64,000 nt of DNA from Oscillospiraceae bacterium (GTDB taxonomy: Bacteria > Bacillota > Clostridia > Oscillospirales > Ruminococcaceae). A program made the position numbers and the translations under genes. Where the stretch lies: assembly GCA_016281125.1 (NCBI GenBank), contig JAEEIA010000063.1, positions 49,896 through 113,895 on the forward strand, read 5' to 3'. Position 1 is the stretch's first letter, and each line of letters starts with the position of its first letter. Under the pieces are notes generated by a model that saw nothing but the letters and a program-made list of their open reading frames with translations, was not told the DNA's origin and did not search any database. This document shows, in pieces, positions 1 to 64,000 of this stretch.

Positions 1-523
1 AACGGTACGGTGCATCAGCCATGTGCAGGCAGCCCTGCTTGCTCAGCAGATCGTAAACCTCAGTGTTCACGCCGCCGACGTCCTCACCGCCGCTGAGAAT
101 GTTGTTAACAAATGCCGGAGAATAGGCATTTGTAGCATTGGTAGCGATATTGTTGAGCTTATTTGCTTCGTAAGTAAACTGATAGTAAGCAGCTGCCCAT
201 GCATAGCAGGAGCCGCAGCCCATCTGGTCGCCGATCGGCGGGAAGAACGGGGTCTGGCTCAGATCAACCTGAGAGGGCAGGTTTGCGGCTCTGTCCTTTG
301 CGACTCTGCTCTTCTTTGCAGACTTTGCGGGAGCACCTTCATATGCTTCTGCGGTGTCCGCATCACCCGTTGCGTAACGGTCCAGATCGAACAGCGCAGC
401 AGCCTCGTTCTCCTCAGCGTGAGCGACGAGTGCAGCGTTGTTCATGACCGGCAGTGCCAGAACTGCTGCAAATGCAGCAGGCAGCACCAGCAGTGCAGCT
501 GCTTTCGTAATATTCTTCTTCAT
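1..523 (-). CDS. Secreted papain-like (C1A) cysteine peptidase, 3' end cut by window edge
   Basis: Not in the ORF track because it runs off the left edge. Reading the minus strand from the ATG at 523, after a GGAGG box about 8 nt upstream, gives a signal peptide (MKKNITKAAALLVLPAAFAAVLALP), an acidic spacer, then the mature C1A start VDLSQTPFFPPIGDQMGCGSC followed by YAWA. This matches the papain block QxxCGSCWAF, with the oxyanion Gln and the catalytic Cys (the last Cys, before Tyr) both present. The His and Asn of the active site would lie beyond the edge. The family hydrolyses peptide bonds, here outside the cell. It starts 47 nt after the dockerin gene on the same strand, so the two probably share a transcript. 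A C-terminal dockerin is possible but not visible. Confidence 0.88.
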   Translation of the reverse strand, partial: MKKNITKAAALLVLPAAFAAVLALPVMNNAALVAHAEENEAAALFDLDRYATGDADTAEAYEGAPAKSAKKSRVAKDRAANLPSQVDLSQTPFFPPIGDQMGCGSCYAWAAAYYQFTYEANKLNNIATNATNAYSPAFVNNILSGGEDVGGVNTEVYDLLSKQGCLHMADAPYR

Positions 524-570
524 CGTAGAAGTCCTCCGTTCACAGTGTAAGAAATATCATGTTTGGAGCG

Positions 571-1755
571 TTAATTGTCCCCCATAGCATCGTGAACAGT
601 TCTGACCTCTTTGATCTCAGCCAATCCGAGTGCTTCAATGCTCCGGATCAGTTTCAGCACATTTTCCTCCGAGGGCTGCTTCAGTGTGATCTCCAGAAGC
701 TGCCGGTAGGGCTCGGCCTGATCGTACTGCTTCACCGATTTGATGTTCTCGACGCCGGAAAAGTCCTCTTTCGTCCATTTTCGGCTGCGAACACTGTACT
801 GGTGCTTGATGACGACATGAATGCGCCAATCAGAAAATGCAGTTTCCTCAGATTCCGGGCTGTATGCTGTAAACACGTCGATCACGGCCGGATTTTCGAC
901 CGGATAAACAGGCTTTTGTATCAAAAGTTCACGCTTCATCAGCGTGAGGTCATTCGCGGTCAGCCGCGAATTTCCGTCAAGATCTGCCGCATACCATGCA
1001 GGAACCGTATCTGCCTCATGTGCGAGCCATTTGCAGAGCAAAACGACGTCAGCAATGTTGAAGCTGCCGTCTGCATTGCAGTCCCCCGACAGGGTATTCT
1101 GTGCAGCTGTTGTCACGCTTGTAACCGCGGTCGTTTCCGCAGGTGCGGAGGTTGTGGCCGGAACGGTCGTAGCCTGAGCGGCAGTTGTCAGAACCCGGGC
1201 GGTGGTATTTGCAGCCGCGGAAGTAGATGTCGGCGCGGTCGTTTTCGCAGGCACGGAGGCCGTGCCCTGCGGGACATTTGTTGTGGCAGTCACAGGGGCC
1301 GTCGTTTCGGGCGGATCCTTAAAACGGAGAGAAACATCAGCGGAGAGCGTCTGCTGTGTTTTGCTGTTGTACACGGAGAAGGTGATTTTGCATCTTGCTC
1401 CGGACGGATCAGCGGGTTCCGTATGAATTTCCGTCAGTAAATGCGCCTGTGCCGTTTCAATAGTCGCATCGCGCACAATGTCAAATTGTCTGCCTTCAGC
1501 ATCCTGGGCGGTGACCGTCACCAGCATTCCGGAAAAATCCGGGATCCCCTCCGCAGTCAGAAAGGCACTGTCAGGCTTGCGGGAAACCTGTGCAAACAAT
1601 GCATACACATTGTCATTGACAGGCGCCTCCGCAGCTTCTGAAATCACCGTCAGACCGCAGACCGGTGCAGGACGAACCGCAGCATAGAGCAGACCCGCAC
1701 TTGCAGTGGTGCAAAGAACAGCCGTAAGGGCTGTCAGAAATTGTTTTCTGTTCAT
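571..1755 (-). CDS. Secreted protein with internal type I dockerin and Thr/Ala-rich linker
   Basis: I take the ATG at 1755 (AAGGTGG box upstream), not the longer ORF-track start; this gives 394 aa. In order: signal peptide (about 1-30, MNRKQFLTALTAVLCTTASAG), a roughly 110-residue beta-rich region with no family I recognise, a long Thr/Ala/Pro linker, a dockerin with two Ca-binding loops (GDCNADGSFNIADV and AADLDGNSRLTANDL), then about 100 residues. The tail contains VLKLIRSIEALGLAEIKEV, which recalls the alpha-beta pattern of subtilisin propeptide/I9 inhibitor domains; that is inference only. Dockerins bind cohesins, so the protein is probably cellulosome-attached. It lies directly upstream of the C1A peptidase, so a protease-modulating role is possible but unproven. 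Confidence 0.85.
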   Translation of the reverse strand: MNRKQFLTALTAVLCTTASAGLLYAAVRPAPVCGLTVISEAAEAPVNDNVYALFAQVSRKPDSAFLTAEGIPDFSGMLVTVTAQDAEGRQFDIVRDATIETAQAHLLTEIHTEPADPSGARCKITFSVYNSKTQQTLSADVSLRFKDPPETTAPVTATTNVPQGTASVPAKTTAPTSTSAAANTTARVLTTAAQATTVPATTSAPAETTAVTSVTTAAQNTLSGDCNADGSFNIADVVLLCKWLAHEADTVPAWYAADLDGNSRLTANDLTLMKRELLIQKPVYPVENPAVIDVFTAYSPESEETAFSDWRIHVVIKHQYSVRSRKWTKEDFSGVENIKSVKQYDQAEPYRQLLEITLKQPSEENVLKLIRSIEALGLAEIKEVRTVHDAMGDN

Positions 1756-1836
1756 GGCTCTATCCCACCTTAGAATTGGATCCGGGCCGCACGCAGACTC
1801 CGAAGGGGGAACGGAAAGATTGCGGGCTGACCCGAT

Positions 1837-1861
1837 GATGTTTCGAAACATCTTTATTATA
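1837..1861 (-). promoter_or_regulatory. Perfect 16-bp palindrome just downstream of a -10 box (operator candidate)
   Basis: On the minus strand TATAAT (1856-1861) is followed after 3 nt by GATGTTTCGAAACATC (1837-1852), which is its own reverse complement. This places the palindrome over the expected transcription start of the dockerin gene. No good -35 is visible at 17 bp, which suits a regulated promoter. The binding protein is unknown. Confidence 0.55.
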
Positions 1862-1968
1862 TCACATGTTCTCATAGAAAAACGGATTTTGGTACGAACT
1901 GTATGAGATTTGGGCACGAAATGCACACACATCTATATAATAAAAAATATGCATAATTTCGGAGGTAC

Positions 1969-1997
1969 TTGATTTTTCTGCGGAAATCTGCTATAAT
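1969..1997 (+). promoter_or_regulatory. Sigma-A-type promoter for the LytTR regulator
   Basis: TTGATT at 1969-1974, a 17-bp spacer, then TATAAT at 1992-1997. It would start a transcript about 80 nt before the TTG start at 2082. The rest of the 326-base gap (1756-2081) holds the divergent promoter and palindrome of the dockerin gene and nothing else I recognise. Confidence 0.7.
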
Positions 1998-2081
1998 AAA
2001 TTCGGAACCTGAAATATGACAATTTTGTTATAAAACCATATTCATACTTTACATATTACAGCATTACCGGAGGACATACAC

Positions 2082-2780
2082 TTGAAAATCGCAGTAGTGG
2101 ATGACGACAAATCACTGCACCGTACCATGAAGCAATACGTTCTGAAATTCCAGATCGCATTTGACCATGATATCTCAGTTGATTATTTTACAAACTGTGA
2201 GGAGCTCTATCAGCGGCTGCTCGCAGGGGATGACTATGACCTGCTGTTCCTGGATATTGAGTTTCCGCGGATGCGCGGAACGGAGCTCGGTCTGCTGATC
2301 CGGCACAGACTGCGGGATTATGATACGCAGATCGTGTTCATGTCCGCAGAGAAGGAATATGCGGCGGAGCTGTTTCCGATCCGGCCGATCGGCTTTCTGG
2401 TCAAGCCGTTTTCGTTTGAGCGCTTTTCGGTCTGCCTGACGGACGCGCTGGACGATTTCATGCAGAAAAGCGACTTTCTGGAATATACGCTGGAGAACAC
2501 GCGGCGCCGGATCCGGATCAAGGAGGTACTGTACCTCAAGGCGCACGGCAAAAAGGTCGCGTTCTATACAAAAGAGGGCAGCTTCTCTGTTTACGGCAAG
2601 ATTCAGGAGCTGATTGCAGGCTGCACGGAGCGGTTCCTCTGCACCTCGCGCGGGGAGTACGCGAATTTGCAGCATGTCATGGCTGCTGCGCCCAAGGAGG
2701 TGCGCCTGACCGACAATCATGTGCTGCATATCAGCCGCGGCCGGCAGACGGCGGTGCGTGAGCGTCTTGCGGAGCTGTAA
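2082..2780 (+). CDS. LytTR-type response regulator (REC + LytTR)
   Basis: Starts at TTG 2082, 8 nt after a GGAGG box. The 232-aa protein has a receiver domain (about 1-125): acidic pocket VVDDD, phospho-acceptor Asp58 in LLFLDIEFP and Lys108 in FLVKPF. The C-terminal half (about 135-232) matches the LytTR beta-rich DNA-binding domain, with the usual block around KEVLYLKAHGKKV. The family binds direct repeats upstream of target promoters when phosphorylated by a sensor kinase. No histidine kinase lies nearby, so it is an orphan here. It is transcribed divergently from the dockerin/peptidase operon, which is one possible target. Confidence 0.9.
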   Translation: MKIAVVDDDKSLHRTMKQYVLKFQIAFDHDISVDYFTNCEELYQRLLAGDDYDLLFLDIEFPRMRGTELGLLIRHRLRDYDTQIVFMSAEKEYAAELFPIRPIGFLVKPFSFERFSVCLTDALDDFMQKSDFLEYTLENTRRRIRIKEVLYLKAHGKKVAFYTKEGSFSVYGKIQELIAGCTERFLCTSRGEYANLQHVMAAAPKEVRLTDNHVLHISRGRQTAVRERLAEL

Positions 2781-2963
2781 ACTGTACATTGTTTTATCGC
2801 AGAGTCCTGCAAAAGCGGGGCTCTGTTGTGTTTTTCGCGGATTATATACGCAGCATCGGCGCGCTTGAAAACCTTACGTCTGCCGTAGGAAAATTGCAAA
2901 GTTTATGATGAAAAAGGTGTATCTACTTTATTTTTTTATTGTGAGATTCCAGAGGGACAATGT

Positions 2964-3049
2964 CCCTTTGGCGGGTTTGGTGAGTTTGCGGTGCAAACTC
3001 ATAGCAAAGCGGGCGAGAGTCCCATTCTCAATCATCGCGTAGCGATACC
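2964..3049 (+). repeat. Interspersed palindromic repeat, copy A
   Basis: This 86-bp core aligns without gaps to 20990-21075 with about 7 differences. It contains short inverted repeats (AGGGAC-aat-GTCCCT starting just before the core at 2953, and TGAGTTTGC-ggt-GCAAACTCA) and ends in ATCGCGTAGCGATACC. The 344-base gap 2781-3124 holds this copy, a possible degenerate left end near 2912 and the promoter of the next gene, but no gene. Confidence 0.75.
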
Positions 3050-3064
3050 TTTTTCACGCAGCGC

Positions 3065-3093
3065 TTGCATTCGGCGCGAAAACGCGCTATAAT
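3065..3093 (+). promoter_or_regulatory. Promoter of the EamA permease gene
   Basis: TTGCAT at 3065-3070, a 17-bp spacer, then TATAAT at 3088-3093. The spacer contains GCGCG-aaaa-CGCGC (3074-3087), an inverted repeat that could be an operator. The promoter starts 16 bp after the end of repeat copy A. Confidence 0.65.
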
Positions 3094-3124
3094 ATAGGAT
3101 AGTATTTTGATAGGAGGGGTATGC

Positions 3125-3997
3125 TTGGAGCAGACCGGACGCAGCGACCGCACACAGGGCATCCTGTTCATCATTGCATCAGCCTTCTGCTTTGCGCTGA
3201 TGAATCTGTTTATCCGGATGACAGGGGATGTGCCGACGCTGCAAAAATGCTTTTTCCGGAACTTCTTTGCGTTGCTGATTGCGGGCGGAACGCTTCTGCG
3301 GCACCGCGTTCCGCTGAAAATCGGCAGCGGCAATCTGAAATATCTGCTGATCCGTTCCATTGCCGGCGGCATCGGCATGGTCTGCAATTTTTATGCGGTT
3401 GATCATATGGCGATTTCGGATGCATCCATGCTGAACAAGCTGTCGCCGTTTTTTGCGATTGTTTTCTCGTATTTTGTGCTCGGGGAGCGTGCGACCGCAT
3501 TTGAGTGGGGCGCGGTTGCGACGGCGTTTGCCGGGGCGCTGCTTGTTGTGAAGCCGCGCTTCGGATTTGAAGTGCTCCCGGCGCTGGCCGGGGTGCTGGG
3601 CGGACTGGGCGCCGGGCTTGCGTATACGAATGTGCGGAAGCTCGGGCTGCGCGGGGAGAACAGCATGATCATTGTTACGTTTTTCTCCGGATTTACGACG
3701 CTTTGCCTGTTGCCGAACCTGCTGCTGCACTATGCGCCGATGACGGCGAAGCAGTGGATGTTCCTGGTGCTGACGGGGCTTGCAGCGGCGGGCGGACAGA
3801 TCTGCATTACAAAGGCATATGCCCGGGCGGCGGCCAAGGAGATTTCTGTCTATGATTTTTCGATTGTGATTTTCGCGGCGCTGCTGGGCTTCTGCTTTCT
3901 CGGACAGCTGCCGGATTGGCTCAGCGTCATCGGTTACGTCATCATCATCGGTACGGCTGTCGTCCGCTGGCGCGTCGGTGCTGCCGCTTCAAAATGA
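3125..3997 (+). CDS. EamA/DMT-family membrane transporter
   Basis: About ten hydrophobic segments in two similar halves fit the EamA (RhaT/YdcZ-like) drug/metabolite transporter family, in the inner membrane. The second half has the usual signature around FSYFVLGERATAFEWGAV. The in-frame TTG at 3125 is the likely start: AGGAGGGG lies at 3112-3119, 5 nt upstream, whereas the ORF-track TTG at 3107 lies before that box and the ATG at 3121 is in another frame. This gives 290 aa, the usual size. The substrate cannot be told from sequence. It sits alone, with its own promoter, between the regulator and the GH5 gene. Confidence 0.85.
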   Translation: MEQTGRSDRTQGILFIIASAFCFALMNLFIRMTGDVPTLQKCFFRNFFALLIAGGTLLRHRVPLKIGSGNLKYLLIRSIAGGIGMVCNFYAVDHMAISDASMLNKLSPFFAIVFSYFVLGERATAFEWGAVATAFAGALLVVKPRFGFEVLPALAGVLGGLGAGLAYTNVRKLGLRGENSMIIVTFFSGFTTLCLLPNLLLHYAPMTAKQWMFLVLTGLAAAGGQICITKAYARAAAKEISVYDFSIVIFAALLGFCFLGQLPDWLSVIGYVIIIGTAVVRWRVGAAASK

Positions 3998-4150
3998 TTT
4001 ATACCGTGCTTCGATAAAGCCGACCGGCGGCACAGGGCGTCCTTCAATCCTCCTGAAAAGCAAGTCCCTGTGCGATTTTCTGCATAGGATTCGGCAGCTT
4101 TCGAGCGCAGCCGCGCAGCCGCTTTCTGCACCTTTTATTTGTTTTGTCCA

Positions 4151-4199
4151 TTGACGCGGCCGCCTGTTTCCGTTACAATATAAATGAACACGGCCGTGT
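4151..4199 (+). promoter_or_regulatory. GH5 promoter with 12-bp palindrome at the start site
   Basis: TTGACG at 4151-4156, a 17-bp spacer and TACAAT at 4174-4179. The perfect palindrome ACACGGCCGTGT (4188-4199) begins 8 bp after the -10 box, about where RNA polymerase would start, so a repressor site is plausible. The gap 3998-4150 shows nothing else clear. Confidence 0.6.
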
Positions 4200-4282
4200 A
4201 TCAAAAAATAGAAAATGATAAACCGACAGAACCGGAGAAGCGCGCATACGGTCTGCCGGTATGAAAATGCGAGGAGGAAACT

Positions 4283-5641
4283 ATGAACCACATCAGACGG
4301 TTCTCCGTTCTGACAGCAGCAGTCCTGTGCTTCGGCTGCTGCCGGTATCCTGTGTCCGCAGAAGCAGCAATGCGGGACATTTCTACTAAAGAGCTGGTGC
4401 GCGATATGGGCATCGGCATCAATCTCGGCAATACGCTGGAGGCCTGCGGCGACTGGATTGCGGAATACAGCGACGGTCAGCCGAAGGACTACGAAACCGC
4501 ATGGGGCAGCCCTGTCATCACCAGGGAAATCATCGAGGGCATTGCAAAGGAAGGCTTCGGTGTGCTTCGCATCCCGGTGGCATGGTCGAACATGATGAAG
4601 GAGGACGGAACCTATACAATCAATACTGCGTATGACGCGCGCGTTCACGAAATCGTTGACTGGACGCTGGAATGCGGCATGTACGCGATCATCAACATCC
4701 ACTGGGACGGCGGATGGGTCAACGACTTTCCCAAGAAAAAGGACGAGAGCATGAAGCGCTTTACCCGTATGTGGGAGCAGATTGCCGACAGCTTCAAGGA
4801 TTACGGCGATTACCTGATGTTTGAATCCCAGAACGAGGAGCTCGGCTGGGAATCGGTCTGGAATCCGTGGGGCGGCACCGAGGGCAAGGCGGAGTCCTAT
4901 GCGCTCTGCAACGAAATCAATCAGGCGTTTGTGGATACGGTCCGGAAATCCGGCGGCAACAATCCGGAGCGGCATCTGCTGATTTCGGGCTACAACACCG
5001 GCATTGACCGCACCTGCGATGCACTGTTCAAAATGCCGCAGGATCCCGCAAACCGCATGGCAGTTTCCGTTCATTACTATTCTCCCGCCGGGTTTGCGAT
5101 CCTTGAGGAGGATGCGGACTGGGGCAAAGCGACGCCGACATGGGGCAGCGATGCGGATTATGCATCCCTGCGCAGCGAAATGCAGATGATGAAATCGAAT
5201 TTCACGGACAAGGGGATTCCGGTCATCATCGGCGAGTACGGCTGTCCGACGAAAAACAAGGAGCCGGAATCTGTGCGGCGCTTTATTTCGTCCGTCTGCG
5301 AGGAGGCCTACCAATGCGGGCACTGCCCCGTGCTGTGGTCAACACCCGGCGGACATTACGACCGCGAGGCCTGTCAGCTGACCGACCGCGAGCTGCAAAA
5401 GAAGCTCTTTGCAATCGGCGGAAAGACCTATCAGCCGCAGACCGCGCAGCCTGAACAACCGCTGACAGGCGACCTGAACGGTGACGGCACCGTCAGCATT
5501 GCGGATGCAGTTCTGCTGCAAAAGCATCTGACAGGAGAATCGGCGCTTACGGACGGGAGGGGCGATCTCAGCGGCGACAGCATCATAAATGCCGTGGATC
5601 TGACCTTGCTCAAGCGCATTCTGCTGAATGTAAAATCATAA
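4283..5641 (+). CDS. GH5 endoglucanase-type glycoside hydrolase with C-terminal dockerin
   Basis: 452 aa, start ATG after GAGGAGG. Signal peptide at about 1-27, GH5 (beta/alpha)8 catalytic domain at about 32-385, short linker, type I dockerin at about 392-450. GH5 marks seen: GIGINLGNTLEA near the start, INIHWDGGW, acid/base Glu185 in FESQNEE and nucleophile Glu318 in IIGEYG. The dockerin has both loops (GDLNGDGTVSIADAVLL and GDLSGDSIINAVDLTLL). GH5 enzymes of this kind cut internal beta-1,4 links in cellulose, and some act on xyloglucan or mannan, so the exact substrate is open. The protein would be exported and docked onto a scaffoldin. It has its own promoter and a strong terminator, so it is monocistronic. 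Confidence 0.93.
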   Translation: MNHIRRFSVLTAAVLCFGCCRYPVSAEAAMRDISTKELVRDMGIGINLGNTLEACGDWIAEYSDGQPKDYETAWGSPVITREIIEGIAKEGFGVLRIPVAWSNMMKEDGTYTINTAYDARVHEIVDWTLECGMYAIINIHWDGGWVNDFPKKKDESMKRFTRMWEQIADSFKDYGDYLMFESQNEELGWESVWNPWGGTEGKAESYALCNEINQAFVDTVRKSGGNNPERHLLISGYNTGIDRTCDALFKMPQDPANRMAVSVHYYSPAGFAILEEDADWGKATPTWGSDADYASLRSEMQMMKSNFTDKGIPVIIGEYGCPTKNKEPESVRRFISSVCEEAYQCGHCPVLWSTPGGHYDREACQLTDRELQKKLFAIGGKTYQPQTAQPEQPLTGDLNGDGTVSIADAVLLQKHLTGESALTDGRGDLSGDSIINAVDLTLLKRILLNVKS

Positions 5642-5645
5642 CAAA

Positions 5646-5684
5646 ACACCGCACAGGGCATTATGCTCTGTGCGGTGTCGTTTT
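5646..5684 (+). terminator. Intrinsic terminator after GH5
   Basis: An 11-bp stem ACACCGCACAG/CTGTGCGGTGT (5646-5656 with 5668-5678), further paired inside, is followed by CGTTTT. It sits 5 nt after the GH5 stop. Confidence 0.85.
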
Positions 5685-5695
5685 GCCGGGAAAGC

Positions 5696-5753
5696 GGTAT
5701 CTCCGACGGATTGAGAATGAAACCCGTTATCAATCCCATCGCGCAGCGATACC
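5696..5753 (+). repeat. Interspersed repeat, short copy B
   Basis: 58 bp from GGTATCTCCGACGGATTGA to ATCGCGCAGCGATACC, so both family ends are present with almost no interior. It lies between two converging genes and ends 2 bp before the stop codon of the minus-strand hydrolase gene. Confidence 0.75.
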
Positions 5754-5755
5754 TT

Positions 5756-7903
5756 TTACTCCTCCGCTGCGGGGAACAGGCCGATGTCGCTGAGGAGCAT
5801 CTTGCCGTTTGTCACATTGCGGAAGCTGATTTCTGCGGATACCACCTTGGACGCATCAAAGTCATCCTGTGCCTGATACGCGTTCTGCGGGATGATCACC
5901 GTTGTGAACGGATGCTGGAACGCATAGTCAAACCAGAGCGAGTTGAATTTCGTCCGCTGAATGCCGAGCGCAGGGAACAAATCGGAGGGCATCTGCGCTG
6001 TTGCGGTTTTGCCGTCCGCGTCCTTCAGCACGACCTTATACTCAATCAGTCCGCGCGGGACGTCCTTCTCGCGCAGATCAGCTGCTGTGAAGGAGAAGCT
6101 GTTCTTTTTCAGATTCTTCTTTTTGTCAAATTCCAGCTTGACCGTGACCTCGTTTTCGTCGTCCCATTCGGCGTACAGGCCGTAATCGCCGCCCTGCGGC
6201 GAGGTCTGGGAATCATAGAGCTTTTCAGTCCAGAGATCTGCATTTTCCACGCTGATCTTCATGCCGCCGCGCATGCCGGGATCGGATGCGGTATCAAAAT
6301 CTGCCAGCGATTCGTAATCCGAATCCTGATACATCGCACAGCAGACCGTAGCCGGCAGCGCGTCGCGGTACTGCGCGGGCGCGGAGAACAGCGTGCGGTA
6401 CTGGGTTTCGCCTTTCAGCGCCGCGTCGAGGAAGGTCTTGACAAACGCCGTGAGCAGCGTGCGCTGATCGTCGGCGCTGAGAAATGCGTTGCGGTTTGCG
6501 ATATAGCCGAACGGCATTCCCATATCATTGTCGCCCCACTTGGTATTGAACTGGCCGTGGTTCGCGCCGAGCATGTAGATCACCGATTTGAAGCAGTCCT
6601 CCTTGCCGGTGAAATGTACGTTGTTATACTGCTTTTCGCCCATCGGGATATAGACGTCCTGATCGTCGGTGCCGTGAATCATCAGATAGCTGATGTCCTC
6701 AAGCTCCGCAGCTCTGCCCGCGGGCTTATACTGGTCGCAGGTCGGTGCAATCGCAATGACCGCACGGATCGGAATATGGTAGCCGAGCTTGATATTTGCG
6801 TTTTCAGGGTAGCAGTCATAGTTCGTCAGCAGCGCAGTCAGCGCAGCAGTTTCGCCGCCTCTGGAGTGACCGGCCACTGCAATCTTTTCACTGTCAATGA
6901 TGCCGTAGACCGGGCAGCTCTTGTCCTCTGCCGCCCATTTGAGCACCTGCTTCATATTTTCCAGCATGAGTACGGCGCGCGCATCGTTTTCCTCTTTGAG
7001 ATCGTTGAGGATGTTTTCATCCACAGACACCGCGACATAGCCGTTGGAAGCGAGGTGTCTGCAAAGATATTCGTAGCCGAGGTAGGAATCCGTGCCGTAG
7101 CTGTGATTGCCGTGTACGATGAACATGACCGGGCAGTTTTTGCCGTTGACAGGGTAGTACACTCTGCCGCTGACCGGTGCGGCGTCCAGTTCGCGTCCGA
7201 AATACTGCTTCATGCCGAGCGTCATCAGACCCTTGCGCTCCGCCATTTCGGAAAGGTCAATCGTTTCAGAATCATGGTCAAAGCTGCCGCCGGGGCCGTA
7301 GCTGAAGCTGTTGACATCCAGCTTGCCGGGTGCCAGCGAATCCGAAAAGCCCTTGGGCACCTTGACAGGATCCGTTTGCAGGGAGGTATACGCAGAAATG
7401 CGGTTTTCCCCGAAGCCCTTATGCAGAAATGCCAGCACAAACCCGGCGATGATCACGCCGCCCGCCAGGAACGTCACCAGGCCGGAAACGTGGAACTGCT
7501 TGATCCGGATCATGCCGACGACAGCGCGTCCTGCGGCATCCACCGCCAGCGCACCGAGCAGCGCGAACAGGATGCAGGTGACCGGATGGGAGGCGTGGTC
7601 AGGCACCATGAACAGAATCAGCAGAACGGACAGCAGCAGGAGAAATGCGGCGCGGCTCAGGGATTTTGCGCCGAAAATCAGCCGGATCAGCAAAAACAGT
7701 ACAAAGGTCATCAGAACAGCCGTGCCTGCTGCAATCGCATAGCCTGCCCAGAACGGGAGCACCGGGAAGTTGACTGCAATCATTTCACCGAGCAGCAGCG
7801 TCAGTGCGATCCATATCAGGATGGTCGCGGAGAGTCTTCCCGCGCTCATCAGAGAGCGGTACGGCATTGTTTTTTCTTTCAGGTTTTCGATCCATTCCTT
7901 CAT
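5756..7903 (-). CDS. Membrane-anchored alpha/beta hydrolase
   Basis: The ATG at 7903 with an AAAGGTGG box is preferred over the GTG at 7915; 715 aa. The N-terminal ~165 residues hold about five or six membrane segments. The hydrolase domain follows at about 235-515: oxyanion region FIVHGNHS, nucleophile elbow GHSRGG, acid candidate in HGTDDQD and His in GANHGQF. It resembles the PET-hydrolase/dienelactone-hydrolase-like group. A beta-rich C-terminal region (about 550-715) could be a sugar- or lipid-binding module; I cannot name it. The active site is probably outside the membrane, given no cytosolic signal, but topology is not certain. The substrate is unknown; cell-envelope or plant-wall esters are possible. 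It has its own promoter. Confidence 0.8.
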   Translation of the reverse strand: MKEWIENLKEKTMPYRSLMSAGRLSATILIWIALTLLLGEMIAVNFPVLPFWAGYAIAAGTAVLMTFVLFLLIRLIFGAKSLSRAAFLLLLSVLLILFMVPDHASHPVTCILFALLGALAVDAAGRAVVGMIRIKQFHVSGLVTFLAGGVIIAGFVLAFLHKGFGENRISAYTSLQTDPVKVPKGFSDSLAPGKLDVNSFSYGPGGSFDHDSETIDLSEMAERKGLMTLGMKQYFGRELDAAPVSGRVYYPVNGKNCPVMFIVHGNHSYGTDSYLGYEYLCRHLASNGYVAVSVDENILNDLKEENDARAVLMLENMKQVLKWAAEDKSCPVYGIIDSEKIAVAGHSRGGETAALTALLTNYDCYPENANIKLGYHIPIRAVIAIAPTCDQYKPAGRAAELEDISYLMIHGTDDQDVYIPMGEKQYNNVHFTGKEDCFKSVIYMLGANHGQFNTKWGDNDMGMPFGYIANRNAFLSADDQRTLLTAFVKTFLDAALKGETQYRTLFSAPAQYRDALPATVCCAMYQDSDYESLADFDTASDPGMRGGMKISVENADLWTEKLYDSQTSPQGGDYGLYAEWDDENEVTVKLEFDKKKNLKKNSFSFTAADLREKDVPRGLIEYKVVLKDADGKTATAQMPSDLFPALGIQRTKFNSLWFDYAFQHPFTTVIIPQNAYQAQDDFDASKVVSAEISFRNVTNGKMLLSDIGLFPAAEE

Positions 7904-7968
7904 TGATACTTCCACCTTTTTTCTACACAGTCGCAGCGTGCGCGGTTTATTTGTGCTGCGCTGTTCCT

Positions 7969-7997
7969 ATTATAGCATATTATTACGAAAAGCGCAA
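7969..7997 (-). promoter_or_regulatory. Promoter of the membrane hydrolase gene
   Basis: On the minus strand TTGCGC, a 17-bp spacer, then TATAAT (complement of 7969-7974). The transcript would have a leader of about 60 nt. Confidence 0.6.
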
Positions 7998-8128
7998 TGG
8001 GAGAATGTACAAAAAAGTGACCGCTGTGTAAAATGGGCGGAAAAAAGGAGCCGGGCACTGCCCGGTAGCATATCGTATGAAAAATGCAATGTTTTTGCAA
8101 ACAAAAAGGATACCGTCTTTGTGCTGTC

Positions 8129-8157
8129 TTGCATTTCTGTCCGATCTGTGCTATAAT
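8129..8157 (+). promoter_or_regulatory. Promoter of the Thr-rich lipoprotein gene
   Basis: TTGCAT at 8129-8134, a 17-bp spacer, TATAAT at 8152-8157. The 309-base gap 7904-8212 holds two divergent promoters and a CCGGGC-act-GCCCGG hairpin at 8051-8065 whose minus-strand exit is CTCCTTTTTT. Confidence 0.65.
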
Positions 8158-8212
8158 GTCTGCAATCTGACATTTACCGCGCCGCATGATGCTGCAAAGA
8201 GAGGAAACCGAT

Positions 8213-9127
8213 ATGAAACAATACATGATAATTCTGCTGACGGGTGCGTTTCTGTTATCCGGCTGCGAAAAGCAGGAGCCTGCCGCTGTGCAGGAAGCTG
8301 TCACGACTGCCGTGACGGAAACAACGTCCTCACCCGCAGCCACAACGGCCGGGGAACTGCACACGACAGTACCGAAGACAACAGAAACCTCCGCTGTTAC
8401 GACTGTTCCGGCAACATCGGACACGGTTCCGGGAACGACAGCCACAACGGAGCGTTTAGCTGTATTCCGCCATGCATATGCGCTTTCCAACACCGCGCTG
8501 GGAACCCGTCCCGTGCCGGAGAAATATCTGGACACGGACGCGGAGAATATTCCGCGGCGCGCTGCCTCTGCGGTTTCAGAGGGCAGAGAGATGGTCGGGG
8601 ACTGCGGGAGCTGCTGTGCGGATCCGGAACGGGACTGCCTGTATATCTGCATGTACTATGGCCTGAATTATGATGACAGCGCAAAATATGACTATACGCT
8701 GTACCGGCTGGATGCGGACGGCACCGTCACGGAATGCTGTGATTTTGATTCTGTGCGCGATGTGTACAAGATGTTTGTGCTGAAAGGCCGGCTGATGCTC
8801 GCAACCTATCACGGCTTTTATTACATTGACACGGAAAGCGGCGATGTCATCACGGTTGACGAAAAAAATGAGCCGCTCGGCGGTTCTTTGCTGTGTACAA
8901 AGGAGCGGGTGTATCTGATCACGCCGAATGATGCGGCGGACGGAACCGGGCCGTTTTACCGGATGTACGATCCGGCGGCGAATACGCTGACAGAGATTAC
9001 TTCCGAGCAGATTCCGGATGAAGCGCAGACGCTGTATGAATACTCACAGAACGATGAGCCGCGGGTACGCATCAGTACCGACGGCGAGCGCGGGGGAATC
9101 CAGAACTATATTTTTGAGTGGGGATAA
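8213..9127 (+). CDS. Thr-rich lipoprotein, function unknown
   Basis: The start is the ATG at 8213, after GAGAGG, giving 304 aa; the ORF-track start at 8186 has no such support. A lipobox (LLSGC) shows lipid attachment outside the cell membrane. A Thr/Ser/Ala/Pro linker of about 60 residues follows, as in other exported proteins here. The remaining ~200 residues have blocks such as YTLYRLDADGTVTEC and GFYYIDTESGDVITV, spaced like blades of a beta-propeller, with several Cys (CGSCC). This is a description and not a family assignment. It has its own promoter and terminator. A surface sensor or binding protein is possible. Confidence 0.75.
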   Translation: MKQYMIILLTGAFLLSGCEKQEPAAVQEAVTTAVTETTSSPAATTAGELHTTVPKTTETSAVTTVPATSDTVPGTTATTERLAVFRHAYALSNTALGTRPVPEKYLDTDAENIPRRAASAVSEGREMVGDCGSCCADPERDCLYICMYYGLNYDDSAKYDYTLYRLDADGTVTECCDFDSVRDVYKMFVLKGRLMLATYHGFYYIDTESGDVITVDEKNEPLGGSLLCTKERVYLITPNDAADGTGPFYRMYDPAANTLTEITSEQIPDEAQTLYEYSQNDEPRVRISTDGERGGIQNYIFEWG

Positions 9128-9215
9128 TAAGAACCTTATTGCGATGAAAGTAATGCATTTGCTTTATTTTCATATAATGCCGGATCCCAAAGGGATTGCT
9201 TCCTTTATGAACAAG

Positions 9216-9251
9216 CAGACGCCTGAACATGTCCGTTCAGGCGTCTGTTTT
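9216..9251 (+). terminator. Intrinsic terminator after the lipoprotein gene
   Basis: A perfect 13-bp stem CAGACGCCTGAAC/GTTCAGGCGTCTG with a 6-nt loop, followed by TTTT. It lies between two converging genes and may serve both. Confidence 0.85.
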
Positions 9252-9268
9252 CTGTATATGGAATCGTT

Positions 9269-10471
9269 TTACTCAATCACGCCGTCAATCAGCAGATGAA
9301 TCCGGTTCTGGATATTGACGTCGGGCAGACCGGAATCAAAATCCAGGCTGATGATTTTTGCGCCGTATTTTCTGCACAGATTCGCATACTGCCCTCTGCC
9401 GTATATATGGCTCGGGATGCAGCGGAATGCCTGGATGCCGAGAATTCTGCGGATTCCGCTCCGGAGGCAGCCGCAGATATCCATGCTGATCAGCCAGCCG
9501 TCGCCGACACTGTCCAGCTCCGTTTTCTCCTTCCCGAACTGCTTTTTCAGCGCGGCGTAGTCCGGAAATGCGAACAGCCCCGCCCGTTTCAGCGATTTCA
9601 GCATGATCTTCTGGAAGGTGAGGATCATGGTATAGATCGCATTGTATCCGAGCCGTTCCGCGCCGTGCGCTTCTTTTTTATGACTGTCGATATAGTAAAG
9701 GAAATAGGAGGACAGTCCGTTCATAAAGGTTTCGCAGTTCTCCTGTTCCAGATACTTTACAATATCCCTGTTGCCGAAATGACAGTATCTGGTGAAAAGC
9801 TCTCCGACAATGCCGATCCGCTGCTTTTTCTCACCCGTCTGTTCGATTGCGGAAAAATCCGCAATGATTCGCCGGAACTGCCGTTTCAGCAGCAGCGGAT
9901 TCAGGTGCTGTCCTGTTCTGAAATCGGCGGAAAGCGTTTCGATCCACTTTCGCATACATCTGTCCGCTGCACCCTTCTCTTTTTCATACGGGCGGATCTG
10001 CTGGGAAAGATACAGCAGAAGATCGCCGTACTGCATGGAGAAAAATGCGCGCATAAACATGAAATACTGCATCCGGATCTTGTTGTCCTCGCCCTGCTTC
10101 ACGCTGAATGTGATGACCTTCACATCCGGGATTTTTGCTTTTTCCAGCGCTTTTTTGAGAATCTCCGTATAATTGGAGCCGAGGCAGCGGTCGCCGAATG
10201 TCGGCATCAGCAGCAGCGTGTTTTTCAGATCATACTGTCCGCTTTGCAGCGCAGCGATGATCTGACCGATGTTGATGATGCAGGGATAGCACATATCATT
10301 GTTGACGTACTGTAAGCCGGTTCCGACGATGTTATCCGCGTTTTCAAGGATGACAGGGTAGTATTCCTCAGAGCAGAACGCGTATTTCAGAAGCGGAAAA
10401 TGGTGATCGAACATGGCTGGGATGAGGAGTGTTTTTTGTCCGGGAACCTGCTGTTCACTGATCTGATACAT
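9269..10471 (-). CDS. Stand-alone activase-related protein (DUF2229 / 2-hydroxyacyl-CoA dehydratase-activase tail)
   Basis: 400 aa, start ATG with AGGAG upstream. Blocks such as GLQYVNNDMCYPCIINIGQ, IGIVGELFTRYCHFGN and the closing pattern SHIYGRGQ...ISLDFDSG...NRIHLLI match the C-terminal part of the large proteins annotated as acyl-CoA dehydratase activase-related (DUF2229). There the N-terminal ASKHA-type ATPase comes first; here it is absent, so this is the tail module alone. Cys residues in CYPC, CGC and RCIPSH could bind an Fe-S cluster; this is inference from the family. It has no dehydratase partner nearby. It follows the tRNA terminator on the same strand and shows no clear promoter of its own. 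Confidence 0.7.
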   Translation of the reverse strand: MYQISEQQVPGQKTLLIPAMFDHHFPLLKYAFCSEEYYPVILENADNIVGTGLQYVNNDMCYPCIINIGQIIAALQSGQYDLKNTLLLMPTFGDRCLGSNYTEILKKALEKAKIPDVKVITFSVKQGEDNKIRMQYFMFMRAFFSMQYGDLLLYLSQQIRPYEKEKGAADRCMRKWIETLSADFRTGQHLNPLLLKRQFRRIIADFSAIEQTGEKKQRIGIVGELFTRYCHFGNRDIVKYLEQENCETFMNGLSSYFLYYIDSHKKEAHGAERLGYNAIYTMILTFQKIMLKSLKRAGLFAFPDYAALKKQFGKEKTELDSVGDGWLISMDICGCLRSGIRRILGIQAFRCIPSHIYGRGQYANLCRKYGAKIISLDFDSGLPDVNIQNRIHLLIDGVIE

Positions 10472-10513
10472 AAGGATATCTCCTAAGCAGCGATTGCGGA
10501 TATGTCCGGATAT

Positions 10514-10546
10514 GAAAAAAGCACCCTAAGAAACTGTTAGGGTGCT
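10514..10546 (-). terminator. Terminator of the tRNA operon
   Basis: On the minus strand AGCACCCTAA pairs with TTAGGGTGCT and is followed by TTTTTTCATA (complement of 10511-10520). It sits just after tRNA-Tyr. Confidence 0.9.
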
Positions 10547-10551
10547 TGGTA

Positions 10552-10637
10552 TGGTGGGAGAGGGTGGATTCGAACCACCGAAGTTAAAGAACAACAGATT
10601 TACAGTCTGCCCCCTTTGGCCACTCGGGAACTCTCCC
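10552..10637 (-). tRNA. tRNA-Tyr (anticodon GTA)
   Basis: A class II tRNA with a long variable arm. Acceptor arm GGGAGAG pairs with CTCTCCC, followed by discriminator A and an encoded CCA. The anticodon stem CAGAC with loop TGTAAAT gives GTA, read as Tyr. The TTCGAAT T-loop is present. Confidence 0.95.
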
Positions 10638-10645
10638 ATATGAAA

Positions 10646-10718
10646 AGCTGGTGGACGGACTTGAACCCCCGACCTGCTGATTACAAATCAGCTGCTCTAC
10701 CAACTGAGCTACACCAGC
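10646..10718 (-). tRNA. tRNA-Thr (anticodon TGT)
   Basis: Acceptor stem GCTGGTG/CACCAGC, D-arm TAGCTCAGTTGGTAGAGC, anticodon arm CTGAT-TTTGTAA-ATCAG giving TGT (Thr) and T-loop GTTCAAG. Unlike its neighbour, the CCA end is not encoded. The tRNA-Tyr gene follows 8 nt downstream on the same transcript. Confidence 0.95.
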
Positions 10719-10756
10719 ATGTGCAGTCGTTCGCGTCCCTCGCGGTCAGCTTGTTT

Positions 10757-10785
10757 ATTATAGCACAGCGGTGCATGAAAGTCAA
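10757..10785 (-). promoter_or_regulatory. Promoter of the tRNA-Thr/tRNA-Tyr operon
   Basis: On the minus strand TTGACT, a 17-bp spacer, then TATAAT (complement of 10757-10762), about 40 nt before the tRNA-Thr 5' end. Near-consensus, as expected for a stable RNA. Confidence 0.85.
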
Positions 10786-10870
10786 GCGTTTTTTGCAAAA
10801 TATCCAAAAACTGTCAAAATAGACAAATATTCACAAGGTTTTTCAGAACATTCGCAAAATCGGTGCATGA

Positions 10871-11695
10871 TCAAAAAGGTCGTATCTGCGCGGCATCTGC
10901 TGTAAAAGAAGCTGCGGGCTCAGCAGCGTGAAGCTCCAGTCCGGAGAACGCGCTGCTCCGCTGCGGCAGCTGATGCCGCCATGCACGTTCACACCGCAGC
11001 TGCTCAGCCGCGAGCAGTGCAGGCAGCGCGGCCATCGCCGTGAACGGCAGCAGAAGAAACGGCAGCGTACAGATCCGCATCCGCAGGATGCCGGCAGACT
11101 GTCCGCGGCTCAGCCGGAATGCCGCCCGCAGGATCCGCGCCGCAGATTCATGCGGCAGCTTGAGCAGACAGTACGGGAGCGCTGCCGAAACCGCAGTGAT
11201 CCGCAGCGGGAGCAGCGCCGCAGCCGCGGCCAGAAATCCGAGATGCAGCACGGTCAGAAGCGTGAGCAGGCCCTCGCCGTGCAGCGGCATTGTCAGCCAG
11301 ATGCTCTTGGCGGCTGCATAGAGCAGGCACATCGGCAGCACGGAACCGATCAGCAGTCCCGCTGTCATCAGCCGCAGCAGGAGCGCCTTGCCCCACAGCC
11401 ACAGACTGCTGCTGCAAGCCAGAAATCCGAGGTCGTTCTCATTGAGCGTTCCGCAAAGCCTGCCGATCTGCCAGTCCGTCTGGAACCGCAGGGGCGTCAG
11501 CGCGGCGGCGGCGGTCAGCAGCGCGCCGGTCAGATACCACGGACGCAGTGCAGGGATTTCCCGTACGGCCTGCGAAGTCAGCTGCCCAGCAATCAGGCAG
11601 AGCGCCGCGGTCAGATACCGTCCCGCGCCGAGTACGGCTGCACTGCGGCGGTACGGCCGGAGCCGGCGGCAGGCCTCATGCCGCAGCCGCTTCAT
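10871..11695 (-). CDS. Leu/Ala-rich integral membrane protein, function unknown
   Basis: 274 aa with an Arg-rich N-terminus (MKRLRHEACRRLRPYRRSA) and about five or six hydrophobic segments. Its ATG overlaps the stop of the BofC-like gene by 4 nt (ATGA), so the two are translated together. I do not recognise a family. A cytoplasmic-side loop near 170-205 (KLPHESAARILRAAFRLSRGQSAGIL) resembles loops seen in uncharacterised DUF975-like membrane proteins, but this is weak. It is extremely rich in Leu and Ala. No promoter of its own is seen. Confidence 0.7.
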   Translation of the reverse strand: MKRLRHEACRRLRPYRRSAAVLGAGRYLTAALCLIAGQLTSQAVREIPALRPWYLTGALLTAAAALTPLRFQTDWQIGRLCGTLNENDLGFLACSSSLWLWGKALLLRLMTAGLLIGSVLPMCLLYAAAKSIWLTMPLHGEGLLTLLTVLHLGFLAAAAALLPLRITAVSAALPYCLLKLPHESAARILRAAFRLSRGQSAGILRMRICTLPFLLLPFTAMAALPALLAAEQLRCERAWRHQLPQRSSAFSGLELHAAEPAASFTADAAQIRPF

Positions 11696-12072
11696 GAGAT
11701 ATAATCCTCCAGTACCTGCCGGAGCTCCTGCGCATTGTTCACGCGCATCCCGTATTCCAGCAGTATGCGGTCATAGTCCGGCAGCCAGCCCGCGGGCAGC
11801 TCGTATTCCGCCTCCGGTGTCCGGCTTCCCTCCCTGAAAATACGCAGCAGGCTCCCGTCCAGCTTGATCAGGTACGCCGTATTCTCAGCGTCCTTTGCAG
11901 CGGCCTCTGCCGCCTCCCGCAGGGTGCCGGGATCTGCCGCCGCGTGCATCTGCTGCGCCGGGGCTTCTATCGGCGTCATCAGCTCCGGCAGACTGCGCAG
12001 CCCTGCGAATATTGCTGTTGCGATCGCAACGATCGCTGCCGTTCCCGCCCAGATTGCTCTGTATCCGGTCAT
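11692..12072 (-). CDS. BofC C-terminal-domain-like membrane-anchored protein
   Basis: The ATG at 12072 fits a GAAAGGA box; 126 aa. One membrane segment (about 7-24), then a linker, then about 65 residues whose pattern AYLIKLDGSLLRIFREGS...WLPDYDRILLEYGMRV...LRQVLEDYIS matches the BofC C-terminal domain found in many Clostridia. In Bacillus BofC restrains a forespore signalling protease; short single-pass clostridial relatives are of unknown function. The domain would face outward. It forms an operon with the overlapping membrane protein gene, and is divergent from the PBP gene. Confidence 0.7.
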   Translation of the reverse strand: MTGYRAIWAGTAAIVAIATAIFAGLRSLPELMTPIEAPAQQMHAAADPGTLREAAEAAAKDAENTAYLIKLDGSLLRIFREGSRTPEAEYELPAGWLPDYDRILLEYGMRVNNAQELRQVLEDYIS

Positions 12073-12182
12073 ATCGTTCGCCGTCCTTTCGTGATTTCTT
12101 ACGGATCTATCGTCATTATGCTGTATTTTTTCCGGATTTATTCGGAAAGCAATAAAAAAATATGAAAAAATTATGAAAGTGC

Positions 12183-12211
12183 TTAACATGCGGCGCTTTT
12201 TGTGCTATAAT
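12183..12211 (+). promoter_or_regulatory. Promoter of the penicillin-binding protein gene
   Basis: TTAACA at 12183-12188, a 17-bp spacer, TATAAT at 12206-12211. It leaves a leader of about 105 nt before the ATG at 12324. Confidence 0.7.
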
Positions 12212-12323
12212 ATAGCATGTACGATTATTGGTTTTCGCGCATCGTGCCGGAACGCTCCGGCGGGCGGTGCGGGATGTATCGGCGGCAGCACCGAAGCTGC
12301 CGTATCCGAAAGGAGATTTGTTC

Positions 12324-14753
12324 ATGAGTGAAGCAAACCGTCGTCCTTCTTCCAGGCGGAAGGGCAGCTCCGGCAAGAGCCATAAGAAGAAGGCTTACCG
12401 CAAGCCGCTGATTCTGCGGTTCCTGAGCGGCACGGGGACGGTCATCCTGACCACGTTCCTGTCGTTCTTCCTGCTGTTCGCGGTCACCGGTACCATCTGT
12501 GCGATTGCCGCGGCGATCTACATTACGAATTACATGGACGATACGCAGAAGGTCAGTATCGGCGAGCTGGCGACCAGCTATCAGACGAATGTCTATGAAT
12601 GGGACAAGAGTCTGGATGACTGGGTTGTGACGTACAGCGTGCAGGCCGAGCTCCAGCGCATTCCGATTACGCTGGACAAGGTGCCGCAGTATACGCGCGA
12701 CGCATTTGTCTGTGCCGAGGATGAGCGTTTCTATTCGCATGAGGGCGTGGACTTCAAGCGTACCGCTGCATCCTTTGCAAATATGGTGCTGCACTTCTGG
12801 AATTCCGAGCAGGGCGGTTCCACGATCACGCAGCAGCTGGTCAAGAACATCACACAGGATAACGACAAGAGCCCGCAGCGTAAGATCCGTGAGATCAAGC
12901 GTGCGATGCGTCTGGAAAAGGACTATTCCAAGGACGAGATCCTGGAGGCTTACCTGAACTACATCGGCTTCGGCGGTGCAGCGAACGGCATCGAAATGGC
13001 CGCACGAAAGTATTTCGGCAAGCACACCGAGGAGCTGACCATCGCGGAATCCGCATGTCTGGCTGCGATCCCGCAGAGCCCGGAGCAGAACAACCCGTTT
13101 GCGGGCAAAAACACCACGGAAAGGAATCCCGTGACTGATACCTACTATTATACGGATACGTTCATCAACACCGGACGTGATGCCAACCGTACCCGTATGG
13201 AGTATATCTTAGGGCAGATGTACAGCAACGGTGCGATTACCTTTGACGAGTATCAGGAAGCACTGAACGAGCATCTGGTCTTTACCGATACCGATGAATT
13301 CAAGCTGGCACATCCGGAAAAGCTCCGCGATGACGGTTCTGTTTCCCTGATGGACGGCGAGGAGCAGAAGAGCACGACGTGGGTCATCGACGAGGTGCTG
13401 AACGAGTTTGCGCAGATCCTCATGGACGAGCGCGGCATTTCCAAGGACCGTGCAATGCAGCGCATCAACAACGGCGGTTATCAGATCTACACGACGGTTG
13501 ACCGCGAAATGCAGGCTTATATCGAAGATAAGTATTCCGATCTGGACAACCTGCTTGCAGGTATGACGAACAAGAAGGCGACGACCTTCTACCGCGACCT
13601 GGACGGCGACGGCGAGTATACTGATGAGGAGAATCTGACGCTTCAGTCCGGCTTCACCGCAATCGACTACCGCGGCAGAGTGCTCTGTACGGTCGGCGGC
13701 GTCGGTCAGAAGGTCGGCTCCCTCGGCACCAGCTTTGCCTCCACCGAGCCGCAGCAGCCGGGTTCCGCAATCAAGCCGGTCACGGCATACGGCTTTGCGC
13801 TGGACAAGGACTATATCACCTGGGGTACGCATGTGCTCGACTATCCGCCGATTGAAATGGACGATCCCAAGCATCCGGGACAGAAGAAGCTCTGGCCGAC
13901 CAACTATGCGGATACCAACGATACGACGGTTTACACAAACCAGAAAATCGACATCTACTATGCACTCCAGGTTTCCAAGAACACCATTCCGGCGCTGATC
14001 TGCAAGCGCTACGGCGTGGAAAACGTGTTCAACTTTGCAACGCAGACGCTTGGCCTCCAGCTCCGTCCGCGCGACAAGGACTACGCACCGCTCTCCGTGG
14101 GCGCTCTGGATCACGGCGTTACGGTCAAGAACCTGGCCAATGCCTACATGGTTTACGGCAGCGGCGGCATGTATTCCCCGGCGCATATCATCGAAAAGAT
14201 CACGACGACCGACGGTCAGGAAATGGATCTGCCGGGCAGCGTCTACAACCGCGTCATTTCCGAGGAAACCGCGTTTGTCATGAACAAGATGCTCCAGAAC
14301 GTCGTGCAGAACGGTACCGGTACCTCCGGTCAGATCATCAAGAACGGCAAGTTCCTCCCGATCGCCGGCAAGACGGGCACCACCTCCGACTGGTATGACC
14401 TGACCTTCGTCGGTCTGAACCCGCATTTCGTCAGCGCAATCTGGATCGGCTATTCCAAGAACAAGACGATTCAGAACCACTTTGCAATCAAGTCGCCGCT
14501 GCTCTGGAAGAACGTCATCGGCGAATGGATCCAGCAGCATTACGACGACGAGGACTTTGAAAAGGACTTCCCGACGCCGCCGGAAGGCACCGTGAAAACC
14601 GGACAGGTCTGCGCACAGACCGGTAAGATGGCAGGCGCTGCGTGCCCGAAGGAGCAGCTGATGGGCTACTGGAAGGCATCGAATGCTCCGTACTGCGACA
14701 ACCGTGAAATGGGACTCGGCTACAACGTCTACGAAGAATATGCAGACGAGTAA
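12324..14753 (+). CDS. Class A penicillin-binding protein (PBP1a-like, GT51 + transpeptidase)
   Basis: The ATG at 12324 follows AAAGGAG, unlike the ORF-track start; 809 aa. Basic cytoplasmic tail, one membrane segment (about 28-60), GT51 glycosyltransferase with EDERFYSHEGVD, QGGSTITQQLVKN and KIREIKRAMRLEKDYSKDEI, then a transpeptidase with the SxxK serine in PGSAIKP, SKN, and KTGTTSDW. It polymerises glycan strands and crosslinks peptides of peptidoglycan on the outer face of the membrane. The C-terminal end has a Cys-containing loop (VCAQTGKMAGAACP), usual for clostridial relatives. The next gene begins 14 nt before its stop, so they are probably co-transcribed. Confidence 0.95.
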   Translation: MSEANRRPSSRRKGSSGKSHKKKAYRKPLILRFLSGTGTVILTTFLSFFLLFAVTGTICAIAAAIYITNYMDDTQKVSIGELATSYQTNVYEWDKSLDDWVVTYSVQAELQRIPITLDKVPQYTRDAFVCAEDERFYSHEGVDFKRTAASFANMVLHFWNSEQGGSTITQQLVKNITQDNDKSPQRKIREIKRAMRLEKDYSKDEILEAYLNYIGFGGAANGIEMAARKYFGKHTEELTIAESACLAAIPQSPEQNNPFAGKNTTERNPVTDTYYYTDTFINTGRDANRTRMEYILGQMYSNGAITFDEYQEALNEHLVFTDTDEFKLAHPEKLRDDGSVSLMDGEEQKSTTWVIDEVLNEFAQILMDERGISKDRAMQRINNGGYQIYTTVDREMQAYIEDKYSDLDNLLAGMTNKKATTFYRDLDGDGEYTDEENLTLQSGFTAIDYRGRVLCTVGGVGQKVGSLGTSFASTEPQQPGSAIKPVTAYGFALDKDYITWGTHVLDYPPIEMDDPKHPGQKKLWPTNYADTNDTTVYTNQKIDIYYALQVSKNTIPALICKRYGVENVFNFATQTLGLQLRPRDKDYAPLSVGALDHGVTVKNLANAYMVYGSGGMYSPAHIIEKITTTDGQEMDLPGSVYNRVISEETAFVMNKMLQNVVQNGTGTSGQIIKNGKFLPIAGKTGTTSDWYDLTFVGLNPHFVSAIWIGYSKNKTIQNHFAIKSPLLWKNVIGEWIQQHYDDEDFEKDFPTPPEGTVKTGQVCAQTGKMAGAACPKEQLMGYWKASNAPYCDNREMGLGYNVYEEYADE

Positions 14754-16353
14754 ACCGGCACCGAACAGAACGAGCCGGATTTTATCCCGAAAATGGTATC
14801 TGTATCTCACCGAGTTCTTCTCCGGCATGGCTGTCATGGCGGCAGAGCTCGGTGCGAGCAGATTACTGGCACCGTATTTCAGCTCCTCGCAGATTGTGTG
14901 GACTATTATAATAGGTACGATCATGATTGCGATGGCGCTGGGCAATCTGTACGGCGGCCGTTCGGCGGACAGGCACCCCGATCCGGACAGACTGTACGGA
15001 CGGCTGCTGGTTGCGGCCGTCTGGATCGCGGCGATTCCGTTCCTCGGAAAAATGGTGATCGTCGGCGTTTCGGCGCTGCTGGTTGTGACAGTCAGCACGA
15101 ATTTCCTGATTTGGGCGGCATTTCTCTCCTGCATGATCGTGTTTGTCTATCCGCTGTTTCTGCTCGGAACCGTGACGCCCTCGCTGGTGAAATACACGGT
15201 GAGCAGCCTGGATGACAGCGGCAGAACCGTCGGCGCGCTGGGCGCCGCGAATACGGTCGGCAGCATTATCGGTACGTTCATTCCGACCTTTGTTTCGATT
15301 CCGGCCGTCGGCACGGCAGCGACCTTTGTTATCTTTTCCGGTATTCTTCTGCTGCTCGGCGCTGTGTATTTTCTCGCAGAGCGGCGCGGCACGGTGAAGG
15401 TGATTGTTTCGGTGCTGCTGTTTGCGGGCGTATCCGCGGCGGCGCTGTCGCTGGGATTTGCGTTCTGGGAGAAGAACCTGACGCTGGAGGACGAATCCGT
15501 TTACAATTATTTGCAGGTGAAAGAGGATGACCGTCGTGTCATCCTCTCGACAAATGTGCTGTTCGGCGTGCAGTCCGTTTATGTGAAGGACGGCTCGCTG
15601 ACAGGACTGTATTATGACTACGCGCTTGCGGCGCCGATGATGACGCCGGAACCCGCGCAGGATCTGCTGATCCTCGGCATGGGCACCGGCACCTATGCGA
15701 CGCAGTGCGGAAAGTATTTCCCGCAGATGCACGCAGAGGGTGTCGAGATTGACGGGAAGATCACAGACCTTGCGCGGGATTATTTTTCGCTGGATCCCGC
15801 GGTTCCGGTCACGACCTACGACGGGCGGGCGTATCTGGCGGGCACCGACCGGCAATATGACGTGATCATGGTCGATGCATATCAGGACATCACGATCCCG
15901 TTTCAGATGTCCACGCGGGAGTTTTTTACGATGGTGCGGTCACATCTGAAGCCGCACGGCGTCATGATTGTCAATATGAACATGACCTCGGATGCGGCAG
16001 ACGGCATCAACGCCTGCTTGCAGGATACGATCTGCGCCGTGTTTGACCATGTGTATACCGCGGATGTGCGCAGCAACTCCAACCGGGAGCTGTTTGCCTC
16101 GCAGGACGCGGAAATGACGGAGCGCCTTGCCGCAAATATTGCGGAATGCGAAAACGGCGCGCTCCGGGATATGCTGGCGCAGGTGCAGGAGCGGCTTGTC
16201 CGCTGTGAGGGCGGCGGCCGGATTCTGACGGATGACAGGGCGCCGGTCGAGCTGCTCGGCATGAAAACAATCGACAGCATGATCAGTGAGGAGCTTTCGT
16301 ATTACCGGGAGCGCTTTGAAAAAGACGGCATCGCCGGGATCATCGGCGGCTGA
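14740..16353 (+). CDS. Membrane spermidine-synthase-like protein (fused MFS-type and aminopropyltransferase-fold domains)
   Basis: I choose the ATG at 14740, which overlaps the PBP stop by 14 nt; no good ribosome box is visible, so coupled translation is likely. 537 aa. The N-terminal ~220 residues hold about six membrane segments, starting with LYLTEFFSGMAVMAAELGASRLLAPYF, a pattern typical of the fused-MFS/spermidine-synthase family. The C-terminal ~290 residues have the Rossmann SAM-type motif DLLILGMGTGTYATQ, an acidic VEIDGKI strand end and DVIMVDAYQD. Soluble spermidine synthases move an aminopropyl group to putrescine; what the membrane-fused forms make is not established. Confidence 0.85.
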   Translation: MQTSKPAPNRTSRILSRKWYLYLTEFFSGMAVMAAELGASRLLAPYFSSSQIVWTIIIGTIMIAMALGNLYGGRSADRHPDPDRLYGRLLVAAVWIAAIPFLGKMVIVGVSALLVVTVSTNFLIWAAFLSCMIVFVYPLFLLGTVTPSLVKYTVSSLDDSGRTVGALGAANTVGSIIGTFIPTFVSIPAVGTAATFVIFSGILLLLGAVYFLAERRGTVKVIVSVLLFAGVSAAALSLGFAFWEKNLTLEDESVYNYLQVKEDDRRVILSTNVLFGVQSVYVKDGSLTGLYYDYALAAPMMTPEPAQDLLILGMGTGTYATQCGKYFPQMHAEGVEIDGKITDLARDYFSLDPAVPVTTYDGRAYLAGTDRQYDVIMVDAYQDITIPFQMSTREFFTMVRSHLKPHGVMIVNMNMTSDAADGINACLQDTICAVFDHVYTADVRSNSNRELFASQDAEMTERLAANIAECENGALRDMLAQVQERLVRCEGGGRILTDDRAPVELLGMKTIDSMISEELSYYRERFEKDGIAGIIGG

Positions 16354-16369
16354 TGATAAGGATGAAAAC

Positions 16370-17494
16370 ATGTTTCGTATTTGCTGCCCGTGTCATTTCG
16401 GGCTGGAAAGTGTATTGAAGTTTGAACTGGTGCGCCTGAGCGTGCCGGAGATTTCCGCTGCGGACGGCAGAGTGTCGTTCTCCGGCGGCTGGGACGAGGT
16501 CGCGGCGGCGAATGTCAGTCTGACCGCGGCGGAGCGCGTCCTGATTGAACTCGGCAGCTTCTCCGTGAAGCCGCAGCCCGGAAAAACAGCGTTTGATCCG
16601 CTGTTTGAGGGCGTGCTGGCGGCGCCGCTGGAGGAGTTCATCGGGCGGGACGATGCGTTCATCGTCAAGGGCAGCTCGCTGAATTCGGTGCTGTCGAGCG
16701 TCCCGACCTGTCAGAAGATTGTGAAAAAGGCGGCGGTCACCCGTCTGCAGCGCGCGTACAAAACGCAGACGCTCCCGGAAACCGGCGCGCCGCATACGCT
16801 GCAATTCCAGATCCGCAGCGACATGTGTACGCTGTATCTGGACACGACGGGCATTCCGCTGTATAAGCGCGGCTGGCGAAAACAGTCCGTGCTGGCGCCG
16901 ATCCGCGAAACGCTTGCGGCAGGCATTCTGGATCTTTCGCATGTGCGCAGCGATACGCAGCTCTGCGATCCGTTCTGCGGCAGCGGAACATTTCTGATTG
17001 AGGGTGCGCGCCGGGCAATGCATATTGCGCCGGGACTGCACCGGAAATATGTCTGCGAGCAGTGGGAGCAGGTGCCGGAAACGGCGTTCCGGAAGGCGCG
17101 CTCGGCGGCGACGGAAAAGATCGACCGGAAAGCGGAATTCCATGCATACGGCTTTGACTGTGATCCGGAGGCGGTCGCGCTGACACTCGAAAATGCAAAG
17201 CGCGCGGGCGTTGCCGACCGCATTACAGTAAAGCAGCAGGATATCCGCGATTTTCAGGCGGTTCCCGGACAGAACATCGTCTGCAATCCGCCCTACGGCG
17301 AGAGAATGCTCGATCAGAAGCAGGCACAGGAGATCTACCGCATCATGCGGCAGGTGATTCCGCAGGACAGCCCGTTCAGCGTCATCACCCCGGATGCGGA
17401 ATTTGAAAAATGCTTCGGCAGAAAAGCCCGCAAGCAGCGAAAGCTCTATAACGGCATGATGCAGTGCCGTCTTTATCAGTACTGGACGCCCTGA
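16370..17494 (+). CDS. THUMP-domain class I RNA methyltransferase (RlmL/Trm-like)
   Basis: The ATG at 16370 after ATAAGGATG gives 374 aa. The N-terminal ~155 residues are THUMP-like RNA-binding sequence; the Rossmann methyltransferase follows with CDPFCGSGTFLIEGA (SAM binding) and the catalytic block NPPYGER, which in N2-guanine and N6-adenine methyltransferases holds the target amino group. The family modifies 23S rRNA G2445 (RlmL) or tRNA, so the base here cannot be named. It follows 16 nt after the previous stop, continuing the PBP-led operon. Confidence 0.88.
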   Translation: MFRICCPCHFGLESVLKFELVRLSVPEISAADGRVSFSGGWDEVAAANVSLTAAERVLIELGSFSVKPQPGKTAFDPLFEGVLAAPLEEFIGRDDAFIVKGSSLNSVLSSVPTCQKIVKKAAVTRLQRAYKTQTLPETGAPHTLQFQIRSDMCTLYLDTTGIPLYKRGWRKQSVLAPIRETLAAGILDLSHVRSDTQLCDPFCGSGTFLIEGARRAMHIAPGLHRKYVCEQWEQVPETAFRKARSAATEKIDRKAEFHAYGFDCDPEAVALTLENAKRAGVADRITVKQQDIRDFQAVPGQNIVCNPPYGERMLDQKQAQEIYRIMRQVIPQDSPFSVITPDAEFEKCFGRKARKQRKLYNGMMQCRLYQYWTP

Positions 17495-17557
17495 CCGCAG
17501 AACCGTGCGCGGCGCCCGGTACAGAATCCGAACCCTTAACAGAAAGGAAGGACAAAT

Positions 17558-17911
17558 ATGGCCAGAAACAGATTTGCGCTTTGCTGCGCACTCCGACATA
17601 TCTTTTTCAACGACTACGGACTGGAAAAAACCTTCATCATGAGCGATTTGCTGGCGCTGACGGCATATTATTCCGATCAGAACACGCCGCCGGAAATCTT
17701 ATCCAATCAGAAAAAGCTGCATCTGTGGCTCACCAGAGCCGAGCTGATCAAAAAGCTCGGAAAAGAGGATGAGCCCGATACGCTGAATGCGCTGATGCAC
17801 GATCTGGAGCTGATCAATCTGAACGCGATGCTGCAATATGTCAAGGGCAGGGCGCTGGAATCCGGCGACCTCTCGCTCCAGCATATCAAGGGTGACAACG
17901 ATAAGTGGTAA
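17558..17911 (+). CDS. Small conserved-looking cytosolic protein, function unknown
   Basis: 117 aa, start ATG with AGAAAGGAAGGA upstream. Mostly helical by eye, with no membrane segment and no signal peptide. The C-terminal end is charged (LQHIKGDNDKW). It ends 10 nt before lysA, so co-transcription is likely. I know no family for it; the ribosome site and tight packing are the main support that it is real. Confidence 0.65.
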   Translation: MARNRFALCCALRHIFFNDYGLEKTFIMSDLLALTAYYSDQNTPPEILSNQKKLHLWLTRAELIKKLGKEDEPDTLNALMHDLELINLNAMLQYVKGRALESGDLSLQHIKGDNDKW

Positions 17912-17921
17912 GGAAAGGAAG

Positions 17922-19223
17922 ATGAATATGCTGACACCGAACCTGACAGTCAATGCAGAGGGACATCTCTGTATCGGCGGCGCAGATACCGTGACGCTTG
18001 CAAAGACGCACGGCACGCCGCTTTATGTGATGGATGAAAATATGATCCGCGAAAACTGCCGCGGCTTTGAGCGCGTCATCTCTGAGGAGTACGGCGGCAG
18101 CGGCATGATCTGCTTTGCGAGCAAGGCGCTCTCCTGCAAGGAGCTGTACCGCATTGTCCACTCCGAGGGGCTCGGCGCGGACGTTGTATCCGGCGGCGAG
18201 CTGTACACCGCATTAAAGGCGGGAATGCCTGCGGAGAAGATCGTCATGCACGGCAACAGCAAGTCCAATTCGGAGCTGCAAATGGCCGTGTCGCACGGTG
18301 TCGGCAGAATCGTCTGCGACAATCTGCCGGAGCTGGAGCGCCTTGACAGGATCGCGGCGGCATCCGGAAAGACCGTGCGCATCATGCTGCGCATCAAGCC
18401 GGGCATCGACGCACACACGCATGATTTCGTCAAGACCGGACAGATCGACAGCAAGTTCGGCTTCGCGCTGGAAACCGGCGAGGCGATGGCTGCGGTCAGA
18501 GCCGCAAGTCTGTATCCGAATCTGCTGCTGACCGGTCTGCACTGCCATATCGGCTCGCAGATTCTGGACACGGATCCGTTTGCAGAGGCTGCGCGCGTGA
18601 TGCTCGGCTTTATGAATCAGATCCGCACGGAGCTCGGCATTACGCTGAAGGAGCTGAACCTCGGCGGCGGCCCCGGCATCCGCTATACGGAGGAGGACGA
18701 TCCGAAACCGTTCAGTGAAATTGTCCGCGCGATTCTGAAAGCAGTCAAGGACACCTGCGCGGAAACCGAATATCCGGAGCCGTTCGTGCTCTTTGAGCCG
18801 GGACGCTCGATTGTCGGCGGTGCCGGCCTGACGCTGTACACGGTCATGGCAAAGAAGACCATCCCGGATATCCGCACCTATGTGCTGATTGACGGCGGCA
18901 TGTGCGATAATCCGCGCTATGCGCTGTATCATTCGCGCTATGAGGCGCTGATTGCGAACAAGGCGGATCAGGAACGCAGCGAGCAGGTCACAATCGGCGG
19001 CAAGTGCTGCGAATCCGGCGACCTCATCGGTGAGGATATGCCGCTCCAGCCTGCCGCGGAGGGCGACATCCTCGCGGTGCTGGCGACCGGCGCATATAAC
19101 TATTCCATGGCATCGAACTATAACCGCAATCCGCGCGCAGAGCTCGTCATGGTGCGGGACGGCGCGGCGCGTACCGTTGTGAAGCGCGAAACCTACGAGG
19201 ACATTGTGCGCAACGACATCTGA
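17922..19223 (+). CDS. lysA: Diaminopimelate decarboxylase
   Basis: 433 aa from the ATG at 17922; the ATG at 17928 is as good by spacing from AGGAAAGGAAG. It decarboxylates meso-diaminopimelate to lysine with pyridoxal phosphate, in the cytosol. Marks seen: PLP lysine in CFASKALSC, HGNSKS, GLHCHIGSQ, glycine-rich LNLGGGPGIRY, EPGRSIVG and the active-site Cys block CCESGDLIGED. Fold III barrel and C-terminal beta domain both look complete. It may branch to peptidoglycan, since its substrate is the PBP crosslinking residue. Confidence 0.95.
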   Translation: MNMLTPNLTVNAEGHLCIGGADTVTLAKTHGTPLYVMDENMIRENCRGFERVISEEYGGSGMICFASKALSCKELYRIVHSEGLGADVVSGGELYTALKAGMPAEKIVMHGNSKSNSELQMAVSHGVGRIVCDNLPELERLDRIAAASGKTVRIMLRIKPGIDAHTHDFVKTGQIDSKFGFALETGEAMAAVRAASLYPNLLLTGLHCHIGSQILDTDPFAEAARVMLGFMNQIRTELGITLKELNLGGGPGIRYTEEDDPKPFSEIVRAILKAVKDTCAETEYPEPFVLFEPGRSIVGGAGLTLYTVMAKKTIPDIRTYVLIDGGMCDNPRYALYHSRYEALIANKADQERSEQVTIGGKCCESGDLIGEDMPLQPAAEGDILAVLATGAYNYSMASNYNRNPRAELVMVRDGAARTVVKRETYEDIVRNDI

Positions 19224-19260
19224 CAGCATCGGAACCCCTGACAGCACGGAGGGATGCAGC

Positions 19261-19752
19261 ATGAAGAAGTATTTGCAGTTTATTCTTGTCGCGGCGGGTC
19301 TGCTGCTGTGTGCAGGACTGTTTATCTACACGGTTGTCAGCCCGCGTCTGGCGCTGTACCGCAGTCTGCGTGTGGAAAATCCCGTGCAGGCGACCGGCAC
19401 GATCATGAGCTTTGAAACGCGGTCGTCCGTGACGGACGGCATCACAGTGCAGTCGAAATATCCGGTTGTGGAATTCACGACGGAGGACGGCGTAAAGCGA
19501 AAGTTCATTTCGGCGGTCACTGCGCGGCAGGATATGCAGAAGGGCGACAAAACGGAAGTTCTGTTCAATGACAGAAAGGCAGTGCTCCGGCGGGAATATA
19601 TCGCGGCACGCAACGGGCTGCTGTTCCGGCTGGGTTCGGCGGTGCTGACGGTGCTGATTATCACGGCGGCGGCGCTCCATGCGTTTTTCGGAAAACCGAA
19701 GCAGAAGAAGAAACGCAGAAATCCCTACAAGAAATATCTCTGGAGATCGTAA
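19261..19752 (+). CDS. Two-membrane-segment protein of DUF3592-like pattern
   Basis: The ATG at 19261, after GGAGGGATG, gives 163 aa. A membrane segment at about 6-28, a beta-rich loop with ATGTIMSFETRS...YPVVEFTTEDGVKRKF (the pattern of DUF3592 proteins), a second membrane segment at about 122-145, and a very basic tail (KPKQKKKRRNPYKKYL). The loop would lie outside, the tail inside. Function is unknown. It follows lysA by 37 nt, so it is likely on the same transcript. Confidence 0.7.
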   Translation: MKKYLQFILVAAGLLLCAGLFIYTVVSPRLALYRSLRVENPVQATGTIMSFETRSSVTDGITVQSKYPVVEFTTEDGVKRKFISAVTARQDMQKGDKTEVLFNDRKAVLRREYIAARNGLLFRLGSAVLTVLIITAAALHAFFGKPKQKKKRRNPYKKYLWRS

Positions 19753-19787
19753 GCGGAGCACATCTTCGGCAAAAAGACATAAACTGA

Positions 19788-19907
19788 ATGCAGCATCATA
19801 TCAATGAAGCTTTGCTTGCTGTGCTGTGCCATGTGGTGCTGACGCTCGGAACGGTTCTCGTTTTCGTGATCATCGGGAAACGGGAACGGCGCGCTGCGCA
19901 GTGGTAG
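19788..19907 (+). CDS. Possible 39-aa single-span membrane peptide
   Basis: Too short for the ORF track. ATG at 19788 opens a frame of a short polar start, one hydrophobic span (LLAVLCHVVLTLGTVLVFVII) and a basic end (GKRERRAAQW). The composition suits a small membrane protein, but there is no convincing ribosome box, so it may be chance. Confidence 0.3.
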   Translation: MQHHINEALLAVLCHVVLTLGTVLVFVIIGKRERRAAQW

Positions 19908-19973
19908 ATCAACATGAAATCTTCTCCGGATGCCCCGCGGTGTCCGGAGATGCTGTATCATCGGGAGGCGGAC

Positions 19974-20924
19974 ATGCATACATTCATGATCGCGGCGAAT
20001 GACGCGGGGCAGCGGGCGGATAAGTTTCTGCTGAAAGCCTGCCCGAAGCTGCCGAAATCGCTGCTGTACAAGACCTTCCGCAAAAAGGATGTCAAGCTGA
20101 ACGGGCGGCGCATTCCGGCGGAAACATTTCTGAAAACCGGCGACGTGCTCCAGGTTTATCTGCCGGACGATGTGCTGGATGCCGCGCCGAAAAAGGCGGC
20201 GCCGAAGCATCTGCCGATGCCGGAAATCGAATACGAGGACGAACAGATCGTGATTCTGCGCAAGCCGGTCAATCTGCCGGTGCATGCGGACGGGCAGGGC
20301 AGTGCCGATACGCTGGCCGGACGCTTTTTGCAGTATCTGACAGAAAGCGGTGCCTATGATGCGGATGCGGAACAGAGCTTTACGCCTGCGCTCTGCAACC
20401 GGCTGGACCGCAACACGGAGGGCTTTGTCATCGGCGCAAAGACTGCGGAGGCGCTGCGCACCGTCAATGAGATGATCCGCGAAAACCGCGTCATCAAGCA
20501 GTATCTCTGCATTACGGCAGGCATCCCGCCGAAGGAGCATGATACAGTGCGTGCCTATCACCGCCGCTTGGAGAGCAGACCGGCGGAGCTTTCCGAGGTG
20601 CCGCGCGAGGGCTTCCGGGAAATCGTGACGGAATACGAGGTGCTGCAAAAGCATGACTGCCTTGCGCTGCTGCTGGTAACGCTGCACACCGGCCGGACGC
20701 ATCAGATCCGCGTGCAGACGGCAGCGCTTCACTGTCCGGTGCTCGGGGACAACCGTTACGGCAACCGCAGTGTCAATGCGCGCTGCGGCGAGGGGCATCA
20801 GCTGCTGGCGGCCTGCCTGCTGCGCTTTGACGTGCCGGACGAGGGACATCTGCTCTCGCATCTGCACGGGAAGTCGTTTTCGTATACGCCTGCATTCTGC
20901 CGGAAGTACGGCTTTTTCCTGTGA
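19974..20924 (+). CDS. RluA/RluD-family 23S rRNA pseudouridine synthase
   Basis: The ATG at 19974 with GGGAGG 7 nt upstream gives 316 aa. An S4-type RNA-binding part (about 1-70, LLYKTFRKKDVKLNGRRI) is followed by the synthase domain with the catalytic Asp in CNRLDRNTEG and the late block TGRTHQIRVQ. It converts uridine to pseudouridine in rRNA; the exact site among the RluA/C/D types is not clear. It is the last gene of the plus-strand run and is followed directly by repeat copy C. Confidence 0.9.
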   Translation: MHTFMIAANDAGQRADKFLLKACPKLPKSLLYKTFRKKDVKLNGRRIPAETFLKTGDVLQVYLPDDVLDAAPKKAAPKHLPMPEIEYEDEQIVILRKPVNLPVHADGQGSADTLAGRFLQYLTESGAYDADAEQSFTPALCNRLDRNTEGFVIGAKTAEALRTVNEMIRENRVIKQYLCITAGIPPKEHDTVRAYHRRLESRPAELSEVPREGFREIVTEYEVLQKHDCLALLLVTLHTGRTHQIRVQTAALHCPVLGDNRYGNRSVNARCGEGHQLLAACLLRFDVPDEGHLLSHLHGKSFSYTPAFCRKYGFFL

Positions 20925-20989
20925 TGAAGTGCCTCCGGCGGATTATAATGCGGACGCCGTCCCCAAGCACCTGCTTAAGGTACATGTGA

Positions 20990-21075
20990 CCCTTTGGCGG
21001 GTTTGGTGAGCTTGCGGTGCAAACTCATAGCGAAGCGGGCGAGCGTCCCATGATAAATCATCGCGCAGCGATACC
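20990..21075 (+). repeat. Interspersed palindromic repeat, copy C
   Basis: 86 bp nearly identical to copy A, ending in ATCGCGCAGCGATACC. The left part (from about 20929, GTGCCTCCGGCGGATTATAATG) differs from the GGTATCTCCGACGGATTGA left ends of copies B, D and E, and its first part is present inverted at copy F. It starts about 5 nt after the RluA stop. The 339-base gap 20925-21263 holds this repeat and the next promoter. Confidence 0.75.
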
Positions 21076-21197
21076 ATTATTGTCAAACCGTGCGTCGGCT
21101 GAAACAGTCGGCGCATTTCATTTTCTTTTCAGCATCATGCTGTATACTGATAGCGGCAGGGTTATGTGTTGGGTTTATGAAAACATCAGAAACTTCT

Positions 21198-21226
21198 TGC
21201 AAAGCGGCGTATTTTATGGTATAATG
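21198..21226 (+). promoter_or_regulatory. Promoter of the TerB-N/ATPase operon
   Basis: TTGCAA at 21198-21203, a 17-bp spacer, TATAAT at 21221-21226. It would give a leader of about 30 nt. Confidence 0.7.
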
Positions 21227-21263
21227 GACATGTATATCATGCCGAGGGGAGATGTTCTGCGAA

Positions 21264-22901
21264 ATGAGTATGCTCAGTATGCTGAAACGGCTGTTCCGTG
21301 CTGCGGAGGAGGCCTATCAGGACGAGCAGCTTCCGAAGCCGAAAAAACCGGCTGCCAAGAAGCCTGCCGCTAGGAAGCCAGCTGCGAAGAAGCCGGCCTC
21401 TGCCGCAAATAAACCGGCCGCGAAGAAACCCGCGGCGGCGAAGAAGCCTGCTTCCGCAAAAAAGAAGCCGGGCACGGCATCTCATTCCGCGCAGGTTTAC
21501 GGCGAGCAGTCGATCTTTGCGAATCCGACGGCGCTGTTTTATCCGGTGCCGCAGCAGATCCGCCAGATGCGCACGCTCTCCGGCTACAACAATCTCGACG
21601 GCAAGCGCTCCATGGAAAGCCTGTTTTATCAGCAGGGCAAATACATGGAAAATTACACCGATGACTTCCCGGATATGGTGCAGTGCGGCCGTTCGACGCC
21701 GATGTACTATAACCTCAAGGACAACGAGCTGCGCGCGTATTTCACATGGCGCACGCGGTACCGTGCAGGCGCGCTGCCGCCTGCGCAGAATGCCTTTCTG
21801 CTGCTGTATGCGTACGAGATTCTGAACCTGATCGGGTTTCAGAGCGCGGAAACGGCGTATGACGCACTTGCGCAGCTGCTGCGCGATTACGGCGGGCAGT
21901 TTCCGTCCGTGAAAAAGTCGCTGATGCGCTGGCTCCCTGATTTTGCGGCGTATTATCAGCTGCCGTACCGTCTGGAGGACGAGAAGGAGGCAGCCGCGAT
22001 CACGGTGCTGCGCCACAGTGCGCATTCCGCGAATGAGCTGCTGCTGGCACTCGATACGCTCTCGAAATATCATCTCAAAAGTTCCAAGCTGTATCTAGCG
22101 GAGCCGGAGAAGGTTTCCGAAATTGTCAAGGCGGTTTACAAGGCGCTGCTGACGTATTACGCCGAAAAAAAGAATGCGTCGTATTCCGCATTTCTGCTCG
22201 GCGGGCAGCAGCGGAGCGAGCATATCATGTTTGAGGGCGCGGTCTTTTATCACCGCACGCTGGTCAGGGACGGCGATTACCGGTTGTCCCCGGTCTGTGT
22301 GTATCATTATTATCAGGGGCGCTGGGCGAAGGAGCGCTTTGCCTCCGCGCCGGACGCCGGACGCATCGGGGCACTGCTGCGGACAGTTGATTCCGTGCTC
22401 CGGGAGCAGCTGAACTTTAAGAGTAAGTTAAAGCCCGGGGAACTGCCGGAGGGTGATGAAGCCGTGATCCGGCAGGCGGTTGCGGACTGGTTCGAGGAGC
22501 AGAAGCGCCTGAATGCGCCGGTCATTACGCTGAATGAGGATGAGCTGGAAAAAATCCGGCAGGCGGCGGAGCATACGACCGATATGCTGACGCTGCCGGA
22601 GGATGCGCAGCCGGAGCAGCCAGCCGAACTGTCGGAGGAACCGGCTGAGGATGACGATGACGGCGAGCTCCCGGATCTGCCGCTGAGCGCACCGGCGATG
22701 GCGCTGCTGATCTGTCTGGTCACGGGCGAGTCCTATCAGCCCCTTGTCGATGCCGGGCAGATGCTCTCCGTGCTGGCAGATGAGATCAATGAAAATCTGT
22801 ATGATACCTTCGGTGATACGGTCATCGAAATGGCGGATGACGGTACGCCGGTGCTGATCGAAGACTATGCCGAGGATCTGAAAGGAATGCTGGAATCATG
22901 A
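21264..22901 (+). CDS. TerB-N/TerB-C protein with histone-H1-like Lys/Ala/Pro tail
   Basis: I choose ATG 21264 over 21252, since the GAGGGGAG box touches the first; 545 aa. After a short helix comes a tail (about 25-70) of repeats such as KPAAKKPAARKPAAKKP, like histone H1 and AlgP-type DNA-binding tails. A TerB-N region follows (about 75-230, with NELRAYFTWRTRYRAG and FLLLYAYEILNLIG), then a helical middle, an acidic linker (EEPAEDDDDGE), and a TerB-C-like end (VLADEINENLYDTFGDTVIE, LIEDYAEDLKGML). Comparative genomics has tied TerB-N/C proteins to P-loop ATPases and SF2 helicases in predicted DNA-processing and stress systems. The stop overlaps the ATPase start by 4 nt. Confidence 0.8.
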   Translation: MSMLSMLKRLFRAAEEAYQDEQLPKPKKPAAKKPAARKPAAKKPASAANKPAAKKPAAAKKPASAKKKPGTASHSAQVYGEQSIFANPTALFYPVPQQIRQMRTLSGYNNLDGKRSMESLFYQQGKYMENYTDDFPDMVQCGRSTPMYYNLKDNELRAYFTWRTRYRAGALPPAQNAFLLLYAYEILNLIGFQSAETAYDALAQLLRDYGGQFPSVKKSLMRWLPDFAAYYQLPYRLEDEKEAAAITVLRHSAHSANELLLALDTLSKYHLKSSKLYLAEPEKVSEIVKAVYKALLTYYAEKKNASYSAFLLGGQQRSEHIMFEGAVFYHRTLVRDGDYRLSPVCVYHYYQGRWAKERFASAPDAGRIGALLRTVDSVLREQLNFKSKLKPGELPEGDEAVIRQAVADWFEEQKRLNAPVITLNEDELEKIRQAAEHTTDMLTLPEDAQPEQPAELSEEPAEDDDDGELPDLPLSAPAMALLICLVTGESYQPLVDAGQMLSVLADEINENLYDTFGDTVIEMADDGTPVLIEDYAEDLKGMLES

Positions 22902-24217
22902 ATATTCCGAAACGAATGGCCGGTGCGGTGATACACGCCCTGCAGGGCGGTGTCGTGCCGCGCATCGGCCTGCAATATATCGCAGTCGGCAGAGAGCGCG
23001 AAATCGAAGCGCTGCTGCACGATATTGAGGTCATGGCGGACGGCGGCGCGTCGTTCCGGTTCATCAGCGGCAAATACGGCAGCGGCAAGAGCTTTCTGCT
23101 CCAGACGGTGCGCAACTACGCGATGGACAGGGGCTTTGCTGTCTGTGACGCCGACCTTTCCCCGGAGCGCAGATTGCAGGGCGCGAACGGGCAGGGGCTT
23201 GCGACCTACAAGGAGCTGATGCAGAATCTCTCGACGAAATCCAAGCCGGACGGCGGTGCGATTTCGCTGATTCTCGACCGCTGGATCAACGGCATCCGCA
23301 CGAATGTTGCGGCGGAAAGCGGTCTGGAGCTGACCGATCCTCAGTTTCATAAGCTGGTGGAAAAGCAGATTTATACGGTTGTGGATTCGCTGAGTTCTCT
23401 GGTTCACGGCTTTGACTTCGCAACGCTGCTGCGGATTTACTATCAGTCCTTTGTCAATGATGACGCGGAAACCAAGGCCAAGGTCATCAAATGGTTCCGC
23501 GGCGAGTACCAGACCAAGACCGACGCGAAGAACGATCTCGGCGTGAGCATCTGCATCCGCGACGACGACTGGTACGAATACATCAAGCTGTTTGCAATGT
23601 TCTTAAAGCAGGCGGGCTATCAGGGTCTGATTGTGCTGGTGGACGAGCTTGTCAATCTGTACAAGATCCCGCAGAGCATTTCCCGCGAGAAGAACTATGA
23701 AAAGATCCTGACCATGTATAACGATACGATGCAGGGCAAAGCGCAGTATCTCGGCATTGTGATGTGCGGAACGCCGCAGTGCATGGAGGATCCGCGCCGC
23801 GGCATTTACAGCTACGAGGCGCTGAAATCGCGTCTGGTGGACGGCAAATACTGCGACGGCCAGAACAATCTGCACGCCCCGATCATCCGGCTGGAGCCTC
23901 TGAGCTATGCGGAAATGCGCATTCTGGTGGAGAAGCTGGCGGAGATTCATGCGGTGCTGTATGACTATCAGCAGATTGTCACGGCAGCAGATATGGACGC
24001 CTTTATCAAGATCGAGTACGGCCGGATCGGCGCGGACAGCAATCTGACGCCGCGCGAGGTCATCCGTGACTTTATCGAGGTGCTGGATATTATGCAGCAG
24101 CACCCGGGCAGCACGGTCGCCGGACTGCTCGGCGGCGAGGCGGGCTTCACCTATGCGCCGACAACGCTGGAGGAGCAGGAGCCGGTTGAGGAGGAATACG
24201 CGGAATTTACCGTGTAA
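22898..24217 (+). CDS. BrxD-like (DUF2791) P-loop ATP-binding protein
   Basis: 439 aa; the ATG overlaps the TerB-N stop (ATGA), a sign of a fixed partnership. It opens with MNIPKRMAGAVIHALQGGVVP and VGREREIEALL, a usual start of DUF2791/BREX BrxD-type ATPases. Walker A is GKYGSGKS (Lys64) and Walker B is LIVLVDE (Asp249, Glu250). A sensor-like MCGTP lies at about 289-293. No membrane segments. BrxD proteins pair with Lhr-like helicases (BrxHI) in BREX phage defence, and similar ATPases occur with TerB-N proteins outside BREX. No PglZ or methylase gene is nearby, so this is not a BREX locus. Confidence 0.82.
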   Translation: MNIPKRMAGAVIHALQGGVVPRIGLQYIAVGREREIEALLHDIEVMADGGASFRFISGKYGSGKSFLLQTVRNYAMDRGFAVCDADLSPERRLQGANGQGLATYKELMQNLSTKSKPDGGAISLILDRWINGIRTNVAAESGLELTDPQFHKLVEKQIYTVVDSLSSLVHGFDFATLLRIYYQSFVNDDAETKAKVIKWFRGEYQTKTDAKNDLGVSICIRDDDWYEYIKLFAMFLKQAGYQGLIVLVDELVNLYKIPQSISREKNYEKILTMYNDTMQGKAQYLGIVMCGTPQCMEDPRRGIYSYEALKSRLVDGKYCDGQNNLHAPIIRLEPLSYAEMRILVEKLAEIHAVLYDYQQIVTAADMDAFIKIEYGRIGADSNLTPREVIRDFIEVLDIMQQHPGSTVAGLLGGEAGFTYAPTTLEEQEPVEEEYAEFTV

Positions 24218-24288
24218 GCAGAAATCAGAAGGAGGAAACCGCGGAAACCGCGTTTCTATACAGTAATCATCAAAAGGAGAGGTTTCAA

Positions 24289-24972
24289 ATGAATTTTAAG
24301 AAAACAGCAATCTGTGCAGCGTCCATGCTGATGCTGACCTTTGTGTCCGGCTGCGGTGCGGATCCGGTCGAACAGGTGCCGAATGCCGTCGTCGGAGAGA
24401 ATGCGTTTATCATTACGCTGTATCCGGATGTTGCACCGATTACATGCAAGAACTTCCAGAAACTTGTGAAGGAGGGCTTCTACAACGGCCTGACCTTCCA
24501 CCGCGTGATGGATGACTTTATGGCGCAGGGCGGCGACCCGAGCGGCAACGGTACCGGCGGCAGCGAAAATACAATCAAGGGCGAATTCAAATCCAACGGC
24601 GTGAACAATACGCTTTCGCACACGCGCGGCGTTGTGTCCATGGCACGCAGCAATGATAAGAACAGTGCATCGAGCCAGTTCTTCATCTGCTATGTTGACA
24701 AATGTGCTGAATGGCTGGACGGCGATTATGCCGCATTCGGTGAGGTCAAGGAAGGCATGGAGGTCGTGGACAGCTTCCTGAAGGTGGAGCGCACCATGAG
24801 CATGACCGGCGAGGTGTCTGTTCCGACATCCCCGATCATCATGGACAAGGTCTGGATGATCGAGAAGGATGAAGAAGGCCATCCGCGCGTCGAGGTTATG
24901 ATGCAGCCGATTCCGGTTTCCGAGGAGCAGCCGGAGGAGGACGCGGCACAGGCTGACGAATCCGCAGAGTAA
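24289..24972 (+). CDS. Cyclophilin-type peptidyl-prolyl isomerase lipoprotein
   Basis: 227 aa, start ATG with AAAAGGAGAG. Lipobox FVSGC puts it on the outer face of the membrane. The cyclophilin domain (about 35-200) shows the catalytic block FHRVMDDFMAQGGDP, the GVVSMARS region and SSQFFI, so the active Arg, Phe and Gln are present. It speeds cis-trans isomerisation of prolyl bonds, here probably in exported proteins. The acidic tail (EEQPEEDAAQADESAE) is low in complexity. It lies 71 nt after the ATPase gene and could share its transcript, but a functional link is not evident. Confidence 0.92.
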   Translation: MNFKKTAICAASMLMLTFVSGCGADPVEQVPNAVVGENAFIITLYPDVAPITCKNFQKLVKEGFYNGLTFHRVMDDFMAQGGDPSGNGTGGSENTIKGEFKSNGVNNTLSHTRGVVSMARSNDKNSASSQFFICYVDKCAEWLDGDYAAFGEVKEGMEVVDSFLKVERTMSMTGEVSVPTSPIIMDKVWMIEKDEEGHPRVEVMMQPIPVSEEQPEEDAAQADESAE

Positions 24973-25031
24973 GCAGCGGTCCGGCACAGCAACAGGGGAC
25001 ATCCTGCGCAAAGACAGATTCAGATGAAACA

Positions 25032-25066
25032 CGCGGCAGGAATCCGGGATTCAGATTCCTGCCGCG
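25032..25066 (+). terminator. Hairpin after the cyclophilin gene
   Basis: A perfect 13-bp stem CGCGGCAGGAATC/GATTCCTGCCGCG followed by TATTGTCT. The U-run is weak, but the position between converging genes suits a terminator. Confidence 0.65.
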
Positions 25067-25087
25067 TATTGTCTGCTGTGTGATCCG

Positions 25088-25300
25088 TTATGGGGCATCC
25101 TCGGTGAATTCGAGGATATCCCCCGGCTGACAGTGCAGCGCCGTGCAGATTGCGTTGAGTGTCGAAAAGCGGATGGCGCTGACCTTTCCGGTTTTCAGCT
25201 TGGAGAGATTGACATTGCTGACGCCGACTTTTTCGCTCAGCTCGTTGAGGCTCATTTTCCGGTCAGCCATGACGCGGTCAAGCCGTAAAATTATTGCCAT
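25088..25300 (-). CDS. XRE/Cro-family small DNA-binding regulator (YozG-like)
   Basis: 70 aa, start ATG with a GAGGTG box. Nearly the whole protein is a Cro/C1 helix-turn-helix (MSLNELSEKVGVSNVNLSKLKTGK...LNAICTALHCQPGDILEF). YozG-like regulators are commonly encoded with DUF2975 membrane proteins, as here. It starts 9 nt after the hydrolase stop, last in a four-gene operon. It is the obvious candidate to bind the TTATCGTT-type sites at 27505-27610; this is inference. Confidence 0.88.
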   Translation of the reverse strand: MAIILRLDRVMADRKMSLNELSEKVGVSNVNLSKLKTGKVSAIRFSTLNAICTALHCQPGDILEFTEDAP

Positions 25301-25309
25301 AAGCGCACC

Positions 25310-26353
25310 TCACTGTATTTCGCTGAGAAAGCTGCGGATTTCCGCGCTGACTGTTTCCGGTTCTTCTGCATGAACAAAATGTCCGCATTCCAGCTGCACG
25401 AGTCTGCCGTCTGACAGTGCTGTATTGTAGTTTTCATGGATCTGCTTCCACGCTTGCAGGCCGTGATCTCCGAGCATGACGGAAAACATGGCTTCGTCAG
25501 AGGAGAGGATCTGCAAGGTCGGAACGTCCGGCACCGGACTGTCATGGACTGCCTGAAAATCACTGCGCTGTGCTTCGGTCAGGATGCCTTCCCGGAACAT
25601 TGCGGTCTGATAAAACCGGCTGTACCAGTGATAGGTGACCGCCTTGTACTCCGCGCGCTCCGTTTCCGTGAGATCCGGGCTTTTGACTGCCGGGAAAACG
25701 CTTTCAAAATTGTACAGGCGGTATCCGCCCATGTCGTAGATCCAGAAGTTCAGGAAACTGTTTTCCGATAGAGCCTGTTCAAAGGTCTGAACCTCTGCAT
25801 CTTTCAGGCTGCCGATCTGAACGTCAAACTGCTCCGGCACGGCCATATCCAGACCGATGATTGCTTCGACCTCGTCCGGGTAAAGCTGCGCCCAGCGGAT
25901 CGCTTCCAGACCGGATGCGGAATGCGGGCACAGGACATACGGCGCCTTGATGCCGGCCTGTTCCAGTGCGGCGCGGTCCTGCCGCAGCAATGTGCCGAGA
26001 TTGCGTTCGCCGTCTGCGTCATCGCTGTAACCGTAGCCGAATTTCTCAATCACCGCAATCTGATAGGTGTCCGATAGCCGACTGAACAGCGGCTTGAAAT
26101 CCAGGATCACGGCAGGCGTATTGGCACCTGCCAGAAAGACCAGCGTCTTTTCGCCGGTTCCTTCGGTGTAAATATTCATGTTTCCGCCGTCGATCTGCAC
26201 ATACTGCCCCTGATGCCTGATCCGTGCTGCCTCTTTTTGCAGTGCAGCCCGGTTATAGCCGAAAAGCCCTGCAAGGAATACGGCACACAGCAGCAGGATC
26301 ATCAGCAGAAGCAAACCGAGGATTTTCAGCGGACTGCGCTTTTTCCCTGTCAT
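25310..26353 (-). CDS. Membrane-anchored alpha/beta hydrolase
   Basis: 347 aa with one N-terminal membrane anchor (about 9-33) and an alpha/beta hydrolase fold. Oxyanion region LVFLAGANTPAV, nucleophile elbow CPHSASG in place of the usual GHSxGG, Asp candidate in the SSDEAMF region and His in ECGHFVHAEEPE. The unusual elbow (Pro instead of Gly before His) is shared by some Bacillus and clostridial relatives, as far as I recall. Substrate unknown. It sits between the DUF2975 genes and the XRE regulator, a less common companion for that pair. Confidence 0.82.
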   Translation of the reverse strand: MTGKKRSPLKILGLLLLMILLLCAVFLAGLFGYNRAALQKEAARIRHQGQYVQIDGGNMNIYTEGTGEKTLVFLAGANTPAVILDFKPLFSRLSDTYQIAVIEKFGYGYSDDADGERNLGTLLRQDRAALEQAGIKAPYVLCPHSASGLEAIRWAQLYPDEVEAIIGLDMAVPEQFDVQIGSLKDAEVQTFEQALSENSFLNFWIYDMGGYRLYNFESVFPAVKSPDLTETERAEYKAVTYHWYSRFYQTAMFREGILTEAQRSDFQAVHDSPVPDVPTLQILSSDEAMFSVMLGDHGLQAWKQIHENYNTALSDGRLVQLECGHFVHAEEPETVSAEIRSFLSEIQ

Positions 26354-26373
26354 GTGAACGCCTTTCTGATCCG

Positions 26374-26847
26374 TTACAGTGTTTCATCGGATTCCTGCTG
26401 AAGCATGGCACCGTAGCGGATGATATGGGCAATAAACAGGAACAGCAGCCCTTCGATCAGGGACGAATAATTCGTCACGGAAAAGGGCGTAATCCCCCCG
26501 CCGATAACGACGGTCGGAACGCCGGCATTCAGCAGGAACAGAATGCCGATGATGCGCACGGTGCGGACATTTTTAGCAGTGAACGGCATGCCGTCTTTTG
26601 CTACGTGGAAAAAGAGCAGTGCTGCCAGCAGCATGATCACGGCACTCAGACCGTAGGTCACGAATTCACGGAGAAAGGAATACTGTGTGACTGCATCTTT
26701 GACGCCCGGCGATCTGTAACGGAAAAACAGGATCACGCATGCCGTCAGATTGAACAGAACCGCCAGCACGCAGACAATGCCGATCCATTTGCTGCCCTTT
26801 TTGAGCTTGTCCATGACTTCGGGTTTGCTCAGGATTTGTTCTTTCAT
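26374..26847 (-). CDS. DUF2975-like membrane protein, copy 2
   Basis: 157 aa, start ATG with AAAGGAG. Four hydrophobic segments and the family-type ending YGAMLQQESDETL. It shares that ending almost exactly with the upstream neighbour 26860-27408, including DNA, so the two arose by tandem duplication or exchanged sequence. Function unknown; such proteins are usually paired with YozG-like regulators. Gap to the upstream gene is 12 nt, to the hydrolase 20 nt. Confidence 0.82.
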   Translation of the reverse strand: MKEQILSKPEVMDKLKKGSKWIGIVCVLAVLFNLTACVILFFRYRSPGVKDAVTQYSFLREFVTYGLSAVIMLLAALLFFHVAKDGMPFTAKNVRTVRIIGILFLLNAGVPTVVIGGGITPFSVTNYSSLIEGLLFLFIAHIIRYGAMLQQESDETL

Positions 26848-26859
26848 CAGTGACTCCTT

Positions 26860-27408
26860 TCAAAGCGTTTCGTCGGATTCCTGCTGAAGCATCGCGCCGT
26901 AGCGGAATGCCCGCGAAAGGAAAAGCAGCAGAATGCAGAATCCGAGTGCCGGATACGAGAGCGTGCGATGATCAAAGAATTGCAGATACAAACGCGGCTC
27001 CGACAGCGCTTCATACCGTGCGATCGGTACAATCTCCATCAGTGCGGGAATCAATGCGCGGAGCCCCTGCATGATCCCTGCGGCTTTCAGCAGACGGGCG
27101 TTCCGTTCCGAAAAGGGCACCCCGTCTTTCCGCAGACCTCTGAACAGCATCAGCAGCGGAATCAGGCTCCCGGCTGTAAGCACGAATTTCATGATCAGCA
27201 CCGGCAAACTTTGGTATTCGATCTCAGAAAGATAGCTTAACATTGAGCCGTCAACTGCAGTGCGATGCGCGATGATGTAACACCCCCTGTACGCTGCGGC
27301 GATGCACTGCACGACAAGCACGGCGGCCGTCAGGATCAGCGCGGGCTTGCTGTACCTGCGGATTGTTTCCGTGGTATTCTGTTTGATTGTTTCATGATTG
27401 TTTTCCAT
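26860..27408 (-). CDS. DUF2975-like membrane protein, copy 1
   Basis: The ATG at 27408 follows AAGGAGAT, 90 nt inside the ORF-track frame; 182 aa. Four hydrophobic segments and ending YGAMLQQESDETL as in copy 2, with a longer loop between the first two segments (RGCYIIAHRTAVDG). First gene of the operon DUF2975, DUF2975, hydrolase, XRE. Confidence 0.82.
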   Translation of the reverse strand: MENNHETIKQNTTETIRRYSKPALILTAAVLVVQCIAAAYRGCYIIAHRTAVDGSMLSYLSEIEYQSLPVLIMKFVLTAGSLIPLLMLFRGLRKDGVPFSERNARLLKAAGIMQGLRALIPALMEIVPIARYEALSEPRLYLQFFDHRTLSYPALGFCILLLFLSRAFRYGAMLQQESDETL

Positions 27409-27469
27409 GATTGATCTCCTTATTCTGTGAATGTCCTGTTGTCCGGAGCCCTGTTGCTCCGCTGCCTGT

Positions 27470-27498
27470 ATCATAGCACAGGATTTTATGTTTGTCAA
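27470..27498 (-). promoter_or_regulatory. Promoter of the DUF2975-hydrolase-XRE operon
   Basis: On the minus strand TTGACA, a 17-bp spacer, then TATGAT (complement of 27470-27475). The nearer operator-like site lies only 6 bp upstream of the -35 box. Confidence 0.8.
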
Positions 27499-27504
27499 CT
27501 AGAT

Positions 27505-27610
27505 TTTAACGATAAACGATAATAATTATATGTTTGCACAATCCGGCATGACGGATTTGCAGGCACCTTTATGCAATTTTGCCGATAAAAATTTATCGTT
27601 AGTCGTTAAA
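27505..27610. promoter_or_regulatory. Inverted pair of TTATCGTT(W)RTCGTTAAA sites between divergent genes
   Basis: TTTAACGATAAACGATAA at 27505-27522 and TTATCGTTAGTCGTTAAA at 27593-27610 are inverted copies with two mismatches. The second overlaps the perfect inverted repeat CGATAAA-aa-TTTATCG (27583-27598). Together they lie between the minus-strand operon and the helicase gene. They look like binding sites of one regulator, probably the XRE protein, acting on both directions. Confidence 0.65.
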
Positions 27611-27631
27611 TGAAACGGAGGGGACTTCCGC

Positions 27632-29866
27632 ATGGATGCATTCTCACGCTATGCGCCCTTTATACAGGAATACATTTTCCGCGCGGGCTGGGAGAAGCTC
27701 CGCGCGGTACAGGTTGCGGCCGCGGACGCAATCTTCAACAGTGAGGACAATGTCCTGATCTCTGCATCGACGGCCTCCGGCAAGACGGAAGCGGCATTCT
27801 TCCCGGTGCTGACGCTGCTGGAGGAGAACCCGCCCGCATCGGTCGGCGCGATTTACATTGCGCCGCTGAAAGCGCTGATCAACGATCAGTTCACGCGCAT
27901 GACCGATCTCTGCGAGCCCGCCGGAATCAAGGTCTGGCGCTGGCACGGGGACGTCGGCCAGTCGCAGAAGGCAAAGCTGCTGAAGCACCCGTCCGGCATT
28001 CTGCAAATCACGCCGGAATCGCTGGAAGCGCTGATGCTCCACAAGCACGCGATGATTCCCGCGCTGTTCCGCGATCTGCGCTTTGTCATCATTGACGAGG
28101 TTCACTCGCTGCTGCGCGGCGACCGCGGCGGCCAGACGCTCTGCCTGATTGAGCGCCTCTCCGATCTTTCCGGTGCAAATCCGCGCAGAATCGGGCTTTC
28201 CGCGACAATCGGGGACATTGAGCAGACCGCCGTCTATCTCGGCACCGGCTCGGGACGGAATACCGTCATTCCGCAGATCGCGCCGCAGAAAAGCACATGG
28301 CGGCTTTCGATGGAGCATTTTTATGCAATGGATTCGCAGGCGGCGGAGGGCAAAGAGGTCGATGCGCCGGAGCCGCTGGAACGGGAAACCGATCCGGCGC
28401 CGCCCGCCGCGGATCCTGCTTATGGCTATATCTTCTCGCATACGCGTGGGAAGAAATGCCTGGTTTTTGTCAATTCCCGCGAGGAATGCGAGGCGGTCAC
28501 GACCTCTCTGCGGCAGTATTGCGAAAGCAAGCACGAGCCGGACAGATTTCTGATTCATCACGGCAATCTCTCCGCGGCTTACCGTGAAACGGCAGAGGCG
28601 GTCATGAAGGACGAGGAACAGATCATGACAACCGTCACGACCGCGACGCTGGAGCTCGGCATTGACATCGGCAAGCTGGAGCGTGCATTCCAGCTTGATG
28701 CGCCGTTTACGGTATCCTCCTTTTTGCAGCGCATGGGACGCACCGGCCGCCGGGGACTGCCGCCGGAAATGTGGTTCGTCATGCGCGAGGAGGAGCCCGA
28801 GGCGCGTGCGATGCTGCCGTCCACGGTGCCGTGGAAGCTGCTGCAAGGCATCGCGCTGGTGCAGCTTTATGCGGAGGAGCACTGGGTTGAGCCGCCGAAG
28901 CTGGACCGCCTGCCGTTCAGCCTGCTGTATCATCAGACCATGAGCACGCTGGCTGCAAACGGCGAGATGACGCCCGCACAGCTTGCGGGGCGCGTGCTGA
29001 AATTACAGCCGTTCCGCCGCATCACGCAGGATGATTACCGCATTCTGCTGCGGCATCTGATTGATAAGGATCATATTCAGCGCACCGAGCGCGGCGGCCT
29101 GATTGCTGGCATCGCGGGGGAGCGCGTCATCAACAATTATAAGTTTTACGCGGTCTTTCAGGACAGCGAGGAATTCACCGTGCGGTCGGAATCGCAGGAA
29201 ATCGGCACGATTGTCCAGCCGCCGCCGCCCGGGGAGAAAATTGCGATTGCAGGACATGTGTGGGTGGTGGACGAGGTCGATTACGACCGCCATCTGGTCT
29301 ACTGCACACAGGTCAAGGGCAAGGTACCGGCGTATTTCGGGGACTGCCCCGGCGACATCCAGACCAAAATTCTCGAGCGGATGCGCGGGGTATTGCAGGA
29401 GGACAGGCAGTACCCTTACGTGATGAAGAACGGCGTCGCGCGGCTTGCGCAGGCGCGGAATACCGCAGCGCATTCGGGGCTGCTGACGGAGCCGCTGATC
29501 TGCATGGGCGGCGACATGTGGGCGCTGTTCCCGTGGCTCGGGAGCTACGCGTTTCTGGCAATGGAGCGCCTGCTGAAAATCAAATGCGCGCAGGAGCTGC
29601 ATCTGTCTGGGTTAGCGCCGTCAAGGCCGTATTTCATGACGTTTAAGATGAAAGCGGACAAGGAAACCTTCTACCGCGTTCTGAAAGAGCAGGCCGAGGC
29701 GGAATTTGATCCGCTGGAGCTTGTCTATCCGGATGAGATTCCGCTGTTTGAAAAATATGACGAGTATGTTCCGGCGGAGCTTGTACGTAAGGGCTTTGCC
29801 TACGGAATTCTCGCGGTTGACGAAATGCGCGCGAGAATTCAGAACTGGACGGGCAGCATTGCCTGA
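27632..29866 (+). CDS. Lhr/BrxHI-like DEAD/DEAH-box helicase
   Basis: 744 aa, start ATG 8 nt after GGAGGGG. RecA-like domain 1 has Walker A ASTASGKTEA (Lys51), APLKAL, DEVH box (155-158) and SATIGD; domain 2 has LVFVNSREEC, ATLELGIDIG and QRMGRTGRRG. A C-terminal Lhr-core-like region follows with winged-helix sequence. The protein would unwind nucleic acid using ATP. BrxHI helicases and the SF2 helicases that go with TerB-N proteins are of this kind, so it is the expected third partner of the genes at 21264-24217, although 3.4 kb of other genes lie between. Its own upstream region carries the TTATCGTT sites; no clear -10/-35 pair is seen. Confidence 0.88.
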   Translation: MDAFSRYAPFIQEYIFRAGWEKLRAVQVAAADAIFNSEDNVLISASTASGKTEAAFFPVLTLLEENPPASVGAIYIAPLKALINDQFTRMTDLCEPAGIKVWRWHGDVGQSQKAKLLKHPSGILQITPESLEALMLHKHAMIPALFRDLRFVIIDEVHSLLRGDRGGQTLCLIERLSDLSGANPRRIGLSATIGDIEQTAVYLGTGSGRNTVIPQIAPQKSTWRLSMEHFYAMDSQAAEGKEVDAPEPLERETDPAPPAADPAYGYIFSHTRGKKCLVFVNSREECEAVTTSLRQYCESKHEPDRFLIHHGNLSAAYRETAEAVMKDEEQIMTTVTTATLELGIDIGKLERAFQLDAPFTVSSFLQRMGRTGRRGLPPEMWFVMREEEPEARAMLPSTVPWKLLQGIALVQLYAEEHWVEPPKLDRLPFSLLYHQTMSTLAANGEMTPAQLAGRVLKLQPFRRITQDDYRILLRHLIDKDHIQRTERGGLIAGIAGERVINNYKFYAVFQDSEEFTVRSESQEIGTIVQPPPPGEKIAIAGHVWVVDEVDYDRHLVYCTQVKGKVPAYFGDCPGDIQTKILERMRGVLQEDRQYPYVMKNGVARLAQARNTAAHSGLLTEPLICMGGDMWALFPWLGSYAFLAMERLLKIKCAQELHLSGLAPSRPYFMTFKMKADKETFYRVLKEQAEAEFDPLELVYPDEIPLFEKYDEYVPAELVRKGFAYGILAVDEMRARIQNWTGSIA

Positions 29867-29965
29867 TCCTGCATTGATTACGGGGGCGATTCCGGAAACG
29901 GAATCAGCGGCTGCTGAGGGCGGCCGCAAAAGTACGGGTTAATTCAGAATAAAGGGGCATTTTTT

Positions 29966-32900
29966 ATGAAACAAAAACGAATCGGATGTGCCGTCACAGC
30001 TGCTGTCATGGGGATGCAGCTGGTATCGGCGCTGCCGGTTGCGGCGGTGACTGTTCCGGATGCGGCAGCCGCCGGTACGGCACTTGAGGCATTTGCGGAG
30101 CAGATCTGCGCGGTCACGAAGCATGATGAGAACCGCACATTTTTTGAGGAAGTCCGCTTTGACACAGAATCCGGAATCCTGACCGCAGACGGTGCGGCAG
30201 TCGGCAGCTGCGGGGATCTGACGGTTTCCGGCGGAGATCTGATGATCTGTTCGTCCGCGCCGGAATCCGACACCGTGCAGACGGCCGGCGTGTTCCGGCG
30301 TTTTGCGGACGCCGCCGCGGCATACGGCTATGAGAGCGAAGCAGACGGCAGCATGCTGACCGTCACAAACGAATTCCAGACCGCGCGCCTGATTGTCAAG
30401 GCGGCGGGGAAGATTGACCTGCACGGAGCAGAGGAGAAAGCGGAGGGCTACCGTGATCTGCATGTGCTGCAATATGCCTCAACCGCACAGGCGTATGCAG
30501 CCTATCAGCTGTATCAGCAGGATCCGGCGGTGCAGTATGTGCAGCCGTCGCATATCGTGACACTGGATGCACAGGACACGGCGGCGCTTTCGTCCGATGC
30601 GGATGCGGGCGTCAGCAGCCTTGGCACGGGCTCCTATATGTCGTGGGGTGCCGATCTGATCGGCACGGAGGATTTTTGCAATACCTATCTGAAAGGCAAA
30701 GAACTGCCGGAGGTCAAGGTTGCGGTCATCGACAGCGGCCTGAACACCGCGCCTGCTCTGTTTGAGGGCAGAATCCTGGAGGGCGGCGTCAACTTCTCCG
30801 GCTCCGGTGACGATACATATGCGGACGACCTCAGCCACGGCACGCATGTCACCGGCACGATCTGCGAGCTGACGCCGGAGAACGTGAAAATCCTGCCGAT
30901 CAAATCCTTCAACAACAAGGGTTCCGCGTCTGACGAGCAGATCTACGCGGGGATTATGTACGCGCTGGAAAACGGCGCGGATGTTCTGAATATGAGCTTC
31001 GGCGGCCTGGGCGTCAATCCGCTTGAGGTCGAGGCGATGATGACGGCGGAGGAGAACGGCATTATCTGCTGCGCGGCAGCGGGCAACAACGCCGATGATG
31101 CGCGGTATTATTATCCGAGCAGCATTCAGAGCTGCATCACGGTCGGCGCCGTCGATCAGGATATGGAGCGCGCGAGCTTTTCCAATTACGGCGAAATGCT
31201 CGATGTTGCGGCGCCGGGCGTCGGGATCCTCAGCTACGGCATCGAGGACGCGACGAAACAGGAAACCAAGAACGGCACGAGCATGGCGACGCCGCATGTG
31301 ACGGCCTGCTGTGCGCTGCTTTGCAGCTATGACAGAGAGATGACCTCGGCGCGCGCAGAGAATCTGCTCTGCCTGAATGCGGTTGATCTGGGCGATCCCG
31401 GCTTCGATGACGACACCGGCTGGGGCATGGTCTGCATGAAGAATTTCCGCTGGGATGCGGGTATCTGCAAGGCGCCGGAGTTTTCCCGGGAAGAAGGCAA
31501 CTACGGCACAGCGCAGACCGTTGAGATTACGGCGGCGCATCCGGAAATGCAGATTTACTACACCACGGACGGCTCCGTGCCGACGCGCGAAAACGGCACG
31601 CTCTATACCGAGCCGCTGTACATCACCGAATCGACGCGGGTGACGGCGGTCGCCGTGCGCGAGGAGTATGTGGACAGTGTGCCGGTTACGGCGGTCTTTA
31701 CGATCGGCGGCAAGGACATCGCAGGTGCGCTGACAATGGAAAACGGCGTTGTAACGGGCTACCGCGGTATCCGCCAGCGCGTCACGATCCCGGAAACGGC
31801 AGACGGCGTTCCGGTGACGGCCGTCGCGGACAATGCCTTTGCGGGCAATCAGTTTGTGGAAAAGGTTGTGCTGCCGGAGAGCGTGACGGAAATCGGCAGC
31901 GGTGCATTTCAGGATTGCAGGCAGCTGACGGAGCTGGAAGCGCCCGGCGTCACCAAAATCGGGGATGCGGCATTTTCGGGAGCAGCTGCGCTGAAAACCG
32001 TGAAGCTGAGCGAGGAGCTGGATACGCTCGGAAAGGATGCATTCGCGTCCTGCGAAGCGCTGACAGCGCTCTCACTGCCGAACGTGAAAACGCTTCCGAC
32101 GCGCTGCTTCTCCGGCTGTACGTCCCTGCGGCGGCTGGGCATTCCGGCGGTGACGCTGATCAGCGCCCATGCCTGTGAGGGCTGCACCACGCTGAACGAA
32201 ATCGTCGCGGACTGGCGCAAAATCACGATGATCGGGGAAAATGCGTTTGCAGGCTGCAAGAATTACGCAGGCAGCCTGACGCTGGACAGCCTGGAACTGC
32301 TCGGCCCGGGCGCCTTCTCGGGCGCATCCGCCCTGCGCAGAGTTTCCCTGCCGGAATTCATGGATGAGATTCCGGATCATGCATTTTCCGGCTGTTCGGG
32401 ACTGCGCCTGCTGGAGCTGCCCGGTGCAGAGAAGCTGGGTGAACGCGCGCTGGCGCTCGGCAGCTCCCGCGATGACCTCATACTCGTGATGAATTACGGC
32501 AAAATCCGTTCGCTCGGCGCAGATGCGATGTACGGTCTGCGGCTTGGCAACGGTTTTGATACGGTGACATTCTCCGCCCTGAAAACACTGGAGCCGTATT
32601 CGTTCGGCGGCGCGGTTGCGGGCATTGTCGAGCTGCCGCTGATCAGCCATGTGCCGGAGGGCGCCTTTGCAGGCGCGGTGATCTACGGTGCCGCGCTGGA
32701 CGCAGCGGAAACGCTGGATTCCGGCAGCCTGTTCGGCGTGAAATCCGTCCGGCTGACGTCCGCTGTCAAAACTGTCGCTGCGGATGCGTGTCCGACAGAA
32801 ACATGGGTTGTTTCTGCGGAGCCGCTTCCTGCGCTTGAACAGTGTGATAATGTCAAGCCCTGCTATGAGCCGCTGGTGATGCGCGTCAGTTCAAAGACGC

Positions 32901-35900
32901 TGGAGCTCCGGCAGTTTGCCTGCGGCAGCTTCCGGATTACGGCGCTTGGAAGCGGACTGACATATCAGTGGTACCGCGTCAATGAGGGCGAAACGGCGCT
33001 GATTCCGGGTGCGGATCAGCCCGAGTATATCCCGGCAACGGGTACACAGGGCGAATTTGTCTATCGCTGCGTCATCACGGATGCAGCGGGCAAACAGGAA
33101 AACTGCGACGTCAAGGCCGTGATCAGGGAGCCTGCTTTCAGCAATCCGCTGGTGACGGAGGAGCCGGTTTACGCATCCGGCACGGAGATGCTGCATTTTG
33201 ACATCAAGGTGCCGGAAACCGGAACCTATGTGCTGGAGGCATTCGGGGAAGCGCCGGTGAACGGCACGCTGACCGATGAGGACGGTGTGCTCTGCGGCCG
33301 CCTTGCCATGCAGCCGGACGGTGACGTCACGCTGACGGTTTCTCTTGAAGAAGGAAAGATATATTATCTGGATGCGGCGCCGCTCTGGAGCTGTGATTAT
33401 TCGCTGCGGCTGACGGCGGAGCTGACGGCGCGCACGGATATATCGGACTGCACCGTGACTGTGCAGCAGGCTGCGTTCGGCCAGTATGACGAGGCATATC
33501 ATCCGCCGCTGAAGGTCACCGCGCCGAACGGCACGGAGCTGAAGGAGGACACGGATTATACCGTCCGCACGGCGCGCATCAACATGCATTATCAGCTCAC
33601 GCTGTTCGGAACCGGCGCCTATAAGGGCAGCACGGTTGTCCGGACGGATCTGATTGACCGGATCCCTGCGGATACGCCGGTGCCGGTGATGCTGTCCGGC
33701 AAAAAGGACTATGCGAATGTGCTGTTTATTCCGTCGAAAACGGATACCTATTACTTCTACGGCGGCGTAGATCCGCATTATCTGGACGAGTGGGTTTCTT
33801 ACAGCAACACCGGCCGGGTTCCGGGCGGACAGGTTTATGCAAACGTGACGGCCAACTGTCTGGTGACCAGTCTGCCTGCGGCGAAGGGTACGGTGTACGA
33901 ATACGAATCCATGGCAAACAAAAATGAAGGCCAGTTCTGCGGCTCCATGAAGATGAATGCGGGGCAGATGTACTATTTCACGATCTGGCTGCGCGAAAAC
34001 CGCGATGCAAAATTCACCTTCATCGTGTCCGACCGCCTGCGGAATATCCGCGATGCGGAGCTGGACGGCGATTTCTCCGCAATTTACCGCAGCGGCAAAA
34101 TCAGCGAGCCGGAAACCGAGCTGATCTATGAAGGCCGGGAGCTGACCGAGGGACAGGATTATATCGTGCTGCACAGCAGCAACTTTGTGCCGGGACAGGC
34201 AGAGATCACGCTGATCGGCACGGGACTGTTCATCGGCAAGGTGAACCGGAAATACGAGATCATCTTCCCGCCGCAGGAGCAGCCGGAGAGCCTTGTACCG
34301 CTGGGCGAAACGACCGCTGTGGCCTGCGATGACGCCAGAATGAAAACAGTCTGGTTCAAGGCGGAGCTGGCGGAGAACAGCTATACGAATATGCGCTACC
34401 GCGTGCTGAATGAGCAGACCTCCGGCACGGAGATGCTGTACCGTGTCTACCGTCTGGACGAGCAGCTCCGTTCGCTGGTGCTGATGCAGCCGATGAAGGA
34501 CGAAAAGAACGACTATCTGCTGAAAAACGGCTTATACTGCGTCTGCTGCACGCGCAAGTTCCGCGACAGAGCCTGCGGTGCGAATATCACGGTTGTTTCA
34601 CCGTATTCGATTCAGGATGCGGAGATGACGGTCACGGATGCGGTCTATACCGGCGGCGCCGTGGAAGCGCCCGTAAAGCTGACCATGCCGGACGGCACGG
34701 TGCTGAAGCAGGGCCGCGATTATGTCATTGCCTATCCCGAGGACGATGCGAACATCATGTTCGGTGAGGTACCGTTCACGATCCGCTCGACGAAGTATTC
34801 CTACGGCAACGGCGAGGGCACTTATCAGATCAAGGTGCAGCTGCCGGAGAATCCGCCGGAGCTGACGATCGGGCAGCATGAGGTCTATCTCACCAAAACC
34901 GAACGTCTCGGCTGGTATCAGCTGTCGGCGGAGCAGGATACGGAATTTCTCCTTGCGTCCGACGATATTCCGGATGCGGTGCTGCGTGTGTTCAAACCGG
35001 ATGCGGAGCTGGATGCGCAGATGCACGGCTCCGGCCCGAAGGCGCTGACCTTTACCGTTCCGGCAGGCGAAACCCGCTATGTCATGGTGAAATATAACGG
35101 CCTTGCGCGTACCGGTACGCTGCATTTCCGCCTGGAAACGGAGCAGAAGGCGCTGGCCTCCTGCGAGGTCGAGGCAAATCCGGTATACTGGACAGGCGAG
35201 CATGTGCAGCCGGATATCACAATCCGGGACGGCGAGTATACGCTGGTTGAGGGCGAGGACTATGCACAGCGGTATATCATCAATGATGTGGATATCGGCA
35301 TGGCATCCGTCAATTATATCGGCAAGGGAAAGTATGTCGGCATGCTGGATGTGGATTTCCAGATCCGGATCGAACCTGTTCAGTTCTGCATGGATGCCAG
35401 GGACGGCACATGGTTGCCGCTGATGCCGGTGATGCTGGATTATGAGTATCAGATCAAAAATACGGAGGACGAGCGCTATCTGCTTTATTCCTATTATTCT
35501 GTCACAGATACTGCCCTGACGCTCTCTGTCTTTGATGCGCGCTGCAAACTGGCGGTGCAGGCATATGACGAGGAGGGACAGGACCTCGGTGATGCGTTCA
35601 TCAGCAGAGAGGGCGAGCTGACCGTGACGCTGAACCGCGGAGATACTGTATTTTTCCTGTTCTCCGCGACGGATATTTCAGGCACGAACCAGCAGTGGAA
35701 AATGCAGCTTTCCGATGCGCCCTTCCAGGAAATGATCATCATCGAGGATAAGGAAAACGGCCTGTTCTTCCGCGCCTTTCCAAAAGCGGATTTGGATTAC
35801 GCCGAGATCTACCGGATTGCCCCGGGGCGCAGCACATACCGGTTTGAAATGAGCATTATGTCGGAGGAATACGGCTATAAGAGGGTATACGCCATCAATC

Positions 35901-36271
35901 CCGGCGTGTTTGCCATGATTCCGAAATCTGCGGTCGTCTACGGCAATGCATCCATTTATCTGACGAGTTTTGCAGACTATTATCATTTCCTGTATATCCC
36001 GCTTCCGTATTCCCACCAGTCGCATCTTGAAGATCCCCGGGGTGACCTGAACATGGACGGCCGAATCACGGAATCTGACATTGTGCTGTTTGCGGCGCTG
36101 CTTGCGGAGCATCCGGCTGTCGATCCGGAGCTGGTGAACACAGAGGCGGATATGGACGGGAACGGCGTACTGGAATTTACCGATCTTCAGCTTGCTGCGG
36201 CGCTGATTGAGGAGCATGCGGACTCTGTGCCGATTTACGGGGGGGAAGCATTCTACCAAAGAGGATGGTGA
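29966..36271 (+). CDS. Giant secreted subtilisin (S8) with BspA LRRs, repeat modules and dockerin
   Basis: 2101 aa, start ATG with AAGGGG. Signal peptide (1-27), I9-like propeptide (about 130-200), S8 protease domain with Asp256 (VIDSGLN), His291 (SHGTHVTGT), oxyanion Asn374 and Ser439 (NGTSMATPH). Then a chitobiase/hexosaminidase-like beta domain (about 515-595, YYTTDGSVPTRENGTLY), BspA-type LRR_5 repeats (about 620-960), an Ig-like part (about 1000-1055), four copies of a DYxx-containing module from about 1160, alternating with pre-peptidase-like beta domains. It ends in a dockerin (about 2028-2090, GDLNMDGRITESDI and ADMDGNGVLEFTDL). It would cut protein while held in the cellulosome. Confidence 0.92.
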   Translation: MKQKRIGCAVTAAVMGMQLVSALPVAAVTVPDAAAAGTALEAFAEQICAVTKHDENRTFFEEVRFDTESGILTADGAAVGSCGDLTVSGGDLMICSSAPESDTVQTAGVFRRFADAAAAYGYESEADGSMLTVTNEFQTARLIVKAAGKIDLHGAEEKAEGYRDLHVLQYASTAQAYAAYQLYQQDPAVQYVQPSHIVTLDAQDTAALSSDADAGVSSLGTGSYMSWGADLIGTEDFCNTYLKGKELPEVKVAVIDSGLNTAPALFEGRILEGGVNFSGSGDDTYADDLSHGTHVTGTICELTPENVKILPIKSFNNKGSASDEQIYAGIMYALENGADVLNMSFGGLGVNPLEVEAMMTAEENGIICCAAAGNNADDARYYYPSSIQSCITVGAVDQDMERASFSNYGEMLDVAAPGVGILSYGIEDATKQETKNGTSMATPHVTACCALLCSYDREMTSARAENLLCLNAVDLGDPGFDDDTGWGMVCMKNFRWDAGICKAPEFSREEGNYGTAQTVEITAAHPEMQIYYTTDGSVPTRENGTLYTEPLYITESTRVTAVAVREEYVDSVPVTAVFTIGGKDIAGALTMENGVVTGYRGIRQRVTIPETADGVPVTAVADNAFAGNQFVEKVVLPESVTEIGSGAFQDCRQLTELEAPGVTKIGDAAFSGAAALKTVKLSEELDTLGKDAFASCEALTALSLPNVKTLPTRCFSGCTSLRRLGIPAVTLISAHACEGCTTLNEIVADWRKITMIGENAFAGCKNYAGSLTLDSLELLGPGAFSGASALRRVSLPEFMDEIPDHAFSGCSGLRLLELPGAEKLGERALALGSSRDDLILVMNYGKIRSLGADAMYGLRLGNGFDTVTFSALKTLEPYSFGGAVAGIVELPLISHVPEGAFAGAVIYGAALDAAETLDSGSLFGVKSVRLTSAVKTVAADACPTETWVVSAEPLPALEQCDNVKPCYEPLVMRVSSKTLELRQFACGSFRITALGSGLTYQWYRVNEGETALIPGADQPEYIPATGTQGEFVYRCVITDAAGKQENCDVKAVIREPAFSNPLVTEEPVYASGTEMLHFDIKVPETGTYVLEAFGEAPVNGTLTDEDGVLCGRLAMQPDGDVTLTVSLEEGKIYYLDAAPLWSCDYSLRLTAELTARTDISDCTVTVQQAAFGQYDEAYHPPLKVTAPNGTELKEDTDYTVRTARINMHYQLTLFGTGAYKGSTVVRTDLIDRIPADTPVPVMLSGKKDYANVLFIPSKTDTYYFYGGVDPHYLDEWVSYSNTGRVPGGQVYANVTANCLVTSLPAAKGTVYEYESMANKNEGQFCGSMKMNAGQMYYFTIWLRENRDAKFTFIVSDRLRNIRDAELDGDFSAIYRSGKISEPETELIYEGRELTEGQDYIVLHSSNFVPGQAEITLIGTGLFIGKVNRKYEIIFPPQEQPESLVPLGETTAVACDDARMKTVWFKAELAENSYTNMRYRVLNEQTSGTEMLYRVYRLDEQLRSLVLMQPMKDEKNDYLLKNGLYCVCCTRKFRDRACGANITVVSPYSIQDAEMTVTDAVYTGGAVEAPVKLTMPDGTVLKQGRDYVIAYPEDDANIMFGEVPFTIRSTKYSYGNGEGTYQIKVQLPENPPELTIGQHEVYLTKTERLGWYQLSAEQDTEFLLASDDIPDAVLRVFKPDAELDAQMHGSGPKALTFTVPAGETRYVMVKYNGLARTGTLHFRLETEQKALASCEVEANPVYWTGEHVQPDITIRDGEYTLVEGEDYAQRYIINDVDIGMASVNYIGKGKYVGMLDVDFQIRIEPVQFCMDARDGTWLPLMPVMLDYEYQIKNTEDERYLLYSYYSVTDTALTLSVFDARCKLAVQAYDEEGQDLGDAFISREGELTVTLNRGDTVFFLFSATDISGTNQQWKMQLSDAPFQEMIIIEDKENGLFFRAFPKADLDYAEIYRIAPGRSTYRFEMSIMSEEYGYKRVYAINPGVFAMIPKSAVVYGNASIYLTSFADYYHFLYIPLPYSHQSHLEDPRGDLNMDGRITESDIVLFAALLAEHPAVDPELVNTEADMDGNGVLEFTDLQLAAALIEEHADSVPIYGGEAFYQRGW

Positions 36272-36373
36272 TGCATATTTCTTTTCCGTATTCTGTCACG
36301 GAAACTCCACAAAAGACTGATATAATAACAGCAGAAGCCAACGGAAATGCTCCGGCGGGCAGCTGCTGATTTC

Positions 36374-36407
36374 AGAGGTCTGCCCTGTTCGCGGGGCAGA
36401 CCTCTTT
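36374..36407 (+). terminator. Hairpin before the DUF4353 gene (terminator or attenuator)
   Basis: A 12-bp perfect stem AGAGGTCTGCCC/GGGCAGACCTCT followed by TTGATAC. The U-run is poor. It ends 23 nt before the next ATG, so it might also affect initiation. Confidence 0.5.
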
Positions 36408-36429
36408 GATACAGAAAGGCGGATATGAC

Positions 36430-38553
36430 ATGGAAAAGATGAAAAAAATGCTTGCGGTACTGAGTGCCGTACTCTGCATGGGAACGGCCGCGGGCTGTTC
36501 ATTGGAAAAGCAGACTGCCAAGCCGGAGCAGTCCTCCGATGCGGCGGAATACGCAGCGGCAAATACGGAAACGCCGGAGGCAGAAATGCTCTCCAATGTG
36601 AATGCGGAGCAGGAAAACGCAGTGATCTCTGCTGAAAAGACCGGCGCGGAGCTGAGCAAGGCTGATCTGAATACGGAATGGGGCAGCGATGCCGCGGAGA
36701 TCCGGTTCAGCGAGGATAAAATTGACTGCACAGCGGACGGCGTCACCGTAACGGATACCGCCGTGCGCATCACAAAGGGCGGCGACTATGTGCTTTCCGG
36801 TTCGCGCGATCACACTGCCGTAATTGTCGATCTGGCAGATCAGAAGGAGAAGGTGCATCTGGTGCTGAACGGCCTTTCCCTCAAGACCTCGGAAAGCGCC
36901 CCGATTACTGTCATTCAGGCGGATAAAACGGTCATCACGCTTGCAGACGGCACGAGCAATGTGCTCTGCGATGCAAGAGCTGCTTCAACGGATGAGAGCG
37001 TTCCGTTCGCGTGCATCGCATCCAATGACGACCTGACAATCAACGGCAGCGGCGCGCTCTCCGTTGAGAGCAAAGCGGGCACCGGCATTCAGTCCTCGGA
37101 CGATCTGAAAATCGCAGGCGGAACAGTGACGGTCAGCGCAGGCAAACACGGTCTGCGCGGCAATGACTCCGTGCTGCTGCATGACGGTACGCTGGACATG
37201 AGCGCGGACGGCGACGGGATCAAATCCACGAATGCGGAGAAGGAAGGCAAGGGCTGGATTCTTGCAGAGGGCGGCACCGTGACGGTTCATGCACAGCAGG
37301 ACGGCATGGACGCAGCGTCCTCACTGGAGATCACCGGCGGCACGCTGGACATTACAGCGGGCAGCGGCGCACCGGAAACGGTACAGAGCGAGGATTCGCC
37401 CTTCGGCGGCGGCTTTTCGTTCGGCAGAGGAAAGCAGGATACGCAGACGGATACAGAGCAGAGCAGCTCCGGCAGCAGCAAGGGCATCAAGGCGGAGGCT
37501 GCGGTCGCGGTGTCCGGCGGCACCGTCACAATCAGCGCGTCTGATGATGCCGTGCATACGAACGGCGATGCGGTGTTCTCCGGCGATGCCGTGCTGACGG
37601 CGGCATCCGGCGATGACGGCATTCACGCGGATGCGTCACTCACGTTTGCGGGCGGTGACATCTGCATTTCCAAATCCAATGAGGGCATCGAAGCGGCAGT
37701 CATCACGATGAGCGGCGGCAGTGTGCGTGTCACAGCCGCGGATGACGGCGTCAATGCCTCGGACGGCTCCGGCGGCGGCATGGGCTTCAGCCGGAACGGC
37801 ACCGGCACGCTGACAATCAGCGGCGGCTATCTGTATGTCAATGCGGTCGGCGACGGCCTGGATTCCAACGGCGATATTGTGATGACGGGCGGCACGGCGG
37901 TCGTCTGCGGCCCGACGAGCGATTTCAACGGCCCGCTGGATTCCGGCGACAACAACAATACGATCACCGTGACCGGCGGAACGCTGATCGCGGTCGGTTC
38001 CACCGGAATGATGGAAACGCCGGAGGAGAACTATCTTGCCTCGTCTGAATTGCAGGCGGCAGCCGGAACGCTGATCGTCGTGACGGATGACGGCGGCAAG
38101 GTGCTTGCGGCGCTGAAAACACCGAAGCAGGCGCAGGGCATTGTCGTCAGCGCGGACGGCATGAATGACGGCTATCATATTTATACCGGCGGCAGCTATC
38201 AGGGTGACCTGAATGCGGACGGTTTCGGTACCGGCGGCAGTTATTCCGGCGGCAAGGAGATTGCATCCGGCAGCGGCGGCGGGGGCTTCGGCGGATTTGG
38301 CGGCGGACGCCCCGGCGGGTTCGGCGGCGGACGTCCCGGCGGTTCTTCCGGAAACAATCCGCCGGAGGGATTTACTCCGCCGGAGGGCTTTGACGGAAAT
38401 ACCCCGCCGGAGGGATTCACGCCGCCCGAAGGGTTTGACGGGAAAACACCGCCTGCGGATATGCCTGCACAGGACGGCTCCGGCGGAAAAGACGCCCGGG
38501 GAAAGGGGCGTAAGCAGCAGGAGCAGAATGCACAGGAGCGTTCCGCGGAATAA
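36430..38553 (+). CDS. DUF4353 carbohydrate-binding-type lipoprotein with Gly/Pro-rich tail
   Basis: The ATG at 36430 after AGAAAGGCGG gives 707 aa. Lipobox (GTAAGC) puts it on the outer face of the membrane. Repeated strands with GDGIKSTNAEKEG, DDGIHADASL and GDGLDSNGDIVMTGG fit the right-handed beta-helix of DUF4353, whose relative Cthe_2159 binds polygalacturonate and calcium. The tail (about 605-707) is Gly-rich then Pro-rich, with repeats GGFGGGRPGG and PPEGFTPPEGFDG, probably a flexible or wall-spanning region. The same beta-helix family occurs in the dockerin-CotH protein at the right edge. It may hold or sense pectin-like sugars at the cell surface. Confidence 0.85.
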   Translation: MEKMKKMLAVLSAVLCMGTAAGCSLEKQTAKPEQSSDAAEYAAANTETPEAEMLSNVNAEQENAVISAEKTGAELSKADLNTEWGSDAAEIRFSEDKIDCTADGVTVTDTAVRITKGGDYVLSGSRDHTAVIVDLADQKEKVHLVLNGLSLKTSESAPITVIQADKTVITLADGTSNVLCDARAASTDESVPFACIASNDDLTINGSGALSVESKAGTGIQSSDDLKIAGGTVTVSAGKHGLRGNDSVLLHDGTLDMSADGDGIKSTNAEKEGKGWILAEGGTVTVHAQQDGMDAASSLEITGGTLDITAGSGAPETVQSEDSPFGGGFSFGRGKQDTQTDTEQSSSGSSKGIKAEAAVAVSGGTVTISASDDAVHTNGDAVFSGDAVLTAASGDDGIHADASLTFAGGDICISKSNEGIEAAVITMSGGSVRVTAADDGVNASDGSGGGMGFSRNGTGTLTISGGYLYVNAVGDGLDSNGDIVMTGGTAVVCGPTSDFNGPLDSGDNNNTITVTGGTLIAVGSTGMMETPEENYLASSELQAAAGTLIVVTDDGGKVLAALKTPKQAQGIVVSADGMNDGYHIYTGGSYQGDLNADGFGTGGSYSGGKEIASGSGGGGFGGFGGGRPGGFGGGRPGGSSGNNPPEGFTPPEGFDGNTPPEGFTPPEGFDGKTPPADMPAQDGSGGKDARGKGRKQQEQNAQERSAE

Positions 38554-38621
38554 ACGGAAGAATCCGGAAACGTACGCAGCTCCGCACCTTTCATTCACTG
38601 AAAATATTTTTGAAAAAACGC

Positions 38622-38650
38622 TTGACAAGCAAAAAAAAGTATGCTATAAT
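38622..38650 (+). promoter_or_regulatory. Strong promoter of rplJ-rplL
   Basis: TTGACA at 38622-38627, a 17-bp spacer, TATAAT at 38645-38650: full consensus, as expected for ribosomal genes. Confidence 0.92.
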
Positions 38651-38656
38651 AATAAG

Positions 38657-38804
38657 GCTTGAATGAAACAGACGAATCCCGTATTCCACAGACAGCAGGC
38701 AGCGGCACCGCCGCAGAAGTCCAGCCGAGGAGTGCCGGTCGTTCCGCTTCGTATCACCATGATACTGGAACTCCGCCTCTCCTTTGATCGGGAGAGGCTT
38801 TTTT
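38657..38804 (+). ncRNA. Ribosomal protein L10 leader with attenuator
   Basis: The segment between the rplJ promoter and gene is the right size and place for the L10 leader, which binds L10-L7/L12 and lowers expression when protein is in excess. It ends in an intrinsic hairpin GCCTCTCC/GGAGAGGC (38775-38782 with 38791-38798) followed by TTTTTT. A candidate L10-site stem precedes it. The call rests on place and layout, not on a covariance search. Confidence 0.8.
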
Positions 38805-38882
38805 ATCGGCAGTCAATTCTGCCGGAATGCCTCCGGTCGCTGCGTTCCTTTGAGCGATCAAATTAACGGAGGTGAATACTAC

Positions 38883-39392
38883 ATGCCTAGTGAAAAGATT
38901 TTGCAGGCAAAGCAGGAAAAGGTTGCTGCTCTGACCGAACAGCTCAAGAATGCAACTGCTTGCGTGCTCGTGGACTACAAGGGCATCACCGTTGCGGATG
39001 ATACCAAGCTGCGCCGTGAGCTGCGTGAGGCAGGCGTTTCCTACTCTGTTCAGAAGAACACCCTGATCCGCCTTGCGATGAATGCAATCGGCTACACGCA
39101 GTTCGATGACATTCTCCAGGGTACCACTGCGATTGCGACCTGCGAAAACGATCAGACTGCTGCCGCAAGAATTCTCGGTGAATTCGCGGACAAGTCCAAC
39201 GGAAAGTTCAATCTGAAGGCAGGCTTCGTCGAGGGCGAGTTCTATGATGAAGCAGGTATCAAGGCGCTTTCCAAGATCCCGTCCAAGGATGTGCTGCTTG
39301 CACAGCTCGTCGGCTCTCTCCAGGGTCCGATGCAGAAGCTCGCTGCAACGCTCCAGGCACTCGTGGACAAGAAGAACGAAGAGGCTGCTTAA
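38883..39392 (+). CDS. rplJ: Ribosomal protein L10
   Basis: The ATG at 38883 follows GGAGGTG; 169 aa, the usual length. Starts MPSEKILQAKQEKVAALTEQL and has the VDYKGITVADDTKLRRELREAG block. L10 forms the base of the ribosomal stalk together with L7/L12, on 23S rRNA. The ORF-track version starts 99 nt too early. Codons are the preferred ones (GCA, GCT, CTG, AAG), fitting high expression. Confidence 0.97.
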   Translation: MPSEKILQAKQEKVAALTEQLKNATACVLVDYKGITVADDTKLRRELREAGVSYSVQKNTLIRLAMNAIGYTQFDDILQGTTAIATCENDQTAAARILGEFADKSNGKFNLKAGFVEGEFYDEAGIKALSKIPSKDVLLAQLVGSLQGPMQKLAATLQALVDKKNEEAA

Positions 39393-39447
39393 TCATCTGG
39401 CCGCCTGAAACCCAAATCTATTTTATTTTTGAAAAGGAGATATTATC

Positions 39448-39819
39448 ATGGCTTCCGAAAAGACACTGAAGTTTATCGAAGATATCAAGGCTCTTTCCGT
39501 TCTCGAGCTCGCTGAGCTGGTCGAGGCAATCCAGGAAGAGTTCGGCGTTACCGCTGTTGTTGCAGCAGCAGGTCCGGCAGCAGGCGCTGGCGCAGCTGCT
39601 GAGGCAGAGAAGACCGAGTTTGACGTTGTTCTGAAGTCCTTCGGCGATGCAAAGATGAACGTCATCAAGGCTGCAAAGGACATCCTCGGCCTGGGCCTCA
39701 AGGAGGCAAAGGCTGCTGTTGAGGGTCTGGGCACTCTGAAAGAGGCTGTGCCGAAGGCTGAGGCAGAGGAGATCAAGAAGAAGTTTGAAGAGGCTGGCGC
39801 TACCATCGAGCTGAAGTAA
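39448..39819 (+). CDS. rplL: Ribosomal protein L7/L12
   Basis: 123 aa, start ATG with AAAAGGAGATA. Starts with helices [18 protein letters not shown], then an Ala-rich hinge ([18 protein letters not shown]) and a C-terminal domain with [23 protein letters not shown], that binds translation factors. It forms dimers on L10 in the ribosome stalk. It is co-transcribed with rplJ and followed by a terminator. Confidence 0.97.
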
Positions 39820-39846
39820 TTCACTTCTCTTGCAAAAAGCTGAAAC

Positions 39847-39883
39847 AGGACTGTTTCCGAAAGGAAGCAGTCCTTGCTTTTTT
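39847..39883 (+). terminator. Terminator of rplJ-rplL
   Basis: Stem AGGACTGtTTCC/GGAAgCAGTCCT (one mismatch) with GAAA loop, then TGCTTTTTT. Confidence 0.9.
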
Positions 39884-39892
39884 ATAAAAACG

Positions 39893-39918
39893 TGCAACCG
39901 GCGCGTTGCGTTCGGGTA
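39893..39918 (+). promoter_or_regulatory. Likely ECF-type autoregulated promoter
   Basis: TGCAACC at 39893-39899, then after a 13-bp spacer CGGGTA. TGCAACC is a usual -35 of clostridial ECF sigma factors that pair with DUF4179-like anti-sigma proteins. No sigma-A boxes are seen, so the pair at 39964-41564 probably controls its own gene. This is inference. Confidence 0.55.
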
Positions 39919-39963
39919 GTAGGATAACAGATGCATCTGAATGAAACGGAAAGGAGGGACAGC

Positions 39964-40521
39964 ATGGAGGATGAACAGATCATCGCGCTGTATGTTCAGC
40001 GGGATGAGGCCGCGCTGGCCGAAACAGAACGGCAGTATCACAGCTATTGCAGGAAAATTGCGGTGCAGATTCTGCAAAATCCGGAGGATGCGGATGAGGC
40101 CGTCAACGATACATGGCTGGCGGCGTGGAACTGTATTCCGCCGCACCATCCGGAGCGCCTGCAAACCTTTCTCGGCAGGCTGACGCGCAATATTTCGCTG
40201 AAAAAATACCGCAGCGGCCATGCGCAGAAGCGCGGAGCCGGAGAAACGGCGGCGGTTCTGGACGAGGTTGCGGACTGGCTGCGTGCTTCGCAGGATACGG
40301 AATCCGAAGCGGATGCGCATATGCTTGCAGAGGCGATCAACCGGTTTCTGGATCGGATTCCGGAAACGGAATGTCAGGTTTTTGTCCGGCGGTACTGGTA
40401 TTTCCAGCCGGTCGCACAGATCGCGGCGGCCTGCGGCTGTACGGAGAGCAAGGTCAAGTCTATGCTGTACCGCACCCGCAAAAAGCTGTATGCAGCTTTG
40501 GAGAAGGAGGCACTGCTATGA
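39964..40521 (+). CDS. ECF-family RNA polymerase sigma factor
   Basis: The ATG at 39964 follows AAGGAGGG; 185 aa. Region 2 (about 5-85) has NPEDADEAVNDTWLAAWNCIPPHHPE, region 4 (about 120-180) has CGCTESKVKSMLYRTRKKLYAALEKEALL. It redirects RNA polymerase to a small set of promoters. Its stop overlaps the anti-sigma start (ATGA), a common layout. What it responds to is unknown. Confidence 0.9.
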   Translation: MEDEQIIALYVQRDEAALAETERQYHSYCRKIAVQILQNPEDADEAVNDTWLAAWNCIPPHHPERLQTFLGRLTRNISLKKYRSGHAQKRGAGETAAVLDEVADWLRASQDTESEADAHMLAEAINRFLDRIPETECQVFVRRYWYFQPVAQIAAACGCTESKVKSMLYRTRKKLYAALEKEALL

Positions 40522-41564
40522 AGCCCGAAACATTTATCGAAGCAGTCGGCATGATTGACGACCGCTTTCTGAACCCTGAACAGCCGCAGCGCAGAATCCG
40601 TCACCGGAAACGGAACCGGATGCTGGCCGGATTTGCCGCTGCCGCCGCACTGATTCTTCTGCCGCTGCCGGTGATGACCGCATTCGGCGCGGATACTGCG
40701 TATGAGATTCTGTACCGGATCGCGCCGCCGGTTGCGCAGAGCTTTCATCCGGTGCAGATGTCCTGCACGGATCAGGGCATCGAGATGACCGTGATCTCGG
40801 CAAAGCGCAGCGGCAGCTCGGCGGATTTTTACATTGCCATGCACGACCTTGAGAACAAGCTGCCGGACGGCGACTGGGATCTCTTTGACAGCGATCACAT
40901 CAACATCCGCAAGGATATGATCGGAACCTGCTCATTCTCGGAATATGACAGCGAATCGCATACGGCCTATTTTGTCACGCATCTGGAAACGATGGACGGC
41001 AGCCAGATGCCGAAGCGCAAGGTCACGTTTTCCGTCAGTTCTCTGCTGACCGGCAAGCTGCGGACAGAAGGCATACTGGATGAAATCGACCTGGATTCCG
41101 TGCCGTATGAACCGGAAACGATGCAGTGGCCGGATAACCAATATATCGGCACATCCTTTTACAGCGGAGCAGTCCCTGATCCGGCGCAGTACCGCTTTCT
41201 GGTTCCTTCGGCGGAACCGCTCTGTACGCCTGCACCCGGCGTCAATATCCGCGGGATCGGTTATATCGGCGGCGCGCTGCATATCCTGACGGAATATGAG
41301 AACAACCTTGAAACGGACAATCACGGTTTTATATCGCTGCGTGACAGCGGCGGCGAGCAGATCGGAGAGATGTCCGCGGTCAGTTTTTCGTTCTGGGATG
41401 ATACGCACAGAAATCACCTGGAAGAGCAGATTATCCCGGTCGCATACGAAGCGCTCGGCGATTGCAGTCTGTACGGAGAATTTGTCACCGCGGAGCCCTG
41501 CCTGCACGGAAACTGGCAGGTCACATTCCCGCTTGACGATGAAGCGGTATCTCCGACGGATTGA
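40518..41564 (+). CDS. Membrane anti-sigma-factor-like protein (DUF4179-like)
   Basis: 348 aa from the ATG at 40518, 7 nt after GGAGG, inside the sigma stop. A short cytosolic part (about 1-34) with RRIRHRKRNR, one membrane segment (about 35-55), then an extracellular beta-rich domain (about 75-348). That layout suits a sensor that holds the sigma factor until a signal arrives. The last seven codons and stop (EAVSPTD) come from repeat copy D, so the natural C-terminus of relatives may differ. Confidence 0.82.
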   Translation: MKPETFIEAVGMIDDRFLNPEQPQRRIRHRKRNRMLAGFAAAAALILLPLPVMTAFGADTAYEILYRIAPPVAQSFHPVQMSCTDQGIEMTVISAKRSGSSADFYIAMHDLENKLPDGDWDLFDSDHINIRKDMIGTCSFSEYDSESHTAYFVTHLETMDGSQMPKRKVTFSVSSLLTGKLRTEGILDEIDLDSVPYEPETMQWPDNQYIGTSFYSGAVPDPAQYRFLVPSAEPLCTPAPGVNIRGIGYIGGALHILTEYENNLETDNHGFISLRDSGGEQIGEMSAVSFSFWDDTHRNHLEEQIIPVAYEALGDCSLYGEFVTAEPCLHGNWQVTFPLDDEAVSPTD

Positions 41565-41607
41565 TCATGAGGACACTGCACGTTATCAATCATCGCACAG
41601 CGATACC
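41546..41607 (+). repeat. Interspersed repeat, short copy D, inside a gene end
   Basis: 62 bp, GGTATCTCCGACGGATTGA at the left and ATCGCACAGCGATACC at the right. The left end lies in frame in the anti-sigma gene and contributes its last codons and TGA stop. Confidence 0.75.
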
Positions 41608-41622
41608 TTTTTCAACAAACTG

Positions 41623-41655
41623 ACGCCTGCATATCTTTTTCGGATATGCAGGCGT
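41623..41655. terminator. Bidirectional terminator between anti-sigma and DUF3021 genes
   Basis: A perfect 13-bp stem ACGCCTGCATATC/GATATGCAGGCGT with a 7-nt loop and TTCTG or CAGTTTG on the two sides. Confidence 0.7.
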
Positions 41656-41660
41656 TTCTG

Positions 41661-42125
41661 TCAGGCGCTGTGGCCGGATTTATACTGCTGCAAAGCTGCC
41701 GCAAGCCGTTCATTTTCATCGCGTTCGCGGCGGAGCATTCCGGCGACGCTGAACGCAGGAATGAGAAAGCTGACAGCAAATACAGCCAGAACAAGCGGAT
41801 TCAGCGGGAACCACCCGCAGACCAGAATAAAAGCGAGTACGGTCAGAAACATGGAGAGCAGCGCCAGAATCAGGCGCAGTGCAGGCTTCATATTTTTGAA
41901 GACAGCATCGCTGATGAACAGCCCGCGCACGGCTGTGACAGCCATATTTGCAAGCAGGAACTGAATCACCACGGCGGCTGGTATGCCCTGACTGCCGAGC
42001 GCAGTGATTGCGGTTTCATCCCTGACGGTGTCCCCGAGCAGCATGACAAAGACCGTGATTGCGGCGATGCACAGGCCGAAGCTGAAAAGGACGGAACGGA
42101 TATACTTTTGAAGATGCTTTTTCAT
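41661..42125 (-). CDS. DUF3021 four-segment membrane protein
   Basis: 154 aa, start ATG 1 nt after the LytTR stop. Four hydrophobic segments and a charged cytosolic tail (RRERDENERLAAALQQ) fit DUF3021, which is very often encoded with a small LytTR regulator; the pair is thought to sense a membrane signal, but how is not known. Translation depends on the upstream gene by overlap-like coupling. Confidence 0.88.
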   Translation of the reverse strand: MKKHLQKYIRSVLFSFGLCIAAITVFVMLLGDTVRDETAITALGSQGIPAAVVIQFLLANMAVTAVRGLFISDAVFKNMKPALRLILALLSMFLTVLAFILVCGWFPLNPLVLAVFAVSFLIPAFSVAGMLRRERDENERLAAALQQYKSGHSA

Positions 42126-42126
42126 A

Positions 42127-42567
42127 TCATTTCACTCCCAGTTGTTGTTTCAGCGCGTCAGCGTACTGGCGCGACACAATGATCTGATCACCGGTTTCGA
42201 GTGTGATGCGCAGCTTCCGTTCCAGCTCCGTCCGGAGCGAACGGATAAACCGCACCTGTACCAGACAGGATTTGCTGATCCGCAGGAAGCCGCAGGGGAT
42301 GAGCAGCTCCTCGAGCTCGTAAAGGCGCAGCTTGGTTTCGCGGCAGTCGGTTTTCGTATAGACAAAGGTTTTGCGGTCAACAGATTCCGCATAGACGATT
42401 TCCGATGCGCTGAGGACGGCAGTTTCGGTTCCGTCAGTGACGGTGATTTTCCGTTCCAGCAGATGCAGTGCAGCAATCACACGTTCGAGTTCCGGTGTGA
42501 TCCGGGCGCAGCGTATCTGGATTTCCGGTTCGGCATACGCACGGTCGGTTTGAATTGAGATTTTCAC
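42127..42567 (-). CDS. Stand-alone LytTR DNA-binding regulator
   Basis: 146 aa, GTG start at 42567 after GAGGTGA. An N-terminal helix-rich part (about 1-45) precedes the LytTR domain (about 45-146: IVYAESVDRKTFVYT, LIPCGFLRISKSCLVQVRFIRSL). There is no receiver domain. In such pairs the LytTR protein usually acts on its own operon. Forms an operon with the DUF3021 gene. Confidence 0.9.
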   Translation of the reverse strand: MKISIQTDRAYAEPEIQIRCARITPELERVIAALHLLERKITVTDGTETAVLSASEIVYAESVDRKTFVYTKTDCRETKLRLYELEELLIPCGFLRISKSCLVQVRFIRSLRTELERKLRITLETGDQIIVSRQYADALKQQLGVK

Positions 42568-42588
42568 GTGATCACCTCTCTGTGATGT

Positions 42589-42617
42589 ATCATAGCACAG
42601 ATTATCCGAAAGTGCAA
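42589..42617 (-). promoter_or_regulatory. Promoter of the LytTR-DUF3021 operon
   Basis: On the minus strand TTGCAC, a 17-bp spacer, then TATGAT (complement of 42589-42594). Confidence 0.7.
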
Positions 42618-43044
42618 TCCCTTTCTGCGCAACCTGCCGGTATCTGTGACTGAAATCCCGTTATTCGCGCAGGAAGGCGGCATATTTCTGTTTTGCCTGC
42701 GGGATATTTCAGGCCGGGATGTGCATGTTTCTGCACATACAGATGTTAAAATATAATTATTTCTCGGAAAGTTGTACGCAAACGTGCAACTTTTTGCGGT
42801 TTCTGCGCCCTTGTCAGAGAGCGTTACGTGCGGCAGCGGCATCCGGGATGCGCCGGAGCCGTTCCGCAGCGGCGAGAAAGCCGCAGACCGGGGCAACGAA
42901 TGAAGTCGCTTGATCTCCGGGAGCGGCAGGGGACAGGATACGCTTTGGCACCTTGACAACTGAATATCAAACCGGTGCAGTTTCCGATAAAAGCAAGACG
43001 CTGACTTGAACCGTCAGCGCCTGTAAAGCTATGCAGTTTTTTTG
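42618..43044. other. 427-base intergenic stretch without a credible gene
   Basis: Two ORFs here (42564-42959 minus, 42719-42913 plus) look spurious by composition and lack of a ribosome box. I see small inverted repeats: ATGTGCA/TGCACAT (42719-42738) and AAAGTTG/CAACTTT around 42768-42793, and the phrase GTGCAAC, like the ECF -35. Toward the right lies GC-rich sequence ending CACCTTGACAACTGAAT. I cannot assign a role. Confidence 0.45.
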
Positions 43045-43440
43045 TTATGCGGATTGCCCGCAGTCCCTGCGGTATGAAACCGCAGTCAGGATGAGGAGCA
43101 CGGCTGTGAGCACGGGATACACGAGCAGCAGGGAATTGGTGCGTCCGCTGATGCGGATGATGCCCGCCGTGATGCATCCGGCCGCTGCTGCCGCCGATGC
43201 GGCATGAAGCAGAAACAGTGTCCCGCCCTGCGGTGTTTTTCCGCGGAGGATTGCGAACAGCTGGAGCGCGCCTGAGATCAGCGGCGCCGCGAATGCGTAG
43301 ATCATGAAATTGCTGTAAACGCCGAAGCTGAAATGCTCGTAGACAGCGCCTGCAAAAGCCAGAAGCAGCGCGCATCCGATGCTGACCGCCGCATGGCGCA
43401 GCCGCTGCTCCGCCGTCAGCTCAGTATCCGATGTAAACAA
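43045..43440 (-). CDS. Small four-segment membrane protein
   Basis: 131 aa, TTG start at 43440, about 11 nt after AAAGGAG. Four hydrophobic segments and a basic C-terminus (SYRRDCGQSA). Its start lies inside the end of the phosphodiester glycosidase gene (20-nt overlap), so it is made from the same message. No family recognised. A helper role for its neighbour is possible from the overlap alone. Confidence 0.7.
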   Translation of the reverse strand: MFTSDTELTAEQRLRHAAVSIGCALLLAFAGAVYEHFSFGVYSNFMIYAFAAPLISGALQLFAILRGKTPQGGTLFLLHAASAAAAAGCITAGIIRISGRTNSLLLVYPVLTAVLLILTAVSYRRDCGQSA

Positions 43441-44656
43441 TGTCGCTCACGCTCCTTTCCTGGATTCTTCCCCAGGTCGTCGGGTTGTTGAGGATCTCGC
43501 CGTTGAAGTAAAACGTCGAGGAACCGCCGCCGTCGAGATTGTAGCCGGTCTGCACGCCGAGTCCCTGCATGAACTGTGCCAGCTCCTCCAGCTTCAGGCC
43601 GTCGCTGTCGGAGGTGCGGCCGTCTGAAACCACGAATACATAGTGGAGGTCGTCGATCTGACCGATCGCGGTGCGCGGATTGCTTTGCATTGCGCGCGAA
43701 ACCTCGGAATCGGGATCTACCATGATCGCGCCGTTCTCGATCAGGCGCGGGCCGAACATGAAGCACTGCCATACGCCCATATCGGCCAGATCCTGCGCGG
43801 AATATTCGTCGTCAGTCGTGATGAAGAAGCTGCCGTCTGCCGTGATGCAGAGATAGTCGGTATCGTCGCGTTTGACGTCGCGGTACAGCACGCCGTTGCG
43901 GATGACATATCCGTGCGTATGCGTGCCGTAGAAGTCACCGTTGATCGCAAGAATTGCATTGTGGCTGGCGGCGGTGACAGAGGTCTTTTCCGTGATGTTA
44001 CGCCCGTAGGTATCCTTTGCAAAGGCGGTTTTCAGATATTGCGCCGAGCTGAGCTGAATGTCCGCGACATATACCTTGGTTTCATAAACCTCGTATTCGC
44101 TGATTTCGATGCGGATGTTTTCATCCTCATAATGCGTCGCATCGTTCAGATATTGCGGTGCCGGCGGCTCGGTCTGGGGCGGCTCGGTTTCCTTCGGCTT
44201 TGTTTCGGCGGTGGTCTGCTGCGTCTTTTCTGTTTTCTGCTGTGTCTTTTCTGTTCTGGCCGGTTCCGCGGACTGCGCGGTATTTCCGCCCGCGGCTGTC
44301 TGTGCAGCGGTTTTGTTCTGCTTTGCAGTCACAGCCTCGGTTTCCTCACCGGCGTCCTCCGCAGCAGATGCTTCGGCGGTGCCGCCGGCAGCAGTGACCG
44401 CGGCTGCGGTTCCGTTTACGGCATCGGTTGTGCGGGTGTTCAGGGTCGTGCCGTCTGCGGCAGATGCGGCGTCCGTCTGCTGCGGCGCGTCGCTGCCGTC
44501 TTTTTTCTGCGCGGCTTCGTCCGCAAACAGGGAGAGATTCATCTCATTGGCGCCGGTCTGCGCGCTTTTTGCGAGCACAAACGTATCGAGCAGGACATAT
44601 GCGGAGAAGCCGGTCAGAAGTGCGCCGTATACGGCGGCAATTTTTCTGCGGTTCAA
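43421..44656 (-). CDS. Exported phosphodiester glycosidase (NAGPA/DUF2233-like)
   Basis: 411 aa, TTG start 8 nt after AGGAAGGTG. An N-terminal membrane anchor or signal (about 4-28), an Ala/Thr/Gln/Glu-rich low-complexity linker to about 165, then a domain with ILAINGDFYGTHTHGYVIRNGVLY, FMFGPRLIENG, NPRTAIGQ and NLDGGGSSTFYFNG. This matches the family of human NAGPA, which removes GlcNAc from phosphodiester links; bacterial relatives may cut wall or surface polymers. It would act outside the cell. The GDGGSST-like block holding the likely metal or sugar site is complete. Confidence 0.88.
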   Translation of the reverse strand: MNRRKIAAVYGALLTGFSAYVLLDTFVLAKSAQTGANEMNLSLFADEAAQKKDGSDAPQQTDAASAADGTTLNTRTTDAVNGTAAAVTAAGGTAEASAAEDAGEETEAVTAKQNKTAAQTAAGGNTAQSAEPARTEKTQQKTEKTQQTTAETKPKETEPPQTEPPAPQYLNDATHYEDENIRIEISEYEVYETKVYVADIQLSSAQYLKTAFAKDTYGRNITEKTSVTAASHNAILAINGDFYGTHTHGYVIRNGVLYRDVKRDDTDYLCITADGSFFITTDDEYSAQDLADMGVWQCFMFGPRLIENGAIMVDPDSEVSRAMQSNPRTAIGQIDDLHYVFVVSDGRTSDSDGLKLEELAQFMQGLGVQTGYNLDGGGSSTFYFNGEILNNPTTWGRIQERSVSDIVYIGY

Positions 44657-44804
44657 TTCCGTACACCTTCCTTTCAGAAATTGTGATGGTATTTCTGTTA
44701 TTCATTATACTGTATGAAAACAAAATGAATCTGAAAAAAGAATGCCCGAATGTGATCATTTCAAGAAATTTCTGTGATAAATACAAGGAACAGAATAGGA
44801 TATG

Positions 44805-45587
44805 TTAACCGCCGATTTTGCGGAATTCGCCGGGCGGCATCCCGCAGCAGGTGCGGAACTGTCTTGCAAAATGCTCGTAGTTGCGGTATCCGCACTGCTC
44901 TGCGACATCCTGGATTGTCATGTTTGTGGTGGTCAGCAGCATTTTTGCGCGTGCAATGCGGCTGGTGATGAGATCCTGAATGAAGGTCACGCCGAACTGT
45001 TCTTTATAATGGTGCTGGAAGGCCGAGCGGCTCATGTTCATCTCATGGGAGGCGCCGTCCACCGACCAGAGCAGATACGGCATGCTGTAAATCTTGTTGC
45101 GGATGACCAGCAGCTGCTCATAATGCGTGCTTCTGGCAAGCTGGGCGTCCTCGTGGAGCTGCTCGCTGACCTTGTTGCACATCAGCCAGAAATAATGGCC
45201 GATGGAATCGGATTTGTGCAGGTGATCCGTGCCGTTTTCGTCCGCGATGGATTTGATGCAGAAGCTGAAAAATTCAATGTGGCGCAGCGGGATCGGCGTC
45301 GCTGCCGGAATGTCCTTGGCGCGGAACCATTCGGGTTCTTCGTTTTCAAAGAGAAAGTGGATCCAGTCGTTTGCAAAGGTTTTCTGCGGCACTGTGCGGT
45401 ATTTCTGCGGCATATCCTTCGGATAGAAAAAGAATGTGTTGGCCGGGACGGGGACATCTTCGCCGTTCAGCGTGAAGATTGCATCCGTCCGCAGAATCAG
45501 CAGCAGATTGTCGCCGCTTCCGGCCGGACGGTCCACAAAAAAGTCCGCATCATGCCGATGATTATACCCTACGTTATGAAGTATCAT
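44805..45587 (-). CDS. AraC-family transcription regulator
   Basis: The ATG at 45587 after AAAGGAG gives 260 aa. N-terminal cupin-like sensor (about 1-130, RHDADFFVDRPAG, FFFYPKDMPQ), C-terminal double helix-turn-helix (about 170-260: MSRSAFQHHYKEQFGVTFIQDLI, TIQDVAEQCGYRNYEHFARQFRTCCGMPPGEFRK). AraC regulators of this type sense a sugar. It stands between the phosphodiester glycosidase and the GH9 gene, so the GH9 gene is a natural candidate target. It has its own consensus promoter. Confidence 0.9.
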   Translation of the reverse strand: MILHNVGYNHRHDADFFVDRPAGSGDNLLLILRTDAIFTLNGEDVPVPANTFFFYPKDMPQKYRTVPQKTFANDWIHFLFENEEPEWFRAKDIPAATPIPLRHIEFFSFCIKSIADENGTDHLHKSDSIGHYFWLMCNKVSEQLHEDAQLARSTHYEQLLVIRNKIYSMPYLLWSVDGASHEMNMSRSAFQHHYKEQFGVTFIQDLITSRIARAKMLLTTTNMTIQDVAEQCGYRNYEHFARQFRTCCGMPPGEFRKIGG

Positions 45588-45636
45588 TTTATTACTCCTT
45601 TCTGTGATGATGTGCACAAAATATCATATAACTTGT

Positions 45637-45665
45637 ATTATATCCTATTCCATTTCCTTTGTCAA
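45637..45665 (-). promoter_or_regulatory. Promoter of the AraC gene at 44805
   Basis: On the minus strand TTGACA, a 17-bp spacer, TATAAT (complement of 45637-45642): full consensus. On the other strand, upstream of GH9, a TATAAT at 45670-45675 has no good -35. An inverted repeat GCGGATCG/CGATCCGC spans 45733-45772. Confidence 0.85.
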
Positions 45666-45868
45666 TATCCTATAATAAAAAAGCAGGCAAAAAAGTTGTC
45701 TGTTTTGGCTGCATGGAGCATCCGGAGAACCTGCGGATCGCGGAGGGGGTACTTTTTCTGCGGACGATCCGCTGCGTGTTCGGATGACGGTCAAGAGGGG
45801 ATCGGTCATGCAGCAGAAAATCAACCGTTACGGGTAAGTTACGGGAAAATTTTGGAGGGCGATTTGCA

Positions 45869-48259
45869 ATGAAGAGAAGCATCAGAAGCAGAATGCTGTC
45901 TATTCTGGCAGCATGTGCAATGCTGGCAGGCGCTGCGCAGGCAGTTGTACCGGCCGCCGGCTTTGCAGCAGTGGGCGAGAACATCGTCACCAATTCGACG
46001 TTCGAGAACGGAACGACGGACTGGGACACCTACAAGGAGAGCGGCGGTGTCTGCAAGCTGACCACCGAGGACGGCAAGCTGGCACTGAAGATCAGCAACG
46101 TCGGCACCAAGAACTATGCCGTGCAGCTGTTCTATGACATCGTTCCGCTGTACAAGGGCGCAACCTATCGCTTCTCTTACGAGATTTCCTCGGATGTGGA
46201 GCGCTATGTCGAGGCAATGATCCAGCAGAACGGCGGCACTTATCAGTCCTACACATGGAAGGGCATCCAGATCGGAACGGAGCCTGTGAAGGTGGATTAT
46301 CAGTTCACGATGGCGAAGGATACCGACATCATGGCCAAGATGTGCTTCAACTGCGGCCTTGAGGAGCGGGATCCGGAGCTTGGTGAGCACACCGTTTATC
46401 TGGACAATGTCGTGCTGGAGATCGTGGACGACAGCGAAGTTGATTACAGCTCTGTCGGCCCGTATCAGGCACCGATCCTTGCAAACCAGATCGGCTACCG
46501 CACCAACGACAAGAAGACTGCTGTTGTCCGCGGAGAGGGCGGCGACGAGTTCAAGGTCGTGAATGCGGAAAACGATGAGGTTGTTTACACCGGCACGCTC
46601 GGCGCAGCTGTCGAGAACAGCAGCGCAAAGGAAACCGACCGGATTGCAGATTTCTCGTCAGTCAAGACAGCCGGCAAATATTATATTACCTGCGGCGATC
46701 TGGATAAGTCCTATTCGTTCGTGATCTCGGACAACCCCTATCAGGATCTGATGAAGGATGCTGTGCGGATGTTCTACCTCCAGCGCTGCGGTTCGGAAAT
46801 CACCGATGCGAAGTTCGGCCACAAGGCATGCCATACCGAACTGGCGACTGTTTACGGCACGAGCGATAAGATTGACGTCAGCGGCGGCTGGCATGATGCA
46901 GGCGATTACGGCAGATATACGGTTGCAGCTGCAAAGGCGGTTGCCGATCTGCTGTATGCATATGACGCAAATCCGGCACTGTTCACCGATGACATCGGTA
47001 TTCCGGAGAGCGGCAACGGCACTCCGGATATTCTGGATGAGGTCAAGTATGAGCTCAAGTGGATGCTGAAGATGCAGGCTGCTGACGGCGGCGTGTATCA
47101 TAAGGTTTCCTGCGCAACCTTCCCCGGTTATGTGATGCCGGAAAAGGAAATCGGTGAGCTGATTGTGACGCCGGTTTCCTCTACTGCAACAGCTGACTTC
47201 GTTGCATCCATGGCAATGGCATATGAATTCTATAAGGGCGTTGATGAGGAATTCGCAAAGCAGTGCCTTGCAGCGGCTGAAAAGTCCTGGGCATATCTGG
47301 AGGCGAATCCGGACTTCAACTTCAAGAACCCGAAGGACATCGTGACCGGTGAGTACGGTGACCTGACCGATAAGGACGAGCGCTACTGGGCAGCATGCCA
47401 GATGTACCGCGCGACCGGCGACGGCAAGTATCTCTCCGGCGTCAGCGATGTCAAGACCGGTCTGGACTGGTCCACCGTCGGTGACTACGGCAACATTGCA
47501 CTGACGACGATCAAGGTGCCGGAAGGCCAGCTGGTGAACAGAAATGCACTTGCGGAAGCTGCACAGGCAAGCCTGGAGAAAACGGCAGCAAGCGCAGAAA
47601 AGACCGTGAACGCAAGCCCGTATGGCTCTCCGATTTCCGGCAAGTACAACTGGGGCTCCAACATGACGATCGCAAATGCAGGTGTGGTGCTCGGTCTTGA
47701 GGGTAAGACTGAAGCTGCAAACGAAGTCCTCAATTATCTGCTCGGCAAAAACCCGCTCGGTGCTTCCTTCGTGACCGGCTACGGCACGGTTTCTCCGGAG
47801 GCTCCGCATCATCGTCCGTCTATGGCAAAGGAGGCTGCACAGCCCGGTATGCTCGTCGGCGGCGTCAACCAGAATCTGGAGGACAGCGCTGCAAAGGCAT
47901 ACTGCAAGACCAATCCGCCTGCAAAGTGCTGGGTTGACAATGCAGAGAGCTACTCCACCAACGAGATCACCATTTACTGGAATTCTCCGCTGGTTTATCT
48001 GCTGGCAGTCACTGAAAAGGCTGATACAACCGAACCCTTGAAGCCGGAGCAGAAGCTCAGAGGCGATGTGGACTGCAGCGAACAGATCGACGTTTCCGAT
48101 GCAGTTCTGCTTGCAAGATACCTGGTTTCCGATGCAGGAGCAAAGGTGACCGATCAGGGCCTTGCAAATGCGGACGGCGACAAGAACGGCACGGTTGACA
48201 GCGAGGATGTCACCTTTATCCTCAACGTGATCGCAAAAAAGATTTCGCTGAATGACTGA
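45869..48259 (+). CDS. GH9 cellulase with CBM4-like, Ig-like and C-terminal dockerin domains
   Basis: 796 aa, start ATG with GGAGGG. Signal peptide (1-33), CBM4/9-like beta-sandwich (about 37-190: NSTFENGTTDW), Ig-like N-domain (about 203-290: APILANQIGYRTNDKKTAVV), GH9 catalytic domain (about 297-715), dockerin (about 730-792, GDVDCSEQIDVSDAV and ADGDKNGTVDSEDV). Catalytic marks: Asp343 and Asp346 in GGWHDAGDYGRY and acid Glu699 in TNEITIYWNSP. GH9 enzymes with this CBM4-Ig layout usually release cellobiose or cellotetraose processively. One gene, followed by a strong terminator. Confidence 0.96.
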   Translation: MKRSIRSRMLSILAACAMLAGAAQAVVPAAGFAAVGENIVTNSTFENGTTDWDTYKESGGVCKLTTEDGKLALKISNVGTKNYAVQLFYDIVPLYKGATYRFSYEISSDVERYVEAMIQQNGGTYQSYTWKGIQIGTEPVKVDYQFTMAKDTDIMAKMCFNCGLEERDPELGEHTVYLDNVVLEIVDDSEVDYSSVGPYQAPILANQIGYRTNDKKTAVVRGEGGDEFKVVNAENDEVVYTGTLGAAVENSSAKETDRIADFSSVKTAGKYYITCGDLDKSYSFVISDNPYQDLMKDAVRMFYLQRCGSEITDAKFGHKACHTELATVYGTSDKIDVSGGWHDAGDYGRYTVAAAKAVADLLYAYDANPALFTDDIGIPESGNGTPDILDEVKYELKWMLKMQAADGGVYHKVSCATFPGYVMPEKEIGELIVTPVSSTATADFVASMAMAYEFYKGVDEEFAKQCLAAAEKSWAYLEANPDFNFKNPKDIVTGEYGDLTDKDERYWAACQMYRATGDGKYLSGVSDVKTGLDWSTVGDYGNIALTTIKVPEGQLVNRNALAEAAQASLEKTAASAEKTVNASPYGSPISGKYNWGSNMTIANAGVVLGLEGKTEAANEVLNYLLGKNPLGASFVTGYGTVSPEAPHHRPSMAKEAAQPGMLVGGVNQNLEDSAAKAYCKTNPPAKCWVDNAESYSTNEITIYWNSPLVYLLAVTEKADTTEPLKPEQKLRGDVDCSEQIDVSDAVLLARYLVSDAGAKVTDQGLANADGDKNGTVDSEDVTFILNVIAKKISLND

Positions 48260-48291
48260 AAACACAGCTCCAAACTGTGTCCCCCATGAAG

Positions 48292-48325
48292 AAAGCAGGC
48301 ACCCGGAAGGGTGCCTGCTTTGTTT
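48292..48325 (+). terminator. Terminator after GH9
   Basis: A perfect 13-bp stem AAAGCAGGCACCC/GGGTGCCTGCTTT with GGAA loop, then GTTTG. Confidence 0.88.
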
Positions 48326-48336
48326 GCAGTAAAAGC

Positions 48337-48525
48337 GGTATCTCCGATGGATATAAAACGGGGCGCTGCCCCATACCCAGCTTAAGGGACATTGTCCCTT
48401 AAGAATCCCATTATGATGAAAACGATATATTTTCGTCACATTCATATATTGCGGGATTCCAAAGGGGCAGTGACTCTTTGGCGGGGGTGGGCAGCGCCCA
48501 TTCTGAATCATCGCGCAGCGATACC
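48337..48525 (+). repeat. Interspersed repeat, long copy E
   Basis: 189 bp, from GGTATCTCCGATGGAT to ATCGCGCAGCGATACC. Inside are nested palindromes: GGGCGCTGCCC, CTTAAGGGAC-att-GTCCCTTAAG (48381-48403) and the CTTTGGCGGG segment shared with copies A and C. It ends directly at the stop codon (48526-48528) of the AraC gene. Confidence 0.78.
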
Positions 48526-49410
48526 TTACTTGTCCCCGAGCGGCTCCTCGCCGGTTGAGCAGTAGAAGCGCTGGAAGCTGGACGGCGTGCAGTGCTTGAT
48601 CTCCTTGAAAATGCGGTTGAACGTTGACAGGCTGGAAAATCCTGCACGCATTGCAACCTCGGTGATCGGGATGGACGGATCCAGCAGCAGCATCTCTGCG
48701 GCGCGCGTCCGGCGGATGTTGATGTACTGCAAATAGGACATCGAATTATACTGCTTGAAAATGCGCGAGAAGTGGAACTTGCTGTATCCCGCAATTTCTG
48801 CTAAGGTATCCAGTGAGATGTCGTACATGTAATTCTGGTCGATATATTTCAGCACCAGCTTGAATTTCTCGTTGTACTGGAACATTTTGTCCTTTGCAAG
48901 CGCAAGGCTCTGCCGTGTCTGCTCCAGCTGGAACTCGCGGATGGACACCAGCATACTGATCAGATTCAGATAGATCCGGATATCCGAAATCTCAGAGTTG
49001 ATGTAGTATTCCGAATAAATATCAAGGATGTTCTTCTTGGCGCGCAGATAGAGATCGCGGTCGGTTTCCGGCGTGATGACCGTCGGGTTGTGGAACACCG
49101 GCATGATCGCATTCAGAGCAGGGACGTCGTTCAGCACCGAATTGTCGCACTGAAAAATGATGCGGCGTCCTTCCTGCGGGGGAAGCGTGTGCAGCTCGCC
49201 GGGCGGGATAATGATGATCTCGCGCTCCTGGAGAATATACTCCTTGCCGCCGGAATTCACCCGGAAGCTGTTTTCGATCGGCATGATAATCTCGACGGCA
49301 TTGTGCCAGTGGGTCGGATACAGTTCGATTTCGTTGTTGTCATACAGCATGACAAAACGCTTGTCCTCATATTCGATCGTTTCAAATTCACCAGAGATAT
49401 TTTTAATCAT
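48526..49410 (-). CDS. AraC-family regulator of the xylan-use operon
   Basis: The ATG at 49410 after AAGGAGGCG gives 294 aa; the ORF-track start is 159 nt too early. N-terminal cupin (about 15-110: ELYPTHWHNAVEIIMPIENSF, IIIIPPGELHTLPP), C-terminal double helix-turn-helix (about 185-285: ISLDTLAEIAGYSKFHFSRIFKQY, PITEVAMRAGFSSLSTFNRIFKEIKHCTPSSFQRF). Divergent from the gene set 49650-57444, so it is likely its activator, sensing xylo-oligosaccharide or xylose; this is inference from place. Confidence 0.9.
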   Translation of the reverse strand: MIKNISGEFETIEYEDKRFVMLYDNNEIELYPTHWHNAVEIIMPIENSFRVNSGGKEYILQEREIIIIPPGELHTLPPQEGRRIIFQCDNSVLNDVPALNAIMPVFHNPTVITPETDRDLYLRAKKNILDIYSEYYINSEISDIRIYLNLISMLVSIREFQLEQTRQSLALAKDKMFQYNEKFKLVLKYIDQNYMYDISLDTLAEIAGYSKFHFSRIFKQYNSMSYLQYINIRRTRAAEMLLLDPSIPITEVAMRAGFSSLSTFNRIFKEIKHCTPSSFQRFYCSTGEEPLGDK

Positions 49411-49500
49411 GTTTTCGCCTCCTTCAAAATTTGCGAAACAATGTCCGATTATCAAAATTTGCTCCGTATAAATACGCGCTTTTCCCGGGTTCCCAGCTTT

Positions 49501-49529
49501 ATTATAATGCAAATTGCCTGATTTGTAAA
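49501..49529 (-). promoter_or_regulatory. Promoter of the AraC gene at 48526
   Basis: On the minus strand TTTACA, a 17-bp spacer, TATAAT (complement of 49501-49506). On the plus strand TATAAT at 49615-49620 lies 29 nt before the 49650 gene with no clear -35, as at activator-dependent promoters. Confidence 0.7.
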
Positions 49530-49649
49530 GAACTTTTTCGAAAATCTGTGATTCTTGCGCAAAAATCAATGAGAAGCTCGCAATTTTTGAGTAGCTGTTT
49601 GTATATTTTTACGATATAATACAATATAGATCGGAGGGGAGAGCAATTT

Positions 49650-50546
49650 ATGACAATCCAATGCTATGAGACCGAATATCAGAATTTCGGCAGATGCGTG
49701 TGCCTCGAAAACGGCTTTATCAAGCTCATGGCAACGGTCGATGTCGGACCGAGGATTATCTATTTCAGCACGCGGGGCAACCGCAATATCCTGTTCGAGG
49801 ACATCAACCGGGATTTCTATGAGATGAATAAAGGCTACGGTATCTGGTACGCCTACGGAGGGCATCGGCTCTGGTCTGCACCGGAGAAAATGCCCGAAAC
49901 TTATTATCCCGATAATCATCGCGTCAACTATACGTATGAGAACGGTGTTCTGACGCTCGAACCGCGTGAAACACTCTCCGGAAAGCAATTCCGCCTGACG
50001 GTCGAATTCGTGTCCGATCATGCCGTGCGCGTGACGAACACGATCAAGAACGTTTCCGAAACGCCGCAGCGCTTTGCGCCGTGGTCGGTCACCGGGTTCG
50101 CATCCGGCGGCACGGAGTTCATTCCGCTGAACAAAGCGGAAACGGGCTTCCTGCCAAACCGCACCATGGCTCTGTGGAGTTATTCCGATATCCGGGACGA
50201 ACGGTTCCGCCTGACGGATGCTTACGCAACGCTGACGCATGACGAGAAGGCCGGCAAGGCTTTCAAGTGCGGATTCAACGTCACCGACGGCTACGTGGTC
50301 TACGCGGCCGGCAACCAGCGGTTCAAGAAAACCTTTTCCGCTTATGCGGAGCAGGATTATCCTGATTTCTGCTGCAATTTTGAAACTTATACAAATAAGC
50401 ACTTTTTAGAGTGCGAGCTGCTCGGAGAAGAAAGGGTATATCAACCCGGAGAAACAGCCGAGATCAACGAAACATGGGAAATTACTGAAACATCACAGAC
50501 TCCGGAACAGGAAATCGCATCCTGTATAGCGGCATGTGATAACTGA
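49650..50546 (+). CDS. Aldose-epimerase-like (galactose-mutarotase fold) protein
   Basis: 298 aa, start ATG with GGAGGGGAG. No signal peptide, so cytosolic. Blocks such as LMATVDVGPRIIYFSTRGNRN, WYAYGGHRLWSAPE and RFAPWSVTGFASGGTEFIPL fit the supersandwich of galactose mutarotase-like (DUF4380-type) proteins. It is the first gene of the xylan-use operon, so an anomer-changing or sugar-binding role is reasonable, but no catalytic residue is proved. The next gene begins 14 nt later. Confidence 0.75.
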   Translation: MTIQCYETEYQNFGRCVCLENGFIKLMATVDVGPRIIYFSTRGNRNILFEDINRDFYEMNKGYGIWYAYGGHRLWSAPEKMPETYYPDNHRVNYTYENGVLTLEPRETLSGKQFRLTVEFVSDHAVRVTNTIKNVSETPQRFAPWSVTGFASGGTEFIPLNKAETGFLPNRTMALWSYSDIRDERFRLTDAYATLTHDEKAGKAFKCGFNVTDGYVVYAAGNQRFKKTFSAYAEQDYPDFCCNFETYTNKHFLECELLGEERVYQPGETAEINETWEITETSQTPEQEIASCIAACDN

Positions 50547-50560
50547 GGAGGAGTTTTTGC

Positions 50561-52636
50561 GTGGAGAAGTTCAGGGACACGTCGCTCTCTGCACAGGAGC
50601 GTGCAGAGGCACTGACGGACCTTCTGACGATTGAGGAGCAGGCTTCACAGCTGCTCTATGATGCGCCCGCGATCCCGCGGCTCGGGATTCCGGCGTACAA
50701 CTGGTGGAATGAGTGCCTGCACGGTCTGGCAAGATCCGGCATCGCTACCATGTTCCCGCAGGCAATCGGCCTGGCGGCTATGTTCGATACCGAAGCGCAT
50801 CAGAAGACCGGCGACATCATTGCGACGGAAACACGCGCAAAGTTCAATCAGATCTCAAAGCACGGCGACCGCGACATCTATAAAGGACTGACGCACTGGA
50901 CGCCGAATATCAATATCTTCCGTGATCCGCGCTGGGGCAGAGGACAGGAAACCTACGGCGAGGATCCGTACCTGACCGGTGAGCTCGGCAAGGCCTTTGT
51001 GAAGGGCCTTCAGGGTGACGGCAAGGTGATGAAAACCGCTGCCTGCGCAAAGCACTTTGCAGGCCACAGCGGTCCGGAGGCACTCCGCCATGCGTTCGAT
51101 GCCAAGGTATCGGCAAAGGACATGGAGGAAACCTATCTTCCGGCATTCAAGGAGCTTGTCCAGGCAGGCGTGGAATCCGTGATGGGCGCGTACAATCGCC
51201 TGAATACGGAAGGCTGCTGCGCAAGCGACTTCCTGCAGGGAAAGCTGAAGGAATGGGGCTTCAACGGCCACTTCGTTTCGGATTTCCGTGCGCTGGAGGA
51301 TTTTGATTCCAATCATAAGCTGACTGCTTCGCAGGAGGAAACTGCGGCCGTTGCAATCGCCAAGGGCTGCGACCTCAATGCGGGCTTTGTCTATGAGAAA
51401 CTGCCGGAGGTCTATAAAGCCGGCAAGGCCAGTGCGGAGGACATCCGCAGAGCCTGCATCCATGTGATGCGCACCAGAATCCGCCTCGGTATGTTCGACG
51501 ATCACACGGAATTCGATGAGATCCCGTATACCGCGCTGGCGTGTGAGGCGCATAAGGCGCACGCACTGATGTGCTCCGAAAAGTGCATGGTGCTGCTGAA
51601 AAACAACGGCATTCTGCCGCTGGATGCTTCGAAGTATCAGACCATCGGCGTGATCGGCCCGAACGCGAACAGCCGCGTGGCGCTGGAAGGCAATTACTGC
51701 GGCCTGGCTGACCGGTACATCACGTTCCTGGAGGGTATTCAGGATGCGTTCCCGGGCAGAGTCCTCACCTCTGAGGGCTGCCATCTTTATAAAGACCGCA
51801 CATCCGGGCTCGCAAGAGCCGACGACCGTCTGGCGGAAGCAGAGGTCGTGGCGGAGAACTCCGACCTCGTGATTCTCTGCGTCGGTCTGGATGCGTTCAT
51901 TGAGGGCGAGGAAGGCGACGCGGGCAACGAGTTTGCTTCGGGCGACAAGATCGACCTCAGACTGCCGGAGCCTCAGCGCAAGCTGGTCGCAAAGGTCATG
52001 GAAAAGGGCAAGCCGGTGATCATCGTCACCGCGGCGGGCTCTGCAATGAATATGGAAGCGGACTGCGATGCCATTATTCATGCGTGGTATCCCGGACAGT
52101 TCGGCGGACTGGCGCTTGCGAATATTCTGTTTGGCAAGGTTTCGCCGTCGGGCAAGCTGCCTGTCACGTTCTATGAGAGTGCGGACAAGCTCCCTGCGTT
52201 TGAGGATTATTCCATGGCGGGCAGAACCTACCGCTATACGCAGGACAATGTGCTCTATCCGTTCGGCTACGGCCTGACCTATTCCAGGACAAAGTGCAGC
52301 GATCTGAAAGCGGACGGAAAGTCTGCAACCGTTACGATTACCAATGTCGGCAAAGTCGATACAGACGATGTCGTACAGTTCTATATCAAGGGCGACAGTG
52401 CAGCGGATACCCCGAACCCGAAGCTCTGCGGATTTGCAAGAGTTTCGCTGAAAGCCGGGGAGAGCAGAACTGTTACGGTCGCACTCCCGCAGAGCGCATT
52501 TGAAACGGTCGATGACGCGGGCGTCAGAGCCGTGCGCAGCAGCGTGTTCACGCTCTATGCGGGCACCTGTCAGCCGGATGCACGCAGCGAATCCCTGACG
52601 GGAACCAAAACACTCAGTACAGAAATCCATCTGTAA
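50561..52636 (+). CDS. GH3 beta-xylosidase (cytosolic)
   Basis: 691 aa, GTG start with GGAGGAG. No signal peptide. The N-terminal GH3 barrel has [14 protein letters not shown] and [12 protein letters not shown], typical of xylan beta-1,4-xylosidases, [23 protein letters not shown] and the nucleophile Asp241 in HFVSDFRAL. The (alpha/beta)6 domain and a fibronectin-like C-terminal domain follow. It removes xylose from the non-reducing end of xylo-oligosaccharides after import; an alpha-arabinosidase side activity is possible. The next gene is xylose isomerase, which supports xylose as the product. Confidence 0.93.
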
Positions 52637-52658
52637 TTATTTCACGGAGGTTTTATCT

Positions 52659-53981
52659 ATGAAGGAATATTTCAGCAACATCGGAAAGATCAAGTACGAG
52701 GGCAAGGACAGCACCAATCCGCTGGCGTTCAAGTACTATGATCCGGATCGTATCATCGACGGCAAGCCGATGCGTGAGCATCTGAAGTTTGCACTGTCCT
52801 GGTGGCACACCATGGGCGGCGACGGCACCGATATGTTCGGCTGCGGCACCGCTGACAAGTCCTGGGGCGAAACTGACCGCGAGGCACGCGCAATCGCAAA
52901 GGTGGATGCTGCGTTTGAGATCATGGATAAGCTCTCCATTGACTACTACTGCTTCCATGACCGCGATCTGTCGCCGGAGTATGCAAATCTCGGCGAGTCC
53001 AATGAAAAGCTGAAGGTCGTTGTCGATTACCTTGAGAAGAAGCAGAAGGAAACCGGCAAGAAGCTGCTGTGGGGTACCGCAAAGTGCTTCGATCATCCGC
53101 GCTATATGCACGGCGCCGGCACTTCTCCGTCCGCTGACGTGTTTGCTTATGCAGCAGCACAGATCAAGTCTGCGATTGACGCGACGGTGCAGCTGGGCGG
53201 CAAGGGCTATGTGTTCTGGGGCGGCCGTGAGGGCTACGAAACCTTGCTGAACACTGATATGGGTCTTGAGCTCGACAACATGGCACGTCTGATGAAGATG
53301 GCTGTCGAGTATGCAAGAAGCATCGGCTATACCGGCGATTTCTACATCGAGCCGAAGCCGAAGGAGCCGACCAAGCATCAGTATGATTTCGATACCGCAA
53401 CCGTTCTGGGCTTCCTCAGAAAGTACGGTCTTGATAAGGATTTCAAGATGAACATTGAGGCAAACCATGCAACGCTTGCACAGCATACCTTCCAGCATGA
53501 GCTGAATGTTGCCCGCACCAACGGCGTGTTCGGTTCCATCGACGCGAACCAGGGCGACCCGCTCCTCGGCTGGGATACCGACCAGTTCCCGACCAATGTA
53601 TATGACACCACCATGTGCATGTACGAGGTCATCAAGGCAGGCGGCTTCACGAACGGCGGTCTGAACTTTGACGCGAAGGCACGCAGAGGCTCCTTCACAC
53701 CGGAGGACATCTTCTACTCCTATATCGCAGGTATGGACGCATTCGCACTCGGCTTCCTGGCAGCACGCAAGCTGCTGGAGGACGGCAGAATCGAAAAGTT
53801 CATCGAGGACAGATATGCTTCGTGGAAGACCGGCATCGGCGCTGACATCATCGCCGGTAAGGCAGACTTCCGCAGCCTTGAAAAGTATGCACTTGAGAAG
53901 GGCGAGGTCACGGATTCCCTCACCAGCGGCAGACAGGAAATGCTCGAATCCATCATCAACAACGTTCTGTTTACTCTGTAA
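52659..53981 (+). CDS. xylA: Xylose isomerase
   Basis: 440 aa, start ATG with ACGGAGG. Turns D-xylose into D-xylulose in the cytosol, using two divalent metals. Catalytic His in YYCFHDRDL, metal ligands in [13 protein letters not shown] and IEANHATLA, and [17 protein letters not shown]. Length and layout match the class II enzymes. Codon use is strongly biased to preferred codons. No xylulokinase gene is in the window. Confidence 0.98.
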
Positions 53982-54006
53982 ATCAGAACGCCTTAACACG
54001 GTTTCA

Positions 54007-54028
54007 TTCGCTGACCTGACACAGCGAA
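54007..54028 (+). other. Small hairpin between xylA and the binding protein gene
   Basis: TTCGCTG-acctgaca-CAGCGAA: 7-bp stem, no U-run, 40 nt before the next ATG. It may mark an mRNA processing or stabilising site. Confidence 0.4.
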
Positions 54029-54068
54029 GGAAATAAAATCAAATCGTATTTAATAGGAGGATTTTGTT

Positions 54069-55472
54069 ATGAAAAAGGCACTTTCATTGCTCGCAGCACT
54101 CAGCTTGATGGCGTCGTTCACCGCTTGCGGTACCGACAAGCCTGCTGACACCCCGGCTTCCACTCCGGATTCCCAGGCAGAGGTTGAGTCCAGCACCGAG
54201 GAGTCTTCTGAGACCCCTCCGTCCGGCGATAAGAGAGAGCTCAAGGTCTGGGCTTTCACCACTGAGGTTCCGGGCATGGTCACCAAGTACATGGAGCTGA
54301 ATCCTGATTTCGCAGCTCAGTACGAGATGAAGGAATCCGTTATCGCTACCACCGACGGTGCATATCAGCCGGCTCTGGATGCTGCTCTGGCAGGCGACGA
54401 AGTCGATATGTATGCTGCTGAGGCTGCCTTCATTCTGAAGTATTCTCAGGGCGAAGCTGCAAAGTATGCTGCTCCGTACGAGGATCTGGGCATTGATGTT
54501 GATGCAAAGATCAAGGAAGCTGAGATCGCACAGTACACTGTCGATATCGGTACCAATCCTGACGGCAAGGTTGTCGGTCTGGGCTACCAGGCAACCGGCG
54601 GTGCTTTCATCTACCGTCGTTCCATCGCAAAGGACGTTTTCGGCACGGATGATCCGGCAAAGATCAAGGAAGAAGTCGGTCCGGGCTGGGACAAGTTCTT
54701 TGAGGCAGCTGCAAAGCTGAAGGAAAAAGGCTACGGCATCGTTTCCGGTGACGGCGATATCTGGCACGCAATCGAGAACAGCTCCGATACGGGCTGGGTT
54801 GTCGATGACAAGCTGCACATTGATCCGAAGCGTGAAGAGTTCCTCGATCTCTCCAAGAAGCTGATGGACAATGATTATCACAATGATACCCAGGACTGGC
54901 AGGAAGGCTGGTTCGCTGATATGGCTGGCACGGGCAAGAAGGGCATCCTCGGCTTCTTCGGTCCGGCATGGCTGATCAACTACACTCTGAAGGACAACTG
55001 CGGCGACACATTCGGCGACTGGGCAGTCTGCGAGCCTCCGGTTGGCTTCTTCTGGGGCGGCACATGGGTCCTCGGCGCTAAGTCTTCCGAGAACAAGGAA
55101 GCTGTCGGCGACATCATCGAGTGGATCACCCTCGATACTTCTGAGACCGGCCTCCAGTACATGTGGGCAAACGGCACCTTCGCACCGAACGAAGACGGCA
55201 CTCCGGGCACCAAGGACTGCGTCGCTTCCGGCGTTGTCATGGCAAAGTCCGACGGTAAGGTCGACATCCTCGGCGGCCAGAACATGTTCGACGTGTTCGT
55301 TCCGGCAAACCAGTTCGCAAACGGTAAGAACCTCACTCCGTACGATGAGGACATCAACACCGCATGGCGTGATCAGGTTCGTCAGTACACCTCCGGCCAG
55401 AAGACCAGAGATGCTGCGATCGATGACTTCAAGCAGGCTGTCTCCGACAAGCTCGCTATTGATGCAGAGTAA
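54069..55472 (+). CDS. ABC transporter sugar-binding lipoprotein
   Basis: 467 aa, start ATG with TAGGAGG. Lipobox SFTAC, an acidic Ser/Pro linker, then a type 1 (UgpB/MalE-like) solute-binding domain (about 55-460: KVWAFTTEVPGMVTKYMELNP, YAAEAAFILKYSQ). It captures sugars outside the cell and hands them to the permeases encoded next. From its place after GH3 and xylA, xylo-oligosaccharides are the likely ligand. Codon bias is very strong, so expression is likely high. Confidence 0.93.
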   Translation: MKKALSLLAALSLMASFTACGTDKPADTPASTPDSQAEVESSTEESSETPPSGDKRELKVWAFTTEVPGMVTKYMELNPDFAAQYEMKESVIATTDGAYQPALDAALAGDEVDMYAAEAAFILKYSQGEAAKYAAPYEDLGIDVDAKIKEAEIAQYTVDIGTNPDGKVVGLGYQATGGAFIYRRSIAKDVFGTDDPAKIKEEVGPGWDKFFEAAAKLKEKGYGIVSGDGDIWHAIENSSDTGWVVDDKLHIDPKREEFLDLSKKLMDNDYHNDTQDWQEGWFADMAGTGKKGILGFFGPAWLINYTLKDNCGDTFGDWAVCEPPVGFFWGGTWVLGAKSSENKEAVGDIIEWITLDTSETGLQYMWANGTFAPNEDGTPGTKDCVASGVVMAKSDGKVDILGGQNMFDVFVPANQFANGKNLTPYDEDINTAWRDQVRQYTSGQKTRDAAIDDFKQAVSDKLAIDAE

Positions 55473-55506
55473 TACTCTGTAACCCCAAGAGAAATCTGCT
55501 GCGTAA

Positions 55507-55538
55507 GGGAGCAGGCAGGATCTATGCTGTCTGCTCCC
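55507..55538 (+). other. Stable hairpin between binding protein and permease genes
   Basis: A 12-bp stem GGGAGCAGGCAG/CTGTCTGCTCCC with an 8-nt loop and no U-run. Such intercistronic hairpins usually protect the binding-protein message, so more binding protein than permease is made; a partial terminator is the other option. Confidence 0.6.
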
Positions 55539-55566
55539 TGACAGCAAATGAGAGGAGGCGTTTTCT

Positions 55567-56559
55567 TTGAAGTCGGCACAAAGTCGGATTAAAAGCATCT
55601 CGAATGCGAAATACGGCTATTTGTTCATCATCCCGTTCGTGGTCGTGTATCTGATCTTCCACCTGTATCCGACGATCTATACGATGGTTCTCGGATTCAC
55701 GGATTGTAAAGGTCTGAATAACACGAACTGGCACCTGCTGAAGGGCAATATCTTCACCAACTTCCAGCAGATCCTCCAGAACAAGTCTTTCCAGACTTCT
55801 GTTAAGAACACGATCGTAATCTGGATCATGAACTTTATTCCGCAGATCTCGCTTGCGATGCTTCTGACTGCTTGGTTCACTGCAAGACGCATCACTGTAA
55901 AGGGTCAGGGTATTTTCAAGGTGATCTTTTACATGCCGAATATTATTACGGCGGCAACGATTGCAATTCTGTTCCACGCACTTTTCAGCTACCCGACAGG
56001 TCCTGTCAATGACTTGCTTCAGAGATTGAATCTTCGGGACGGCTCTTACAACTTCTTTATCAGCAAACCGGCCTCGAAGCTCATTGTTGCCTTCATCCAG
56101 TTCTGGACATGGTACGGCTATACAATGATCATCCTCATCTCGGGCGTGTTGGGCATTAGCCCGGATATCTATGAGGCAGCTGATATCGACGGCGCAAACG
56201 GCGTTCAGATCTTCTTCAAGATCACGATTCCGAACCTGAAGACGATTCTGCTGTATACGCTTGTCACCTCCCTGATCGGCGGTCTGAACATGTTCGATAT
56301 TCCGAAACTGTATCTGAACGGCGGTCCGGATAACTCTACCAAAACGGCATCTGTGTTCATTTATGAACAGGCTTTCTCCGGAAAGTATCTTTATAACCGT
56401 GCATCGGCTGCAAGTATGCTGATGTTCATAGTCATCGCGATCTGCTCTGCAATTCTGTTCTATCTCATGCGTGATAAGGACGCCGCAGCGCTTGCGAAAC
56501 TGAAAAAGCAGGAACGTAAAGCTGCTGCAAAGCGTGCAAGCACGCAAACATGGAGATAA
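55567..56559 (+). CDS. ABC transporter permease (MalF/UgpA-like)
   Basis: 330 aa, TTG start after GAGGAGG. About six membrane segments; the EAA loop region reads YEAADIDGANGVQIFFKITIPNLK, which contacts the ATPase. It forms half of the sugar importer. The next permease starts 12 nt later. The basic C-terminal end (KLKKQERKAAAKRASTQTWR) is cytosolic. Confidence 0.94.
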   Translation: MKSAQSRIKSISNAKYGYLFIIPFVVVYLIFHLYPTIYTMVLGFTDCKGLNNTNWHLLKGNIFTNFQQILQNKSFQTSVKNTIVIWIMNFIPQISLAMLLTAWFTARRITVKGQGIFKVIFYMPNIITAATIAILFHALFSYPTGPVNDLLQRLNLRDGSYNFFISKPASKLIVAFIQFWTWYGYTMIILISGVLGISPDIYEAADIDGANGVQIFFKITIPNLKTILLYTLVTSLIGGLNMFDIPKLYLNGGPDNSTKTASVFIYEQAFSGKYLYNRASAASMLMFIVIAICSAILFYLMRDKDAAALAKLKKQERKAAAKRASTQTWR

Positions 56560-56571
56560 GGGGGTATTGTG

Positions 56572-57444
56572 ATGAGTAAAACGAGTTACGATGAGCCGAA
56601 GTCGGCAAAAGGCCCCGCATATTACGGTTATAAGGCATTTCAGTACATTTTTCTGATTTTCCTTGCGATCATGAGCTTACTTCCGTTTGTCATCATGATC
56701 ATCAATGCAACGAGAAGCAGAAGCCAGATTGAGTCCCACGCGATCTCGCTGATTCCGGGTAAGAATCTGCTGGTCAACTGGAAGGTCTTCAACGGTAAGT
56801 CCTTCAATGTTACCACCGGTTTCCTCAACTCGGTCATCGTTTCGACCGGTGCGACGTTCTGCTCCGTGTACTTCTCGACCATGACAGCATTCGCAATCGT
56901 TGCGTATGACTGGAAATTCAAGAAACCGTTTTTCACGTTCATTATGTGTGTTCTGATGATTCCGCCACAAGTCACGTCGATCGGTATGTATCAGTTTATG
57001 TACAGCATCGGCATGACGAACAAGCTGCTTGCTCTGATCATTCCGGCGGTCGCGGCGCCTGCTACTGTATTCTTTATGAGACAATACATGGCCGGTGCGC
57101 TTCCGATGGAGATTCTGCAATCTGCGCGTATTGACGGTGCGGGCGAGTTCCGTATTTACAATCAGATCGCACTCCCGATGATGAAGCCGGCTATGGCGAC
57201 GCAGGCGATCTTCGCTTTCGTTTCCAGCTGGAACAACCTGTTCCTCCCGCTGATCCTTCTGACCGACAAGAAGAAATTCACGATGCCGATCATGGTCAGC
57301 CAGCTGAACGGCGACATCTACAAGACTGAGTACGGTGCAGTCTATCTTGGACTGACGCTCACCGTTCTCCCTCTCTTCGTCATCTATTTCCTGTTGTCAA
57401 AATACATCATCGCCGGTGTTGCACTTGGCGGTGTTAAGGAGTAA
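56572..57444 (+). CDS. ABC transporter permease (MalG/UgpE-like)
   Basis: The ATG at 56572, 7 nt after AAGGGGG, is preferred over the GTG at 56569; 290 aa. Six membrane segments, EAA loop QSARIDGAGEFRIYNQIALPMMKP, ending GVALGGVKE as usual. The window has no ATPase gene for this importer; in Firmicutes a shared MsmK-type ATPase encoded elsewhere usually serves several sugar importers. Confidence 0.94.
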   Translation: MSKTSYDEPKSAKGPAYYGYKAFQYIFLIFLAIMSLLPFVIMIINATRSRSQIESHAISLIPGKNLLVNWKVFNGKSFNVTTGFLNSVIVSTGATFCSVYFSTMTAFAIVAYDWKFKKPFFTFIMCVLMIPPQVTSIGMYQFMYSIGMTNKLLALIIPAVAAPATVFFMRQYMAGALPMEILQSARIDGAGEFRIYNQIALPMMKPAMATQAIFAFVSSWNNLFLPLILLTDKKKFTMPIMVSQLNGDIYKTEYGAVYLGLTLTVLPLFVIYFLLSKYIIAGVALGGVKE

Positions 57445-57493
57445 TCCTCCTTCACTCCTTTTTTGGCAATCGGAGCATTCGGTTTCGACCGAA

Positions 57494-57538
57494 GTACCCC
57501 TGACCGGAAGCTGCGCCGGTCAGGGGTACAATGTTTTT
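57494..57538 (+). terminator. Terminator of the xylan-use operon
   Basis: A perfect 14-bp stem GTACCCCTGACCGG/CCGGTCAGGGGTAC, then AATGTTTTT. Confidence 0.9.
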
Positions 57539-57558
57539 AAGTGTGAAATGTAAATATG

Positions 57559-57593
57559 AAATCCCGCAGGTGTGCTGACCTGCGGGATTTTTG
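57559..57593. terminator. Second terminator, likely for the minus-strand lipoprotein
   Basis: A perfect 13-bp stem AAATCCCGCAGGT/ACCTGCGGGATTT. T-rich sequence follows on both strands. Confidence 0.8.
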
Positions 57594-57602
57594 AATATCA
57601 GT

Positions 57603-58676
57603 TTATTTCTCCGGTTCAAGGATGACGGCGCGGGCAGAATCTGTTTTGGGCTTTCCGTCGCGGCCGCTGATGAACACCGAGAATTCCTCGTATTCACCGG
57701 CATTGTCCGTGATCTTGATCATCTGGTCTGTCATGACCTCACTGCGGTTGCAGCGCAGCAGGAACGGTGCGCCTGTATAGCTGCTGTAAATTCTGCCGAG
57801 CATCTTGTTGTTGTCATCGTATGCATTCACGACAACATGTGCATCTTCATCGCGCGGGATGATCAGATACAGCTCGCTGCCGCCGTTGGTTTCTGCGTAG
57901 TTTTCCTCCGGCATGTTTGCAATGTACGGGTACAGATCCACGTAGCCTTCCAGCGAGAAGTATTCTCTGTATGCGGCATTGATCGGGGAGTACGCGCCCA
58001 TGACCCCCGGATTGCCGAGGTAGATGATGCCGCAGCTTGCGTCCTTCGGGAGCAGATTGCGTTCCGGCACATTCGGCCGCCACTGCGCTTTGGGCTTCTC
58101 GGTCAGATCAACTTCCTCTTCCAGGAAATTCTTTCCCTTTCCGGTCTGTTTGCTGACATAGTACCATTCTGCCGTCGAGGTGTGGCCGTCAATCAGGTCA
58201 TAGAGGTGGAGCGTGACCGTGTCGCCCTCGACCTTGTCTACGTCGATGAACTGCGGGATCCAGTTGTGACGAGAGCTGTAATACTGCATGGCGAGATACT
58301 GGAGATCGTCCTCGTCGTAGCGCGGAGGCGGGGCTTCGGTCGTGGTGGTTTCTGCGGCTTCGGTGGATTCCGGTTCGGCGGTTGTGACCGCAGCTTTCGT
58401 GGTATTCGGTGCCTTGGTCGTATCGGCTTTGGTTTCGGTTGTGGTTTCGGATTCCTTCGGTGCGGTTGTTTTCTTCTGTTTCAGCGTGATCGTCGCTTCT
58501 GTTTCGGCTGCTGATTCTGTCGTGATGTCCGCGTCGGCGGTGGTTTCTGCTGCGGTCATCGCGTCCGTGAGCAGATATTCGGAGTTTTGTGCCGGATTCT
58601 CATTCGGCGTGCAGCCGCTGAGCATGCCTGCTGCACAGACGGCCAGGCAGATCATGGAAAGACGGTTCTGTTTCAT
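57603..58676 (-). CDS. Thr/Glu-rich lipoprotein, function unknown
   Basis: 357 aa, start ATG with AAAGGAG. Lipobox MLSGC, a Thr/Glu/Ala-rich linker to about 118, then a globular domain of about 235 residues (YLAMQYYSSRHNWIPQFIDVDKVEGDTVTLHLYDLIDG...STAEWYYVSKQTGKG). The domain start, which joins DGHTSTAEWY to a linker, recalls parts found at the end of other Ruminococcus exported lipoproteins; I have no family name. It would sit on the outer face of the membrane. Single gene, own promoter and terminator. Confidence 0.78.
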   Translation of the reverse strand: MKQNRLSMICLAVCAAGMLSGCTPNENPAQNSEYLLTDAMTAAETTADADITTESAAETEATITLKQKKTTAPKESETTTETKADTTKAPNTTKAAVTTAEPESTEAAETTTTEAPPPRYDEDDLQYLAMQYYSSRHNWIPQFIDVDKVEGDTVTLHLYDLIDGHTSTAEWYYVSKQTGKGKNFLEEEVDLTEKPKAQWRPNVPERNLLPKDASCGIIYLGNPGVMGAYSPINAAYREYFSLEGYVDLYPYIANMPEENYAETNGGSELYLIIPRDEDAHVVVNAYDDNNKMLGRIYSSYTGAPFLLRCNRSEVMTDQMIKITDNAGEYEEFSVFISGRDGKPKTDSARAVILEPEK

Positions 58677-58732
58677 TATTCTTCTCCTTTGCTACATCAG
58701 ATGCAGTGTGCATCCGGATCGTTTACATGGAT

Positions 58733-58761
58733 ATTATAACATATGCGGTGCATTCTGGCAA
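58733..58761 (-). promoter_or_regulatory. Promoter of the Thr/Glu-rich lipoprotein gene
   Basis: On the minus strand TTGCCA, a 17-bp spacer, then TATAAT (complement of 58733-58738). Confidence 0.72.
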
Positions 58762-58836
58762 TGTCGGTACGTGCGCCTGCGCAGTAGAATTTTGCAGGAA
58801 TAATTCGTCGCGTTTTGTCGTATTTTGCTAAATGCA

Positions 58837-58900
58837 GGATCTCCGATGGATTGATAATGGGACAAAGCCCTTCACTTTGCATCCGCCGGAGGCACTTCTT
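58837..58900 (+). repeat. Degenerate interspersed repeat, copy F
   Basis: The left end GGATCTCCGATGGATTGATAATGGGAC is present, but the usual right end is missing. Instead it ends in TCCGCCGGAGGCACTTC, the reverse complement of the left part of copy C. It thus looks like two left ends facing each other. Confidence 0.5.
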
Positions 58901-58910
58901 ATACAGACGA

Positions 58911-58936
58911 AGGCGCTGACGAATCTGTCAGCGCCT
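58911..58936 (-). terminator. Hairpin after the TetR gene
   Basis: A perfect 10-bp stem AGGCGCTGAC/GTCAGCGCCT with a 6-nt loop. The U-run is weak (TCGTCTG on the minus strand). Confidence 0.5.
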
Positions 58937-58972
58937 GTTCCATACGAATTTCATTTTCTATGCGGTGCAGCG

Positions 58973-59518
58973 TTAAATACTGCGGACGTCGCGGAGCAGA
59001 GAGGCGAGCATGGAATAATGCAGCGCGGCCAACCGCTCCGGCGGGGTGCGGTATCCGCAGTGCGCCCATGAGATTACGGTGCCGATGCAGCCGTTGACAT
59101 AAAACAGCACCGCCAGCTCCTGCGTTTCGGAGAGCTTTCCGCCGCCGAGGCTTTCCTGTACGCGCGCGCGGATGCGGTCAGCCTCCTGCTGGAAGATGAA
59201 CTTCGGCAGCAGTGCGTTCATCTCGTCGTTATAAAGCCGCTTGTAAAACAGCTGATGCCCCCGGATCGTTTCCAGATACGCGGTCAGCTGCGCCGCGGAG
59301 TAGTTTCCGCCGAACTGCGCAAGCGCCGTGTCCCAGTCGCGGAACAGCATCCACTGCGCAAGATCGTACTTATCCTTGAAATGATAGTAAAAGGTCTGCC
59401 GTTCGGCTCCGCACTGCTGGCAGAGCGCCGTGATGCTGACCTTCTGCATCGGCGTTGTTTTCAGCAGCTCATCCAATGCCTGCGCAAGCATGGTTTTTGT
59501 TGCATCACGAATCCCCAT
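58973..59518 (-). CDS. TetR-family transcription regulator
   Basis: The ATG at 59518, 6 nt after AAGAGG, is preferred over the TTG at 59524; 181 aa. Helix-turn-helix (about 15-50: MQKVSITALCQQCGAERQTFYYHFKDKYDLAQW) and a helical ligand-binding part, with the FYKRLYND block and length of the DhaS/TetR_C-type regulators. The ligand is unknown. It is divergent from the CE15 operon and its leader, so that is a possible target, but the two promoters are separate. Confidence 0.88.
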   Translation of the reverse strand: MGIRDATKTMLAQALDELLKTTPMQKVSITALCQQCGAERQTFYYHFKDKYDLAQWMLFRDWDTALAQFGGNYSAAQLTAYLETIRGHQLFYKRLYNDEMNALLPKFIFQQEADRIRARVQESLGGGKLSETQELAVLFYVNGCIGTVISWAHCGYRTPPERLAALHYSMLASLLRDVRSI

Positions 59519-59562
59519 GGTCAACCTCTTCTCTGTTATTGTTATTCATTCTCTATATTTTT

Positions 59563-59591
59563 AGTATAACATATCTTCACTTTGTTGTCAA
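59563..59591 (-). promoter_or_regulatory. Promoter of the TetR gene
   Basis: On the minus strand TTGACA, a 17-bp spacer, TATACT (complement of 59563-59568). Confidence 0.82.
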
Positions 59592-59626
59592 TGTATAAAA
59601 ACTAGACAGTTTATGCTTTTTGTATG

Positions 59627-59655
59627 GTGACAACGCCCCGGAACCATGCTATAAT
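59627..59655 (+). promoter_or_regulatory. Promoter of the CE15 leader and operon
   Basis: GTGACA at 59627-59632, a 17-bp spacer, TATAAT at 59650-59655. Transcription would start about 59662, some 310-330 nt before the CE15 start codon. Confidence 0.72.
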
Positions 59656-59672
59656 ATATTTGTATTGGGAAG

Positions 59673-59872
59673 TATGGACTGCCGGTGACGGCAGCATATA
59701 GACTTATGGTAAAATAGAAAGATACAGGCAAAGATAGAAATTGTATTTGGGGGATCATACTGGAAACACGCTTGTGCAAAGCAGTGTGGTCTTGTTGTCT
59801 GTATCTTTTTTCATGGATATGATAAAGAACGTCAGCGGCCTTTCTGTGTATGCACGGAAAGGCTGCTTTTTT
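59673..59872 (+). ncRNA. Structured 5' leader with an intrinsic terminator (riboswitch-like)
   Basis: Hairpin 1: TATG-ga-CTGCCG-GTGA-CGGCAG-CATA (59673-59698), closed by a GNRA loop. Hairpin 2: a 10-bp stem AAAGATACAG/CTGTATCTTT (59718-59727 with 59799-59808) enclosing GATCATACTG/CAGTGTGGTC (59753-59762 with 59782-59791) with an inner CAC/GTG. Hairpin 3: a 15-bp stem (59834-59848 with 59853-59867) followed by TTTTT, a clear terminator. A terminator about 100 nt before the gene in its own leader suggests controlled readthrough. I match no known riboswitch by eye. Confidence 0.6.
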
Positions 59873-59988
59873 GCTGCCGGTGCATGCTGCCGTGTGATCC
59901 TTCGGATCGGTTGGGAGGTGAATCCTTTTTTGCAGAGTGAGAGGTTGCCATTTTCGGGGAGAAATAATAAATGGGGAGTAAAAACATT

Positions 59989-61554
59989 ATGAAAAAAGGA
60001 AAGGGTTACTTTGTGAAATCAACAGCAGCTGCAACAGCTGCAATGCTCGCGCTGACAGGCCTGATCTGTCTGCAATCCTCGGCGGCGGATGCGCCGTCTG
60101 TGACCGGCGATCTGTCCGGAAACGGATTTCTGGATGCTGCCGACCTCTCTTTGATGAAGGCGGGCGTCCTTACGGAATCAAAGGATGCCGCATTCAAAAC
60201 GACCGGCGACGTCAACCAGAGCGGTGCGGTCAATGAAAAGGATACCGCGATGCTGCGGGAATACCTGCTCACGAAAATAACCGCTTTTGAAAAGGGAGAG
60301 CCGGACGGTGAACCTTCCTCGGAGATTCCGACCTTTGAGAAGTCCTATAATTTCCCGTCGGTTTCCTCGCTGAAAGCCAGCAATGACGTTCCTGACCCGT
60401 TCGTCTTCCAGGACGGCTCCAAGGTTGAAAGTCCGGATGACTGGTGGCGGCGGCAGGCTGAGATCAGCTGCATGTATGAGTATTACATGTACGGTGTCTG
60501 GCGTGACGGCTCTGATGACGAAGTCAGCTACAAGATCAGCGGAAACAGCATGACGATCACGGTGAAGCGCAAGAGCACGGGCAAGACCGCTTCCTTCAAG
60601 GCTGTCATCAATCTGCCGAAGCAGGTTCGTCACGAGGGCGGTGCTCCGGTCGTTCTCGGTATGCACAAGGGCATTTCCGAAAGCACTGCGACCGCAAACG
60701 GCTATGCAGTTATTACCTACGACAGCGACGGCATGTTCTCTGCACCGGGAACCGCCGCTGACAACAATCAGCATACCGGTGCATTTTATGATCTTTATCC
60801 CTACGGAAGAAACTGGGACGAACAGACCGGCGATCTGATGGCTTGGTCCTGGGGTATCAGCAGAATCCTGGATGCGCTCTATCAGGGCGCAGGCAAGGAG
60901 CTGAATATCAATCCGGACAGCTCCATTGTGACCGGTGTTTCCCGGTACGGCAAAGCGGCCGCTGTCTGCGGAGCCTTTGAGCCGCGCATCAAGATGTGCG
61001 CACCGTCCTGTTCAGGCGCAGGCGGTCTGGCGCTTTACCGTTACAAATCCGAAGGCAAAACATACGACTTTTCCAGTAAAGGCGGATCAGCAAGATATAC
61101 CTATGATCAGAACGAGCCGCTCGGCAGCTTGCAGGCTTCCGGCGAGCAGGGATGGTTCAACGGCAGGTTCATGGAGTTCAAAGCTGAAAACCAGATCCCG
61201 GTCGATCAGCATATGCTGGCATCCCTCTGTGTCAATCCGAACCGGTATCTGTTTATTATCTGCTCGTGTCAGAATGAAAACTGGGTCAATGCACCGGCGC
61301 AGTGGATGACATATCTTGGCGCAAAGCGCGTGTTTGATTATGTCGGCCTCAGCGACCATATCGCAATCAATGTGCATTTGTCCGGTCACGCTGTCATCGA
61401 AGAAGATATGAAGTACATGATGGCATATTTCGATCATCATGTTTACGGCATGGAATCGAAGATGGATCTCAGTAATCTGACACATTCTCCGTTTGAGCTT
61501 GATAAAAACAAGGATTCGTTTGCTGACACCTTTACGAAAAACTGGATTCATTGA
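59989..61554 (+). CDS. CE15 glucuronoyl esterase with N-terminal dockerin
   Basis: 521 aa from ATG 59989 (MKKGKG...); ATG 59971 is the other option, as each has GGGGAG upstream. Signal peptide (about 1-33), type I dockerin (about 40-95: GDLSGNGFLDAADLSLM, GDVNQSGAVNEKDTAML), then CE15 (about 115-521). The serine lies in the family block GVSRYGKAA (Ser318 in this numbering); His is likely in INVHLSGHAV. CE15 enzymes break the ester between lignin alcohols and 4-O-methyl-glucuronic acid of xylan. The dockerin at the N-terminus is less common than at the C-terminus. The next gene starts 16 nt after its stop. Confidence 0.9.
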   Translation: MKKGKGYFVKSTAAATAAMLALTGLICLQSSAADAPSVTGDLSGNGFLDAADLSLMKAGVLTESKDAAFKTTGDVNQSGAVNEKDTAMLREYLLTKITAFEKGEPDGEPSSEIPTFEKSYNFPSVSSLKASNDVPDPFVFQDGSKVESPDDWWRRQAEISCMYEYYMYGVWRDGSDDEVSYKISGNSMTITVKRKSTGKTASFKAVINLPKQVRHEGGAPVVLGMHKGISESTATANGYAVITYDSDGMFSAPGTAADNNQHTGAFYDLYPYGRNWDEQTGDLMAWSWGISRILDALYQGAGKELNINPDSSIVTGVSRYGKAAAVCGAFEPRIKMCAPSCSGAGGLALYRYKSEGKTYDFSSKGGSARYTYDQNEPLGSLQASGEQGWFNGRFMEFKAENQIPVDQHMLASLCVNPNRYLFIICSCQNENWVNAPAQWMTYLGAKRVFDYVGLSDHIAINVHLSGHAVIEEDMKYMMAYFDHHVYGMESKMDLSNLTHSPFELDKNKDSFADTFTKNWIH

Positions 61555-61570
61555 TAAGGGTGATTCAAAT

Positions 61571-64000
61571 ATGAAATCTATTCAGGCGACAGCAGCCGGC
61601 ATTCTTCTGGCTGCATCCCTTCTGCCGGTTTCGGCGCTCGGCGGCATTTCCGCTGCCGCGGCGGGTTCCGGCGATCTGAACGGCGACGGCAAGGTCACGT
61701 CCGCCGATGTCCGGATGCTCCAGCAGTATCTGCTGACAAAATCCGGGCAGTTATCTGACTGGCGCGCAGGCGATCTGAACAGTGATCAGTACCTGGACGC
61801 CATGGACCTTTCTCTCATCAAGCGCATTGCTCCGGCTGAGGAGGAGGATCCCGATCCTGTGTATATCCACCTGAAAGGATCGTCGATTACCTCTGAGGGC
61901 GGAAATGTCGATATCTCCGGCAAGACCGCGACGATCTCCGCTTCCGGCATCTATTATATAGACGGAACGCTGGACGGCGGACAGATCCTCGTGAACATCC
62001 CTGACGAAACCGTTGATTCCAAAACCGTCAAGCTGTTCCTGAACGGTGTGAAAATGACAAATAACAGCGCACCGTGCATCATGATCGAGAATGCGGAGAA
62101 TACCTCCGTCAATCTCGTTGAAGGAAAGGAAAATGCGCTTTCTGACGGCAAGGACGCTCCGGCGGCTGAAGTCGAACCGCAGTACGCTGTGCTGCATGCA
62201 AAGGATGACCTGACAATCAAAGGTGACGGCAGCCTGATCATTACAGCCGGCACCGAGTACGGCATCCACTGCAACAACGACCTCAAGCTCAACGGCGGCA
62301 CGCTCTCTGTCACAACAGAAAACACCGACGGCATCCGCGGAAGGACTTCCCTGACAGTCAAGGACGGATCCGTGACGGTGGACAGCGAGGGCGACGGCAT
62401 CAAATCGACAAAGGGATCGGTTTCGGTCATCGGCGGCAATGTGTCTGTCAAATCCAGCAAGGATGCGATTCAGGCGGAAACGACACTGGAGCTCACCGGC
62501 GGTACGGTGCAGGCATGCGGTGACCGCGGCCTCACGGCGCCTCAGATCAGTCTGGACGGCTGCACACTGCTTGCAACCGCTACGGACAATCAGTGCGAAA
62601 CCCTCGGCAAACCCGCACAGAACACCATCGTTGTGGATCTGACAAAGGAGTGGTCGAAGAATAATCCGATTGCTCTGACAAACGGTTCCGGACGGACAGT
62701 CTTTGACCGGAACACCCTCAAGAAATTCCGTTACGGCATTCTCTCTGCTCCGGAGCTGGACAGCAGTACCGGCTATGAGCTGTATGTCGGCGGCATTCAG
62801 GTCAAGCAGAACGGCAGCGGCAGCTTCAAGGCGGGATCCCCGGCGGCATACACCAATGTCAACAATACCGTCACCGATACAAAGCTGCTTTACGGCGATC
62901 TGTTTGATCAGTCCAAGGTACACCGCATTGAGATCACCATGCCGAACTGGTCACAGTTCCTTTCCTCCTGCGATCAGCAGAAAGAGGACTGGTATCCCTG
63001 TGACGTCAAGATCGACGGCGAGGAGATCAAAAACGTCGGAATCCGTGCCAAGGGCAACAGCTCTCATATGTTTGTTGCACAGGCAGGCAGTGCAGGAAAG
63101 GGCAAATACAGCTGGCGCATGAAGTTCGATAAGTACGACAAATACGGCAATTATCACGGTCTGACTGAGATCTGCATGAACAACATGTATTCCGATCCTT
63201 CCTGCATGAGAGATATTCTGTGCTACAATGCCTGCTACGAGGTCGGCAGCTATGCACCCGAATGCGCGTATACGAATATGTACGTGAACGGGGATCTGTA
63301 CAGCTTCTATTTCCTCGCAGAGCAGCCGGGCACGACACTCGCCGAGCGCCTTGCGACCAAGGATGACGCGGTCTTCTACAAGGCAATCGACAAGACGAAT
63401 GCGCAGGGCAGCTATGACTGCTCGTTCAAATCCAGCATGGCACTGGATAATTTTGAGGTCAAATGGGGCACGGATGATCAGCTCAAGCATATTGATGAAA
63501 TCAAGCAGGCGATCAACAAGCTCACATCCTCAAATTACAAGTTCATCGAGGATATCATTGACGTGCCGAGCTTTTTGCAGGGCTTTGCCGTCAATGCCAT
63601 GATGTGCAACTACGACAGCTATAACGGCATGATGCCGCACAACTTCTATCTCGAGTATGACAACGGCAAAATGTACTATGTCAGCTGGGATTTCAACCTG
63701 TCGCTGGGCAATTTCATGGACAACGGCGCATCCGTCAATTCGGACATTAACACCGGCATGTACCAGACGCAGATTGCGGACCGTCCGCTTTTGAAGCTGC
63801 TGGAGGTTCCGGAGTACAAGAAGCTGTATGACGGCTATGTCCGGCAGATCATGCAGATGTACAGCAATCCGGAGCAGACGGTCAATAACATCGCGAAGGT
63901 GATCCGGAACGATGTCAAGGCCGACCCGCGCTTCTTCTTCACCGCTGACCAGTTTGAAAAGAACATTGCCAAGAGTGCAAACGGTCTTCAGGTTTCCGGA
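61571..64000 (+). CDS. Dockerin-DUF4353-CotH protein, 3' end cut by window edge
   Basis: Not in the ORF track since it leaves the window. The ATG at 61571 follows AAGGGTG; 810 codons are visible. Signal peptide (about 1-30), N-terminal dockerin (about 34-95: GDLNGDGKVTSADV, GDLNSDQYLDAMDL), DUF4353 beta-helix (about 100-380, EYGIHCNNDLKLNGGT, GDGIKSTKGSVS), then a CotH kinase-like domain (from about 460: GIRAKGNSSHMF, CMRDILCYNAC, VSWDFNLSLGNF). DUF4353 relatives bind pectin-like sugar; bacterial CotH proteins are thought to be secretory kinases or surface linkers. Probably in one operon with the CE15 gene and under its leader RNA. Confidence 0.88.
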   Translation, partial: MKSIQATAAGILLAASLLPVSALGGISAAAAGSGDLNGDGKVTSADVRMLQQYLLTKSGQLSDWRAGDLNSDQYLDAMDLSLIKRIAPAEEEDPDPVYIHLKGSSITSEGGNVDISGKTATISASGIYYIDGTLDGGQILVNIPDETVDSKTVKLFLNGVKMTNNSAPCIMIENAENTSVNLVEGKENALSDGKDAPAAEVEPQYAVLHAKDDLTIKGDGSLIITAGTEYGIHCNNDLKLNGGTLSVTTENTDGIRGRTSLTVKDGSVTVDSEGDGIKSTKGSVSVIGGNVSVKSSKDAIQAETTLELTGGTVQACGDRGLTAPQISLDGCTLLATATDNQCETLGKPAQNTIVVDLTKEWSKNNPIALTNGSGRTVFDRNTLKKFRYGILSAPELDSSTGYELYVGGIQVKQNGSGSFKAGSPAAYTNVNNTVTDTKLLYGDLFDQSKVHRIEITMPNWSQFLSSCDQQKEDWYPCDVKIDGEEIKNVGIRAKGNSSHMFVAQAGSAGKGKYSWRMKFDKYDKYGNYHGLTEICMNNMYSDPSCMRDILCYNACYEVGSYAPECAYTNMYVNGDLYSFYFLAEQPGTTLAERLATKDDAVFYKAIDKTNAQGSYDCSFKSSMALDNFEVKWGTDDQLKHIDEIKQAINKLTSSNYKFIEDIIDVPSFLQGFAVNAMMCNYDSYNGMMPHNFYLEYDNGKMYYVSWDFNLSLGNFMDNGASVNSDINTGMYQTQIADRPLLKLLEVPEYKKLYDGYVRQIMQMYSNPEQTVNNIAKVIRNDVKADPRFFFTADQFEKNIAKSANGLQVSG

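Follow-up and report, generated by a model that had tools for sequence, protein, structure and literature searches.

Introduction

The transcription-attenuating riboswitch leaders of the Bacillota combine a promoter-proximal structured domain with an intrinsic terminator, and one strand is common to the domain and the antiterminator. In the BglG/LicT (RAT) and ANTAR leaders of sugar and nitrogen operons, a terminator is likewise opposed by an alternative RNA fold, and LoaP-dependent polysaccharide operons are secreted polysaccharide-related operons that carry a leader hairpin. Here we consider a leader of this general kind in front of genes for cellulosome-associated proteins, among them a CotH kinase-like protein; CotH proteins are found in several cellulosomes, and their role there is not clear (2025 review, PMC12484212).

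The leader lies in a stretch of 64,000 nucleotides from the genome of an Oscillospiraceae bacterium (hereafter the window), between a divergent TetR-family gene on the minus strand and the gene of a CE15 glucuronoyl esterase, where it extends for ∼330 nt after its promoter (region 59662-59988). It has the structured domain and the intrinsic terminator of the Bacillota riboswitch leaders, and most of its homologues have the shared strand as well, but it differs from them in lacking an Rfam match and in being tied to one genus and one operon within the searched scope. In contrast to RAT and ANTAR leaders, it carries, by inspection, neither a RAT-like hairpin overlapping the terminator nor tandem hexaloop hairpins, and unlike in LoaP systems, nearly all genomes encode a single NusG-family protein and the evidence favours strand exchange at one terminator. 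The reading we prefer, with a probability of about two in three, places the element, as a diverged member, in a family of cis-acting CotH-operon leaders that is restricted to one lineage and would control its operons by regulated transcription termination.

Results

Architecture of the leader and its operon

The features of the locus, all on the plus strand except the first, are the following, with the basis of each assignment in brackets where it applies:

58973-59524, minus strand: TetR-family gene, divergent from the leader
59627-59655, plus strand: sigma-70 promoter GTGACA-17-TATAAT with extended -10 (TG), matching 11 of 12 positions
59672-59699, plus strand: 5' hairpin with a GUGA tetraloop (GNRA) and a 2-nt bulge (fold prediction; subgroup covariation)
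59717-59738, plus strand: P1, 5' strand (fold; swap test on homologues)
59741-59753, plus strand: asymmetric 5' bulge UUGUAUUUGGGGG (single match of the core model R1 in the 64-kb window; per-leader bulge comparison)
59753-59762, plus strand: P2, 5' strand GAUCAUACUG (fold; P2 swap test)
59782-59791, plus strand: P2, 3' strand CAGUGUGGUC (pairs with 59753-59762; CAGCGGUGUUUC and variants in homologues)
59792-59811, plus strand: P1, 3' strand, plus U-run at 59806-59811 (sequence, fold)
59834-59867, plus strand: intrinsic terminator of 15 pairs with a 4-nt loop and a U-run from 59867 (subgroup covariation)
59951-59959, plus strand: post-terminator motif UUUUCGGGG, corresponding to UUAGGGGGA upstream of the start codon in homologues (by eye)
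59989-61554, plus strand: first gene, CE15 glucuronoyl esterase with type I dockerin (Pfam GCE_fung 4e-43, Dockerin_1 5e-9)
61571-64000, plus strand: protein with dockerin, Cthe_2159 carbohydrate-binding domain and CotH kinase-like domain (Pfam); the gene extends past the window end

The promoter puts the predicted start of transcription near 59662, so that, as in transcription attenuators, a promoter stands upstream and an intrinsic terminator lies inside the 5' leader. Promoters scoring 9-12 of 12 occupy the equivalent place in 27 of the 28 homologous leaders described below, and the lone exception, L090, is an artefact of the point at which the element was cut, its sequence containing GTGACA-17-TATAAT.

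Folded as a whole, the leader reaches -108.2 kcal/mol, against -86.3 ± 4.8 kcal/mol for shuffled sequences (z = -4.5, 0 of 100 shuffles). The three hairpins that the initial annotation had drawn directly from the sequence are all present: the 5' hairpin with its GNRA loop and 2-nt bulge, which pairs as GUAUG-(GA bulge)-CUGCCG-GUGA-CGGCAG-CAUAU; a middle domain (59717-59808) built of an outer stem P1, an inner stem P2 and the asymmetric 5' bulge; and the terminator, whose 15 pairs and U-run are as had been proposed. The arms of P1, AAAGAUACAG/CUGUAUCUUU, do form the 10 continuous pairs ascribed to them (59718-59727 with 59799-59808), and the U-run at their end is also there. The further suggestion that the middle domain could itself be a terminator does not generalise, because a U-run after P1 is limited to the window, L017, L018 and L060. 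The bulge is the best conserved unpaired element, with the pattern 'UU..GGG' in nearly all leaders.

A promoter, a structured body and a terminator together make a complete transcription unit, and the segment 59662-59873 could thus be a free-standing small RNA that ends at the terminator, with the CE15-CotH genes transcribed from a promoter of their own that went unrecognised; in the window, a still shorter RNA could arise at the U-run that follows P1. We regard this as unlikely: the element keeps an invariant place and strand before the same operon, no conserved sigma-70 promoter follows the terminator across the 28 leaders, no promoter-like site scoring at least 9 of 12 was found between terminator and gene in the window, and the antiterminator pairing described below would serve no purpose in such an RNA.

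On the coding side, the CE15 start is best taken as the ATG at 59989, with GGGGAG at 59973-59978, because the same arrangement is retained in L017 and L018. A motif of the UUAGGGGGA type precedes the start codon in L019, L020, L022, L023, L024, L028, L030, L056 and L191; it lies 3' of the terminator, resembles the bulge of the leader core, as does UUUUCGGGG in the window, and is present even upstream of L191, an operon without a leader. Between the TetR gene and the leader promoter (59530-59625), the stretch ACTTTGTTGTCAATGTATAAAAACTAGACAGTTT is near-identical in L017 and L018 and similar in L073, and is likely to be a TetR operator beside the leader promoter, in the window's subgroup only. 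Upstream of the TetR gene and on the same strand, at 54069-57444, are genes that read as a carbohydrate ABC transporter (a binding protein and two permeases).

Homologous leaders precede CotH operons in one genus

The window and ten homologous loci gave no match to any Rfam 15 family at or above the gathering threshold, the T-box covariance model included, in keeping with the initial annotation, which could place the leader in no known riboswitch class. The sole near-match was BTnc231 (RF04180), which the leader resembles in having long hairpins followed by a terminator; its score of 16 bits falls far short of the threshold of 80.4, and with E = 1.4 the match is one of chance.

The leader DNA itself was too diverged for blastn, which returned no second copy in its own genome and just a downstream fragment in genome G015. 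This fragment, which corresponds to the post-terminator part of the leader, gave the first homologue; other weak matches looked like chance. Further homologues were reached through a search with the CE15 protein and the regions upstream of its orthologues, in which a TTGACA/TATAAT promoter is followed by a small hairpin, a core (of the form UUUUAGGGGAAACGCG...CAGCGGUGUUUC), an intrinsic terminator (e.g., AACAGCCGC...GCGGCUGUUUUU) and then the gene. A covariance model of the core, R1, built on ten leaders without the window, retrieved further leaders, and searches with CotH added paralogous operons with leaders of their own (L085/L151, L086/L116, L073/L090, L104, L110, L111, L114 and L196). The resulting set comprises 28 leaders, the window included, each with promoter, core and terminator before a CotH operon. 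Sequence divergence among them is strong, yet the architecture is kept: promoter, 5' hairpin, P1 with the 5' bulge 'UU..GGG', P2, terminator.

The CotH gene is the constant partner of every homologous leader, whereas the CE15 gene is missing from some of the operons. In genomes G010, G013, G017 and G006, which gave no CE15 match, the leader directly precedes CotH, and for this reason we assign it to CotH. The initial description of a leader of a CE15-CotH operon therefore stands in so far as the leader does precede such operons, but its association is with CotH and not with CE15.

The hosts belong to one genus, represented mostly by assemblies of uncultured Oscillospiraceae/Ruminococcus from gut and rumen. 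CotH operons are also present in R. flavefaciens and in other genera of the family, where no such leader was seen upstream, and three CotH operons within the genus (L191, L197 and L198) are without one. With R1, a search of the family and the order that took in ∼800 genomes produced nothing convincing; marginal matches outside the genus, with E-values of 1e-3 to 1e-2 over ∼400 genomes each, are at chance level and were dropped. One of these, in the leader before murA in another genus (L067; G409, around position 1500), is partly core-like (CTCTTTTTTAGGGAAACCCGC...CCCGGTGTTTCTG, E = 0.003 in ∼400 genomes) and probably also a chance match, with no terminator seen. Another match of the model, L061 (G016:C31, positions 1-700), is false and falls on a minisatellite of ∼68-bp units (TTTTTAGCAGTTAAACGCAAATTTGCC...). 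The R. flavefaciens-like CotH operons L108, L109, L113, L115, L118 and L123 share a conserved leader stretch of another kind, 'ACGGGAAAAGGGTTACTGAAAA' or one like it.

In the window, R1 has a single match in 64 kb, at 59741-59794 (11 bits, E = 0.73). On held-out leaders the model marked the right place in L026, L060, L085 and L018 and missed most of the second subtype, so the homology of the subtypes rests on position, architecture and neighbouring gene no less than on sequence. Judged by sequence comparison, the window leader is a diverged member of the family. A search of the open-access literature found no description of such a leader, and the family is real, conserved and apparently undescribed, putatively of the transcription-attenuation kind, and confined to a single genus and a single operon within the searched scope.

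Compensatory changes in the helices

Compensatory changes, which the initial annotation had proposed to look for in homologues, were found. The window forms subgroup A6 together with L017, L018 and L090. There, 88% of the cells of the three helices are paired and two-sided compensatory changes occur in 9 of 30 pairs, distributed with 3 of 7 pairs in the 5' hairpin and 4 of 11 in the terminator among others; the covariation score is 0.378, compared to 0.221 ± 0.040 for shuffles (0 of 500) and 0.07-0.161 for slid structures. The larger group A has two-sided changes in 9 of 43 pairs (0 of 500 shuffles on score, 4 of 500 on two-sided pairs).

Because P1 is too different to be aligned across groups, it was assessed by partner swapping. 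Pairing energies of its flanks are -16.7 kcal/mol with the partner from the same leader and -11.6 kcal/mol with partners from other leaders (z = -7.1, p < 5e-5; control z = +0.3) over 22 homologues, which are related, so that leader counts are not independent; with one leader per subgroup, the effect persists at z = -6.0. The P2 arms, matched versus swapped, give z = -3.9. These comparisons indicate that the structure of the leader is under selection. In group A, the GGGG bulge and a CCCU after P1 could form a pseudoknot, which by eye is not kept in the other groups.

A strand shared between P2 and a predicted antiterminator

A search along each whole leader for the most favourable partner of the terminator 5' arm ends at the P2 3' strand in 26 of the 28, where shuffled leaders would give 5.6; the exceptions are the window and L090. 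With one leader per subgroup, this antiterminator pairing reaches -17.0 kcal/mol when matched and -14.0 kcal/mol when swapped (p < 2e-5), with terminator boundaries set by hand and partner strands picked after the sequences were seen; the control 5' region shows no matched-versus-swapped effect (z = +0.2). In L058, for example, GCGGUGUUUC pairs with GAAACGCCGC over ten pairs, one of them U-G. Both competing strands vary between subgroups, and the second subtype pairs, e.g., CGGUGUAUUUUCUG with CAGAAAAAAGCCG. For transcripts that end ahead of the terminator 3' arm, folding predicts an ensemble dominated by the antiterminator in 11 of the 28, among them L017, a near relative of the window; in about half of the homologues, P1/P2 is the predicted thermodynamic winner even before the terminator is complete.

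The pairing suggests a mutually exclusive choice between P2 plus terminator (OFF) and antiterminator (ON). According to the fold models, the functional part of the middle domain is the P2 3' strand, which would choose between P2 and the terminator 5' arm. The readthrough switch that had been supposed from the window alone is thus the likely purpose, given the antiterminator strand in most homologues, but the competition is weak in the window copy.

There, P2 is strong, the P1/P2 fold has unusual stability and folding predicts no antiterminator (AT = 0). Among the possible partners of the terminator arm, the P2 3' strand ranks second, at -13.7 kcal/mol; the first is a segment of the 5' hairpin (59670-59691 with 59826-59849, -20.5 kcal/mol), which is complementary to the terminator 5' arm at 9 of 10 positions and is outranked by another partner in L017 and in L018. 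This pairing may be due to chance or may represent a replacement antiterminator. The window copy may accordingly be mostly OFF, may use the 5' hairpin instead, or may have lost the switch, and since its antiterminator is weak, the switch mechanism is here derived mainly from its relatives.

The three-way strand competition recalls trp-type attenuators, in which a ribosome on a leader peptide decides between the folds, and in some leaders (L017, L018 and L022) a start codon does follow the GGGG. A conserved short frame with a Shine-Dalgarno site, however, is not found: reading frames are not conserved between leaders, and many leaders, the window included, have no frame with a Shine-Dalgarno site, which makes ribosome-mediated attenuation highly improbable.

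Candidate ligands and trans-acting factors

Regulated termination could be set by an RNA-binding protein, acting as antiterminator or terminator protein. A short conserved bulge containing GGG beside a stem would suit a protein site, the second UUAGGGGGA motif before the start codon recurs in most members and in the leaderless L191 too, and the genome encodes one ANTAR protein. Against this, the leader is, by inspection, without the paired hexaloop hairpins of ANTAR targets, and the other known factors gave no candidate. CsrA, raised by the GGA-containing bulge, is encoded in 0 of 30 genomes of the genus and was dropped. Of the 26 genomes with a NusG match, 25 lack a NusG paralogue, and the window's own genome has a single NusG-family protein, making LoaP-type antitermination unlikely. 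BglG/LicT (RAT) antitermination was dropped because the window's genome (∼96% complete) encodes no BglG-type CAT_RBD protein. We consider control by a protein rather doubtful.

As a special case of our preferred reading of a cis-acting leader family, the leader may be a true riboswitch, in which P1, P2 and the UU..GGG bulge form the aptamer for a small molecule or ion, for instance a sugar of the plant cell wall or a second-messenger molecule, and the ligand favours termination or readthrough. We hold this as a tentative possibility. The fold is aptamer-like and conserved with covariation (P1, P2, the 5' hairpin and the UU..GGG bulge), as expected of a metabolite riboswitch: a conserved unpaired bulge is flanked by two variable stems, terminator and predicted antiterminator are mutually exclusive in the family as a whole, the search gave no candidate protein factor, and the leader is tied to a single kind of gene. 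On the other hand, strict conservation covers a small unpaired part and the core has diverged within a single genus, features seldom seen in a metabolite aptamer; Rfam offers no match; and the distribution covers a single genus and a single operon within the searched scope.

Discussion

The computational observations comprise the folds with their covariation, an architecture that stays fixed, the association with the operon and, in most homologues, the competing pairing. The mechanism that we propose for the CotH leader family builds on them as follows. Transcription would start near 59662, and P1 and P2 would fold first. As long as P2 keeps its 3' strand paired, the downstream terminator would form and the operon would be silent; where P1/P2 does not form, the P2 3' strand would pair with the terminator 5' arm and allow readthrough into CE15-CotH. 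The 'UU..GGG' bulge between P1 and P2 would be the likely recognition site for the cue that sets this balance. That termination takes place in vivo, which of the two states is the default, and that there is a cue at all, we infer from the predicted structures.

A more specific and rather speculative reading is that the family represents a new riboswitch class for the cellulosome-associated CotH operons of uncultured rumen Oscillospiraceae, working by terminator/antiterminator control, with a ligand linked either to the breakdown of plant cell walls or to the kinase activity of CotH.

The family offers a ready test system of ∼28 natural variants for which terminator and antiterminator are predicted; switching is expected to be strong in some (L021, L022, L024, L029 and L057) and weak in the window copy. 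If it is true that CotH operons carry a dedicated, fast-evolving RNA switch, this would give a handle on when these bacteria make CotH, and the cue of such a switch would hint at CotH function.
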